Below are positions 1 to 44,004 of a stretch of DNA of 44,004 nucleotides, in pieces. Position numbers and translations under genes: made by a program. This DNA is from a virus. Numbering within the stretch: the first letter of the stretch is position 1; each line of letters starts with the position of its first letter. The notes under the pieces are model-generated. The model had not been told where the DNA came from. It did not search any database and saw only the letters and a list, made by a program, of their open reading frames with translations. The stretch spans positions 1-44,004 of IMG/VR virus record IMGVR_UViG_3300044742_000159. One strand, 5' to 3'.

Positions 1-149
1 CTGAAGGAGCTGGCGATCGCGCTCGACATCCCGATCTGGGCCACCGAGAACCTCGCGGATCAGGCCGAAAAGTCGAGCCTGGATCATGTCCTGCGCGGCA
101 ACCCGCTGGTCGGCAAGTACCCGGAGCTGTGGAACGCGACCAGAATGGA
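1..149. repeat. Left copy of terminal overlap (circular junction)
   Basis: Bases 1-149 match 43856-44004. The first 126 bases are identical. Position 127 is C here and T at 43982, and the rest matches. The difference is silent, because CTG and TTG both encode Leu in the polymerase frame. The polymerase gene continues in frame across the joint with a unit length of 43,855 bp. This indicates a circular or circularly permuted genome, or an assembly overlap, rather than two separate loci. Confidence 0.93.
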
Positions 150-1653
150 GGATCACCCCAGGCATGCTGGCCAGCACGCTGCCGGTGTGGTGATCACGGC
201 CACCGACGTGTCCGACGTCGTGGCTGTCGATCGGCGCACCGGCGCCACCATGTGCGACAAGATCGATGCGGAAGCGCTCGGCCTGCTCAAGATCGATGCG
301 CTCGGCCTGACCCAGCTGTCGGTCTTCGAGGATGCCATGGAACTGGCAGGCCTCCCGCGCGATACATTGAATTCCATAGGCCTGGGCAACCAGAAGGCCC
401 TGCATATCCTGAACGCGCGCCGCTTTGCCGGCGTGTTCCAGTTCAACGGACCTGCGCTGCAGAACCTCTGCATGAAGACGACTGTCAATTCGTTCGACGA
501 CATCGTTGCGCTGACCGCACTGGCCCGTCCTGGCCCGCTCGACAGCGGCGAGGCAGCCCGCTGGATCGCCGTCAAGGTTGGCAAAGCGAAGCCTGCCAAC
601 CTTCACCCTTTGTTCGACCCGATCCTGAAGCCGACGCTCGGCATCATCATCTACCAGGAACAGGTCATGCAGATCTGTCGCGCCGTCGGCATGTCGTGGG
701 AGGAGGTGTCGACAATTCGCCGGCTGATATCGAAGTCTGCCGGCGTGATGGAAATGGAGAAATACTGGAACAGCTTCGACAAAGGCTGCAAGGCGCATGG
801 CATTCCTGATGGCGTCGCCCATGACTTGTGGCTGGTTCTGCGCGCCAGCGGCGCCTACTCGTTCAACAAGTCGCATGCCGTCGCATATTCCGTCATCTCG
901 TACTGGTGCTGCTGGCTGAAGGCGCACCACCCGCTGGAATTCGCGGCAGCGACCCTGACCCATGCGGGCGACGACATGCAGCTCAGGATGCTGCGCGAGC
1001 TGTCGAAGGAAGGCACGCGCCATGTCGCGGCCGACAAGGACAAGTCGATCGACAAGTGGACGGTGGCGACCATTGGCGATCGCAGGACACTGATCGGGCC
1101 TTTGCGCAACATCGTCGGCATTGGCCCGAAGCACGAGGCAGCCATCCTGTCGGCGCGCGCACGCCCGCGCGAGCGGTTGCCGGATAGTGTCGGAAAAATC
1201 CTGCACCGCATGAAGACGAGGCTGGATGATTTGTGGCCGATCAGGACCGCAATAGACGGTATGATGACGGACGCATTGAAACAAGATCTGGTATCGAAGC
1301 GGTGGGAGATTACCGACGTTCAGCCTAATGGGCAGGCATTTAACGTAATGGTGATCGGCAAGGTCGACTCCCTGACGAAAATCGACGAGAATACTCCCGA
1401 TCGTGTGCAGCGACGGAATGGTCGTCTGGCCGGCGGGCAATACGCTCTCAACCTCTGGATCAGCGACGACACCGACAAGATATTTGCCAAGATCCACTGG
1501 AGCCTGTTTTCCGAGCTGGGCGAGGAGATGCTCGGTCACGGCAAGGGCTACTACGCCATTCGTGGCACCGTTCCGCCCGACTTCCGCATGATCAACGTCG
1601 ATAAATTCCGTTTCATCGGGGCAGAACATGCAGAAGATCAGCCAGCTCACTGA
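1..1653 (+). CDS. dnaE: DNA polymerase III alpha subunit (DnaE-like), C-terminal part
   Basis: This is the 3' part of the replicative C-family DNA polymerase whose 5' part lies at 42695-44004. Joined at the overlap it encodes 937 aa, shorter than the roughly 1,160 aa of E. coli DnaE. There is no start codon because the window opens mid-gene; the frame is open from base 1. LLKIDALGL, with Asp486 of the joined protein (codon at 295), matches the third catalytic Asp motif of DnaE (LVKFDFLGL-like). The stretch GAYSFNKSHAVAYSVISYW is the conserved fingers motif. The last 110 or so residues resemble an OB-fold (for example NVMVIGKVDSL and YYAIRGTVP). The stop at 1651-1653 overlaps the next gene by 26 bp. 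I see no obvious clamp-binding motif. Confidence 0.93.
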   Translation: MKELAIALDIPIWATENLADQAEKSSLDHVLRGNPLVGKYPELWNATRMEDHPRHAGQHAAGVVITATDVSDVVAVDRRTGATMCDKIDAEALGLLKIDALGLTQLSVFEDAMELAGLPRDTLNSIGLGNQKALHILNARRFAGVFQFNGPALQNLCMKTTVNSFDDIVALTALARPGPLDSGEAARWIAVKVGKAKPANLHPLFDPILKPTLGIIIYQEQVMQICRAVGMSWEEVSTIRRLISKSAGVMEMEKYWNSFDKGCKAHGIPDGVAHDLWLVLRASGAYSFNKSHAVAYSVISYWCCWLKAHHPLEFAAATLTHAGDDMQLRMLRELSKEGTRHVAADKDKSIDKWTVATIGDRRTLIGPLRNIVGIGPKHEAAILSARARPRERLPDSVGKILHRMKTRLDDLWPIRTAIDGMMTDALKQDLVSKRWEITDVQPNGQAFNVMVIGKVDSLTKIDENTPDRVQRRNGRLAGGQYALNLWISDDTDKIFAKIHWSLFSELGEEMLGHGKGYYAIRGTVPPDFRMINVDKFRFIGAEHAEDQPAH

Positions 1654-3832
1654 CGTGCCGTCGATTGCCCTGTACCTGGGTCGCATCGGCGCAGTCCCGC
1701 GTTCCATCCGGGTCGCCATCATCGAGGAAAAGAAGGGCAAGTACTGGGAGGACAAGGCCTACATACGGTTCGACCCCAGGGCGCGCACGGTCGAGGCCTC
1801 GATCGATGAGCATGCCCCGACAGAGGAGGAGCTGGAAGCGATCATCAGGGACATGGGATCCTATCAATGGCCAGGATCAAAGCTGCTCGGCAAGACCTTC
1901 ACGCTGCCGCTGGAGCTGCAGGGCGAGAGCCCGGACAACATCTTCGAGTTCCGCAACAAGGCCGGCCAGCTGATCATGCTGCAGCAGCGGACCGAGAAGA
2001 CAGACCGCAGCAAGTACCGCCCCTGGACCTGCTTCGACGACGACGTCTGGCGCATGACGGAGCCGGACGGTCCGCTGCCGCTGTGGGGCATGGAGCACCT
2101 GCACGACCACACCACCGTCTTCATCCACGAGGGTGCCAAGGCAGCCCGCGCCGTGCACCGGATGCTGACGGACCGGACCGCCACGGCGTCGCATCCCTGG
2201 GGCATCGACATGTCCGGGGCCGCGCACCTGGGCTGGATCGGCGGCGCCCTCAATCCCGCCAGGACGGACTGGTCGCAGCTCGCCAAAAGCGGCGTCAAGC
2301 AGGCCTATATCGTTGCCGACAACGACGAACACGGCGTCAAGGCCGTGCCAAGGATCGCCCGGCAGCTGCAGGGCATCTCCGTCTTCAGCGTCGAGTTCAA
2401 CAAGCAGTTTCCCGACAGCTTCGATCTGGCGGATCCCTGGCCGGCGGATTTTTACAAGCAGAAGGGCGACGTCCGGCTCTATCGCGGTCCGGGCTTCGAG
2501 GATCACCTGCAGCCTGCCACCTGGGCGACCAGCGAGTTCACGCCACCCGGCGCCAGGAAGCCGATCATCGTGCTGCGCAACGAGTTCAAGCGCATGTGGG
2601 CCTGGGTCAAGGAGGTCGACCTCTACGTCTGCGTCGAGCGTCCGACCCTGCGCTACCCGAAGGACATCTTCGATGGCTACGCATCCGCCTTCAGTCATGG
2701 CGGCAAGCCCGTGTCCGCGATGCTCAAGGCGGAATGGGGTTCGCAGCTTTCCAAGCTGGCATACCGGCCGGACAGCGACGAACGCATCATCAGCCACAGC
2801 GGAGAGCTGCGCGCCATCAACGTCTATTCCCCGAGCAGGATCGGATCATCTGTCGGGGACGCTGCCCCGTGGCTGGAGTTCATGTGCTACCTGTTTCCGG
2901 ACCCGGCCGAGCGGCACGAGATGATGCGATGGTGCGCCACCCTGATCGCGCGCACCGACATCCGCATGGGCTACGCCGTCCTGCTGGTGACGGAAACGCA
3001 GGGGATCGGCAAGAACACCCTGGGGGAGAAGATCCTGGCCCCCCTGGTGGGCCGGCACAACTGTTCGTTTCCGAACGAGCGCGAGCTGGTCGAGAGCCAG
3101 TTCAACTCGTGGCTGGTCAACAAGCGCTTCGCCTTCATCGGGGAGATCTACACCGGCAGGTCCTGGAAGGCGGCCAACCTGCTCAAGTCATACATCACCG
3201 ATCGCGAGACGGCGGTGAACGAGAAGTTCATCCGCTCCTATACGACGGAGAACTGGATCCATATCATGGCCTGCAGCAATTCGCTGCGCGCCCTCAAGCT
3301 CGACAACACCGATCGCCGCTGGATGGTGCCGACATTGACGGAGACACCATGGCCGCACGCGCAGTGGGTCGCGTTCAACGACTGGATCGAGGGCACGGGC
3401 CTGAACATCATCAGGAGGTGGGCGGAGAATTTCGGGGACTACGTCAAGGTGGGGCAGCACGCGCCCATGACGGAGCGCAAGCGCGAGATGCAGCGCGAGA
3501 GCGAGAGCGAGGCCGTGCGGCTGCTGCGCGACTGGTGCGAGGCCCATATCGACGTGCCGATATCGGTGGCTGAGGAAGCCATCAAGATCATGCTGCAGAA
3601 CAGGGTCAAGCCGCTCTACGAGAGCAAGCTGGAGCTGCGCCGTGTCATGGAGCGCCTGGGCTGGGTCGAATTCCCGGAGCGCCTCACGATCGACAGCATG
3701 AAGCAGACCGTGATGATGTCACCCAGGGTCGCGGCCGAGCTGGCCAGTCACCAGCACGACGGCAATGAGCTGCGCAAATGGATCCGCACCACGATCCAGC
3801 TGCCGATCGACAGCGAGAGCAGGATGGTGTAA
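1628..3832 (+). CDS. Toprim-like primase / SF3 (D5-like, DUF5906-type) helicase
   Basis: A 734-aa protein, probably the phage primase-helicase that opens the fork and primes for the phage DnaE. A Toprim-like core is suggested by FIHEGAKAA (Glu168) followed by IVADNDEHG (Asp231/Asp233). The C-terminal half is a superfamily 3 helicase: Walker A TQGIGKNTLGEK (G459-K462-N-T464), Walker B-like FAFIGEI (Glu505), sensor ACSNS (Asn551) and DNTDRRWMVP with the arginine-finger pair 563-564. KNT in place of GKS/T is the usual D5/DUF5906 form. The ATG at 1628 lies inside the end of the polymerase gene (26-bp overlap), which suggests translational coupling. Assignment of the Toprim half is by motif spacing only; the helicase half is firm. 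Confidence 0.85.
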   Translation: MQKISQLTDVPSIALYLGRIGAVPRSIRVAIIEEKKGKYWEDKAYIRFDPRARTVEASIDEHAPTEEELEAIIRDMGSYQWPGSKLLGKTFTLPLELQGESPDNIFEFRNKAGQLIMLQQRTEKTDRSKYRPWTCFDDDVWRMTEPDGPLPLWGMEHLHDHTTVFIHEGAKAARAVHRMLTDRTATASHPWGIDMSGAAHLGWIGGALNPARTDWSQLAKSGVKQAYIVADNDEHGVKAVPRIARQLQGISVFSVEFNKQFPDSFDLADPWPADFYKQKGDVRLYRGPGFEDHLQPATWATSEFTPPGARKPIIVLRNEFKRMWAWVKEVDLYVCVERPTLRYPKDIFDGYASAFSHGGKPVSAMLKAEWGSQLSKLAYRPDSDERIISHSGELRAINVYSPSRIGSSVGDAAPWLEFMCYLFPDPAERHEMMRWCATLIARTDIRMGYAVLLVTETQGIGKNTLGEKILAPLVGRHNCSFPNERELVESQFNSWLVNKRFAFIGEIYTGRSWKAANLLKSYITDRETAVNEKFIRSYTTENWIHIMACSNSLRALKLDNTDRRWMVPTLTETPWPHAQWVAFNDWIEGTGLNIIRRWAENFGDYVKVGQHAPMTERKREMQRESESEAVRLLRDWCEAHIDVPISVAEEAIKIMLQNRVKPLYESKLELRRVMERLGWVEFPERLTIDSMKQTVMMSPRVAAELASHQHDGNELRKWIRTTIQLPIDSESRMV

Positions 3833-3842
3833 AGGGCTTTCC

Positions 3843-5546
3843 ATGATCGAGATCGACATTGGCGAGAAGCGAACGACGCTGCGCGGCGACGACCTTGAGG
3901 ACAGCAGGGCTCGGCTCGTCGAGATGGAAGGCCCGCGCAGCTGGCATCGGAATTATCACGACATCCGGGAATTCACCTTCGAAACGACCCCGCACAATCT
4001 ACGCATCATACGCAATGCATTTCCAGAACTCGCACTCGGCCTGCCGCAGCCCGACCAGCAGCCTGCCTCGCGAGAGGGCATCGTTCCGGCCTTCCGCATG
4101 GTACCGCGCGACTACCAGCTCGACTGCCTTGAGCGCTTCCGCGATGCACCTGTCTTTGCGCTCTTTTCCGATCCCGGAACTGGCAAGACGAAGACTATGC
4201 TCGACATCATCTCGTGGCGTTGGCATGCCGGCCTCGTGACGGGTGTGCTGGTGTTCTCGTCCCCGAAGGGCGTTCATGCGCAATGGGTCGAGGAGCAGAT
4301 CCCGCTGCACATGTGGGAAAACGTGCCATCAAGGGCTGCCTTCTGGAACGGCCGCAAGCCTCCGGAGTGGCTCGGGCACCAGACGACAGCGGAGCTGCAG
4401 ATATTCTCCAGCAACATCGACGCGCTCAACAGCGACAAGGCCTACGCCGTCCTTGAAAAATTCTGCCACGTCCACAAGGGCAGGCTCATGATCGTTGTCG
4501 ACGAAAGCGACAGCATCAAGACCTGGGGGGCGAAGCGCTCGAAGCGACTGCGACAGCTCGCCTTCAATGCGCAGTGCAAGCAGCGCGCGATCATGACCGG
4601 GACGCCAATCGCGAAGGATCTTACGGACGAGTGGTCCCAGTTCTATTTTCTCAATCCTGACATCATCGGCCACAAGTACAAGACCTCGTTCCTGGCGCAG
4701 TTCTGCATCATGGGCGGCTTCGAGAACCGCAACGTCGTCGGGCACCGCAACCTCGACCTGTTCAAGCAGCTTACCGCGCCCTTCATCTTCCGCGCAACAA
4801 AAGAGCAGCTCCACCTTCCGGACAAGATCCACGACACCGTCGTGTTCGACCTGACGGCCGAGCAGCTGCGCCTGATCAGGGAGCTGAAGGACACCTTCAT
4901 CGCGGTGGTCGACAGCACGAAGGACCAGCGCGTACTGGCCAGCCACGCCGCGACCGCGATCCTGCGCATGCAGCAGATCGCGTGCGGGTTCGCGCGGGTC
5001 GAGGATCTGCGCAACGGCTACGATGCCATCGCACCCGAAGGCACGATCATCAGGCTTTCCAACCCGCGCATGGACGCACTGCTGGAGCTGATCGGGCAGC
5101 TCGACGGCCGCAAGGTGATCGTCTGGTGCCGCTTCCAGCACGACGTCGAGCAGGTCCATCTGCACCTGGACAGGATCGCGCCCGCCAGGAAGTTCTTCGG
5201 CCCCATGGGGGATGCCGAGCGCAGCATCAGCAAGAACAGGTTCATCAACGATCCCGCCACCCGCTTCCTGGTGGCGACACCCGACAGCGCCGGGCGCGGC
5301 ATGGACGGCTTGCAAAAGGGCTGCTCGCACGCCATCTACTATTCCAACTCGTTCAACGCCATCGCACGCTGGCAGAGCGAGGACCGCATTCACCGGATAG
5401 GGCAGCGCGAAACCGCGAGCTATTTCGACCTGATTGCGCGCGGATCGCCCGACCGGGCAATCCTGAAGAACCTGCGCGCGAAGAAGGACCTGTCTGCGCT
5501 CGTCCTGGACGACCTGCGCAGGATCATCGAGGGAGAAGACCAATGA
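3843..5546 (+). CDS. SNF2-family DNA helicase/ATPase
   Basis: 567 aa from ATG 3843, ten bases after the previous stop; the open frame extends upstream to 3765 but that part overlaps the primase gene. Helicase motifs are complete: motif I SDPGTGKTKT (Lys115), motif II VVDESD (220-223), motif III MTGTP (251-255), then in the C-terminal lobe VIVWCRFQHD, SAGRGMDGL and motif VI WQSEDRIHRIGQ. The IHRIGQ sequence is diagnostic of SNF2/Rad54-like translocases. Such proteins move on double-stranded DNA, and phage versions are found in replication/recombination modules. Residues 1-85 are a phage-specific N-terminal extension without a recognised domain. The gene ends by overlapping the next start (ATGA). 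Confidence 0.92.
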   Translation: MIEIDIGEKRTTLRGDDLEDSRARLVEMEGPRSWHRNYHDIREFTFETTPHNLRIIRNAFPELALGLPQPDQQPASREGIVPAFRMVPRDYQLDCLERFRDAPVFALFSDPGTGKTKTMLDIISWRWHAGLVTGVLVFSSPKGVHAQWVEEQIPLHMWENVPSRAAFWNGRKPPEWLGHQTTAELQIFSSNIDALNSDKAYAVLEKFCHVHKGRLMIVVDESDSIKTWGAKRSKRLRQLAFNAQCKQRAIMTGTPIAKDLTDEWSQFYFLNPDIIGHKYKTSFLAQFCIMGGFENRNVVGHRNLDLFKQLTAPFIFRATKEQLHLPDKIHDTVVFDLTAEQLRLIRELKDTFIAVVDSTKDQRVLASHAATAILRMQQIACGFARVEDLRNGYDAIAPEGTIIRLSNPRMDALLELIGQLDGRKVIVWCRFQHDVEQVHLHLDRIAPARKFFGPMGDAERSISKNRFINDPATRFLVATPDSAGRGMDGLQKGCSHAIYYSNSFNAIARWQSEDRIHRIGQRETASYFDLIARGSPDRAILKNLRAKKDLSALVLDDLRRIIEGEDQ

Positions 5547-5890
5547 CCGAAGAAGCGAAGCCGAAGAAGAAGCGAAAAAGAGGCAGGAACAAGCCGCGCG
5601 CCCGGCCCAGGATCGTGTCGGTGGGCAAGGCCACCATGGAGTTGAGCGAGCGCGAGACGCTGATCTTCAAGATGCTGGCGCAGCGCAAGGTGGCGTCCGC
5701 CGACGACATCCTCACCGAGCTGAAGCAGCAGAACGTCAAGCTGAACGCCAAGCGCGGCACCCACAGCCTGGGCGTCCTGATGAAGTACCTGACCGCGAAG
5801 GCGTGCCAGGAAGGCTTCATCATCACCATGGTGGGCGGCGGCCAGGGCGCCGGCAACAAGGCATCCTACAGCATGGAAAAGAGGTTCTGA
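5543..5890 (+). CDS. Small basic protein, possible winged-helix DNA binder
   Basis: 115 aa starting at ATG 5543, which overlaps the SNF2 stop codon (ATGA). The N-terminus is very basic (KPKKKRKRGRNKPRARPR), likely a nucleic-acid binding tail. Residues 35-115 look like a helix-rich fold: LSERETLIFKMLAQRKVASA then DDILTEL, then a Gly-rich hairpin GGGQGAGNKASY, compatible with a winged helix. No family is recognised, and the DNA-binding role is inference from charge and pattern. Confidence 0.75.
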   Translation: MTEEAKPKKKRKRGRNKPRARPRIVSVGKATMELSERETLIFKMLAQRKVASADDILTELKQQNVKLNAKRGTHSLGVLMKYLTAKACQEGFIITMVGGGQGAGNKASYSMEKRF

Positions 5891-6330
5891 TGGACAAGAA
5901 AGAAATGGACCAGCTCGGGCTGGTCAGCCGCGAGCTGCAGCGCAAGGACAATCTGACAAGATTGTCCAGGGAAGCCGGCCATGCCTTGAGCGTGGCTGCC
6001 GAAGATATTGCGCAGCGTGGCTCCATGCATGGCAGCGGCATCATCGGCGGACGTCCCGACGGCACCATGCAGCCGACTTCCCTGCCCGAAGGGGCAAGGC
6101 GCGGACGCGCCAATCTGCTGGGCGCCGGATCAGCCGGCGCCGATCCCGTCGAGCAGGTTCGCAACTATGTCGGGGACGCGCGCCGCATCATCGACAACTT
6201 CGAGAAGTCCACGATCGAGCTGGAGAGCAAGGTCGCGCAGCTCTCTGCCCAGCTCGACATGGAAAGGGCAGCGCGTCAGGCCCTGGAAAAGATGATCACG
6301 GAGATCAGCAGACTGGTGGCACCGCAATGA
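5890..6330 (+). CDS. Hypothetical protein with C-terminal coiled coil
   Basis: 146 aa. The ATG at 5890 shares its A with the preceding stop (TGATG), and the upstream GAAAAGAGG provides a ribosome binding site. Residues 1-45 are charged and helical, 46-90 are Gly/Ala/Pro-rich and probably unstructured, and 95-146 form a strong heptad-like coiled coil (IIDNFEKSTIELESKVAQLS and onward). Position in the replication operon suggests an accessory role; no family is recognised. Confidence 0.75.
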   Translation: MDKKEMDQLGLVSRELQRKDNLTRLSREAGHALSVAAEDIAQRGSMHGSGIIGGRPDGTMQPTSLPEGARRGRANLLGAGSAGADPVEQVRNYVGDARRIIDNFEKSTIELESKVAQLSAQLDMERAARQALEKMITEISRLVAPQ

Positions 6331-6758
6331 CCCCTTATCCGCTGCCCGTCCTGTTCGTCATGATCATGCTCGGCACCGTCAGCACCTTCTGGCCCGGGCC
6401 GAAGGCCCAGAGCCAGGCCTGGACGCAGTCCGACATCGAGCGGGACGGTTTCAAGCGGGCCTGGCCGGTCCATACCTTCGAGGAGCGCTGGTGGCCCGGA
6501 GAAGGGCTGCCAGTCGAGCAGCCGAAGCCGTACAGCGATTTTCCGCTGATCAAGGTGGTCAAGACAGTCCGGATCACTCCGCCTCTCCCTGAGCCTCCTG
6601 CTGCGGTTCAGCCGGCGGTATGGCACGAGCCGGCGGAGATCCCGGCCCGTGTCACCCGCCCCGCCGTCAAGCCCCGCCCCACCAGGGTGGCCGACATCTG
6701 TGCCCGCCACGGCATGCGCCGGGTCGACTACGGCAAGAGGTGGAGATGCCGGCGATGA
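6327..6758 (+). CDS. Membrane-anchored or exported hypothetical protein
   Basis: 143 aa, starting at ATG 6327 with ATGA overlap on the upstream gene. Residues 4-24 (YPLPVLFVMIMLGTVSTFW) are a hydrophobic signal/anchor segment. There is no lipobox Cys. The middle is Pro-rich and the C-terminus strongly basic (RHGMRRVDYGKRWRCRR). The topology would suit a signal-anchored protein facing the periplasm. A spanin-like role could be imagined but nothing specific supports it. Confidence 0.7.
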   Translation: MTPYPLPVLFVMIMLGTVSTFWPGPKAQSQAWTQSDIERDGFKRAWPVHTFEERWWPGEGLPVEQPKPYSDFPLIKVVKTVRITPPLPEPPAAVQPAVWHEPAEIPARVTRPAVKPRPTRVADICARHGMRRVDYGKRWRCRR

Positions 6759-6976
6759 AGGCCCGCCCGAGAACCGCAGTTAGTCTGGTGGAGCGGCTGC
6801 GCGCCAGCGTACATCATGACGTGAGGGTACGGTCGGCCACCTCTGCGGAGGCCGCCGACGAGATCGAGCGGCTGCGCGCTGTTATCATACGAGCAAAAGA
6901 CGCTCTGCTTGATGGCCAGTCGACACAATACGTTCACGACATGCTGGTGACCGCCCTGGTGGGGCCCAAGCCATGA
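6755..6976 (+). CDS. Small hypothetical protein
   Basis: 73 aa from ATG 6755, which overlaps the previous stop (ATGA). An alternative ATG at 6746 in the same frame has a comparable ribosome site (AGAGG/GGAG just upstream), so the start is uncertain by three codons. The sequence has a helical stretch SAEAADEIERLRAVIIRAKD, a pattern common in small phage proteins of unknown role. It is followed directly by a micro-protein gene. Confidence 0.6.
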   Translation: MKARPRTAVSLVERLRASVHHDVRVRSATSAEAADEIERLRAVIIRAKDALLDGQSTQYVHDMLVTALVGPKP

Positions 6977-7086
6977 CTGGAAAAACGATGATCCCCGCCC
7001 AGGACGTCGCCCGCTACGCCATCCTGATTGCCCTGACGATCGGGTTTGTCCTTTTCATGTGGCTTGTTGCGCTGTGGTTCCAATGA
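6973..7086 (+). CDS. 37-aa single-pass membrane micro-protein
   Basis: This short frame starts at ATG 6973 with ATGA overlap on the upstream gene and ends at TGA 7084-7086, which overlaps the next start (ATGA again). The product has a polar N-terminus (MTGKTMIPAQDVARY) and then one 20-residue hydrophobic segment (AILIALTIGFVLFMWLVALW). The double translational coupling is the best evidence that it is expressed. Function is unknown; a holin-like or membrane accessory role is possible. Confidence 0.6.
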   Translation: MTGKTMIPAQDVARYAILIALTIGFVLFMWLVALWFQ

Positions 7087-7469
7087 GCGAGCTGACCGAC
7101 AAGATGCGAACGTGCGCGGCCTACATCATGAGCCGGCCGCACGATGCCCCGATGCCGACAGAGCACCTGCTGGACGATGCCGCCGGGCTGTTGAACTCGG
7201 CTGCCGATCTGCTGGAAGCGGCGCCTGCTCCGCTCGGAGAGCCAATGGAGATCCTGGAGCCTGCCATCCTGGGCGTGGCCAGGATCGACCCGGCGACCAT
7301 GAAGCCGATGTCCCCGGCCGTCTGGACCGACAACCAGCTGCCGCAGTCGACACCGCGCCGCCCAAGCGTCTGCCCGAAGTGCGACAGCCATGCCGGCAAG
7401 ACCGTTGTGAAGGTCAGCAGGGTGGTGATGCTGCAGTGTCCGGTGTGTGATCACACGTGGAAGTATTGA
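7083..7469 (+). CDS. Zinc-ribbon hypothetical protein
   Basis: 128 aa from ATG 7083 (ATGA overlap with the micro-protein stop). The C-terminus has two CxxC knuckles about 25 residues apart, CPKC and CPVCDHTW, the layout of a zinc ribbon. The N-terminal half is helical (TEHLLDDAAGLLNSAADLLE). It is the last gene of the plus-strand arm, and its final 56 bp overlap the 3' end of the convergent minus-strand gene. Confidence 0.7.
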   Translation: MSELTDKMRTCAAYIMSRPHDAPMPTEHLLDDAAGLLNSAADLLEAAPAPLGEPMEILEPAILGVARIDPATMKPMSPAVWTDNQLPQSTPRRPSVCPKCDSHAGKTVVKVSRVVMLQCPVCDHTWKY

Positions 7470-7731
7470 CGGCGCCGGCCAGCTCCTTTTTCATGAACGG
7501 CCAGGGAGCGTGCAGATCGTGCTGGTAGGCCTGGATCAGCTTCAGCCGGTCCAGGATCCAGTGCTGTGCCGCAGTCTTGAGAGGACGGTGCCCTGTCACG
7601 AACGGGTTCACGCCGGCGAGCTGGCCAGCCTCGAAGCACGTTTCGCCGTTGCAGTACATGATGCCGTCGACATTCGGCCGGGTGAACAGCAGGGTGCCCT
7701 CGCGCAGCGTGATGGTGAAATGGTCGCTCAT
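7414..7731 (-). CDS. Hypothetical protein at end of late operon
   Basis: 105 aa, starting at ATG 7731, which overlaps the stop of the upstream membrane protein (ATGA). The frame extends further upstream, but only 7731 has a good context (AGAAGG). Visible segments are MSDHFTITLREGTLLFTRPN, a short MYCNGETCFEAGQ with two Cys, and a central HRPLKTAAQHWILDRLKLIQ. No family is recognised. The last 56 bp overlap the convergent zinc-ribbon gene on the other strand. Confidence 0.65.
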   Translation of the reverse strand: MSDHFTITLREGTLLFTRPNVDGIMYCNGETCFEAGQLAGVNPFVTGHRPLKTAAQHWILDRLKLIQAYQHDLHAPWPFMKKELAGAVNTSTCDHTPDTAASPPC

Positions 7732-7913
7732 CCCTTCTTCTCCAGGCAATACTTCACCCAGGCCTCGCGCCGCTCCATGGAGTTGCTGATCTCGTTGATC
7801 ACGAACGCGAAGCCGATCAGCGCAATCACGTTGATGGTGATCAGGGCCAGCAGGAAGGGGCTGGTCTTGAGGCTGTCGACAACCGACCTGGCGATGTCAT
7901 GCGGGACGTTCAT
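7728..7913 (-). CDS. Small membrane protein, holin-like
   Basis: 61 aa. It has a polar N-terminus (MNVPHDIARSVVDSLKTSP), one hydrophobic segment (FLLALITINVIALIGFAFVI) and a charged C-terminus (ERREAWVKYCLEKKG). Size, single span and charge layout fit class III-type small holins or other lysis membrane proteins. The start overlaps the tail fibre stop (ATGA) and the stop overlaps the next start. The holin role is inference, since two other small membrane proteins (29507-29602 and 32110-32331) compete for it. Confidence 0.7.
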   Translation of the reverse strand: MNVPHDIARSVVDSLKTSPFLLALITINVIALIGFAFVINEISNSMERREAWVKYCLEKKG

Positions 7914-9463
7914 GGCGGGGCTTGCGCGGCTTCCAGCACCTCGATGCGCGCGGTCAGCGTCTTGACCGCGTTCACCAGCGCATAGATCAGTGCAGTGCTG
8001 TCCAGCGTGCGCATGTCGTCAACCGCCACGCCATCGATGAAGCCCGGAACCTTGTTGATCATCTCGGGCATCACCGTCTCGCATTCCTGCGCGACCAGAC
8101 CGATGAATTCCTTGCCGACTACGGCACTGTGGTTGCCTGTCGTGGGGTCGTCGCTGTAGACCTTGCCGAATTGATCGTTGCCCTTGTAGGTGAAGCGCAC
8201 CGGATGCAACGCCAGCACCTCGGTGAGGCCGTGCGCATAGTCGCCGGTCACCGTCTTGATGCGCGCGTCGGAGCCTGCCAGCCACGAACCTCCGTTAGGC
8301 TTGTAGGCGTCGTTATGGGACGATGCCACCCAACTACTGCCAATGCGCCATTTCGTTGCAGTAGTCGCATGCTGGGTGACCATTTCATCCATGGCTCGAT
8401 CAAAATACACATATCCGCGATCCAGCAGACTTTCGTTGCGAAAAGAGATTGTAGGGCTGTTGGTGGAACCTGTTCCGTCGATATAGAGCGTACTTTTTGC
8501 TCCTACGTAGGACTGGCTGGCAATTGAGCCTGTAACACTAAGAGTTCCGCTAACATTCGTGTTCGAGGCGTTGAGGGTGCCGCTAATAGTGACGTTTCCA
8601 GCAAACACACCCCAGTTGCAGTTGATGCCCTTGTTGGCCTCCAAGTAAATGCTTCCGCCATTGAACGCGAAATCAGACCCGTTGAACCAGAGATATTTCA
8701 GCGGGTCGGTTTCGCTGAAGCGGATCGTGCCTTGGGTCGGACTTGTATAAACCGTCAAGTCGCCATGGACCCAGGTGTTGCCGGTAAGGCCGATATGTCC
8801 CGTATTGCGGGCGATATTTATGCAAGGCGGGCCGCCAATATATGCGCCTGCGTCGTCATAGCGATAAATCCCGAAATCAGACCCGACGTTGCCGCCCGTT
8901 TCCGCGAGGTTATTGCCAAGGACAACGGCCCAACGAACCTTGGCTGCCGTGCCGCCATAAACAACAGCCTGCTGACCCGACAGATTTTTGTCGAGCCAGA
9001 TAGCGGGATTGTCCTTGTCGATGATGATGTCGCCGCCTGTCGTCGTATCAATTTGCCACACGCTCCAAACCCCGTTCATCTTCAATCGGGTGTAGAGCAA
9101 GGGGCCGTGATGGGCCTCGATAAAGATATTGTTCTGGTCAATTCCAAACGCGATGCCCCAGAACGGCTTGTCCGGGAGCGGGGCCCCGGTGGCGCCGATA
9201 TTCGAATAGAACGATCCGTTTTCCCAGATCTGCGTGTCATAGTTGGTGACCTGCTGCCCGGACACCTCGGCCTTGATGTTGGTGCGCGCGTCGATCGGGT
9301 TGTCGGCTCCCGTTCCGCCCATGTTGATGGGCAGTTCCTGGTTGAGCGTATTGGCGAGATCGTTGATGAACGTGTTGTAGCGCGTGCTGAATATCGTCTG
9401 CGCCGGGTTTCCGGGCGTGCCCTCGGGATAGTGGTACAGCCCTGTTCCGATATCGCGCGGCAT
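7910..9463 (-). CDS. Tail fibre with S74 intramolecular chaperone domain
   Basis: 517 aa. The last 120 residues are a Peptidase_S74 / endosialidase-type chaperone domain: SDARIKTVTGDYAHGL starting near Ser398, then HPVRFTYKG, FIGLVAQECETVMPEMI and a terminal coiled coil. In this family the domain drives fibre trimerisation and cuts itself off at the Ser of the SD.R.K motif. The N-terminus (MPRDIGTGLYHYPEGTP) probably attaches to the tail. The middle has repeated beta-strand segments such as GNVTISGTLNASNTNVSGTL, typical of a trimeric beta-helix shaft. This is the likely receptor-binding protein. It has a good ribosome site (AGGGGAG) before ATG 9463. Confidence 0.92.
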   Translation of the reverse strand: MPRDIGTGLYHYPEGTPGNPAQTIFSTRYNTFINDLANTLNQELPINMGGTGADNPIDARTNIKAEVSGQQVTNYDTQIWENGSFYSNIGATGAPLPDKPFWGIAFGIDQNNIFIEAHHGPLLYTRLKMNGVWSVWQIDTTTGGDIIIDKDNPAIWLDKNLSGQQAVVYGGTAAKVRWAVVLGNNLAETGGNVGSDFGIYRYDDAGAYIGGPPCINIARNTGHIGLTGNTWVHGDLTVYTSPTQGTIRFSETDPLKYLWFNGSDFAFNGGSIYLEANKGINCNWGVFAGNVTISGTLNASNTNVSGTLSVTGSIASQSYVGAKSTLYIDGTGSTNSPTISFRNESLLDRGYVYFDRAMDEMVTQHATTATKWRIGSSWVASSHNDAYKPNGGSWLAGSDARIKTVTGDYAHGLTEVLALHPVRFTYKGNDQFGKVYSDDPTTGNHSAVVGKEFIGLVAQECETVMPEMINKVPGFIDGVAVDDMRTLDSTALIYALVNAVKTLTARIEVLEAAQAPP

Positions 9464-9474
9464 CGCAGTCTCCC

Positions 9475-11076
9475 CTAGTAGTTCAATCCCTGGCGCAACA
9501 TCGCCGGTATCAGTGCTTCACGACCTTCATCAAGAGGCGTGGCCAGCTCCGCCACTCCCGCCCCCACTGCTGCCTGCGTTGCCGGCGCCATGCCCGGCCC
9601 CGGCACGGGCACCGATCCCTGGATGCGCTGCTCGTGGAGCGGGGCGCGCTCGCGCAGTGCCTGCGCGGCCTCCTCCCAGCGTCGCTCGATGCCGCGACCG
9701 GCCAATGCCTCCACCCGCTTCCCGGCATTCTCCAGCCCCGGCAGCATCTGCAGGGCGCGGCCAGTGGCAGCACCGAACCGGTTGGGAGTAATCGCCTCGG
9801 CAATGGTTGCGCGTTCTGCCGCAGTGTGGCCTTGCAGGTTTGGAAACTGGCCGGCTTCCTCCTTCAGCATTTCCCGGCCAGTGGTCTGGAGCTGGCCACG
9901 GACCTGCGGTCCGCCGGTGCTCTCGACCATGCGGGCGTTGTTCAGGTCTTCTGTCATCTCGCGCGAGCGCGACATCGCCGCATATTCGCGCCGCAGCCGT
10001 CCCGCGATCTGGCCGGCCCGGAGCGCGTCGGCATGGTTCGCCACGACGGCTGATCCGGGGTTCTGCAGGAAGTCGTCAAGATTGCTGCGCAGTGCGTTGG
10101 CTCCAAGCCCGTCCCGCGCACCGGTAGCGGTCGTGTTGCGCATTCCGGTCAGGGCCTGCCGCGCCAGCGTGATCTCCTGCGGAGACACCATTGCGCCGCT
10201 GGCATATCCGCCGCGCCGCAGCCTTTCGAGGACGGCATGGGGTCCGGCAGCCGTCGCCGGCAGCGCGCCCTGGGCCGCCATCTGCTGCTCTGTCGCGTCC
10301 AGCATGCGATTGAACTCGGCTCGCGAGTACCGCGCCGGATTGTTCTCCAGCAGGCGATATCCACGGGTGGTGATCTCCTGCTGGCGGGCAAGCGTCGGTG
10401 GCTCGATCGGCTGCCCGGTGCGGGGATCTCCCGGGCGTGCCACGACGGCGGAGCGCGGCGTCGACGCCCCCGCAGCGGCACCCAGCGGAGCTGCCGTGGC
10501 GAAACCCTTCGCGGCATTGGTCGCGTAGTCTTCCGGGTTGCCGGAATAGGTGTGACCCGCACCCTGGACGGCGCCCTGGAGCCCGGCCTCCGTGCCGTAG
10601 CCGGCAGCGCGAGCCTTTGGCCCGGACCCGAATGCATTCGCAATCCCGCGCCCGATCCCGAGAACCCTGCTTAGCCCGCCCATGACGACGCCACCGGCAG
10701 CACCCCCGGCAATCTCTCCGGCCTGCCATGCGAGCGGGGAGCGCTCGCGGGCGCGCTCCTGGTCACGCAGCTCTTCCGCCACGCCCTGGCCGTAGGGCGT
10801 CCCTTCCGTGACCATGCGCCTGACAGCTTCCGCGCGTGGCGCCTGCCCGGCCGAGAACATCTGGCCAGCACCTCTCGTGGCATCCCTTCCGGCCTCGTCG
10901 AAATAATCCCCCCAGCTCAGTTTCTTCTGCCGCTGCAGCTCCTGCTGCGTGTGGGTTTTCGGGGCCCGGCTGAAATCCGTCAGATGGCCAAGCCCCATCG
11001 TCCCGGTCGTCATCGGCAGTCCCGACGGCTCGACCTCCGGGATTTTCCTGCGGGTGAAGTCGGTGATGTCGCTCAT
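9475..11076 (-). CDS. Probable internal virion / ejection protein
   Basis: 533 aa. Long, mostly helical and rich in Ala, Gly and Arg. The N-terminus is charged; residues 105-145 are a Gly/Ala-rich, weakly hydrophobic stretch (AGEIAGGAAGGVVMGGLSRV) that could contact membrane. The rest is charged helices with Gln/Arg. Such proteins next to tail fibre genes in short-tailed phages are often ejected with the DNA, but no named family is recognised here. The start overlaps the upstream stop (ATGA). Confidence 0.75.
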   Translation of the reverse strand: MSDITDFTRRKIPEVEPSGLPMTTGTMGLGHLTDFSRAPKTHTQQELQRQKKLSWGDYFDEAGRDATRGAGQMFSAGQAPRAEAVRRMVTEGTPYGQGVAEELRDQERARERSPLAWQAGEIAGGAAGGVVMGGLSRVLGIGRGIANAFGSGPKARAAGYGTEAGLQGAVQGAGHTYSGNPEDYATNAAKGFATAAPLGAAAGASTPRSAVVARPGDPRTGQPIEPPTLARQQEITTRGYRLLENNPARYSRAEFNRMLDATEQQMAAQGALPATAAGPHAVLERLRRGGYASGAMVSPQEITLARQALTGMRNTTATGARDGLGANALRSNLDDFLQNPGSAVVANHADALRAGQIAGRLRREYAAMSRSREMTEDLNNARMVESTGGPQVRGQLQTTGREMLKEEAGQFPNLQGHTAAERATIAEAITPNRFGAATGRALQMLPGLENAGKRVEALAGRGIERRWEEAAQALRERAPLHEQRIQGSVPVPGPGMAPATQAAVGAGVAELATPLDEGREALIPAMLRQGLNY

Positions 11077-12971
11077 GGGCTCCGCGCCCTGGCTGCGTTC
11101 GTCAGCTTGACCCGGTTCAGCACGAATTCGGCAGCGCCCTGGCCGTATTGCCGGTCAAAGCCTTCCTTGACCCCGGGCTTGTCCGCATGGGCGAGCAGCC
11201 TCGTGCGATGCTCCGGGTCGAACCAGTCCACGCGCGGGGTTTCGTAGGTTTTCTCCAGGGCGCCTTCCCCGGCAAACCGCGCATGCGACTTGTTGTCGGC
11301 CTCCGTCAGGGCGCGATTGTTCTTGCGCACCGCATCCATCACGATGTTCCTGATCGAGCCCATTTCCAGGTTGATGTTCGCGCCAGCGATGTCCTTGCCC
11401 ATCTTGACCTCGAATTCGCTGACCGGGCGCAGATCCTTCACGGCAACACCGACACCCTTGGCAAGCTTGGACATCAACGTTTCGGTGTTCATGGCACGCT
11501 CCCCCAGCACCTTGTTGCTGAGAGCCCACGCCCCGATCTTGGCGGCGTTGAGCCGGAAGTCGCCAAACTTGCCGACGATGACGCCGTTCTCGATCGCGTC
11601 GAGGACCAGCATCTTGTCTTCCTGGTCTTCGACAATGGTCTTGTTGTTCTTCTTGTCGGCCTCCGCCTCCTCGATCACCTTCTCGTATGGCTTTCCGACC
11701 TTCCTGAGGAAGTGCTGGTTGAGACTGGCAGTCTCGCGCCTGTACTGATCCTCCGGATCGGCGCGCTTGCGCATCTCCTCCCCGAACTTGTCGTACAGGC
11801 CGCGCTGGCGCACGTCCTCGCGATCGAACTCGCCCTTTTCCAGCTGGTAGCGGGACTTGATCTTGTTTTCGAGCTGCTCGCGCAGCGCCTCGGCGCGCTT
11901 GTTGTACTCCGGCAAGAGATCGGTCCTGCGCGTTTCCTTGTCGAGCCGGCGCCACTCCGCCTCCTCCGTCGGCTGCCAGGACTTTGGCGCCTTCGGCTGA
12001 TAGCCCGTGGTGCGCGCCCACTCCTGAAAGGTTGGCGGCTGCATGTCGGGCGGAATGATCGGCCTGCCGTCCGGGCCGCGCTGGACCCCGACAGGAGGCA
12101 CACGCGCGGGCACAGGAGCGACGGGAGGCTCGGGATCCCCCTGGAAGCCGCCCACCTGTGCCAGCATTTGCGGCGGGACGGCTCCGCCGGGCGGGACCGG
12201 GCCGGGCGCATCAGGATTTGCGCCCTGGTTTGCCATGGCCACCTGCGCCAGCATTTCGCGCGGCACGGGAGGCTGCGGGCCGGCTGCGCCCGCCATGACG
12301 GGGGGCACCCCTCCTCCTGTACCAGGAGCCGGGGGCGGTGTATCAGTCGCGCCGGGTCCTGACATCGTGGGCGGCGGAGCCGAAGGGGCCGGAGGGTTCT
12401 GATCCGGTGGCTCCGCCATCGAGGCACCGGGACCGGCGGGTTGTGGCCCGCCGTAGGTGAGGCCGGGCTGGCCAGCATCCGACATGGTCCCGGCCGAAGG
12501 CAGCGACGCCATGCGCGGTCCGACAGGAGCCGCAGGCCTGGATCCTTGCGCGCCGCCTTGCAGGGCCTCGGCAATCTGTGCGCGCGACAGCGCCACGTCA
12601 GGCGGCAATTCCGCAGTGGCTCCGGTGCCGGCATCAGCACGTGGTGCCGGCGCGGCAGGGCCGGGAGGTCCGACCGGAGGAACAACGATTGCTGGGTCGG
12701 GAGGGCCGGGACGCTCAAGGTTCTTCGCCTGCTCCTCGGCGGTACGCTTGCGCATGCTCCTCTCTTCCGCATCCATGCGCCGGTCACGGATCGCTTCGCC
12801 AATGCTTTCTCCGACCGAGAAGATGCCCTTGCCGAGCGTGTTGGGATAGTCGCGCGACTTGGACGCCAGGGCTGCCGCCATGGCGCGTCGCGCCTTCAGC
12901 TGCTCGTAGGTCATCCCCTCGCCAGTCGGATTGGCGTAGAAGATCGAGCTGATCATGTCATCGATGGGCAT
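11073..12971 (-). CDS. Large Pro-rich / coiled-coil virion protein
   Basis: 632 aa. The N-terminus (MPIDDMISSIFYANPTGEGM) is followed by a helical region, then residues 85-310 are extremely rich in Pro, Gly and Ala and probably disordered (GPPGPAAPAPRADAGTG and similar). From about 330 to the end it is highly charged helix and coiled coil (for example RRTDLLPEYNKRAEALREQL). Its length, composition and position between two other probable ejection proteins suggest an internal virion component. No enzymatic motif is seen. Confidence 0.75.
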   Translation of the reverse strand: MPIDDMISSIFYANPTGEGMTYEQLKARRAMAAALASKSRDYPNTLGKGIFSVGESIGEAIRDRRMDAEERSMRKRTAEEQAKNLERPGPPDPAIVVPPVGPPGPAAPAPRADAGTGATAELPPDVALSRAQIAEALQGGAQGSRPAAPVGPRMASLPSAGTMSDAGQPGLTYGGPQPAGPGASMAEPPDQNPPAPSAPPPTMSGPGATDTPPPAPGTGGGVPPVMAGAAGPQPPVPREMLAQVAMANQGANPDAPGPVPPGGAVPPQMLAQVGGFQGDPEPPVAPVPARVPPVGVQRGPDGRPIIPPDMQPPTFQEWARTTGYQPKAPKSWQPTEEAEWRRLDKETRRTDLLPEYNKRAEALREQLENKIKSRYQLEKGEFDREDVRQRGLYDKFGEEMRKRADPEDQYRRETASLNQHFLRKVGKPYEKVIEEAEADKKNNKTIVEDQEDKMLVLDAIENGVIVGKFGDFRLNAAKIGAWALSNKVLGERAMNTETLMSKLAKGVGVAVKDLRPVSEFEVKMGKDIAGANINLEMGSIRNIVMDAVRKNNRALTEADNKSHARFAGEGALEKTYETPRVDWFDPEHRTRLLAHADKPGVKEGFDRQYGQGAAEFVLNRVKLTNAARARSP

Positions 12972-12974
12972 GGA

Positions 12975-14381
12975 TCACGCTCCCCCAAAGATCGAAGCAA
13001 GCTTGTCTGTCTTGATATGCTTGAGCCCGTCGATCGTCTTGACGGCCTTCGGATCGAGCTTCTCGACGTCCTGCGCCATCGGACCGAAGTGCCTGCGACC
13101 GTCGTCGTGCTCTGCCTTGTAGTCGTATTCGTACATTGGCAGCTCGCCCCTTGCCGTCATCACCGAGCCCATGGGTGCGATGTTCTCCTTGGCGCGCACG
13201 TCGGACATCATGGCTGCTTGTCCGATCTTGCCACCGGCGCCGAGAATGCCGCCCATCATGTCGCTCCACTGCGCCGACTGCGTCTTGTAGATGTCGTTCT
13301 GCTGGGCAAAGTTCTGGTTGATCAGGCCCGCGACGTCTGTCGTCGGGATCTGCGTCCTGTTCGCGTTGATGAAGTTCGGCTGACTGACCTGCGAACCTGA
13401 CAAGAGCGCAGTGATCTCGTTGATGGGCTGCGTGCGCGCCTGATACTGCTCCTGCAGGCTCTGGTTGCGCAGCTGGTTGGCGGCATTGAAGCGCCCCTGC
13501 GCCATGCCGTAGTTCTGGTTCAGGGCCTGGTTGCCGAATTGCCCGCGACTGAGAGCCTGTTCGTACTGGCTTTGCGCGGCCTGATTGCCGAAGGCAGCAC
13601 GCGCGGCATTCTGCCCTTCCCTCTGGGCCTGCGCCTGATTGCCGAACATGGCCTGATTGCGCGCCATCTCGTTCATGCGCTGCTGCTCGGCACCGCCGGC
13701 AGCAACGATGCCGAGCCGCGTGTCCGTCACCTGCCTGTTGTAGGGGTCGTAGGCGCCCTGGTAGGCCTGCGATCCGTAGCGGATCCCCTGGTCAGCGAGC
13801 TGCTGGCGCAGCCTGCTCTCGTCCTGCTGCAGCTGCGGGTTGACCCGTTCGAACATGCTCTGCTCGATGCGCTGGCGATCGGCGGAGTAGTTGTCTCCTG
13901 CGCCGTAGCGGTCCTGGATGTTGCCGCCGGATGCATAGTTGTTCTGGAACTGGTCTGTGGCGCCTATCTGCCCCTGCGCATTGCCGAGATTGAGCGAGTT
14001 GATGTCGCCCATCGCGGGAGCGTTGGCTCCTGCATTGAACGGTGTCGCAAGCAGGTTCCTGAGCGTGGCAGACTGATCCATGGCCATTCCGGACATGTTC
14101 TGCTGCGACTGCTGGGTATTGTTGAAAGTCTGCTGCGCCGTCGGGTTCAGCGTCTGGGTCGCTGTCCAGCGCGGAATGTTGTAGGACTGCCCGGTCGTCG
14201 GATCCGTGTAGGAATAATTGCCCGTGACGTCGTTGGTCAGGCTGCCCTGCGGCGTGACCTGATTGACGCTGCCCAGGTAGGAGTTGGCAATCGCAGTCGA
14301 CACGTTGGTGCCGGTCTGCGCCGCTGCCGTCGCCATCGGATTGGGCGGCGTCGGGGCATCCGGCGTGCAACATGAACCCAT
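12975..14381 (-). CDS. Gln/Asn-rich virion protein with short S74-like C-terminus
   Basis: 468 aa. The N-terminus MGSCCTPDAPTPPNPM leads into a long Gln/Asn-rich region (TFNNTQQSQQNMSGMAMDQ and many FGNQA repeats at about 230-300). The last 76 residues begin SDVRAKENIAPMG (Ser393) and continue MYEYDYKAE and HFGPMAQDVEKLDP, a compact S74-type chaperone-like domain. It is shorter than the one in the tail fibre gene and lacks the terminal coiled coil. The protein is probably an internal or tail-tip component. A good start ATG 14381 is preceded by GGGAGGATG. Confidence 0.82.
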   Translation of the reverse strand: MGSCCTPDAPTPPNPMATAAAQTGTNVSTAIANSYLGSVNQVTPQGSLTNDVTGNYSYTDPTTGQSYNIPRWTATQTLNPTAQQTFNNTQQSQQNMSGMAMDQSATLRNLLATPFNAGANAPAMGDINSLNLGNAQGQIGATDQFQNNYASGGNIQDRYGAGDNYSADRQRIEQSMFERVNPQLQQDESRLRQQLADQGIRYGSQAYQGAYDPYNRQVTDTRLGIVAAGGAEQQRMNEMARNQAMFGNQAQAQREGQNAARAAFGNQAAQSQYEQALSRGQFGNQALNQNYGMAQGRFNAANQLRNQSLQEQYQARTQPINEITALLSGSQVSQPNFINANRTQIPTTDVAGLINQNFAQQNDIYKTQSAQWSDMMGGILGAGGKIGQAAMMSDVRAKENIAPMGSVMTARGELPMYEYDYKAEHDDGRRHFGPMAQDVEKLDPKAVKTIDGLKHIKTDKLASIFGGA

Positions 14382-14393
14382 GACATCCTCCCT

Positions 14394-14888
14394 TTATGCA
14401 GCCTCGTCGGCCCTGGCCGTGATGTGATGACCGAACCTCTGGCAGAACTTGTTTGCCAGCCAATCCTCGACAGTCAGCAGGGCCAGCACGCCGTCGTCGT
14501 TCCGGCCACCGGCGCGCGGGATGCGGATGAGCATGAACCCCATCGCGGCCAGCATCCGCTGCACGTGCATGCTGCGCGCCATCGTTTTGGTGATCAGCAT
14601 CTGGCAATTGCAGTGGATGAACGGATACTGGAACATCACGGCCAGGGTCGTGCGCGTCAGCCAGTTCTGCCTCGGCAGGGCCTCCGCACTCATCTCGATC
14701 GTGCCAGCCTCCGGATTGTAGTTGAAGTAGACGATGCCCGCGATCAGCTCGTTGTCCTGGTTGATGATGCCGATCGCACGCAGGTTGCGATCGGTGAAGC
14801 CGGCGCGCTGGGTGAAACCGGACGCGATCTTTGATCGCGCAACGAAGTCCGCCACCAGCTGGTCCTGGTCATACACGTAGCGCAGCAT
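14394..14888 (-). CDS. GNAT-fold acetyltransferase-like virion-module protein
   Basis: 164 aa from ATG 14888, whose last-base overlap with the upstream stop gives TGATG; a GTG one codon earlier is possible. The pattern resembles the GNAT fold: DRNLRAIGIINQDNELIAGI, then VYFNYN, then EMSAEAL strand, and HCNCQMLITKTMARSMHVQR like the acetyl-CoA-binding arm followed by a helix. Sequences like this sit among tail or ejection genes in several short-tailed phages, where they may be structural rather than catalytic. The family is inferred from pattern only. Confidence 0.65.
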   Translation of the reverse strand: MLRYVYDQDQLVADFVARSKIASGFTQRAGFTDRNLRAIGIINQDNELIAGIVYFNYNPEAGTIEMSAEALPRQNWLTRTTLAVMFQYPFIHCNCQMLITKTMARSMHVQRMLAAMGFMLIRIPRAGGRNDDGVLALLTVEDWLANKFCQRFGHHITARADEAA

Positions 14889-15940
14889 CACCCGACGCCT
14901 CCGCTGGCTCCGTCAGATCCGCTGTCGTTGCCGCTTCCGGTTCCGGCGCCTGCGCCAGCCCCGGCACCATCGCCGGCCCCGGCGTCAGTGCCGCCAAAGC
15001 CGCCAACAGCGCCGCCGCCGCTGAACGAACCGGCGCCGACATCGAAGCCTCCGCCAGGTGCGCCTGCCGTGAAGCCGGCGGCGCCTTGCGTGTTGCCCAT
15101 GTCGGCGGATCCGGAATAGCCGGCTCCAAAGCCGCCCGTGTTGCCGGATCCGCTGGTGAAGCCGCCGAAATCGCCTTGCCCAAAGTCGGTGCCGCCAGGG
15201 GCCGGAGATCCCAGATCGTAGCCTGGAGAAACGAAGTCGGGGGCATCCACGGGTGCGCCCGGGGTGCGCCCTGGAGATGCCAGGGGTGCGCGCCCTGTCG
15301 GAAGCGCTGGAGCCGTTACGACCTGCTCCGGAAGAACGGTGTTCGGGGTCACCGTGATCGCAAGTGGCGTGCCTGTCGGCATGCCTCCCCAGCGATCGGC
15401 AAAGGTGCTTGACGGAGTAACAGGCGCATCAGCCGGGGGTCCCGGAAAATCAGTAATCCCGCCCCATCGATCAGCAAAGCTTCCAGACGTCATGGGGGCT
15501 CCAGGGGTGTTTGCTGCCGTGAATGCCGATCCTCCGACAAAGCCTGGACCTATATCATTAAGACCTGCCTGATCCCCCAAATCAGTGTCAAAGCCCTCTC
15601 CAGGGGGCGCCCCACCCATCGGGGTGCGGCCTCCGGAATCCGTCACCATCGAGGCGTTCGATGTCGTCATGTCGGCAAGGGACATGCCAGCCATGGAAGC
15701 AGCCATGGAAGCGCGATCGCTGCCTGTATCATCCGGATTGCTGTTGGCCGGCGGTGCGCCAGTCCCGAACTGATCATTCGCGCCTGTTGGGGTTCCACCC
15801 AGCAAATCTGCCATCGACTGCGAGCTTTGGCTCGCGCCACGATCTGCTCCGGCACTGATCCCCTGCATCGCCAGGATCGCAGCCAGATCCTCGCGCGAGA
15901 CTGGCGCTGTCGGGGAAACTTCCGGATACATCATTGCCAT
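14888..15940 (-). CDS. Gly/Pro/Thr-rich low-complexity virion protein
   Basis: 350 aa. Apart from a helical N-terminus (MAMMYPEVSPTAPVSREDLA then AILAMQG) the whole chain is low complexity, dominated by Gly, Ala, Pro, Thr and Asp. It includes two near copies of SFADRWGGI/TFADRWGGM (around residues 133 and 160) and a C-terminal run of GAGAG type. It is likely flexible and surface-exposed or packed in the virion. No family is recognised. The start codon has the ribosome site AGGGACAAG upstream. Confidence 0.7.
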   Translation of the reverse strand: MAMMYPEVSPTAPVSREDLAAILAMQGISAGADRGASQSSQSMADLLGGTPTGANDQFGTGAPPANSNPDDTGSDRASMAASMAGMSLADMTTSNASMVTDSGGRTPMGGAPPGEGFDTDLGDQAGLNDIGPGFVGGSAFTAANTPGAPMTSGSFADRWGGITDFPGPPADAPVTPSSTFADRWGGMPTGTPLAITVTPNTVLPEQVVTAPALPTGRAPLASPGRTPGAPVDAPDFVSPGYDLGSPAPGGTDFGQGDFGGFTSGSGNTGGFGAGYSGSADMGNTQGAAGFTAGAPGGGFDVGAGSFSGGGAVGGFGGTDAGAGDGAGAGAGAGTGSGNDSGSDGASGGVG

Positions 15941-15952
15941 AGCGGCTTGTCC

Positions 15953-17869
15953 CTAGACTGCGACGCCGGCCTTCTCCGCCAGCATGCTGATCCCGAGCAT
16001 TTCGACGTCTGGTCTGGCCTGCTGGAACACCGACACCTGCACGATCATGGCATGCACGACACCAGTCTCCCCGATCGACACCCACATGGTCGAGCGCGTT
16101 GGCGCCACGCCTGACCCCGGCTGGTCCCAGCGCGCGGCTCCAGGCTCGTTCGCTTCCGGCGGCGGCTCGGTCGGCGGAGGAACGGTACCTGCTCCCCACA
16201 AGCCCTCGTCCCACACCTCGGCGGGACCGAAGTCGGGACCTGCAGGCGGAGCCGGCGGGACCTCGATCACGTAATCGATGCACGCCGTCATGAACGGAAT
16301 GAACGGCTCGCTGGCGCGCGTGTTGAACGAGCAGCGCGCCTGCCGCAGCGTGAACGTGAAAGGTGGACCGCCGAACGTTTCCCATCCGCCGACATGGACG
16401 CAGGTGTAGGGGCGCAGTGGCCAAGCTCCGGTGCCTTCCTGGGCGGGCGTTGGCGGGCGCGTCGAGCTGTAGTCCTTGCCAAGCACGTCAGCCTGCACGA
16501 TGCGCCCGTCCTGGGTGCCGAAGAACATGTTGCCGGAAAGAGAGCAGAACTGCAGCGCGTCCCACCCCGTGAAGCGACACCATGCGCCGGTGACGGTGTT
16601 AGCGACGAAGCAGCGCCAGTCCCCGACCGATCCACCCGGCGTAGTGACGAACAAGCCGCCGAATTCGTCCCACTTGCACATGCTCCAGGGGAGGTCGTTC
16701 TTGTCGAGCACCTCCTCGCTCCACAGCGGGTGAATGCTCCGGGTGAGTGCCGAGAACTCCAGCGCTGTGATGTCCTTGACCAGGGCCTGGCTGATCGGGA
16801 CGATGCCGTCCACCGTGATGATCAGGACGTCGCCGCCAATGTTCAGCCATGCGTTCTTTCCCATCGGCCTGGAGATCTGGTAGCGACCCTGCTGTTTCCA
16901 GTTGGCTGCGTCCGTCGGGTTGGTCCCGGTGAAGACCGCAATCTCGCCTTCGCTGGTGACGAAGATGCACTTGTCGTCGATGCCATCGCCGGCCGAAACC
17001 GACCACGCACAGCCGAACAGCAGATAGCCGCCCTTGGTGAAGGCACCGGACAGCGGGATCTGCTTCAGCAGTCCGCCAACGGCATCAATGTCCAGGTGCC
17101 ACGCATCCATGCTGCGGCCCTGGATGAAGAACAGGCGCCGCCGGTACTTCCAGACCTGGGTCAGGGAAAGTCCATGCTCGACCGGGGAGCCGGGAGGTCC
17201 GGTGATGAACTGGCCGTCGTCGGACGCCTTGTCGATCCAGTGCGTCGGGTTGGCGCCGCGATAGGCCGCGAAGTTGCCGCTGGCTGGACTTGTGTGCGCC
17301 ACCAGACAGCGCCAGTGCGTGCCCAGGTCCGGGTCGTAGACGGATGATCCAACCGCATAAGCCGTGTTGTTCAGCCAGCGCGCATTGCCGGCAGCCAGCT
17401 GGCTCCACTGTATTCCGTTGTAGCGAAGCGGATAATCCCCGGTGTCGTTGCAGGCAATCAGCCAGTAGCTGGCGGCGTTGGCCAGCTGCGCAGTCGAGAA
17501 ATGCCCATCCGCAATGATGATGCCGGGAATGAGCGTCGCTGTTGCCGACGTCACCTCGTAGAGCTTGCTCGCGTTTGCGGCGAACATCTTCTTGGCCGTG
17601 CCGGTGACGTAGCTGAACAGCGACTTGACCGGCGTCGTTTCAGGAAGCGAACACCACGTCTGCGAGCCGCCGCGCAGGCGCATGGTGTTCTCGGTCGAGA
17701 ACCAGTTGTCCTGCACCAGCGAAGCCGCCGGCTGCATGAAGGCGGGGTTCTCGTTCAGCACCAGACCGCGCGTCGGTGCAGGAATGGTCTTCGGGACGAG
17801 CTGCTGCGCAACCTGGGCCGGCGCAGCGTAGCGCCTGAATTCCCGGTAGTGGGGCAGGGAGCGGCTCAT
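15953..17869 (-). CDS. Probable tail hub / DNA-stabilisation-like protein
   Basis: 638 aa from ATG 17869 (ATGA overlap with the upstream gene; the in-frame GTG at 17881 is less likely). The N-terminal half carries patterns typical of a large podovirus structural family: VQDNWFSTENTMRLRGGSQT, PVKSLFSYVTGTAKKMFAAN, then LYEVTSATATLIPG. After that come repeated beta-rich segments with WRCLV, FVTSEGEIAVFTG and GDVLIITVDGIVPIS. This looks like a beta-propeller-type tail protein, functionally similar to P22 gp10-type stabilisers, but the exact family is not certain from sequence alone. The C-terminus is Pro-rich plus a short beta domain. Confidence 0.78.
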   Translation of the reverse strand: MSRSLPHYREFRRYAAPAQVAQQLVPKTIPAPTRGLVLNENPAFMQPAASLVQDNWFSTENTMRLRGGSQTWCSLPETTPVKSLFSYVTGTAKKMFAANASKLYEVTSATATLIPGIIIADGHFSTAQLANAASYWLIACNDTGDYPLRYNGIQWSQLAAGNARWLNNTAYAVGSSVYDPDLGTHWRCLVAHTSPASGNFAAYRGANPTHWIDKASDDGQFITGPPGSPVEHGLSLTQVWKYRRRLFFIQGRSMDAWHLDIDAVGGLLKQIPLSGAFTKGGYLLFGCAWSVSAGDGIDDKCIFVTSEGEIAVFTGTNPTDAANWKQQGRYQISRPMGKNAWLNIGGDVLIITVDGIVPISQALVKDITALEFSALTRSIHPLWSEEVLDKNDLPWSMCKWDEFGGLFVTTPGGSVGDWRCFVANTVTGAWCRFTGWDALQFCSLSGNMFFGTQDGRIVQADVLGKDYSSTRPPTPAQEGTGAWPLRPYTCVHVGGWETFGGPPFTFTLRQARCSFNTRASEPFIPFMTACIDYVIEVPPAPPAGPDFGPAEVWDEGLWGAGTVPPPTEPPPEANEPGAARWDQPGSGVAPTRSTMWVSIGETGVVHAMIVQVSVFQQARPDVEMLGISMLAEKAGVAV

Positions 17870-19125
17870 GGCACACCCCACTTGGTACGCAGATAGTCCT
17901 CGACCTGAACGCGCTCGGTATTGGGCAATTTGCGATCGTAGATCAGCAGTTCGCAGACATCGAAATCTCCAGTCTCGCCTCCACCAGCCAATTGATAGCC
18001 GTTGACGTTGTAGTAATAATTCAAATCGGCACTCGTGAAGGCAACCCCGAACTGATCGACGCCGTTGATGAAAAACTCGACGCCCACGGTGGCTTCACTG
18101 CGCGCGCAATACAGCCGCACCGGGCCGGGGGCCGCTCCAAACGCCGTTGGCGCCTTCAGCCATCCACCCACGTCATGCATGCAGTCATACCCGGACGTGT
18201 GATATCCGATGAGATAGTTGCCGCCTTCAGGATACGGCGCAGTGAAGCATCTGCCGCCAGTCGGCCCGACCCAGCGCGCAACATAAAGTATCGTGTAGGT
18301 GTAGCGCATCGGATAGCTGCCGCCATAAATGCTTGCGTTATTGCCCCGCATTCCACCGGCGGCCGTCGAGGAAAAGCGCACGGCAGGAAGGCCGGTAGGA
18401 GAAATCGCTGTCTTGAATATCGGCGGCGTGCCGACGATGGTTGGTTGCGTGGCTGTGCCAAGATTGGGCCATGTCGTGACGGAGGCGCCGTCTGTCAGCG
18501 CCAATTGATAGGCGTCATGATGCACCGCAAGCCCTGCCGTGACCGGCACGACCGGGACTGCTGCCGTATTCCAGCCAAGGTCAAGACCGACGAACGAATA
18601 CCCCGAAAGCCCCGTGCCCAGCGTCCCCACGTAACGGTAGCAATCATAAATGTTCGACATGCCGGTCATGCTGGCGGGCCCGGGGTTCGTCCAGATCATG
18701 CCATCGGACGCCACGACGTCCATCAGCAGAGCATAGTAGCCGCCTGCTGCCAGCGTCGTTTCCGGCACCTCCGTCCAGGCGTATTCGCCAAGGGCCTTGC
18801 CGGTGTAGTCGATGGTGGCGGAGAGAACGAGGCTGTCGGCAAACCACTCGTAAAGCTTCACCGTGCGCGTGCCGCCAATGCCGTTGCAGCGCGCGCCCAC
18901 CCAGGTGAACACGATGGGTGTGGAGCTTATCCCCAGTCGAATGCCCACCTGTCCGGTAAAATCGTTGCGGTCGCTGCCGGGCGTGTATGACGTAAGCAAC
19001 GAAATATCCGGCCCGGACGCCGGAGGCGTCGCAGGTTCGCCCCACACCAGCGCGCTGCCAAGATAAACCCGTTCGGCTTCGCTGCCGCCAACGTAGACCG
19101 CATCTGCTTCGTTCAGCAGCGTCAT
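17866..19125 (-). CDS. Fibre protein with LamG/concanavalin-like C-terminal domain
   Basis: 419 aa. The N-terminal [20 protein letters not shown] then ALVW is a short motif that recurs in phage fibre and appendage proteins. Residues 40-190 form a beta-rich domain ([20 protein letters not shown]). From about 200, [20 protein letters not shown], then [17 protein letters not shown]-like strands and [13 protein letters not shown] resemble a LamG/concanavalin jelly roll used for glycan binding. Likely an adhesin or accessory fibre. The start and stop both overlap neighbours (ATGA). Confidence 0.8.
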
Positions 19126-19718
19126 CCGATCACCACGTAGAGCGTGTCAGGGTCTTTCGGCGTCAGCGCGTCATAGGCCGCCTGCGTCATCTGCACCCAT
19201 TGGTCGCCGTCCGCGCCGGCTGGTCCCGTGGCGCCTGTCGCACCTGTCGCACCTGTCGCACCGGTTGGTCCCTGTGCACCAGTGGCACCCGTCGCGCCCG
19301 CTGGTCCAGTGTCACCGGTTGCGCCAGCCGGGCCAGGCAAGCCCTGTGGGCCCTGCGGGCCTGTGGCGCCCTGCGGGCCGGGAATGGTCGATGCCGCGCC
19401 TTGCGGGCCAGTTGCCCCCGGCACGCCTTGCGGGCCGGTGCCTCCTGTCGCTCCTGTCGGGCCCTGAGCCCCTGTCGTCCCTTGCGCGCCTTGCGGGCCC
19501 GTCAGCCCTGTGGGCCCTGCAGGCCCCGGCACGGTCGATGCATCTCCCTGCGGGCCGGAAGGCCCTGGCGGGCCGACAGGGCCCTGCGGACCTCCCGCGC
19601 CGGCTGGTCCCTGGGGACCCGGGGCGCCAGGAACACCCTGCGGTCCCGCTGGTCCCGGCATTGCGACGTTGAAGGCGCCGACCTGCGGCGCAGCAGGGTT
19701 TCTAAGCGTAAACGCCAT
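19122..19718 (-). CDS. Collagen-like fibre protein
   Basis: 198 aa from ATG 19718 (GGGGATCAG upstream); an upstream ATG at 19733 has a poor ribosome site. Residues 18-160 are uninterrupted Gly-X-Y triplets (for example [20 protein letters not shown]) ending in [16 protein letters not shown], the signature of a phage collagen-like triple helix. The C-terminal cap [20 protein letters not shown] then PDTLYVVIG is a common phage fibre-tip pattern. It lies directly before the LamG-like fibre gene and probably acts with it. Confidence 0.9.
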
Positions 19719-20406
19719 CTGATCCCCATCCATATACCGGGCTTTGCCCGTCGATCAGGATCGGAGACGGCTTGTCGGCTCCCGCTGCATGAGCCAGCGC
19801 GTCCTCGTAGTTGGCGAGGTCCTCCGCATAGGTCGCGCCCTTGTTGGCCTTCCATTGCCAGATCATCGCGAGCTTGAGCAGGCGCTCGTCGAGCCTGAAG
19901 CGATCGGCATCAATCAGGAACTGATCCCCGTAGCCTCCACTGTTCAGGATAACGCAGCTCTTTTCGAGATAGGGAAATCTTGCAGTGCTGCCAACGGCCA
20001 GCACGGGGTGGATGTGGATCTTGTCTCCCAGGATCATCCACTCGCCCCAGGAGTTGGTCTCGTTGGCGTTGCGTCGCCGCATCCATTCATCGGTGTCGGA
20101 AATGAACGCCATTGGCTGTTGCGTCGAAGCCGAACCCCAGACATTCGACGTCAGCAGCATGCGCTTGTAGTTGGCCGGCAGATTGAACGCTGTCGTGATG
20201 CCATCACCGACGCACACACCGTCCTCGATGTTCCTGAGCGCAGTCCAGTCGCGCGTATTGTAGGCAATGCGTTGCGCAATCTCGTTGGCAAGCTGGACGA
20301 ATTCCCAGGCCGTGCGGTCGACATAGGGAGAGAGGAACACGCTGCCTTGTGGCGGCCTGACCCCGATGAAAGAACAAACCTCCCTGATGACCGACTGGAC
20401 CGTCAT
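19702..20406 (-). CDS. Head-to-tail adaptor-like protein
   Basis: 234 aa. The pattern [20 protein letters not shown], then [30 protein letters not shown] and a final helical bundle [20 protein letters not shown] with [11 protein letters not shown] matches the adaptor/connector proteins of short-tailed phages (SU10-like adaptor, comparable in role to P22 gp4 or T7 gp11). These bind under the portal. The assignment rests on pattern and location just downstream of the capsid gene. Confidence 0.75.
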
Positions 20407-21212
20407 CCACCCAGCTCCTGTGCGATCCGCACCAGATTACGCATGGACGGGTTGCCGAGCGGGCGCTTGCCGGTCTTCTCAAGGATGAAGGCACGCAGCT
20501 CGTTGCGGTTCATTCCGATCAGTTCCGGGGGCGTGTCATGATCACCCGACACGATCCGCTCGTCGTCGCCCTTGCCGTCGTTTTCCTCGTCGGGATCATC
20601 GTCAGGCTCCGGAGGTGTCGGAACCGGGGCCGGCTCCTCGATCGGCCGGTGACCGGAACCAGCGATCGCGATCTTGCGATCCTCCTGCAGCAGCTGGACC
20701 TGACTGATCAGGGCCTCGATCTGCTGCTGCTGGCGCATGATCGTGGCGTCATGAGAAGAGCTGGCCAGATACTCCATGGCCTTGTTCTTCAGCTCGCGCC
20801 CTCCGATACCCAGGTTCTTCAGGGGCTGGCCATCAAGCTCCGCCAGGGCCTCGATGGTGTAGATATTCAGTGCGCGCAGCTCCATGCGCTTGCTGTCCGT
20901 CAAAAAAGGAACGTAATCAAGCGGTGTTCCTGATTTGGTCTGCTGCTTCTTGGCCAGGAACTGCTGGTACTGGCGCGGCCAGTGCTCCGCATAGGTCAAG
21001 TGCTGGTTCTCGCCGGTTTCCTCGTCGGTTTCCCAGTGCGAGAAGGTGTGGCTGCGATAGACGCCGCAGTCCTTCGAGCCGGCGAAGCGGATCTCGCACA
21101 CCTCGACGTCCTCGAAGATCGGCCTCCCTGCCTCGATGCTCTTGCGCTCGTTCTTGAACGCAATCGTCTTGAAAAACGGCGTCACGCCGGCAGATCTGGC
21201 TCCCAGTGCCAT
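20403..21212 (-). CDS. Conserved phage structural-module protein
   Basis: 269 aa. The N-terminal half is a compact mixed fold (TPFFKTIAFKNERKSIEAGR, FEDVEVCEIRFAGSKDCGVY, then WPRQYQQFLAKKQQ), and a helix-rich part contains IYTIEALAELDG, an HhH-like turn seen in similar proteins (LGIGGRELKNKAMEYL). The second half is coiled coil then an acidic Pro/Glu/Asp linker (EPAPVPTPPEPDDDPDEEND) and a short C-terminal helix. This type sits next to major capsid genes in many podoviruses; the function is not known. Its ribosome site lies within the U-tract end of the capsid terminator. Confidence 0.75.
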   Translation of the reverse strand: MALGARSAGVTPFFKTIAFKNERKSIEAGRPIFEDVEVCEIRFAGSKDCGVYRSHTFSHWETDEETGENQHLTYAEHWPRQYQQFLAKKQQTKSGTPLDYVPFLTDSKRMELRALNIYTIEALAELDGQPLKNLGIGGRELKNKAMEYLASSSHDATIMRQQQQIEALISQVQLLQEDRKIAIAGSGHRPIEEPAPVPTPPEPDDDPDEENDGKGDDERIVSGDHDTPPELIGMNRNELRAFILEKTGKRPLGNPSMRNLVRIAQELGG

Positions 21213-21225
21213 TCGTCACTCCCTC

Positions 21226-21261
21226 AAAAAGGGCCAGCACCTTGGGGACAAGGTGCTGGCC
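21226..21261 (-). terminator. Rho-independent terminator after the major capsid gene
   Basis: Read on the minus strand, a perfect 13-bp stem (GGCCAGCACCTTG, 21261-21249; partner 21244-21232) closes a 4-base loop and is followed by five T at 21230-21226. It lies 17 bp beyond the capsid stop. The downstream gene starts only 14 bp after the T run, so the hairpin probably acts as a leaky terminator that sets capsid to tail expression ratio. Confidence 0.9.
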
Positions 21262-21277
21262 AGCGGGCCTTCCGGCC

Positions 21278-22339
21278 TTATGCAGCCGGATTGCTGTCCT
21301 CGAAGCGCCAGTTGAACATCGGATTGGTCATGGTCAATTCACCCATCCAACCGATGAATTGCGCAATCGCGTCTTTGTCGATCGGCATCTGGCCCTGGCC
21401 CTTGAACAGGTTATCGAAGTTCCTGTTGGGGTTGTAGCGGATGCGGAGCGTATCCGTGTTGAGGCCGAACGTGGTGTTTGCTGGCATGTTGCTTCCGATG
21501 CCGCCGTCGAGCACGATCTCTGCCCGTTTTCCACCTCCGATATACTCGATCGAGGAGAAGCCGAGCTTGGCCATGCTTGTCTCGTTGTTGATGCGCTGGA
21601 TCGCCACGCAAGCTGCGTCATAGGCAGCGTAGTGTTCCGGGGACATGATCAGCAGGTCCGCATACTGCTTGCCACGGCTCTGCTTGGTCATGATGTAGTT
21701 CAGCATCGGGCGGATCGAGGTCGACGACACCTGGGTGGTGAGAGCAGCCGGAAGCCCCGGTGTCGTGGTGCCGGCGAGCGCGCTCGCGTCCCACGTTGTC
21801 GTGCGCCAGATGGCGTTGTTGGCCTGGGTGCGATCGATGCCGGCGTAGGTGCCGGTTGCAACCAGCTCGGGAATTGCCGCCGCGAGGCCGGTCAGCTGCT
21901 TGCCGCCGAAGGCGGCGCCATTGCTGTAGACGGCGGCGTCCATGGTGTCTTCGAGCGAGCGCTCGGCAGCATCCATGTAGGCTTCCATGGTGTCGATGAT
22001 CTGCGCGTCACCCTCGTTGTTGAGGATCTCCTGCATCGACAGGATGACCGGCACGACGACCATCTTGGGGGAATAGTATACATCGTTGAACAAATCCAAC
22101 GCTGGGTTGAGCAGCTGGTCGTAGCCGGAATACCACTGGGCGTCCTGCTTGTTGATCTGCAGCGTCTGGCGGATCCGGGGACCGGAGTAGGTGCGCCACA
22201 GGCCCTTGCGTCTCAGCACGGCCAGCATCGCGTTGTTGTTGGATACGAGATCCTCGTAGCTCGACGAGCGGTCTTCGAGCGCCATCGAGAGTATCTGATG
22301 ATAATGGACGTCGGCTTGAAGATTGGCGAGAACTGCCAT
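21278..22339 (-). CDS. Major capsid protein
   Basis: 353 aa, the major head shell subunit. The pattern agrees with known podovirus major capsid proteins: TYSGPRIRQTLQINKQDAQW, MEAYMDAAERSLEDTMDAAV, an Ala-rich middle with ARTTTWDAS-like strands, then LLIMSPEHYAAYDAACVAIQ, GLNTDTLRIRYNPNRNFD and MPMFNWR-like C-terminal strands. It follows the scaffold gene by 2 bp and is followed by a strong terminator, both usual for the most abundant virion protein. Fold presumed HK97-like. Confidence 0.9.
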   Translation of the reverse strand: MAVLANLQADVHYHQILSMALEDRSSSYEDLVSNNNAMLAVLRRKGLWRTYSGPRIRQTLQINKQDAQWYSGYDQLLNPALDLFNDVYYSPKMVVVPVILSMQEILNNEGDAQIIDTMEAYMDAAERSLEDTMDAAVYSNGAAFGGKQLTGLAAAIPELVATGTYAGIDRTQANNAIWRTTTWDASALAGTTTPGLPAALTTQVSSTSIRPMLNYIMTKQSRGKQYADLLIMSPEHYAAYDAACVAIQRINNETSMAKLGFSSIEYIGGGKRAEIVLDGGIGSNMPANTTFGLNTDTLRIRYNPNRNFDNLFKGQGQMPIDKDAIAQFIGWMGELTMTNPMFNWRFEDSNPAA

Positions 22340-22341
22340 GG

Positions 22342-23565
22342 CTAGACCCCTGTTCTGACCCTGCGAAGGGCGTTGCTGAGAGCCTCCCTGTTGGAGCCGG
22401 ATTTCTTCTGGGTCCGATAGGAGGCAGTGGTGCCGTTGGACGGGGCACCTGAAATCGAGCGATCGACTTCGTCTCGGGTCTGAGCCGACGTGTTGCGGGT
22501 CTGAGCCGCGTGTGTTGACCCGTTGCCGGGTCGCAGCTTCATCGCACGGTCATACGCGATATCGATCGGATAACCGTGATCGAGTTCCTGCTTGATGAGA
22601 TCGCTCCTCTCATCAAATCCAGGATGGCTGTCAGCAAATCTGTTGATCTGCTCCAGCGACATCGAGTAGCGCTGCTGATACTGCATCCGTTGATATTCGG
22701 TTGCAAGCCGCTGCTGCTCCTGTTTGATCTCCTGCAGCATCATGTGCTGGGCCTGGGCGTTGTTCCGCTGCTGCACCAGCCCCCTCTGCTCGGGGGACTG
22801 CTGCAGGTAGGCAGATGCCACGTCGTGGAAAGTGACCGGCCGGCCATCCGGGTGCTTGTAGCCAAGGTTGTGCGTGATCAGGTCGAAGCCGCCGAACAGG
22901 TCCCCCTTGAGCTTCTGTTCCATGCCCCGGTAGTTGTCCAGGACGGTCCGCAGGTCGGTCCCCTCGTCGGCCGCCATCTGGTGATAGTGCGCGATGGGCT
23001 GGAAGGCCTCCGCGACCTGCCGGTACTGCTGGATGCCCTTCTCGTACTGCTGGAACGCCTGGGTGGTGGCGGCGCGCACGCTCTCGGGGGCGCCATTCCA
23101 GTCCGCCCTGGCGGCATCCGAGAAGCGGGGCGGGGCTTCCCGGTAGGGCGCCGTTTCGGGCAGGGGGGCATGCCGCTGGGGCTGCTCCCCTGGCTGTCCA
23201 GCTTCGACCGGGGCTGTGTCCGCTGGCTGCGCAGGGGCAAACCTCCCGCGCTCCCCACGGTTCCGCTGCTGCTGTTCTGTCTGGTCGGGCTTGGCCTGTT
23301 TTCCCCGCTCTTCACCGGGAGTTTTCCCCAGGTCCTTCGGATCCGCCTTGGCCCTGGCCTCGGCAGCCAGCTTGGCCTTCTCGAAGGCCTTCTCGACCGA
23401 CGCGCGGCGCGCGATCGCGTTATCGGCCGCAATCTGCTCCGGCGACTTGTCCGGTGCCTGCTTGCCAACCTCTCCGACGCCGCCCGCTGAACCTTGTTCA
23501 GGTATCGTCACTTCTGACGGGGTGACTGGAACGTCTGGAGCCGTCGCGGTTGAAATGTCGCTCAT
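22342..23565 (-). CDS. Scaffold protein
   Basis: 407 aa immediately upstream of the capsid gene. Composition is the scaffold type: strongly charged, Gln/Ala/Glu rich, with a disordered Pro-rich N-terminus (VSEVTIPEQG-like), coiled coil in EKAFEKAKLAAEARAKAD, and a helical middle (FQQYEKGIQQYRQVAEAFQP) through to a Gln-rich stretch (QEIKQEQQRLATEYQRMQYQ). The order scaffold then capsid is standard for tailed phages. The start at ATG 23565 lies 67 bp inside the upstream gene. Confidence 0.82.
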   Translation of the reverse strand: MSDISTATAPDVPVTPSEVTIPEQGSAGGVGEVGKQAPDKSPEQIAADNAIARRASVEKAFEKAKLAAEARAKADPKDLGKTPGEERGKQAKPDQTEQQQRNRGERGRFAPAQPADTAPVEAGQPGEQPQRHAPLPETAPYREAPPRFSDAARADWNGAPESVRAATTQAFQQYEKGIQQYRQVAEAFQPIAHYHQMAADEGTDLRTVLDNYRGMEQKLKGDLFGGFDLITHNLGYKHPDGRPVTFHDVASAYLQQSPEQRGLVQQRNNAQAQHMMLQEIKQEQQRLATEYQRMQYQQRYSMSLEQINRFADSHPGFDERSDLIKQELDHGYPIDIAYDRAMKLRPGNGSTHAAQTRNTSAQTRDEVDRSISGAPSNGTTASYRTQKKSGSNREALSNALRRVRTGV

Positions 23566-23866
23566 AGTGTCCTGCCCGTACCTTCTCGATCGCGGTCTTG
23601 ATGTCGCCCTGGCGCTTCCGGCGCACGGCCGGATCCGCAGTCGCCCGCGTCTTGGGTTTCATCTTCTCGTTTCCGACCTCGGTGAGGCCGTGCGCCCTGG
23701 TGACGGCGCGGAATGCCGACTTGCTCTCGTAGAACCGGCCGTCGATATGCTCGGCGGCCGGCATCGCGTCGCTGATCACGTAGGGAAGCGGCAGGTCGGA
23801 TCTGGCGGGCGGGATGGTGTCCCGCACGAACCGCCATCTGTTGGGTGCGATCTCGACCAGCTTCAT
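23498..23866 (-). CDS. Small structural-module hypothetical protein
   Basis: 122 aa. The N-terminal domain (MKLVEIAPNRWRFVRDTIPP then DGRFYESKSAFRAVTRAHGL) resembles small phage proteins placed before scaffold genes, and the C-terminus is basic (ERHFNRDGSRRSSHPVRSDD). The ATG overlaps the upstream stop (ATGA) and the 3' end overlaps the scaffold start by 68 bp in another frame, both within coding sequence. Role unknown. Confidence 0.7.
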   Translation of the reverse strand: MKLVEIAPNRWRFVRDTIPPARSDLPLPYVISDAMPAAEHIDGRFYESKSAFRAVTRAHGLTEVGNEKMKPKTRATADPAVRRKRQGDIKTAIEKVRAGHYERHFNRDGSRRSSHPVRSDDT

Positions 23867-24042
23867 GGCGGCACCGACACGAACCTGATCGGCATTCCTG
23901 GCATCGGCGGCGTCACCACCGAGACTGGCGTGCCAATGCCATTGGCATTCACGGTGGCTGCCACGCCACCAAGAGCCGGCGACAATGCCGTCACGTTGAT
24001 GACGGGAATGCCTCCGGCTGCCGTCACGACTGCCCAGGCCAT
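23863..24042 (-). CDS. 59-aa Ala/Gly/Pro-rich protein
   Basis: A short gene with ATG at 24042 and stop at 23863-23865 overlapping the next start (ATGA). The product begins MAWAVVTAAGGIPVINVTAL, continues as a beta-like, hydrophobic sequence and ends MPIRFVSVPP. It is tightly packed between two longer genes in a region of head-decoration-like proteins, so a small head or decoration role is plausible but unproven. Confidence 0.55.
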   Translation of the reverse strand: MAWAVVTAAGGIPVINVTALSPALGGVAATVNANGIGTPVSVVTPPMPGMPIRFVSVPP

Positions 24043-24045
24043 GGC

Positions 24046-24540
24046 TCAGGTCCCATAGCTCGGGTGGCTGGCGTTGGGCGTTTCGCTGTAGGCCGGCGCC
24101 ACGACACCACGTTGTGACAGTCGGCCGTGGGCGGCATCGACCTTGGACGTGAGCCCGGAAAACTCCGCCTTGCCGGCCAGCTCCGCTGCCGGTGCAGTCG
24201 CGGGAAGCGTCGGGATCACGACGGCGGAGCGCGCCACCGCGCCATTGAGCGGATCAGAGAACAGGATGATGTTCGCGGCCGCCACGTCGGGAGCGGGAGC
24301 CTGGGCCGGAACCAGCCCGGTCTGGGTGGGCGGAGATCCCTGATATACCACCGGCACGTTGGTGGGCGGCGTCGGGTTGGCCTGCGTGCAGGTCGTCGTG
24401 CGCAGCAGGGCCGCGCCAGGAACCGCCATGACGGCAGGTCCGTCCGGGCTTGCCTCCTGCTCCTCGATCCATTCGCCCTCTTCATCGTCGTCATACTCGA
24501 CGTCGGAGTTCTTGCCTTTGGACTTCTGCTTCTTGGCCAT
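24046..24540 (-). CDS. Head-decoration-like protein A (paralogue of the upstream gene)
   Basis: 164 aa. The N-terminus is Lys-rich then acidic (MAKKQKSKGKNSDVEYDDDE), and the following segment shares a domain with the upstream gene product: ANPTPPTNVPVVYQGSPPTQ here against ANPTPPTNSVVTYQGTPPTP there, then SDPLNGA against ADPLNGA, and SETPNASHPS against TEAPNTSHPS. The two genes therefore arose by tandem duplication. Their place just upstream of scaffold and capsid suggests head-associated decoration or fibre proteins. Confidence 0.75.
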   Translation of the reverse strand: MAKKQKSKGKNSDVEYDDDEEGEWIEEQEASPDGPAVMAVPGAALLRTTTCTQANPTPPTNVPVVYQGSPPTQTGLVPAQAPAPDVAAANIILFSDPLNGAVARSAVVIPTLPATAPAAELAGKAEFSGLTSKVDAAHGRLSQRGVVAPAYSETPNASHPSYGT

Positions 24541-24553
24541 GTGGGCCTCCTGG

Positions 24554-25243
24554 TTAGAGCTTCCGCCTGACGGTGAAGTTGTCGAGCTTCACGACCTTGG
24601 TGGAGCAGAACAGCCCCACGATCTGGGAGGACGCAGCAGTCGTGATCGTGCCCGTGAAATGACCGGGCACGTTGGAACCAGCGACGACTGCCGTCGTCCC
24701 CCCGACACCAACCGTGATCGGTGTGGTGCCGGCGTGCTGCGTGATGTCGAATTCGTAGAGGTACTGGCCAGCCGTGATTGTCTCGGCGGCAGTCTGGATG
24801 GCCTGCGCTGCGCCCGTGCCATCGAAGTTCAGCGTGCCGCCACTGATCGAGGCCCCGCCAGACAGCGTCCAGCCGGGTGCAGTCACGAAGGTGCCGTTGG
24901 TCACCAGCTCGTTGCCGCCCAGGTTGGTGCCGCTCGGGTGGCTGGTGTTGGGGGCTTCGGTGTAGGTGCCGCCCACGCTGTGCCCGGTGACCCTGCCCGT
25001 CGTCGTCGAGATCTCGGTGCCGTCAGCCTCCGCCAGCCCGGACAGCTCCGGCGCGGCGGCGCCGTTCAGCGGATCCGCCAGGAGCCATGCGTTGAGCGCA
25101 TCAGGATCCGTGATCGCTGCCGGCGCGAGCCCGCGCGGCGTCGGTGGCGTGCCCTGATAGGTCACGACACTGTTGGTGGGCGGCGTCGGGTTCGCCAGCG
25201 TCACCGTCATGGTGCGGTCGAGATTGGTGGTGGGGGCTGCCAT
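24554..25243 (-). CDS. Head-decoration-like protein B with CBM-like C-terminus
   Basis: 229 aa from ATG 25243 (TGATG with the upstream stop); the frame stays open further upstream but would run inside the large polyvalent gene. The N-terminal domain, TVTLANPTPPTNSVVTYQGT and onward to TEAPNTSHPS, is shared with the downstream neighbour. The C-terminal half (ELVTNGTFVTAPGWTLSGGA, then TAGQYLYEFDITQH and KVVKLDNFTVRRKL) looks like a carbohydrate-binding beta sandwich. Such domains let capsid fibres stick to surfaces. Confidence 0.75.
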   Translation of the reverse strand: MAAPTTNLDRTMTVTLANPTPPTNSVVTYQGTPPTPRGLAPAAITDPDALNAWLLADPLNGAAAPELSGLAEADGTEISTTTGRVTGHSVGGTYTEAPNTSHPSGTNLGGNELVTNGTFVTAPGWTLSGGASISGGTLNFDGTGAAQAIQTAAETITAGQYLYEFDITQHAGTTPITVGVGGTTAVVAGSNVPGHFTGTITTAASSQIVGLFCSTKVVKLDNFTVRRKL

Positions 25244-28155
25244 CAGCGTGCCTCGTATCTGCTTGGGTCGACGAGGGAGCCTAGACCGGCGGCGCCGGCC
25301 CCGCCCGCCGTCAATAGACCGACTGCGTGCTGGTCGCCACGCAGGACTTGGTCGCGCAGCACCTTCGGGTCGATGCCCAGTTCCCTGGCGCGTTCCCAGA
25401 TGCGCTGCGACAACAGCTCCAGCTTGCCTGCGCCGATCGGGGTGTCGACACCGGTCGCGCGCGACATCGTTCCCCACTGCAGCGCCTGCGCCGGGACGGC
25501 TTCGATGCCAATCGGCTCCGCGATCTTCTCGCGATACCACGGCGCCATGGAGCGATACTCCGCGCCCTTCATCGCGACACCCGGCTTGGCGGTGTCGCGC
25601 ACGTCGGCGGCGCCGACGCCGCGCGCGAAGTGCGCGTCCGGGACAGGCCAGCGCGTCTGGAAGCCGGTTTCCGGCACCCCCGAAGCGGCGTGATAGGTCG
25701 GGATCTTGACGACTTCCTTGCCGTAGCCGTGCTTTCCGGTCTGCAGCCAGCGCACCACCGGGTCGGACTGGATGGCGTGGTAGGCGTGACCGCCGACGGC
25801 GCTCATGTCAGCCGGGAAGCCGGGAGGAAGATTTTGGCGATCGGCGCCAGCGAAGCGGTGGAAGGTGTCGTAGTCGCCGCGCTTGGCGTACATGTTGGCG
25901 GCGGTGCCGCGATTTAGCTCCGTCATCACGTCGGATGACGCTGAGAACGGCGCCGTCGTCGCGTTGAAGCGCTGGTAGTCCTTGATTGCCTGTTCCTTCC
26001 CGACCAGCTTCACCATGTGCTGGAACATCGGGTCCATGACGTACCAAGGGACCATGCCTTCGCGCAGGCCGCGATGCTTCAGTCCCTCGGCCAGCGTGTC
26101 GAGGATGCGCTGCTCGTTCTGCGGTGTCGCCAACCCCTCGGCCACGTAGGACTCGCCGGGCTTCTTCGGCGCGTGGATCTCCGGCTCCATGTTGCCCTTG
26201 CGACGGCCCTGCTGGCTGATGTCGTAAAGGTCGGCGCGCGTTACGCCAAACAGCTCCTTCAAGGCAGGGTGCTCGGCGGCGACGTTCTCGGCGGCTTTCT
26301 CCGCGACAACGCGCGGGTTCTCATACACGCCGGGACTGAAGACGCGGCGCGGATCCAGCACCGTCGGCTTGACCGGGAGCCACGCGGGCTCCTTCATGGT
26401 CTTGCCCGGAGGACGCAACAGCGGGCTCGGACGGACGGAAGCCTGCATCTCGCGCGGCGTCGGATTGAGGACGCTGCCGAACTGGAATTGCAGATCCGGG
26501 TTAGGTCCAGTCAGGACATTGAACTCGACCTTCTGCTTGTCCAGTGGCGTCTTCATCATGCTGGCAGGATAAATGCCGGCAGCCTGCATTGCCGTCAGAT
26601 CCTTGCGATCGATGACGAGGTTTGCCAGCCCCTCTCCGGCACCCTTGCGATAGGCCGTCTCGGCAGCAAAAATCCGGGCCTGTCTTTGAAAATCTTCCCG
26701 ATCCTTCTGGGCATTTTTCAGGTAGTTATTGTAATCTGCGCTGGATTTAACGACGCCTTGCTTGTCGTAATAGCTCTTGTACTGCATCGGAGTCAGGATC
26801 GTCGGGGCCTGCTGCATCTGCTTGTTGTAGATTTCATTTGCAGCGGTTCCTTTCACCAGGGCCGTCTGCGGAGCCGGATTGGTGCCGCGCGCGAACCCCT
26901 CGATCTGCTGGATGGCGTGCTGCACCTCGTGCAAGAGCGTGTCGAATGTCTGGCCGCGCGCCATCTTGTTTGTCGATCCTTCCTCGCGATAAACGATCGA
27001 GGCCGGCCGATCCTTGGTGCGCGGAAGGTAGCCGCCCGACGCCTGCATGAAGGCGTCATGCGAAACCGGCATGTTGCGCAGCTCGGGATAGGCCTCGAAC
27101 AACGCAGGATGGTGCCAGACATCCTTGAGGAAGATCGGAGCCTTGCCCTGGACCTTGAGCAGGGCATCCTGCTTGGCGATCTGGCTGCGCAGCGTGTTCT
27201 CTGGAGAACCATACTTGCCGGCTCTTTGCGGGTTCTGCTGGTCGAAGATCTTCGACGCCATGCTGTCGATGTCGCCCTTGTAGTAGGCGCCAAGATCCGA
27301 AATCTCGTGCATCCACTGCTTGTCGGCGCCGCGCATGTATCCGGTTTCGCTCCAGATCCGGTTTGCCGGCAGACCGTTGGCCTCCATGGTTTCGGCCAGC
27401 TTCATCTTCATCGGATCGAAAGTCCTGGCGAGCCTGCCGCCGAACATGCCGGCACTGGCGCCAGGGCGCGCGGCAGCAGTGACAAGGCCAGGACCGGCGA
27501 TATTCATGCCGGCGTCAGCCGCAGCCTTCACTTGCTGCTGGCGAGCCATGTCGACGTCCTGCCAGGATGAACCGGGGTTGCTCTCGACGTTGGCGGCCTG
27601 GAAAAAGCGGCTCGGGATCTTGAGCACGTCCTCGGCCATGTCGACGACACCGCCAGCCGCGCGCAGGCCAAGCGGAGGATCCTTCGGCACGTCGTAGCGG
27701 TCCGGGCGGACGCCGGCCATGGGATTGACCGGCGCGAAGGATCCGCGCTGCGGTCCCGGAGCTGCAAGCGGAGGGGCGCCCATGGGGGATCGATTGGGCG
27801 CGGCCGGCGGTGCCGGCGGCGCGTTCCACCAGTCCCTGGCGCCCTCCACCAGGGCTCCAAGCCCCCTGCCAAGCCCCCCAAGCTGCTGCTCCGTGCGCGG
27901 GAGCCACGGCAGCGCACGCCGGGGCGGGGCAGGGGTCTGATCCGGTTCGAACAGCCGTCCCGGCCTCCCGGTTTCGGCATCGGGAGCGCCCCACGGCCGC
28001 CCTTCGGCAAGGTCGTTCGGTGGGGCGGCAAACCCTGCCGGGCGGACCGTGAGGCGCAAGGGGTCCGGAGCCTCCGGATAAAGATCGGCGGCTGTGCGCG
28101 GATCCGGGATCTGGTTGGCCATGTCAGCCAGGGTCAGCTCGTCCCGGTCAGCCAT
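25243..28155 (-). CDS. Large polyvalent protein with HEVQH zincin motif
   Basis: 970 aa, the largest late product. The first 170 residues are Pro/Gly-rich. Around residue 250-290 is the polyvalent-protein pattern MKMKLAETMEANGLPANRIW then SETGYMRGADKQWMHEISD. At 347-420 come VWHHPALFEAYPELRNMPVS, GGYLPRTKD and FDTLLHEVQHAIQQIEGFA, with H409-E410-x-x-H413, a zinc metallopeptidase motif of the type seen in large polyvalent phage proteins. The remaining 500 residues are charged helical sequence without a recognised catalytic site. Such proteins are thought to be packaged and injected with DNA. Confidence 0.83.
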   Translation of the reverse strand: MADRDELTLADMANQIPDPRTAADLYPEAPDPLRLTVRPAGFAAPPNDLAEGRPWGAPDAETGRPGRLFEPDQTPAPPRRALPWLPRTEQQLGGLGRGLGALVEGARDWWNAPPAPPAAPNRSPMGAPPLAAPGPQRGSFAPVNPMAGVRPDRYDVPKDPPLGLRAAGGVVDMAEDVLKIPSRFFQAANVESNPGSSWQDVDMARQQQVKAAADAGMNIAGPGLVTAAARPGASAGMFGGRLARTFDPMKMKLAETMEANGLPANRIWSETGYMRGADKQWMHEISDLGAYYKGDIDSMASKIFDQQNPQRAGKYGSPENTLRSQIAKQDALLKVQGKAPIFLKDVWHHPALFEAYPELRNMPVSHDAFMQASGGYLPRTKDRPASIVYREEGSTNKMARGQTFDTLLHEVQHAIQQIEGFARGTNPAPQTALVKGTAANEIYNKQMQQAPTILTPMQYKSYYDKQGVVKSSADYNNYLKNAQKDREDFQRQARIFAAETAYRKGAGEGLANLVIDRKDLTAMQAAGIYPASMMKTPLDKQKVEFNVLTGPNPDLQFQFGSVLNPTPREMQASVRPSPLLRPPGKTMKEPAWLPVKPTVLDPRRVFSPGVYENPRVVAEKAAENVAAEHPALKELFGVTRADLYDISQQGRRKGNMEPEIHAPKKPGESYVAEGLATPQNEQRILDTLAEGLKHRGLREGMVPWYVMDPMFQHMVKLVGKEQAIKDYQRFNATTAPFSASSDVMTELNRGTAANMYAKRGDYDTFHRFAGADRQNLPPGFPADMSAVGGHAYHAIQSDPVVRWLQTGKHGYGKEVVKIPTYHAASGVPETGFQTRWPVPDAHFARGVGAADVRDTAKPGVAMKGAEYRSMAPWYREKIAEPIGIEAVPAQALQWGTMSRATGVDTPIGAGKLELLSQRIWERARELGIDPKVLRDQVLRGDQHAVGLLTAGGAGAAGLGSLVDPSRYEAR

Positions 28156-29167
28156 AATCGAACCCCGTTCTCGGATCGACCAGGGATGCCAGGGCGTCGC
28201 GCTGCTCGATGACGTCGCCTTCCATCATGCCGGGGCCGGTCATGGGGCGCGATCGCGGCTGCGGAACCCCGCCAGGGAAGCGGGGCGGCTCGGGGGCTCC
28301 GGGAGGCGCCGTGGCCACGGGATTGTGGGATGTCATGTCGACTGCGGGCGGCTGCCCGGCGACGGTTGCGGCCAATGCGCCGCGATCGACCGGCGGAGCT
28401 GCTGTCGGAGCGGCAGGCGCCTGCTGGGGGAAGCTGGAGTTCCGGTCAAACATGGCACCGAGCCGCTGCAGGCCGGTCATGGGAGCCTGCTCCCCAGGTC
28501 GCTGCCTTGGCGTGATCATGGCTGCGCCAAGGTCGCCAAGACTGGAGATGCCTCCTCTCAGGCCGCGCTGGCTGCTGCGGTTGCGGTCGTTGCGGTCGTC
28601 GTAATACTGCTGCTGCAGCTGCTGCTGCGTTTCACGTGAAACAGCCGGCTGCGCCCCGGGTGGTGTGGCTGAGGGGCCCGGAGCGGCAGCCGGCGCCTGC
28701 GGCGCGGAAGGCTGTGCGCCGAAGACATTCTGGTCGTTTCCGGGTTGCCCGAAGAAATTGCGGGCATGCATGGCGCGCTCGGGTCCGGACTTGTCTCCGT
28801 AGCGGATCACGGGCTTGAGGGCGGCGGACGCCTCGTCGACGTTCCGGGCGGCCAGGAAGCCCTGCGCGTTCCGGTTCTCGGTGGTGCGCATCTCGTGCGC
28901 GATGAAATCGGCCTGGGTGGCGGGGTCCGTCCACGGGACCTTCCTTGCGGCTGCGAACTGCTGCAGTGCGGTGAAGCGGTCGCCGCGCCACTGCATCAGG
29001 CCATAGGCTTGTTCGTCCTTGTTCACGCTGTTGGAGGCGAGCCCGCTCTCGCGCTGCAGGTTGCCCATGATGGCTGCCGCCTGCGCGCGCGAGTAGCCGT
29101 TCTTCATCAGCCGGTCCATCAGCATGGACGGATCGGCAGCCATCGGTGTCCCGCCGTGGTAGGGCAT
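28148..29167 (-). CDS. Peptidoglycan lysozyme (Phage_lysozyme2-like)
   Basis: 339 aa. The N-terminal 120 residues fit the phage tail lysozyme family: SRAQAAAIMGNLQRESGLAS with the catalytic Glu40, then EQAYGLMQWRGDRFTALQQF, DPATQADFIAHEMRTTENRN, and a closing helix SGPERAMHARNFFG. The remaining 210 residues are Pro/Gly-rich, probably disordered and attaching the enzyme to the virion. It is the only clear cell-wall hydrolase in the window, so it may serve both entry and release, but no export signal is visible. ATG 29167 sits one base after the upstream stop, with GGAAGGCG as the ribosome site. Confidence 0.85.
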   Translation of the reverse strand: MPYHGGTPMAADPSMLMDRLMKNGYSRAQAAAIMGNLQRESGLASNSVNKDEQAYGLMQWRGDRFTALQQFAAARKVPWTDPATQADFIAHEMRTTENRNAQGFLAARNVDEASAALKPVIRYGDKSGPERAMHARNFFGQPGNDQNVFGAQPSAPQAPAAAPGPSATPPGAQPAVSRETQQQLQQQYYDDRNDRNRSSQRGLRGGISSLGDLGAAMITPRQRPGEQAPMTGLQRLGAMFDRNSSFPQQAPAAPTAAPPVDRGALAATVAGQPPAVDMTSHNPVATAPPGAPEPPRFPGGVPQPRSRPMTGPGMMEGDVIEQRDALASLVDPRTGFDYG

Positions 29168-29168
29168 G

Positions 29169-29510
29169 TCACGGCGCCTTCCAGTTGCCGTTCCGCAGCC
29201 CGTGCGTGCGCTTCCTGTCGCCCATGGACCGGCGCAGCTGCTGGTACTTCAGGAAGGCGGGGCTGTTCTGGAACAGTTCCGTCTCGGCCTGCGATATCTG
29301 CTCGAAGGTACGATCGTACAGCTCGAAGTTGCGCACGGCTTCCTTGTGCTGGGCTTCCTGGCGCCTGCGCTCGCGTGCCAGATCCCGGCGACGCAGGGCT
29401 TCCAGCTGCTCGCGCTCCAGCTTTTCCCTGGCGCGGATCTCGGCCATCAGCTCGTCGCGTGCCTCCTTGCGTACCCTGGCAATCAGCTCCAGACGTTCTT
29501 TCTGCCTCAT
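29169..29510 (-). CDS. Charged coiled-coil protein
   Basis: 113 aa from ATG 29510 (ATGA overlap with the micro-protein stop). It is almost entirely Arg/Glu/Lys-rich helix (LIARVRKEARDELMAEIRAR, then KLEREQLEALRRRDLARERR) followed by FELYDRTFEQISQAETELFQ, with a short basic C-terminus. A coiled-coil dimer or trimer is likely. Position between portal and lysozyme points to a virion-assembly role; no family is recognised. Confidence 0.7.
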   Translation of the reverse strand: MRQKERLELIARVRKEARDELMAEIRAREKLEREQLEALRRRDLARERRRQEAQHKEAVRNFELYDRTFEQISQAETELFQNSPAFLKYQQLRRSMGDRKRTHGLRNGNWKAP

Positions 29511-29602
29511 CCAAGCCTCCCGGTCGAAAACAGGAACACCAGCACCGCACACGCCGCAGCCAGCACCATCAGGCTGATCACGGTGGTGCGGTCCTGCCTC
29601 AT
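29507..29602 (-). CDS. 31-aa membrane micro-protein
   Basis: Starts at ATG 29602, which overlaps the portal stop (ATGA), and ends at 29507, overlapping the start of the coiled-coil gene (ATGA again). The product has a charged N-terminus MRQDRTTVIS, one hydrophobic span (LMVLAAACAVLVFLFS) and ends TGRLG. The double coupling is the main evidence that it is real. It could be a pinholin-like or membrane accessory protein. Confidence 0.6.
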   Translation of the reverse strand: MRQDRTTVISLMVLAAACAVLVFLFSTGRLG

Positions 29603-32043
29603 GGAGGCGACCGCAGCTTGTTCTGCTGGTTCTGTGCGAACTGCTGCGCCTTCATGTTGCGGTTGAGCACGTTGTCCTGCGCCTTCATGTGCATCTGGTC
29701 GCGCGTCATGGCGTTCTTTTCCTGCATGCCCTGCTGCACGATGCGCTGCTTCTGGGCGTCCAGGCCCATCTTCATCTGGCTGTTCTGCTGGTCGATCGCG
29801 CCCTTCTGGGCGTCGCGCTGCATCTGGGCGTTGATCTGGATGATCTTCGCCTGACGCTCCTTCTCGTTGCCCTCGTATTCCAGCCGCGCGATCTGCTGTT
29901 CCTGCTCCAGCTTGCGCATCTCCAGCTGGCCCTTCATCTGCAGCTCCGCGATCTTGAGTTGTCTTTCCTTCTCGTTCTCCTGGGTCTGCCACTGCAGCTT
30001 CTCGCGCTCGACCTGGGCCTTAATGGCGTCGCTGGCTGCGGTGTCCTTGTCGTTCTTGTCGCCCGGGCCACCCAGACCGCCCTGCCCGGCCTGACCGGCA
30101 GCCGCCATCATGGTCTGGACGGCCTCGTCGATCGCATTGTCGAGCTGGCGCCCGACACGGTATGGCGCGACACCGAACTTGAGGATCTCGCCGGCAAACC
30201 CGGCCAGCGTCGGCAGGGCCGACACCATGGCGCCGACCTGCTGGAGCATCGGCGCCAGCACCTGCAGGAACTCGGCGCGGGACTGCTTCTCCTTCTGCTC
30301 GTCGAACTGGATGGTGCTGTCGGTTTCGATGTCGAGGACGAAGTTGCGCGCGCGGTTGCTGCGCAGGAACATCATCACGTCCTCGTAGGTGGGCTTTTGC
30401 GCGAAGCTCTCCAGCTCGGACTGCGCCTGCTGCAGGGCAGCCTGGATCTCTGCCGTGGGATCGGCGCCAGGGGGTGGGCCTCCCGGAGCCTGCATCGGGG
30501 GTGCTCCGGGAGGGGGACCGCCCTGCTGCATGCCCATTCCGGGTGGTGCGCCCGGCGAGCCGCCCTGGGGCGGAGCCTGAAGCTGCTGCATGCGCTGCTG
30601 CGCCTGCATCGCCTGCTGCTGGAAGGCCTGCTGTTTCTGCTGCAGCTGCATGAAGTGCTCGGCCTTGCGCGGCAGCTGCGTCTGGCTCATCTGCATGATG
30701 GTGTCGTCACTGAACTTCTCGGTAATGATTTCGGTCGTGATCTGCACGCATTCCCTGGACAGCCGCGCGATCTCTGCCTGCTTGTCCTTGATGCGGACAC
30801 TCCCGGATTGCATTTTCAACTGCTGGGCGCCGAGCGTCTCGTTGGGATCGGTGGCGCCGCGCATGATGTCGGAGAGGCCCATCACCTGGTAGATGTCGTC
30901 GATGATCTGCTTGCGCAGCGTCACCAGCACATTGATCGTGTTTGCGATCATGTCGATCGGCATCCAGACGATGACTTCCTTGGATCCGCCGAACGCGGCC
31001 CAGTCCTTGATCGGCACCAGCACGCGGCCGTTGGACTTCAACCGCAGCGCGCCTTCGATGGCGTCCGCCATCTCGTTGCCGCCGCTGGGATAGAAGCCCT
31101 TGACCTCGACCGCATCGGACAGCGCATGGATGCGCCCGGTGAGCTTGTCCAGCTCCTGCAGCTGGTCGCGGTAGTAGAGGACTTCCGGGACAGGGACCAG
31201 GGATCCCGGCTGCAGCGTGCCGTAGGCCGGCCGTGGGCAGGGGAAGTAGCCCTGCAGCTCCAGGTGCGGCGGCGCGTCGTCGAGCAGCACGTCGACGCCT
31301 TCGCTGACCCAGACGACCCTGCCCAGGCCACGGTGCCAGACTTCCCAGATCTTGGCGCGCTCGCGATCGTCCGCGCCGCCGACGTCGCGCACCTCGCGAT
31401 CGATCTTGTATTCCGCCGTGTCCCAGGCGTCTCCCGAGTACCTGCCGAAGCGCTTCCTGGCTTCCTCGCGCGTCAGGTAGCTGGCTGCAGCGACCCACTG
31501 CACCTCGTACCAGTTGCGCGCGGGATCGTGCAGGAAGTCTCTGCGATCCTTGTGCTCGATGCAGACCTTCTCGGGCTTGCCGTCCCTGGCGCGCTCGTGC
31601 CGCAGCCACAACGCGCCCCTGCCGTGCAGCACCATGTCGTCGCGCGCCAGCAGCAGCGAGTTGTGGATGCTGGACAGGTCGAAGGCCACGATCGCGCAGC
31701 GCTCCGCCACCTCGCTCGCGGCCTGGAATATCGGGCGCCTGTCCTTGAATTTCGGCACAACCACAGGTACGGGCGGGCGCGCGTAGACGCTCGGCGCCAG
31801 CACCTGCATGTTGGCCCAGAACATCTGGAATTCCTTGGCGCGCGTGCCGGAGGAAAGCCGCTCCAGGTTGGCGTATTCCTTGTCGATGTTGTCGCAATTG
31901 GCGTGCCAGTCCTCGAAGGCGCGTTCCGCATCGATGATCATGTCGAGCCAGACCCTGGCATTCGTCGGCTCGGTGTAGACGTTGACCTCGTCGATCTGGC
32001 CGGATACCGGAGATGCAACCTTTGAGGGAAGATCGGAAGCCAT
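29599..32043 (-). CDS. Portal protein
   Basis: 814 aa from ATG 32043 (the open frame also reaches a TTG at 32049). It forms the dodecameric ring through which DNA enters and leaves the head. Portal features: an N-terminal NARVWLDMIIDAERAFEDWH then YANLERLSSGTRAKEFQMFW, the stem-like region QDQLQELDKLTGRIHALSDA and MPIDMIANTINVLVTLRKQI with YQVMGLSDIMRGATDPNETL, a typical portal hallmark. The C-terminus (from about 460) is Gln/Met/Pro/Gly-rich and then a long coiled coil, comparable to the barrel of long portals. It lies between terminase and lysozyme genes. Confidence 0.88.
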   Translation of the reverse strand: MASDLPSKVASPVSGQIDEVNVYTEPTNARVWLDMIIDAERAFEDWHANCDNIDKEYANLERLSSGTRAKEFQMFWANMQVLAPSVYARPPVPVVVPKFKDRRPIFQAASEVAERCAIVAFDLSSIHNSLLLARDDMVLHGRGALWLRHERARDGKPEKVCIEHKDRRDFLHDPARNWYEVQWVAAASYLTREEARKRFGRYSGDAWDTAEYKIDREVRDVGGADDRERAKIWEVWHRGLGRVVWVSEGVDVLLDDAPPHLELQGYFPCPRPAYGTLQPGSLVPVPEVLYYRDQLQELDKLTGRIHALSDAVEVKGFYPSGGNEMADAIEGALRLKSNGRVLVPIKDWAAFGGSKEVIVWMPIDMIANTINVLVTLRKQIIDDIYQVMGLSDIMRGATDPNETLGAQQLKMQSGSVRIKDKQAEIARLSRECVQITTEIITEKFSDDTIMQMSQTQLPRKAEHFMQLQQKQQAFQQQAMQAQQRMQQLQAPPQGGSPGAPPGMGMQQGGPPPGAPPMQAPGGPPPGADPTAEIQAALQQAQSELESFAQKPTYEDVMMFLRSNRARNFVLDIETDSTIQFDEQKEKQSRAEFLQVLAPMLQQVGAMVSALPTLAGFAGEILKFGVAPYRVGRQLDNAIDEAVQTMMAAAGQAGQGGLGGPGDKNDKDTAASDAIKAQVEREKLQWQTQENEKERQLKIAELQMKGQLEMRKLEQEQQIARLEYEGNEKERQAKIIQINAQMQRDAQKGAIDQQNSQMKMGLDAQKQRIVQQGMQEKNAMTRDQMHMKAQDNVLNRNMKAQQFAQNQQNKLRSPP

Positions 32044-32109
32044 TATCAACAGCCCTTGCAGATGGAAGGCGGGGGTGGCGGATAGGGCGGGAGCGGATCC
32101 ACTTGGCTC

Positions 32110-32331
32110 TCACCCCCGGAGCGCGGGAAGGTGAAACCCGCCACCGCCGAGCATTGCACCCAGCAATGCGATGATGGCAAGCAGCAGCACGATGACCCAG
32201 ATCCCCTGCTTCACCTTGGGCGGGATCGCGATCACGAAGCTCTCGATCACCCAGATGGCAAGGTAGATTATTCCGCAGAGCACGATCAGGCCGATAAGGA
32301 ACCAGAGCACATTGATGGCAAGAGAAACCAT
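32110..32331 (-). CDS. Two-pass membrane protein, holin candidate
   Basis: 73 aa. Two hydrophobic stretches (INVLWFLIGLIVLCGIIYLA with IWVIESFVIAI, and IWVIVLLLAIIALLGAMLGG) flank a basic loop PPKVKQG. Two to three spans in a very small protein is the topology of class I/II holins. Its place between terminase and portal is not the usual holin site, so the function is uncertain. Confidence 0.7.
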   Translation of the reverse strand: MVSLAINVLWFLIGLIVLCGIIYLAIWVIESFVIAIPPKVKQGIWVIVLLLAIIALLGAMLGGGGFHLPALRG

Positions 32332-32340
32332 GCCGGCCTC

Positions 32341-32607
32341 CTATGCGTGGCCCTCGACAGTGCTGTCGTCGTCGAACAGGTGGCCGGCGGCTGCAGCCTG
32401 CGCGCGCGCCATGTCCGCGAGATGCCTGCCGATCTGCTCGACCTGGGCGGGATCGGTGATTGCCGTGATGGTGTTGATGGTGACTTCGTCTTCGCCCTTC
32501 GGCACCACCAGGATCAGCATGAACTCGACGCCGGCTCCGGGGTACATGCCGTCGATCGCGATCTTGACCGCGCTGGCCAGGGCCTTGATGTCGTCGTGTT
32601 CCTTCAC
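32341..32607 (-). CDS. Small hypothetical protein after terminase
   Basis: 88 aa, starting at GTG 32607, which overlaps the terminase stop (GTGA). It contains KALASAVKIAIDGMYPGAGV then EFMLILVVPKGEDEVTINTI, which looks like an alpha/beta domain, and an Ala-rich helical tail. Small proteins of this type occur next to terminase genes in some phages. Function unknown. Confidence 0.65.
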   Translation of the reverse strand: MKEHDDIKALASAVKIAIDGMYPGAGVEFMLILVVPKGEDEVTINTITAITDPAQVEQIGRHLADMARAQAAAAGHLFDDDSTVEGHA

Positions 32608-33995
32608 AGCTTCATGCCCTCGTAGCGCCGCACGATGGGCTGGTCGTCTGGAGGAGGGATGAACCAGCCGGTGCGCTTCGGTTCCGGTGCCTTTATGACA
32701 GGAAGCGCTTCCCAGGCCAAGGCCATGTAGCGCGCGGCATCGGCATAGTGGCTCGTCCAGTCGTGCTCTTCCTCCCTGCTGTAGGCCTTCAGCTCCTCGT
32801 CCCACTTGCGGTGGTACTGCTCAAGGGCCGCGAGGCCGACCTCCTCGCAGCGCGGGTGGAAGACGCACAGCGGCAGCGTGCGGCGCAGCGCCTCGATGCC
32901 GTCCTGCTTGCTGGCGCCGCGCACCAGCATGGGGTTGAGGCCGAAGGTCTGCATGCTCTCGACCCTGGTGCGGCCGATGCCCCATTCCTTCACCTTGGCG
33001 TCGTGCGGCACGTAGTCGTTGCCGTCCCTCCAGCCGTAGGTCTTCCTGCGCGCCTCGATCACGCCGGCATAGTGCTCGACGCCAACGTTGTTGGCGCCGT
33101 AGACGTCCAGGATGAACAGCTGCCCGCCGACCATCTGGAACCACCAGATCGCGGTGTCGTGGCGCACACCGATGTCCCAGGCGCGATGCACCGGCCGCTC
33201 GGGATCCGCCGTCACCAGCTCCGACACGCGGCGCTCGCGGCGCACGTCGAGCATCTCCAGGGCGTAGAACGCGCCGAGCACGCTTGAGTTGAAATCCACG
33301 TAGTATTCTTGCTGGAACTGGCTGGTGCCGACGTCGCGGCCGAACAGGGCCTGGTACTCCCTCAGGCTGCCTTCGAGCTGCTCGGGCGAAAGGGCTTTGG
33401 TATCCGCGACCGTCAGCCGCTCGGCAAACCATCCCGGCGTCGCGCACGCCATGTCGTACATGGCCTTGGCATGATTACGGCCGCGCGGCGTCGTGATGAA
33501 CGCGGCCCAGCCGCCGTTCTCCTCTAAAATAGGACGATGATATGCCCAGGCTCCGGGATGAGCGAGCGCCCATTCGGAATAGGCTATTCCCACGACGCTC
33601 GCGCCCATCTGTGCGTTGTAATTGTCGGACCCTATCAGCTGCCACGTGGACTGGTTATGAAAGCGGATCATCATCTGGCTCTCGTTGGTGCTCTCCCTTA
33701 TCTCGTGGGGGAAGGCCTCGTCGATGCGCCTTAAACCCGTGTGGGGATTAATGGCGTTCCAGATGCTGCGCCTGCATTGTTCGTATTCCGGCATGCAATG
33801 CCAATAGCCGCCGACACGCTCGCTGGCAGCGATCGCGGTCCAGTGCAGAATGACGTCGTCCTTGCCTGCACGCCTGTGCCACACGGCTATCGCGCGTTTT
33901 CCGCCGCCGGTCAGATAATGAAACAGCGGCTTCTGGTATTCCCTGGGCCGCCATTTATTCGGCAGCTGGATCCTTGTGCCCGTTGGCGTGTCCAT
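32604..33995 (-). CDS. Terminase large subunit
   Basis: 463 aa, the ATPase and nuclease that packages DNA. The N-terminal ATPase has a variant Walker A (VWHRRAGKDD, Lys45) and Walker B VVGIAYSEW (Glu141), with FITTPRGRNHAKAMYD as the coupling motif. The C-terminal nuclease domain contains AWDIGVRHDTAIWWFQMVGG, then an Asp-containing strand and the conserved HDAKVKEWGIGRTRVESMQT stretch. Overlaps the small terminase-like gene by 41 bp. Confidence 0.93.
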   Translation of the reverse strand: MDTPTGTRIQLPNKWRPREYQKPLFHYLTGGGKRAIAVWHRRAGKDDVILHWTAIAASERVGGYWHCMPEYEQCRRSIWNAINPHTGLRRIDEAFPHEIRESTNESQMMIRFHNQSTWQLIGSDNYNAQMGASVVGIAYSEWALAHPGAWAYHRPILEENGGWAAFITTPRGRNHAKAMYDMACATPGWFAERLTVADTKALSPEQLEGSLREYQALFGRDVGTSQFQQEYYVDFNSSVLGAFYALEMLDVRRERRVSELVTADPERPVHRAWDIGVRHDTAIWWFQMVGGQLFILDVYGANNVGVEHYAGVIEARRKTYGWRDGNDYVPHDAKVKEWGIGRTRVESMQTFGLNPMLVRGASKQDGIEALRRTLPLCVFHPRCEEVGLAALEQYHRKWDEELKAYSREEEHDWTSHYADAARYMALAWEALPVIKAPEPKRTGWFIPPPDDQPIVRRYEGMKL

Positions 33996-34311
33996 TGATC
34001 AGCTTTGCCCCGCTTCCTGGCGCATCATCGAAGCGCTTGATTATCTCGATCGTGACGTGACCATTACCCTTGGCCTCGATCTGCAGCGGCAGCACGCGCG
34101 CGAGGCCGGACAAAAACGCAGCGGGATGCGTATTTGCTTTTTCCGCCAGATAATTCACAAGGCCTGTATCGCCGCCGCCGCCGGCCTGTTGGGCCGCGAG
34201 CAGATAGGCATCGCGCAGGATAATGGTGGGCATGGTTGGGCCGGGAGGCCGGCCCTTTGGATTGAGCGACGGCATACCCTTGTACAGCTTGGGGCTGCCC
34301 CGGCGGGCCAT
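33955..34311 (-). CDS. Probable terminase small subunit-like protein
   Basis: 118 aa just upstream of and overlapping the large terminase. The N-terminus is basic with the NPKGRPPGPTMPTIILRDAY pattern (DUF5681-like GNPKGRP motif), then helical LLAAQQAGGGGDTGLVNYLA and a C-terminal part KGNGHVTIEIIKRFDDAPG. Position and the basic N-terminus fit a DNA-recognition subunit, but the classical helix-turn-helix is not obvious, so the assignment is tentative. Confidence 0.65.
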   Translation of the reverse strand: MARRGSPKLYKGMPSLNPKGRPPGPTMPTIILRDAYLLAAQQAGGGGDTGLVNYLAEKANTHPAAFLSGLARVLPLQIEAKGNGHVTIEIIKRFDDAPGSGAKLINGHANGHKDPAAE

Positions 34312-34349
34312 TCTTAGCTCCCGCTAGATCTGAACTATGTTCATTTCGC

Positions 34350-34378
34350 GTTCTAGAGCCCGCTGGTGCGTTTGTCCA
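34350..34378 (-). promoter_or_regulatory. Weak candidate promoter upstream of terminase operon
   Basis: On the minus strand TGGACA (34378-34373), 17 bases, then TAGAAC (34355-34350), about 39 bp upstream of the terminase small-subunit start. The match to sigma70 is only partial, but this is the only gap before the late operon. The element lies partly inside an inverted repeat (34358-34402). Confidence 0.3.
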
Positions 34379-34402
34379 GCCTGAGCATGCACCCTAGCGG
34401 GC
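34358..34402. repeat. Inverted repeat before the terminase operon
   Basis: GCCCGCTGGTGC (34358-34369) is the inverse of GCACCCTAGCGGGC (34389-34402), with a two-base bulge and a 19-base loop. An AGCCCTTTTT tract follows on the plus strand (34403-34412). It could be an operator, an RNA structure in the late leader or a packaging-related site. Confidence 0.6.
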
Positions 34403-34452
34403 AGCCCTTTTTATCGCATCAGCGGCCATCTCTGTGGCTTGGCGAGGATGTC

Positions 34453-35001
34453 TTAGAGCGATGCGGCTTTCTTCATGCGCTCCAGCTTGCGGGTCGCAGT
34501 CTCGGAAAGCGGGTCAGCCAGCCCACGCGAGGTCCGCAGGCGCTCCATGGCCCGCTCCCATCCCTTGAGGTCAAGCTTGCCGTCGACCGTGACGCAGGTC
34601 AGATCCTCCAAGGACCAGCCCAGGCGCCAGTTGCGCAGCATCCCATAACCACAGGACGTCAACACATAGGCCTCGAAGCCACCGTCATGCTGCGGCACAC
34701 CAAGCAGGAAACAGGACCAGCAGCCGAAGTCGGCCACCTTGGCATGCCAGTTGATTTGCGCCGGCCGTATGTGTTCCGCCCGGATCCGCCCAGGTTCCTT
34801 TCGCATCACGTGCGCGATCTTGAGTTCCACAGGCAGGTATTCCCGGCATGCCGGGAGCGCCAACAGGACATCCGGCATGCCGGTCGACGATCCAACCGTG
34901 GGTTCGATAAAGGAATACCAAATACCGGCAAGTTGCGGCTTGAGCCATGCCCGGAAGTCACGTTCGGGCACCCGATACGGTGGGACCTGTAAGTTGTGCA
35001 T
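34453..35001 (-). CDS. PD-(D/E)XK (VRR-NUC-like) nuclease
   Basis: 182 aa from ATG 35001 (GGAGAG ribosome site five bases upstream). The core TVGSSTGMPDVLLALPACRE then YLPVELKIA gives Asp44, Glu59 and Lys61, the PD-(D/E)XK catalytic triad spacing, as in VRR-NUC Holliday-junction-type nucleases and related phage endonucleases. The following ...IRPAQINWHAKVADFGCWSC resembles the QINWH-type motif conserved near the end of such domains. Likely acts on replication or recombination intermediates. It has its own promoter in the AT-rich gap upstream. Confidence 0.78.
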   Translation of the reverse strand: MHNLQVPPYRVPERDFRAWLKPQLAGIWYSFIEPTVGSSTGMPDVLLALPACREYLPVELKIAHVMRKEPGRIRAEHIRPAQINWHAKVADFGCWSCFLLGVPQHDGGFEAYVLTSCGYGMLRNWRLGWSLEDLTCVTVDGKLDLKGWERAMERLRTSRGLADPLSETATRKLERMKKAASL

Positions 35002-35037
35002 AATTCTCTCCACAATTCATTGCGGGAAGCGGAAAAC

Positions 35038-35066
35038 AGCATACGCAGCATTTTGTGATAAATCAA
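35038..35066 (-). promoter_or_regulatory. Sigma70-like promoter for the nuclease gene
   Basis: Minus-strand TTGATT (35066-35061), exactly 17 bases, then TATGCT (35043-35038), about 37 bp before the ATG at 35001. A second nearby choice is TTGACC with ATTTAT slightly upstream. The AT-rich setting supports a real promoter. Confidence 0.55.
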
Positions 35067-35127
35067 CGGCTTATGAAAAAGGTCAAAAATGCTTTTTTTT
35101 GCTCGTTGGTAAAGTCTCCTAACTAAA

Positions 35128-35156
35128 TCTCTCTCTCTCTCTTTTTTTTTTTTTTT
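35128..35156. repeat. CT dinucleotide repeat plus T15 homopolymer
   Basis: TCT(CT)5C is followed by 15 T; on the other strand this is A15 then (GA)n. It is the longest simple-sequence tract in the window and is entirely intergenic. The homopolymer length may be affected by sequencing error. Confidence 0.85.
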
Positions 35157-35320
35157 GTGTACATACGAATACAATCTTCATTTCGGATACTATTTTACCT
35201 TACCTCCGTGGATCTTCCTGTTCCTGCAGGGGAATTGTCCAGGTCAAAAAAAGTCCAAAGTAGTAAAAATAGGCCTCGATCACAATCCAGTCTCCTGTTG
35301 GTAGAAAAACAAATACCCCG

Positions 35321-35938
35321 TTACCCTCCCCTCTCTGCCGGTGTCGTCAGCTCTTCCCCGTGGACGGGGCACACCAGCCGCCCCCAGGTCATCTGCTCGA
35401 CCTTGACCTTGGCGACGAAGCCGCACTGTCCGCACGACACGTTGGTCATGCGCGGCGTCTTCTGCACCCGGTAGTCCACCGCCATCCCGGCAGTGAACCT
35501 CGCCGCTGGAAGGGGTCCCAGTCGCACAAGGACGTCCGCCCAGAGCGTCCGGAACAGCGCACCCTCCGTGGTCGCCCTCATGGGGCCTTCCAGCCCCAGC
35601 GACGTCGCCAGGGCCTTGAACGGCTTGCCGTGCTTCACGGCGTGCGGCAGGGCTGCGTGGCACAGCTCGTGGACCATGATGCCGGCGACCCGCACCGGGT
35701 CCGTCTCCGCCGCCGTGATCCAGATCTCGCGGCCGTTGTCCTCCGTCACGGCGTCGGACCAGCACAGGCCGATATACTTCTGCCTGGCCCTGTGCGGCGG
35801 GCAGATCGCAGCCCGGACCTTGTCAGGCAGGGGCTTTCCGGCGAGCAGGAATTTACCTCTAGCCAAATCAATGAATTGACTACACCACGCATCCCGCGTG
35901 AGGGAGGGGAGGTGCTGGCCAGCAAGTGCGTTCTGCAT
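35321..35938 (-). CDS. SprT-like zinc metallopeptidase
   Basis: 205 aa. VAGIMVHELCHAALPHAVKH has the HExxH motif (H90, E91, H94) and a third His at 99 or 103, matching the SprT/Spartan family (HELCH followed by HG..F). The C-terminus has a zinc ribbon: CGQCGF (Cys169, Cys172) and CPVH (Cys190, His193). Spartan proteins cleave proteins crosslinked to DNA; a phage version may clear such blocks. ATG 35938 has GGAG nine bases upstream and a set of three tandem repeats further upstream. Confidence 0.87.
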   Translation of the reverse strand: MQNALAGQHLPSLTRDAWCSQFIDLARGKFLLAGKPLPDKVRAAICPPHRARQKYIGLCWSDAVTEDNGREIWITAAETDPVRVAGIMVHELCHAALPHAVKHGKPFKALATSLGLEGPMRATTEGALFRTLWADVLVRLGPLPAARFTAGMAVDYRVQKTPRMTNVSCGQCGFVAKVKVEQMTWGRLVCPVHGEELTTPAERGG

Positions 35939-35965
35939 GTGAGGTACTCCGGTGAGTTATGATCA

Positions 35966-35998
35966 GTTTTGAGCAGGTTTTGAGCAGGTTTTGAGCAG
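35966..35998. repeat. Three tandem 11-bp repeats (iteron-like)
   Basis: GTTTTGAGCAG occurs three times head to tail at 35966-35976, 35977-35987 and 35988-35998, all identical. It lies in the 100-bp gap between the UvrD-like gene and the SprT-like gene. Could be protein-binding iterons or part of a control region. Confidence 0.9.
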
Positions 35999-36012
35999 GC
36001 GGGAAGGGGCGC

Positions 36013-36038
36013 GAGCCCCTCCCCGCCGGCAGGGGCTC
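36013..36038. repeat. Inverted repeat just beyond the UvrD-like gene
   Basis: GAGCCCCT (36013-36020) and AGGGGCTC (36031-36038) pair with a 10-base loop immediately after the helicase stop. There is no T-run on the transcribed side, so it is not a standard terminator; it may stabilise the mRNA end. Confidence 0.6.
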
Positions 36039-37568
36039 TCACCCCAGGAACGTCAGGGTGCGCATGGCGCGGGTGAAGGCCACGTAGGCCAGGTTGCTTT
36101 CCTGGCGCTGCTGCCAGGGCTGGCGGGCTGCCTTGCTGGGGCAGCGGGCGTGATGCTCGACCAGGAAGACATCGCCCCACTCGCGGCCCTTGGCGCGGTG
36201 GTAGGTCGCCAGCGTCACGCAGGCCTTCGGGTCGACGTCGTCCCCGAACAGGTCCCCGATGAAGCCGATCACGCTGTCGACCGTGTGCTGGCCACGGCTC
36301 TGCACGGCCGTGCAGATCTCGACCAGGGTGTCGACCTTGTCTGCCACCTGCTCCGCCCTGGCGTCCGAACCCTTGGCCACGGCCTTCTGCATCTCGGTAA
36401 CCCGGTAGTCTTCGAGGCGCGGCAGCAGGTCCTCGATCAGCTCGACCTTCCAGCGGCGGGCGAGCTTCGCGAGGCCAATGCCGATGTCGCGGCCCTCGAC
36501 CTTGGCGGCGATGCCCCGGCGGATCAGCGAGTAGGCCGCCGCGATCAGCGGCGCCGTGTTGCGGCACAGGATCGCCTGCCCCGGAACGAACGCGATGCGG
36601 CCAAGCTCCGCGATGTCGACCTTCGACACTTCTCCGTCGCGCGCGTCGTCGGCGGCTTCCAGGTCGGGGACGATCTGTTGCGCCAGGGCAACCACCGCCT
36701 TCGGGCAGCGGAAGGTGACGGTCAGGGGCAGGATCACGCTGTCGAGCGCCTCGATCATGTTTTCGAGCGCCTGGGCGTCCGCGCCGCTGAAGCCGTAGAT
36801 CGCCTGCCTGTCGTCGCCAACGATATGCAGCTGGCCGCCCGGGGTCAGGAACTTGCGCACCAGGGCCTGCCGGGCGCGCGAGATGTCCTGTGCCTCGTCG
36901 AGGAAGATCACGTCCTTGGTGAACTTGACGCGCAGGTTTTTCACCAGCGGAAACAGCACCATGTCGTCGAAGTCCACGACGTCGGTCTGCGCGAGCGACA
37001 GCTTGTAGAGGTGCTGCGCGGCGGCGATGACGGCTTCGACGGCGTCCGTCTCGTTCAGGCCGTTGATGTCGTAGTGCTCCGCGATGCGCGCCCAGGTGTC
37101 GACCGATCCGATCGGCTGGTCGTCGAAAAAGCCGACGCCTTCCTGCTTGGCCTTGGACACCAGCTCCAGCACCTGCGATCCGTACTGGCGCAGCGTGCCC
37201 TTGTGATCCTGGGGGCCTTCCCTGTCGAGGATGGCGTAGGCCAGATCGCGCACCTTGTTCTTTTCGATCTTCGGGTTGCGGAATGCGAACCGGACGAGGC
37301 CCCAGCCCATGGCGTGTGCCGTCTGGGCGCCGGTGACCTTCCAGTCGGTGTGGCCGTTGCGCTTCAGCCTGGCGGAGATCTCCACCTCGATGGCCTTGTT
37401 GTAGGCGCACACCGCGACGGTCAGGGTCGAGCTGCTGGCGCGCAGGGCATCGACGGCCGCGAGAATGGTCGAGGTCTTGCCGCTGCCGGCGCGCGCGATC
37501 AGGGCGACGTTGCGCTCCTGGCGGACGACGGTGTCGACGAAGGCGGTCTGCTGGGCGGTGAGGTTCAT
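36039..37568 (-). CDS. UvrD/Rep-like SF1 DNA helicase
   Basis: 509 aa. Motif I ALIARAGSGKTSTI (Lys31), motif II VIFLDEAQD (224-228), motif III HIVGDDRQAIYGFSG (249-262), TFRCP (motif IV region), then TYHRAKGREWGDVFLV and VAFTRAMRTLTFLG at the C-terminus (motifs V-VI). All are diagnostic of the UvrD/PcrA/Rep family, though the protein is shorter than bacterial members (around 700 aa) and ends at motif VI with no C-terminal extension. It probably assists replication or recombination. Ribosome site GGAGCCC is upstream of ATG 37568. Confidence 0.92.
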   Translation of the reverse strand: MNLTAQQTAFVDTVVRQERNVALIARAGSGKTSTILAAVDALRASSSTLTVAVCAYNKAIEVEISARLKRNGHTDWKVTGAQTAHAMGWGLVRFAFRNPKIEKNKVRDLAYAILDREGPQDHKGTLRQYGSQVLELVSKAKQEGVGFFDDQPIGSVDTWARIAEHYDINGLNETDAVEAVIAAAQHLYKLSLAQTDVVDFDDMVLFPLVKNLRVKFTKDVIFLDEAQDISRARQALVRKFLTPGGQLHIVGDDRQAIYGFSGADAQALENMIEALDSVILPLTVTFRCPKAVVALAQQIVPDLEAADDARDGEVSKVDIAELGRIAFVPGQAILCRNTAPLIAAAYSLIRRGIAAKVEGRDIGIGLAKLARRWKVELIEDLLPRLEDYRVTEMQKAVAKGSDARAEQVADKVDTLVEICTAVQSRGQHTVDSVIGFIGDLFGDDVDPKACVTLATYHRAKGREWGDVFLVEHHARCPSKAARQPWQQRQESNLAYVAFTRAMRTLTFLG

Positions 37569-37608
37569 GGCAGGGCTCCAGGGTTGCTCGAAGGGTGAAA
37601 AGGGCAGC

Positions 37609-37836
37609 TCAGAACGCGATGTCGTCGACGAAGCTGTCGGCGGTGCAGAACCTGACGGGCAGATCGTTGGTGCCCCAGGCGACGACGCGCGCCCAGTCGC
37701 ACCAGCCGGCTTCGGTCATCCGGTTCGCCACTGCGCGGGCGCAGGCCAGTGTCTCGTAGGCGTTCGGCAGGCGCGAGGAAGAGGTGTGGACCGGGCCTTC
37801 CTCGATGGCGTTCACGAGAATGATCTGGAAGGTCAT
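37609..37836 (-). CDS. Small hypothetical protein
   Basis: 75 aa from ATG 37836 with AGGAG seven bases upstream. Sequence TFQIILVNAIEEGPVHTSSS then ACARAVANRMTEAGWCDWAR suggests a small alpha/beta domain. It is the first gene behind the promoter at 37882-37909 and precedes the helicase. No family is recognised. Confidence 0.65.
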   Translation of the reverse strand: MTFQIILVNAIEEGPVHTSSSRLPNAYETLACARAVANRMTEAGWCDWARVVAWGTNDLPVRFCTADSFVDDIAF

Positions 37837-37881
37837 GGGAGGCTCCTGGTTTTCGGGCGCGGCCTCGCTGGCCGCAATCCA

Positions 37882-37909
37882 CATATAAAGGGCTTTCCAA
37901 AAAAGACAA
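37882..37909 (-). promoter_or_regulatory. Promoter with AAAGGGCTT/AAGCCCTTT operator-like element
   Basis: Minus-strand TTGTCT (37909-37904), 16 bases, TATATG (37887-37882). The inverted repeat AAAGGGCTT (37887-37895) / AAGCCCTTT (37908-37916) spans the promoter. It lies 46 bp before ATG 37836 and resembles the elements at 39458 and 40405. Confidence 0.6.
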
Positions 37910-37930
37910 GCCCTTTTTTGAAAAAACAAT

Positions 37931-38569
37931 TCAGCCTCCCCACTGCTCGGCCATGGCAGCCGCAATGCCGGGATATGTCGCTGCCCTTTTCGCCCACCTG
38001 TCGCCGGAAGGCGACAGCCTGTTCTGTCCGCTGTCGGTCTGGTTGGCCCATCGCGGGCGGCCCCGCACGTTGCGCGGCTCGATGATCTGCGTCGGCTCCA
38101 GCGGCGGCAGCCCCTTCAGCCAGAGGCAGGTTGCCTTGCTGGCGTCGGCTCCGAACATCCACGGCTGGATGATCTGCTGCGGCCTGCCGATCGCGCGCGA
38201 CAGGGCGCCGATCGGGTTCTCGATGGCGATGCGCGGGATCGGGGCATTGAGCAGCAGCCAGACGAAATCGATGGCCTGTTCGCGCGCCTTGCGGCGGGCT
38301 GCCCCCACCAGCGTGCCCGCCTTGACCTTCTGGTGGTATGGGCCATTGGTGAAGGCCCATGCGGCGCTGTTGGTCAGGTAGGTGCAGTCCGGGTGGAAAA
38401 CCGCGAGGTCCCAGTCCTGGTCGAGGATGGTGAGCACGTCCCCCTGGTAGTGGTGGAACGTCTCCCCGTCGCTCGCCGGCAGCAGGTCGCACGACCATGC
38501 CTGGTGCCCCCGCTCGCGGAACGCGCGTCGCACCGTTCCGGTGTGCTCGCAGCCGACCAGGACCTTCAC
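37931..38569 (-). CDS. C5-cytosine methyltransferase-like protein
   Basis: 212 aa starting at GTG 38569, which overlaps the upstream stop (GTGA). It has a short-form phage pattern: KVLVGCEHTGTVRRAFRERG (SAM-binding motif I region), SCDLLPASDG, YQGDVLTIL and DLAVFHPDCTYL, which holds a motif IV-like Pro-Asp-Cys (60-62), then AIENPIGALSR matching the ENP/ENV motif (117-119). The typical form in this family is HPPCTYL, so an Asp replaces the second Pro. It probably methylates phage DNA or protects it; activity is uncertain. Confidence 0.78.
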   Translation of the reverse strand: MKVLVGCEHTGTVRRAFRERGHQAWSCDLLPASDGETFHHYQGDVLTILDQDWDLAVFHPDCTYLTNSAAWAFTNGPYHQKVKAGTLVGAARRKAREQAIDFVWLLLNAPIPRIAIENPIGALSRAIGRPQQIIQPWMFGADASKATCLWLKGLPPLEPTQIIEPRNVRGRPRWANQTDSGQNRLSPSGDRWAKRAATYPGIAAAMAEQWGG

Positions 38570-38769
38570 AGCACCTTCTCCGCCGCGACCAGGATCCGCA
38601 TGGCGAGGTTCGGCATGCCGTCGTCGACGTCTGCCTGTTCGTCGGCCATCTCGATGATGTCCGCGATGGCATCTTCCAGCTGCTTGATGCGGGCCTTGGC
38701 CTCGTCGAGCGCAGTGCGCTCGCCGTCCGGGCTGCGGGTCTTCCAGCTGTCGTATCCGGGGAGGTTCAT
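38566..38769 (-). CDS. Small coiled-coil hypothetical protein
   Basis: 67 aa from ATG 38769 with AGGAG six bases upstream. TALDEAKARIKQLEDAIADI is a clear helical coiled coil, and the C-terminus RILVAAEKVL is also helical. The stop overlaps the methyltransferase GTG. Function unknown. Confidence 0.65.
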   Translation of the reverse strand: MNLPGYDSWKTRSPDGERTALDEAKARIKQLEDAIADIIEMADEQADVDDGMPNLAMRILVAAEKVL

Positions 38770-38770
38770 G

Positions 38771-38932
38771 TCAGGCTCCTGTCGATGAAGGGAGGGCATT
38801 CATGGCGGCCCATGCCGCCGCGATCAGTTCGGCCTGCTGCTCATCGAGCAGGTCGTCGAAGTCGAAACCCGTGAGGGGCTCGGCCAGGGCGCGCGCGATG
38901 TCGAGCGCGACGGCGTCGGGGCGCCTGCTCAT
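38771..38932 (-). CDS. Small acidic hypothetical protein
   Basis: 53 aa, starting at ATG 38932, which overlaps the upstream stop (ATGA). The core GFDFDDLLDEQQAELIAAAW is acidic and helical. It is too small for confident assignment; coupling to neighbours is the evidence for reality. Confidence 0.55.
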   Translation of the reverse strand: MSRRPDAVALDIARALAEPLTGFDFDDLLDEQQAELIAAAWAAMNALPSSTGA

Positions 38933-39243
38933 GCCGCCACCTCGATGTCCTTGCGGACCGACACGCGCACCGACGGCTTCACCTGCGTCTTGACGGTGTG
39001 CGCCGTGACCCACTGCGTCGAGAACGACTTCGCCACCAGCTCGTCGATCGCGGCCTTGGCCACCTTGTCGAAGGCCTCGCGCACGAAGGGCTCGGTAACC
39101 GTGATGGTGTAGGTGTCGCCTTCGTACTTGCCGGGGCCGACCTCGACCATCACGGCCTTGAGGGCGGAGGCTTCCGCTTCCAGCCTGGCGATCTGCGCGT
39201 TGACGATGCCGAGCCGGTCGATGGTGGAGGTGAGGTTGGACAT
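38929..39243 (-). CDS. Hypothetical protein with coiled coil and beta domain
   Basis: 104 aa. The N-terminus (STIDRLGIVNAQIARLEAEA) is a coiled coil; the remainder (VEVGPGKYEGDTYTITVTEP then VKTQVKPSVRVSVRKDIEV) is beta-rich and basic. A ribosome site is not strong, but the start fits the operon spacing. Similar small proteins are common in phage early regions, function unknown. Confidence 0.65.
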   Translation of the reverse strand: MSNLTSTIDRLGIVNAQIARLEAEASALKAVMVEVGPGKYEGDTYTITVTEPFVREAFDKVAKAAIDELVAKSFSTQWVTAHTVKTQVKPSVRVSVRKDIEVAA

Positions 39244-39248
39244 CTTGA

Positions 39249-39425
39249 TTACTCCCCTTGTGTGGTGGGCCGCGCAGGCAGGTCCATGCGGGCCGCTTCG
39301 TCGCCTTCCTTGCATATCCATGACAGGTCGCGGCGTATCCATTGCCGCACGCCGGTTGCATCGTTTATTTCGATGCGGGCGATTTCCCACTTCCCGCGCA
39401 CAAAAATCAGTTGTTCTTTTTTCAT
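39249..39425 (-). CDS. 58-aa hypothetical protein, first gene behind a promoter
   Basis: Starts at ATG 39425 with GAGGAACGACCAGG upstream and ends at TAA 39249-39251. Sequence MKKEQLIFVRGKWEIARIEI then TGVRQWIRRDLSWICKEG is basic and beta-like. The nearby strong promoter (39458-39486) supports expression. No family is recognised. Confidence 0.6.
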   Translation of the reverse strand: MKKEQLIFVRGKWEIARIEINDATGVRQWIRRDLSWICKEGDEAARMDLPARPTTQGE

Positions 39426-39457
39426 CCTGGTCGTTCCTCGTTGCCGCCGACAAGATG

Positions 39458-39486
39458 TATATAAGGGCAGCCCTTTAATCCGTCAA
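39458..39486 (-). promoter_or_regulatory. Strong sigma70-like promoter with palindromic boxes
   Basis: Minus-strand TTGACG (39486-39481), 17 bases, TATATA (39463-39458), the best promoter in the window. AAGGGCAGCCCTT (39463-39475) is a palindrome beside the -10, and AAGAGCTGGCCAGCTCTT (39485-39502) is a palindrome overlapping the -35. These look like operator sites. It drives the small-gene cluster that starts at 39425. Confidence 0.7.
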
Positions 39487-39505
39487 GAGCTGGCCAGCTC
39501 TTTTT

Positions 39506-39715
39506 TCAAATCTTGTCCCAGTTTTTCGGGAAGCAGTCCGCATAATAATCGATCGCGGGAGAGTTGGCGTAGTGCTCCAATTCGTCCCGGGTTTTTCGCT
39601 CTTTTTCCCATTGCCTGTTCTTGCGCCGCAGCCAGCCGATCCCGTAGAGGGGCAGCATGATGAATGACCAGAACAACAGGATCCAGAGGACGACAACGAG
39701 AACCGCTTCAAACAC
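39506..39715 (-). CDS. Small membrane protein
   Basis: 69 aa starting at GTG 39715 with GGAGG six bases upstream, inside the end of the previous gene. Residues 3-25 (EAVLVVVLWILLFWSFIMLP) are a hydrophobic span, followed by a basic/acidic tail RKNRQWEKERKTRDELEHYA. Single-pass membrane protein with a cytoplasmic tail; function unknown. Confidence 0.7.
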   Translation of the reverse strand: MFEAVLVVVLWILLFWSFIMLPLYGIGWLRRKNRQWEKERKTRDELEHYANSPAIDYYADCFPKNWDKI

Positions 39716-39716
39716 C

Positions 39717-39941
39717 TTATACCTCCGTGCAATCGGCCAGCAGCACACGCACCGTCTTGCCCGACTTGTCGAGCAACACGATCGCGATTTCGGTTTCGGC
39801 GGGCAGCGATCCGTTCTGCTTGCGGGTCCTGGTGACCTTCATCACGCAGCCGTAGCGGTCGCCCATCATCCACCTGTCGGTGTAGGCAGGGATCTGCACC
39901 CGCTTGCGCGTGGCAGCAATGCGCTGTTCCGTGTACGTCAT
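39717..39941 (-). CDS. Small hypothetical protein (beta-rich, basic)
   Basis: 74 aa from ATG 39941, overlapping the upstream stop (ATGA). RVQIPAYTDRWMMGDRYGCV then AIVLLDKSGKTVRVLLADC looks like a small beta-barrel. Function unknown; its 3' end carries the ribosome site of the next gene. Confidence 0.65.
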   Translation of the reverse strand: MTYTEQRIAATRKRVQIPAYTDRWMMGDRYGCVMKVTRTRKQNGSLPAETEIAIVLLDKSGKTVRVLLADCTEV

Positions 39942-40201
39942 TTCGCACCTCCCTTCGCGGCCTGACGGACAGGCTTGATGAGCTGGTAAAACTCCACCCA
40001 GCGCTTGGAGAACAGGTCGCGCCTGTCCTCGTAGGCCTTGAGCCGATCCTGGCTGGTGATGCGCCAGTCGTGCGAGCACGCGATGGTGCGCTCCATGTCT
40101 TCCGCCTTGTGGGCGTAGTGCAGGCTCGCGACGTTGATGCAGTCGAACAGGTCTTCCGCCTGTTCTGCGGTCAGCTCGAAGGTGAAGATGGGTTCGGTCA
40201 T
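39938..40201 (-). CDS. Small helical hypothetical protein
   Basis: 87 aa. FELTAEQAEDLFDCINVASL then YEDRRDLFSKRWVEFYQLIK indicates a mostly helical protein. It starts at ATG 40201 and ends overlapping the next start (ATGA). No family is recognised. Confidence 0.65.
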   Translation of the reverse strand: MTEPIFTFELTAEQAEDLFDCINVASLHYAHKAEDMERTIACSHDWRITSQDRLKAYEDRRDLFSKRWVEFYQLIKPVRQAAKGGAK

Positions 40202-40206
40202 CTGGG

Positions 40207-40374
40207 TTACTCCGATTGAGTGTTGACGCGATAGCAACCGCGCTTGTCGTCGAAATACAGCTTGCCGCTATCCTGCAGGTTCTTGATGGTGCGCCAGTCA
40301 CTGCGAGCAGGCAGACAACCATCCTTCTGGACCTGCTGGATGATCTTGGCCTCGGCATTGGTCGGCGCGTTCAT
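40207..40374 (-). CDS. Small hypothetical protein, first gene of the leftward arm
   Basis: 55 aa from ATG 40374 (GGAG nearby); an in-frame ATG at 40389 has a weaker context. NAEAKIIQQVQKDGCLPARS then DWRTIKNLQDSGKLYFDDKR resembles a small winged-helix-like unit, so a DNA-binding regulator is possible. It sits directly behind the promoter at 40405-40433. Confidence 0.6.
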   Translation of the reverse strand: MNAPTNAEAKIIQQVQKDGCLPARSDWRTIKNLQDSGKLYFDDKRGCYRVNTQSE

Positions 40375-40404
40375 CTCTCGTCTCCTCATCAGTGCCGCAA
40401 CCCA

Positions 40405-40433
40405 CAGATAAGGGCTGGCCAGCATATTGACAA
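40405..40433 (-). promoter_or_regulatory. Leftward promoter with AAGGGCT/AGCCCTT element
   Basis: Minus-strand TTGTCA (40433-40428), 17 bases, TATCTG (40410-40405). AAGGGCT (40410-40416) and AGCCCTT (40433-40439) bracket it, and GCTGGCCAGC (40414-40423) lies between. It shares this layout with the promoters at 37882 and 39458. Confidence 0.55.
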
Positions 40434-40496
40434 GCCCTTTTTGCAGAATTTGTTCGCCTGGAATTTCAACGGGTTAAAGCGCTGCGCTTTATTTTC

Positions 40497-40525
40497 TTGC
40501 GCCCGGAGCCGATCGGGCGCATATT
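40497..40525 (+). promoter_or_regulatory. Candidate rightward promoter of the replication operon
   Basis: TTGCGC (40497-40502), 17 bases, CATATT (40520-40525), 59 bp before ATG 40584. The match is partial. The 7-bp inverted repeat GCGCCCG/CGGGCGC fills the spacer, so a repressor or activator could act here. An alternative TTGTTC/TTAAAG pair lies just upstream. Confidence 0.35.
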
Positions 40526-40583
40526 GTTCGCAGTCCTGGCGACCGCATGGTGCGGCGCGGGACCGTCCCCCGGAGGGAAACCC

Positions 40584-41411
40584 ATGGCCAAGAAGATCGT
40601 GCCCGCGACTGCCGGCACCAGCACCCCCGTACTCTCATCCAACAATATCGAAAGCCTCATGCGCCAGCATGCGGGCGCGGGCCACGAGAACATCACGGCC
40701 GACGACCTGCTGATCCCGCGCCTGACCATCCTGCAGGGGCTCTCGCCCCAGGTTGCGCAGGGCAGGCCGGAATACGACCCGGATGCGCGCGTCGGGCAGA
40801 TCTACGACGTCGGCATGCGCGAGGGATGGCCGGCCATCAGCATCGTCGTTGCCCACTACACCAGGGTCTGGAACGAATGGCTGCCGCCGACTGTCGGCAA
40901 GGGCATTGCGCGCCAGCACACCACCAATGCGATCATGAGCAATGCGCGCCCCGGCCAGGACGGCAAGCCGACCCTGCAGAACGGCAACACGATCGCAGAA
41001 ACGGCCGAGTTTTATGTGCTCAACCTGACGGCGGGTGGACGCAAATCATTCATCCCCATGGCGTCGACGCAGCTGAAGGAAGCCAAGCGCCTCACCACCT
41101 ACATGGTCAACGAGGAGGCGACCGGCCAGGACGGCAGGATCTACAAGCCGCCGTTCTTCTATCGCACCTACGGGCTGTCGGCCGTTCCGACGTCCAATGC
41201 CAAGGGCACATGGATGCTGTGGAAGATCGAGCGCGGCCCCCTGCTGTCCGAGCTGCCCGACGCAGAGAAGCTGTTCTCCGACGTTCTCGGCTTCCGCGAG
41301 GCGATTGCCGGCGGCAAGGTGCGCGGCGACATGAGCGAAGGCGACAGCGAGCCGAACCTGCCCTGGAACGACGACCCGCCGCGCCAGCGTCGCAACGAGG
41401 GTCCGCTGTGA
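40584..41411 (+). CDS. Conserved phage replication-module protein
   Basis: 275 aa from ATG 40584 with GGAGGGAAA upstream; the open frame begins at 40497, but that part overlaps the promoter region. Conserved patterns include DDLLIPRLTILQGLSPQVAQ, IVVAHYTRVWNEWLPP, NGNTIAETAEFYVLNLTAGG, SFIPMASTQLKEAKRLTTYM and FYRTYGLSAVPTSNAKGTWM. These recur in proteins found in replication modules of short-tailed phages. A single-strand DNA-binding or recombination role is often supposed but cannot be proved from the sequence. The C-terminal tail is acidic/Pro-rich, as SSB tails are. Confidence 0.75.
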   Translation: MAKKIVPATAGTSTPVLSSNNIESLMRQHAGAGHENITADDLLIPRLTILQGLSPQVAQGRPEYDPDARVGQIYDVGMREGWPAISIVVAHYTRVWNEWLPPTVGKGIARQHTTNAIMSNARPGQDGKPTLQNGNTIAETAEFYVLNLTAGGRKSFIPMASTQLKEAKRLTTYMVNEEATGQDGRIYKPPFFYRTYGLSAVPTSNAKGTWMLWKIERGPLLSELPDAEKLFSDVLGFREAIAGGKVRGDMSEGDSEPNLPWNDDPPRQRRNEGPL

Positions 41412-41980
41412 TGGGCGACGACCTCAACGAGCGCATCCTCTCGGCGCCGCAGGTGGCGGCGCCGGCCACCCTGCAGGAGATCTCCCGGATCGCGACCTCC
41501 GCCGTCCACCTGGAGAACATGATCCGGATGGGCGAGGAGGAGCTGGACAGGATGCGCACGCAGCTCAACGCCATGCGCTTCGACCAGCTGCCGAGCCTGA
41601 TGCTGGAGGCCGGCCTTGCCAGCCTCGGGCTGACGGACGGATCGACGGTGTCGGTCGAGGACTACATCCAGGGATCCCTGCCAAAGGATCCGGTGCAGCG
41701 GGCGGCCGGCATCATCGTCCTGGAGCAGTCCGGCGGAGAGGCGCTGATCCGCAACCAGGTGGTCGCGCAATTCGAGAAGCGCGAGCACAACAAGGCCCTT
41801 GCGGTGGCCCAGGAGCTGCAGGCCCGTGGCCTGCAGGTCAGGGTCGAGCAGGACGTCCACCACTCCACCCTGAAGGCCTTCGTGCGCGAGAAGCTCAGGC
41901 GCGGCGAGCAGATCGCATACGAGAAGCTCGGCATCTTTGTCGGGCGCAGGGCCACCATCAAGCCGGCGGGGGAAACATGA
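41411..41980 (+). CDS. Conserved phage replication-module protein 2
   Basis: 189 aa, with the ATG at 41411 sharing a base with the previous stop (TGATG). Typical patterns are HLENMIRMGEEELDRMRTQL, LPSLMLEAGLASLGLTDGST, VSVEDYIQGSLPKDPVQRA and HHSTLKAFVREKLRRGEQIA then FGVFVG-like GIFVGRRATIK. The pattern is one that recurs in phage replication neighbourhoods. A helical N-terminus is followed by an alpha/beta core; function is unknown. Confidence 0.78.
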   Translation: MGDDLNERILSAPQVAAPATLQEISRIATSAVHLENMIRMGEEELDRMRTQLNAMRFDQLPSLMLEAGLASLGLTDGSTVSVEDYIQGSLPKDPVQRAAGIIVLEQSGGEALIRNQVVAQFEKREHNKALAVAQELQARGLQVRVEQDVHHSTLKAFVREKLRRGEQIAYEKLGIFVGRRATIKPAGET

Positions 41981-42168
41981 TCAAGGGCAGGATCAAGGAA
42001 AGGCTGAAGGCCAGACAGGAAAGAACGCAGGTCCTCATGGGCGTTCCGAACGACGCCTACGAGCTGATCTGCAGGCAGGCCCTTGCCAGCCATCGCACCG
42101 TGCGCGGCCAGTGCGTGTTCTACCTGCTCAAGGGCATGGAAGCGGAAAAAGACCGGGAAGAAAAATGA
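41977..42168 (+). CDS. Small basic protein, possible ribbon-helix-helix
   Basis: 63 aa with ATGA overlap at both ends. The first 16 residues are very basic (MIKGRIKERLKARQER). QVLMGVPNDAYELICRQALA then SHRTVRGQCVFYLLKGME has the strand-helix-helix length of an Arc/MetJ-type DNA binder. It sits between a conserved replication protein and DnaQ, so it may be a regulator. Confidence 0.6.
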   Translation: MIKGRIKERLKARQERTQVLMGVPNDAYELICRQALASHRTVRGQCVFYLLKGMEAEKDREEK

Positions 42169-42698
42169 AGCATCTGATCTTCGACACCGAGACGACGGGC
42201 CTGCCCAGAAGCTCGATCGTGCCGATCGAGAAGCAGCCGCGCGTGATCGAGTTCGCCGCAATCCTGTGGGACGACGACCTGAACGACGAGCAGGAATTTT
42301 CCTGGTTTTTCAATCCGGGGATCCCGATCCCGGCGGAAGCCAGCAAGGTTTCCAACATCACCGACGACATGGTCAAGGACGCTCCGCCGTTCTCCCGGGT
42401 GGCGCCCGCCATCCGGGCCCTGCTGGTCCTGGCCGACGTCGTCGTGGCCCACAACCTGTTCTTCGACCTGCACATGGTGTCGAACGAGTTCAGGCGGGCG
42501 GACACCGCCGACGTGAAGTGGCCGAAGGGGATCTGCACCGTCGAGGCCACCGAGCATATCCAGGGCCACAGGCTCAAGCTCGCGAGCCTGCACCGGCTGC
42601 TGTTCAACGAGGACTTCGAGGGCGCCCACCGCGCCATGACGGACGTGAAGGCGCTGCTGCGCTGCTACAGGGAGCTGATCAGGAGGGAGCTGATATGA
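42165..42698 (+). CDS. dnaQ: DnaQ-like 3'-5' exonuclease (DEDDh)
   Basis: 177 aa from ATG 42165 (ATGA overlap). The five DEDDh residues are visible: IFDTET (Asp7, Glu9), AHNLFFDL (Asp101), HRAMTD (His155, Asp160). It probably proofreads for the phage DnaE, whose ATG at 42695 overlaps this stop (ATGA), the same pairing as bacterial epsilon and alpha. It is shorter than bacterial epsilon and has no clear clamp-binding tail. Confidence 0.92.
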   Translation: MKHLIFDTETTGLPRSSIVPIEKQPRVIEFAAILWDDDLNDEQEFSWFFNPGIPIPAEASKVSNITDDMVKDAPPFSRVAPAIRALLVLADVVVAHNLFFDLHMVSNEFRRADTADVKWPKGICTVEATEHIQGHRLKLASLHRLLFNEDFEGAHRAMTDVKALLRCYRELIRRELI

Positions 42699-44004
42699 GC
42701 GCCCGCATCCGCACCGGCTACTCGTTCCGCCATGCCGCCGGCAAGATCGACGACGTGATCCACGTCCTGCAGCATCACCGATACGATCAGGCCCCGATCA
42801 CCGACACCGCGAGCACCTACGGCTGGGTCAAGTGGGATGCGGCGGCCAGGAAGGCCGGCATGGATCCGGTCTTCGGTGTCGAGCTGGCGGTATCGGAGGA
42901 TCCGGGCGCCAAGAAGCCCAACGTCGACTACTGGACCTTCCTGGCCCGTGATAGCGTCGTGCCGTTGCACGGTCTCATTGGCGTGGCGACCGGGCAATTC
43001 CGCTATGAACCACTGCTGACCATCGATCAGGCTGTCGGTGCAGCGTCTGCCGTCAACGTCATCATGGGACATCGCGCCCCGGCCGGGAGCCTCCAACCCC
43101 GGCCGGGGCTGTGGTTCGGGCTCGGCCCCGGCGTCGCACGCCCGCAGCTGAAGCTGGCCCTTGAGGCCGGGCACGCGCCCATTGCGGTCTGCAACAACAG
43201 GTTTCCGAACGCGCGCGATCGCGGGCTCTACGAGCTGGTGTGCGGCCGGCGCGCGCAGTCCCAGTCCTACGCCCAGCATGTCATGGGGCCGGAGGAATGG
43301 ATGGCGTTTGCCAGGGACTTCGACCTGGATCTGAACCTGCCCTACGAGGCCATGGAGGCCCGCAACGTTGTTCTGATCCAGTCGACCGCACAGCTGCCGC
43401 GCGCCACCATGCTCAAGCCGGAGCGGATCCTGACGCTGGACCTCATGTGCGAGCTGGGCGCAAATACGCTCGGGGTCGATCTGAACAATCCGATCTATCA
43501 GGAGCGGCTCGATCGCGAGCTGAAGCTGATCGAGGCCAAGGGCTTCGAGGACTACTTCCATCTGGTGGCGGATCTGGTCGGCTGGGCGCGCGAGCGCATG
43601 CTGGTGGGGCCGGCGCGCGGCTCATCCTGCGGCTCGCTTGTTTGCTATCTGCTCGGCATCACGACGGTCGACCCGATCCCCTACGGGCTGCTGTTCGAAC
43701 GCTTCATCGACGTCAACCGTCCGGACCTGCCGGACATCGACATCGATTTTTCCGATCAGCATCGCGATCTGATCTTCGACTACCTGCGCCGGAAGCACGG
43801 GGCCGGCAGGGTCGCGCGGCTCGGCACCGTCAACATGTACCAGCCGCGCTCGGCCCTGAAGGAGCTGGCGATCGCGCTCGACATCCCGATCTGGGCCACC
43901 GAGAACCTCGCGGATCAGGCCGAAAAGTCGAGCCTGGATCATGTCCTGCGCGGCAACCCGCTGGTCGGCAAGTACCCGGAGTTGTGGAACGCGACCAGAA
44001 TGGA
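42695..44004 (+). CDS. dnaE: DNA polymerase III alpha subunit (DnaE-like), N-terminal part
   Basis: Starts at ATG 42695 (ATGA overlap with dnaQ) and is open to the window end; it continues at base 1-1653 (937 aa in total). The N-terminal region keeps the shape of a PHP domain (MSARIRTGYSFRHAAGKIDD, then MDPVFGVELAVS), but the usual HxHSxYS and DHG metal ligands are replaced (RTGYS; DTA), so it is probably inactive. The polymerase palm follows: MLVGPARGSSCGSLVCYLLG and DLPDIDIDFSDQH with the catalytic Asp347/Asp349 (P346-F352). Confidence 0.92.
   Translation, partial: MSARIRTGYSFRHAAGKIDDVIHVLQHHRYDQAPITDTASTYGWVKWDAAARKAGMDPVFGVELAVSEDPGAKKPNVDYWTFLARDSVVPLHGLIGVATGQFRYEPLLTIDQAVGAASAVNVIMGHRAPAGSLQPRPGLWFGLGPGVARPQLKLALEAGHAPIAVCNNRFPNARDRGLYELVCGRRAQSQSYAQHVMGPEEWMAFARDFDLDLNLPYEAMEARNVVLIQSTAQLPRATMLKPERILTLDLMCELGANTLGVDLNNPIYQERLDRELKLIEAKGFEDYFHLVADLVGWARERMLVGPARGSSCGSLVCYLLGITTVDPIPYGLLFERFIDVNRPDLPDIDIDFSDQHRDLIFDYLRRKHGAGRVARLGTVNMYQPRSALKELAIALDIPIWATENLADQAEKSSLDHVLRGNPLVGKYPELWNATRM
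43856..44004. repeat. Right copy of terminal overlap
   Basis: Repeats bases 1-149 with one mismatch (T at 43982 in place of C at 127), a silent change in the polymerase. Removing one copy gives a unit of 43,855 bp in which the polymerase gene is intact. Confidence 0.93.

Follow-up and report, generated by a model that had tools for sequence, protein, structure and literature searches.

The DNA analysed here, referred to as the window, is a stretch of 44,004 nt that corresponds to a complete or almost complete phage genome, with ends that repeat over 149 bp (Table 1) and with portal, terminase, major head and tail fibre genes on the minus strand. When positions 42695-43855 and 1-1653 are joined across the repeat, they encode an uninterrupted DnaE-type protein of 937 aa, the approximate length given by the initial annotation. 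The join can be considered sound because a related contig of 43,965 bp (L003) carries the same polymerase uninterrupted, aligned over residues 1-928 with 75% identity. Across this join runs a string of plus-strand genes that overlap serially, from a gp34-like and a gp33-like gene through a 63-aa ORF, an exonuclease and the DnaE to a primase-helicase, whose gene begins before that of the polymerase has ended, and a SNF2-type helicase, whose gene overlaps that of the primase-helicase in the same way. The coordinates agree with the ATGA overlap, the DnaQ-like gene immediately upstream of DnaE and the phage's own primase-helicase described initially. A family search gave no match for the 63-aa ORF, and a single relative was detected for the gp34-like protein.

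Some features outside this string are also worth recording. A third helicase, UvrD/Dda-like, is encoded on the opposite strand from the replication genes (36039-37568, minus). The 970-aa product of 25243-28155, which has an LPD23 "large polyvalent protein" domain, lies beside a tail-lysozyme protein (28148-29167), both of them possibly ejected proteins, and an acyl-CoA N-acyltransferase (PHROG 4470; 14394-14891, minus) is found amid the structural genes.

Table 1. Terminal repeat and replication genes of the window
Feature	Position	Strand	Evidence or remark
Terminal repeat, copy 1	1..149	.	1 mismatch against copy 2, at 127/43982
DnaE, C-terminal part: remaining palm, thumb, fingers, helix-hairpin-helix, OB fold (predicted)	1..1653	+	Sequence; fold of the L003 protein
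Primase-helicase (DUF5906 / VapE-like ATPase)	1628..3832	+	Pfam DUF5906 6e-19; PHROG 1156 DNA primase 6e-22
SNF2-type helicase	3765..5546	+	Pfam SNF2-rel_dom 1e-17; PHROG 62 DNA helicase
Pam3 gp34-like protein, function unknown; first gene of the module	40584..41411	+	Pfam PF23977 3e-38
Pam3 gp33-like protein (DUF7307)	41411..41980	+	Pfam PF23984 7e-16
63-aa ORF	41977..42168	+	Stop overlaps exonuclease start, ATGA at 42165
DEDDh 3'-5' exonuclease, 177 aa	42165..42698	+	Pfam RNase_T 1e-23; PHROG 192 "DNA polymerase exonuclease subunit" 6e-42
ATGA overlap: exonuclease stop TGA (42696-42698), DnaE start ATG (42695-42697)	42695..42698	+	Sequence
DnaE, N-terminal part: degenerate PHP and first palm half	42695..44004	+	Unique up to 43855
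Terminal repeat, copy 2	43856..44004	.	Genome closes or is terminally redundant here

A DnaE-type polymerase with a degenerate PHP domain

The polymerase is matched by the Pfam models of the PHP (2e-7), DNA_pol3_alpha (7e-49) and finger (7e-35) domains and, at the sequence level, it also matches DnaEs of solved structure, namely those of Taq, M. tuberculosis and E. coli. The palm catalytic motifs are kept, as originally proposed, with intact aspartates at positions 347, 349 and 486 (E. coli 401, 403 and 555), a triad that is invariant in the 91 phage proteins compared, including that of the window. The L003 protein (76% identical to that of the window) was folded from a 54-sequence alignment (pLDDT 91.4, pTM 0.87), and the model is a complete DnaE with a PHP barrel, whose best solved matches are the Taq, Mtb and E. 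coli enzymes (E about 1e-51 to 1e-42) and whose terminal strands look like an OB fold, after which the chain stops. From its predicted architecture, the window protein fits a C-family DNA polymerase of the DnaE form, with PHP, palm/thumb/fingers, (HhH)2 and then OB. The C-terminal (tau-binding) domain beyond the OB fold is absent, and the protein ends after the OB strands. In three related phage loci, in-frame intein-like insertions with HNH-like endonuclease motifs occur within the DnaE fingers motif FNK/SHAVAY (L067:4435-7503, L106:4390-8130 and L111:4914-9071, the last of them apparently with two such insertions); the window DnaE has the empty site, FNKSHAVAY, at this position.

As for the PHP domain, its metal ligands were ordered and numbered after PMC3666897 and PMC4731781, with an E. 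coli mapping that agrees with Table 1 of PMC3666897. The ligand set of active domains, H H D H E H C D H, reads R4 R6 H13 T38 E63 Y79 H126 N167 R169 in the window, which is not a metal-binding (active) PHP site. Only E63 is kept, that is, one of the nine ligands, compared with four in E. coli and nine in PHP-active DnaEs, and the initial claim that the N-terminal metal motifs are lost is borne out by this alignment. All 90 members of the phage clade described below keep between none and three of the ligands, and 33 of 40 bacterial DnaEs keep the nine. A degenerate PHP domain is nothing strange in itself, since E. coli DnaE retains just four ligands, and in both proteins the first and the ninth ligand are replaced by arginine (R10 and R203 in E. 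coli). Two former ligand positions, 14 and 73 (originally H14 and E73), show either arginine or lysine paired with glutamate (62 of the 90 clade members) or alanine or isoleucine paired with arginine (13 members), and arginine or lysine at 14 was never found together with arginine at 73 among the 90. This pattern would fit a charge pair in the place of the metal, by analogy with that described for E. coli R10 and R203 (PMC3666897), and the two states may correspond to one change on the tree. The PHP domain of the window probably has no nuclease activity.

The upstream exonuclease

The 177-aa protein encoded upstream keeps all five DEDDh residues, with D/E/D/H/D aligned to positions 12, 14, 103, 162 and 167 of E. 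coli epsilon, and it ends where the nuclease domain ends, so that the E. coli tail with its clamp motif and its alpha-binding part is missing. The same holds for its relatives, 89 of which usually extend for 4-15 residues past the nuclease domain, with the epsilon tail missing in nearly all. The definition of epsilon (PMC3666897) includes a tail at the C-terminus for binding to the alpha PHP domain, and by this definition the window protein, judged on its predicted domains, is a DEDDh exonuclease and not a bona fide epsilon. The original designation as DnaQ, or epsilon, is consequently correct at the level of the nuclease domain (DEDDh, RNase_T), but not for the alpha-binding tail. No natural fusion of the exonuclease to DnaE was found among the ORFs searched. 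One candidate, a feature of Caulobacter phage CcrSC (L024, 4995-5582) whose annotation as "DNA polymerase III alpha subunit" appears to be a mistake, was rejected, the feature being the exonuclease itself.

Distribution among phages

A tblastn search of 50,697 phage records detected DnaE relatives in over 1,200 of them and the exonuclease in 443. In a tree of 91 phage-type DnaEs, 40 bacterial DnaEs and E. coli, built without the DnaE2 group, 90 of the 91 sampled phage-type proteins form one clade (support 1.0), and only that of phage GBK1 falls outside. Upstream room of 700 bp or more was available at 91 phage-type loci, and 89 of these carry a same-strand DEDDh gene upstream of DnaE, either touching or overlapping it (38 loci), within 300 bp (71 loci) or, in all 89 cases, within 1.6 kb. 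The two loci without this gene are L111 and GBK1, the latter with a PHP site of nine out of nine ligands. Since the relatives were picked by their similarity to the group of the window, these counts describe that clade and not phages as a whole. The clade has diverged to about 33% identity, yet the position of the exonuclease just upstream is near-universal, and the window shows the same module, with a DEDDh gene (PHROG 192) on the same strand upstream of a degenerate-PHP DnaE (PHROG 405). At some loci the exonuclease and the polymerase are separated by other genes, as in L033:2601-3997, with a 197-aa ORF at 3410-4003 among them, and similar spacer ORFs are present in L003, L012, L030, L047, L074 and L096.

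The closest known systems are those of Pbunavirus BrSP1, Luteibacter phage Pluto, Pseudomonas phage tabernarius, Cronobacter phage Ss1 and Vibrio phage VA-RY-3, where the pair (PHROG 192 + PHROG 405) is adjacent or overlapping, in the same order and strand as in the window. They share with it the short DEDDh nuclease, a PHP domain reduced to 0-2 of the nine ligands, intact palm aspartates (those aligned) and the lack of a clamp motif after the HhH, whereas the polymerases are only about 32-37% identical to that of the window and the neighbouring genes are not the same: Pluto and Pbunavirus have a polynucleotide kinase there, Ss1 and VA-RY-3 a thymidylate synthase and a ligase. The pair had been regarded as unusual for a 44-kb phage, but the genomes of Ss1 and VA-RY-3 measure 42.2 and 40.3 kb, and, together with the more than 1,200 records with a DnaE homologue, they indicate that the arrangement is common and has already been annotated in many phages, some of about 40 kb. 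No paper describing the exonuclease/DnaE pair of phages was found in a literature search.

On the other hand, seven phages of Gram-positive hosts (GBK1, Fowlmouth, Finch, Yaboi, BpsS-36, Tonenili and P1201) encode a DnaE with the same polymerase core as the window but with all nine PHP ligands and no adjacent DEDDh gene; GBK1 is the one of the seven that was placed in the tree. In two of them, the actinophages Fowlmouth (L189, 6875-10065) and P1201 (L194, 4495-7855), DnaE is split over two consecutive genes. Five of the seven records contain no RNase_T-family gene, and the other two, GBK1 and BpsS-36, have a distal DEDDh gene in addition to the intact PHP site, which means that the trade-off between PHP site and exonuclease is not absolute. 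In bacteria, loss of the PHP site correlates with the presence of a separate exonuclease (PMC3666897, PMC12926913), and the same trade-off is visible in the phage sequences at the level of the clade. However, the loss in phages looks like one event in one clade, and for this reason the association has no independent replicates among them.

Probable mode of replication by the phage pair

Taken together, these data make it very probable that the polymerase is the phage's own C-family replicase, with its PHP metal site lost and with proofreading most likely provided in trans by the upstream DEDDh exonuclease. The polymerase would copy DNA primed by the phage primase-helicase, the PHP domain without its metal site would survive as a scaffold, and the exonuclease would proofread for the polymerase of the window by removing misincorporated ends. 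Its upstream position and the ATGA overlap would lead to matched expression of both proteins, the translation of which may be coupled. The resulting pair resembles the Pol III core of E. coli (alpha DnaE and epsilon DnaQ) in its C-family polymerase, its inactive PHP domain and its separate DEDDh exonuclease. It differs in that the genes are adjacent, one ligand is left instead of four, there is no epsilon tail, no beta-clamp motif and no C-terminal alpha domain, and alpha is 937 instead of 1160 aa long. The initial proposal that proofreading has moved to the exonuclease fits the association seen in 89 of the 91 loci and the intact-PHP phage DnaEs without the adjacent gene, but this amounts to one evolutionary split without replicate losses. 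The absence of the epsilon tail and the intervening genes found in some loci also count against the preferred explanation.

A different and unlikely role for the exonuclease would be mainly in host DNA turnover, recombination or primer/end processing, with a polymerase that has little or no proofreading or that uses the host epsilon. Besides the lack of an alpha-binding tail and of a clamp motif, this possibility is favoured by relatives of the exonuclease without a DnaE beside them, namely the one next to a T7-like DNA polymerase in CcrSC and the one in Flavobacterium phage Fpv5, without DnaE nearby, because of which the nuclease cannot be considered tied to the DnaE-type polymerase. Such a role is, however, difficult to reconcile with the near-universal position of the gene just upstream of a polymerase as divergent as that of this clade, and with the lack of such a neighbour in phages whose DnaE has an intact PHP site. 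Lastly, it is highly improbable that the polymerase is a translesion (DnaE2-like) enzyme and not the phage replicase: a degenerate PHP domain and a weak clamp contact are typical of DnaE2, the window protein has a degenerate PHP and no QxxLF, and some relatives are annotated as dnaE2, but the gene belongs to a string with a primase-helicase and a helicase, it gave the sole DNA polymerase match in the scanned genes of the window, neither an ImuA nor an ImuB gene was noticed, and DnaE2 is not known to have a DnaQ partner (PMC12926913).

A last question concerns processivity in the replication carried out by the phage polymerase and exonuclease. A strict QxxLF-like beta-clamp motif after the HhH was absent in 90 of the 91 phage proteins, including that of the window, and present in 31 of the 40 bacterial ones, in a pattern search that can miss divergent motifs. 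Given this possible miss, and given that the phage DnaEs that keep all nine PHP ligands did not show the motif either, its absence is a lead and not a result. A canonical beta-clamp motif is also absent from the exonuclease, and no phage-encoded sliding clamp was found with the Pfam model of domain 3, so that the description of the pair as self-contained was too strong. The lack of a canonical motif in both proteins, of a tau-binding domain and of a phage clamp raises the speculative and rather doubtful idea that the whole clade, with its degenerate-PHP DnaE and tail-less exonuclease, may replicate without the host sliding clamp. If this were true, it would be a C-family replicase with processivity and exonuclease recruitment based on contacts not known from Pol III.

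The clade offers a compact setting in which to study the recruitment of an exonuclease without the epsilon tail and the retention on DNA of a DnaE in which the usual clamp motif is lacking. What is usefully added here is the contrast, resting on one evolutionary split, between phages with a dead PHP site and a neighbouring exonuclease and those with an intact site and no such neighbour, by which the bacterial rule that a lost PHP site goes with a separate exonuclease extends to phages at clade level, with both genes adjacent.
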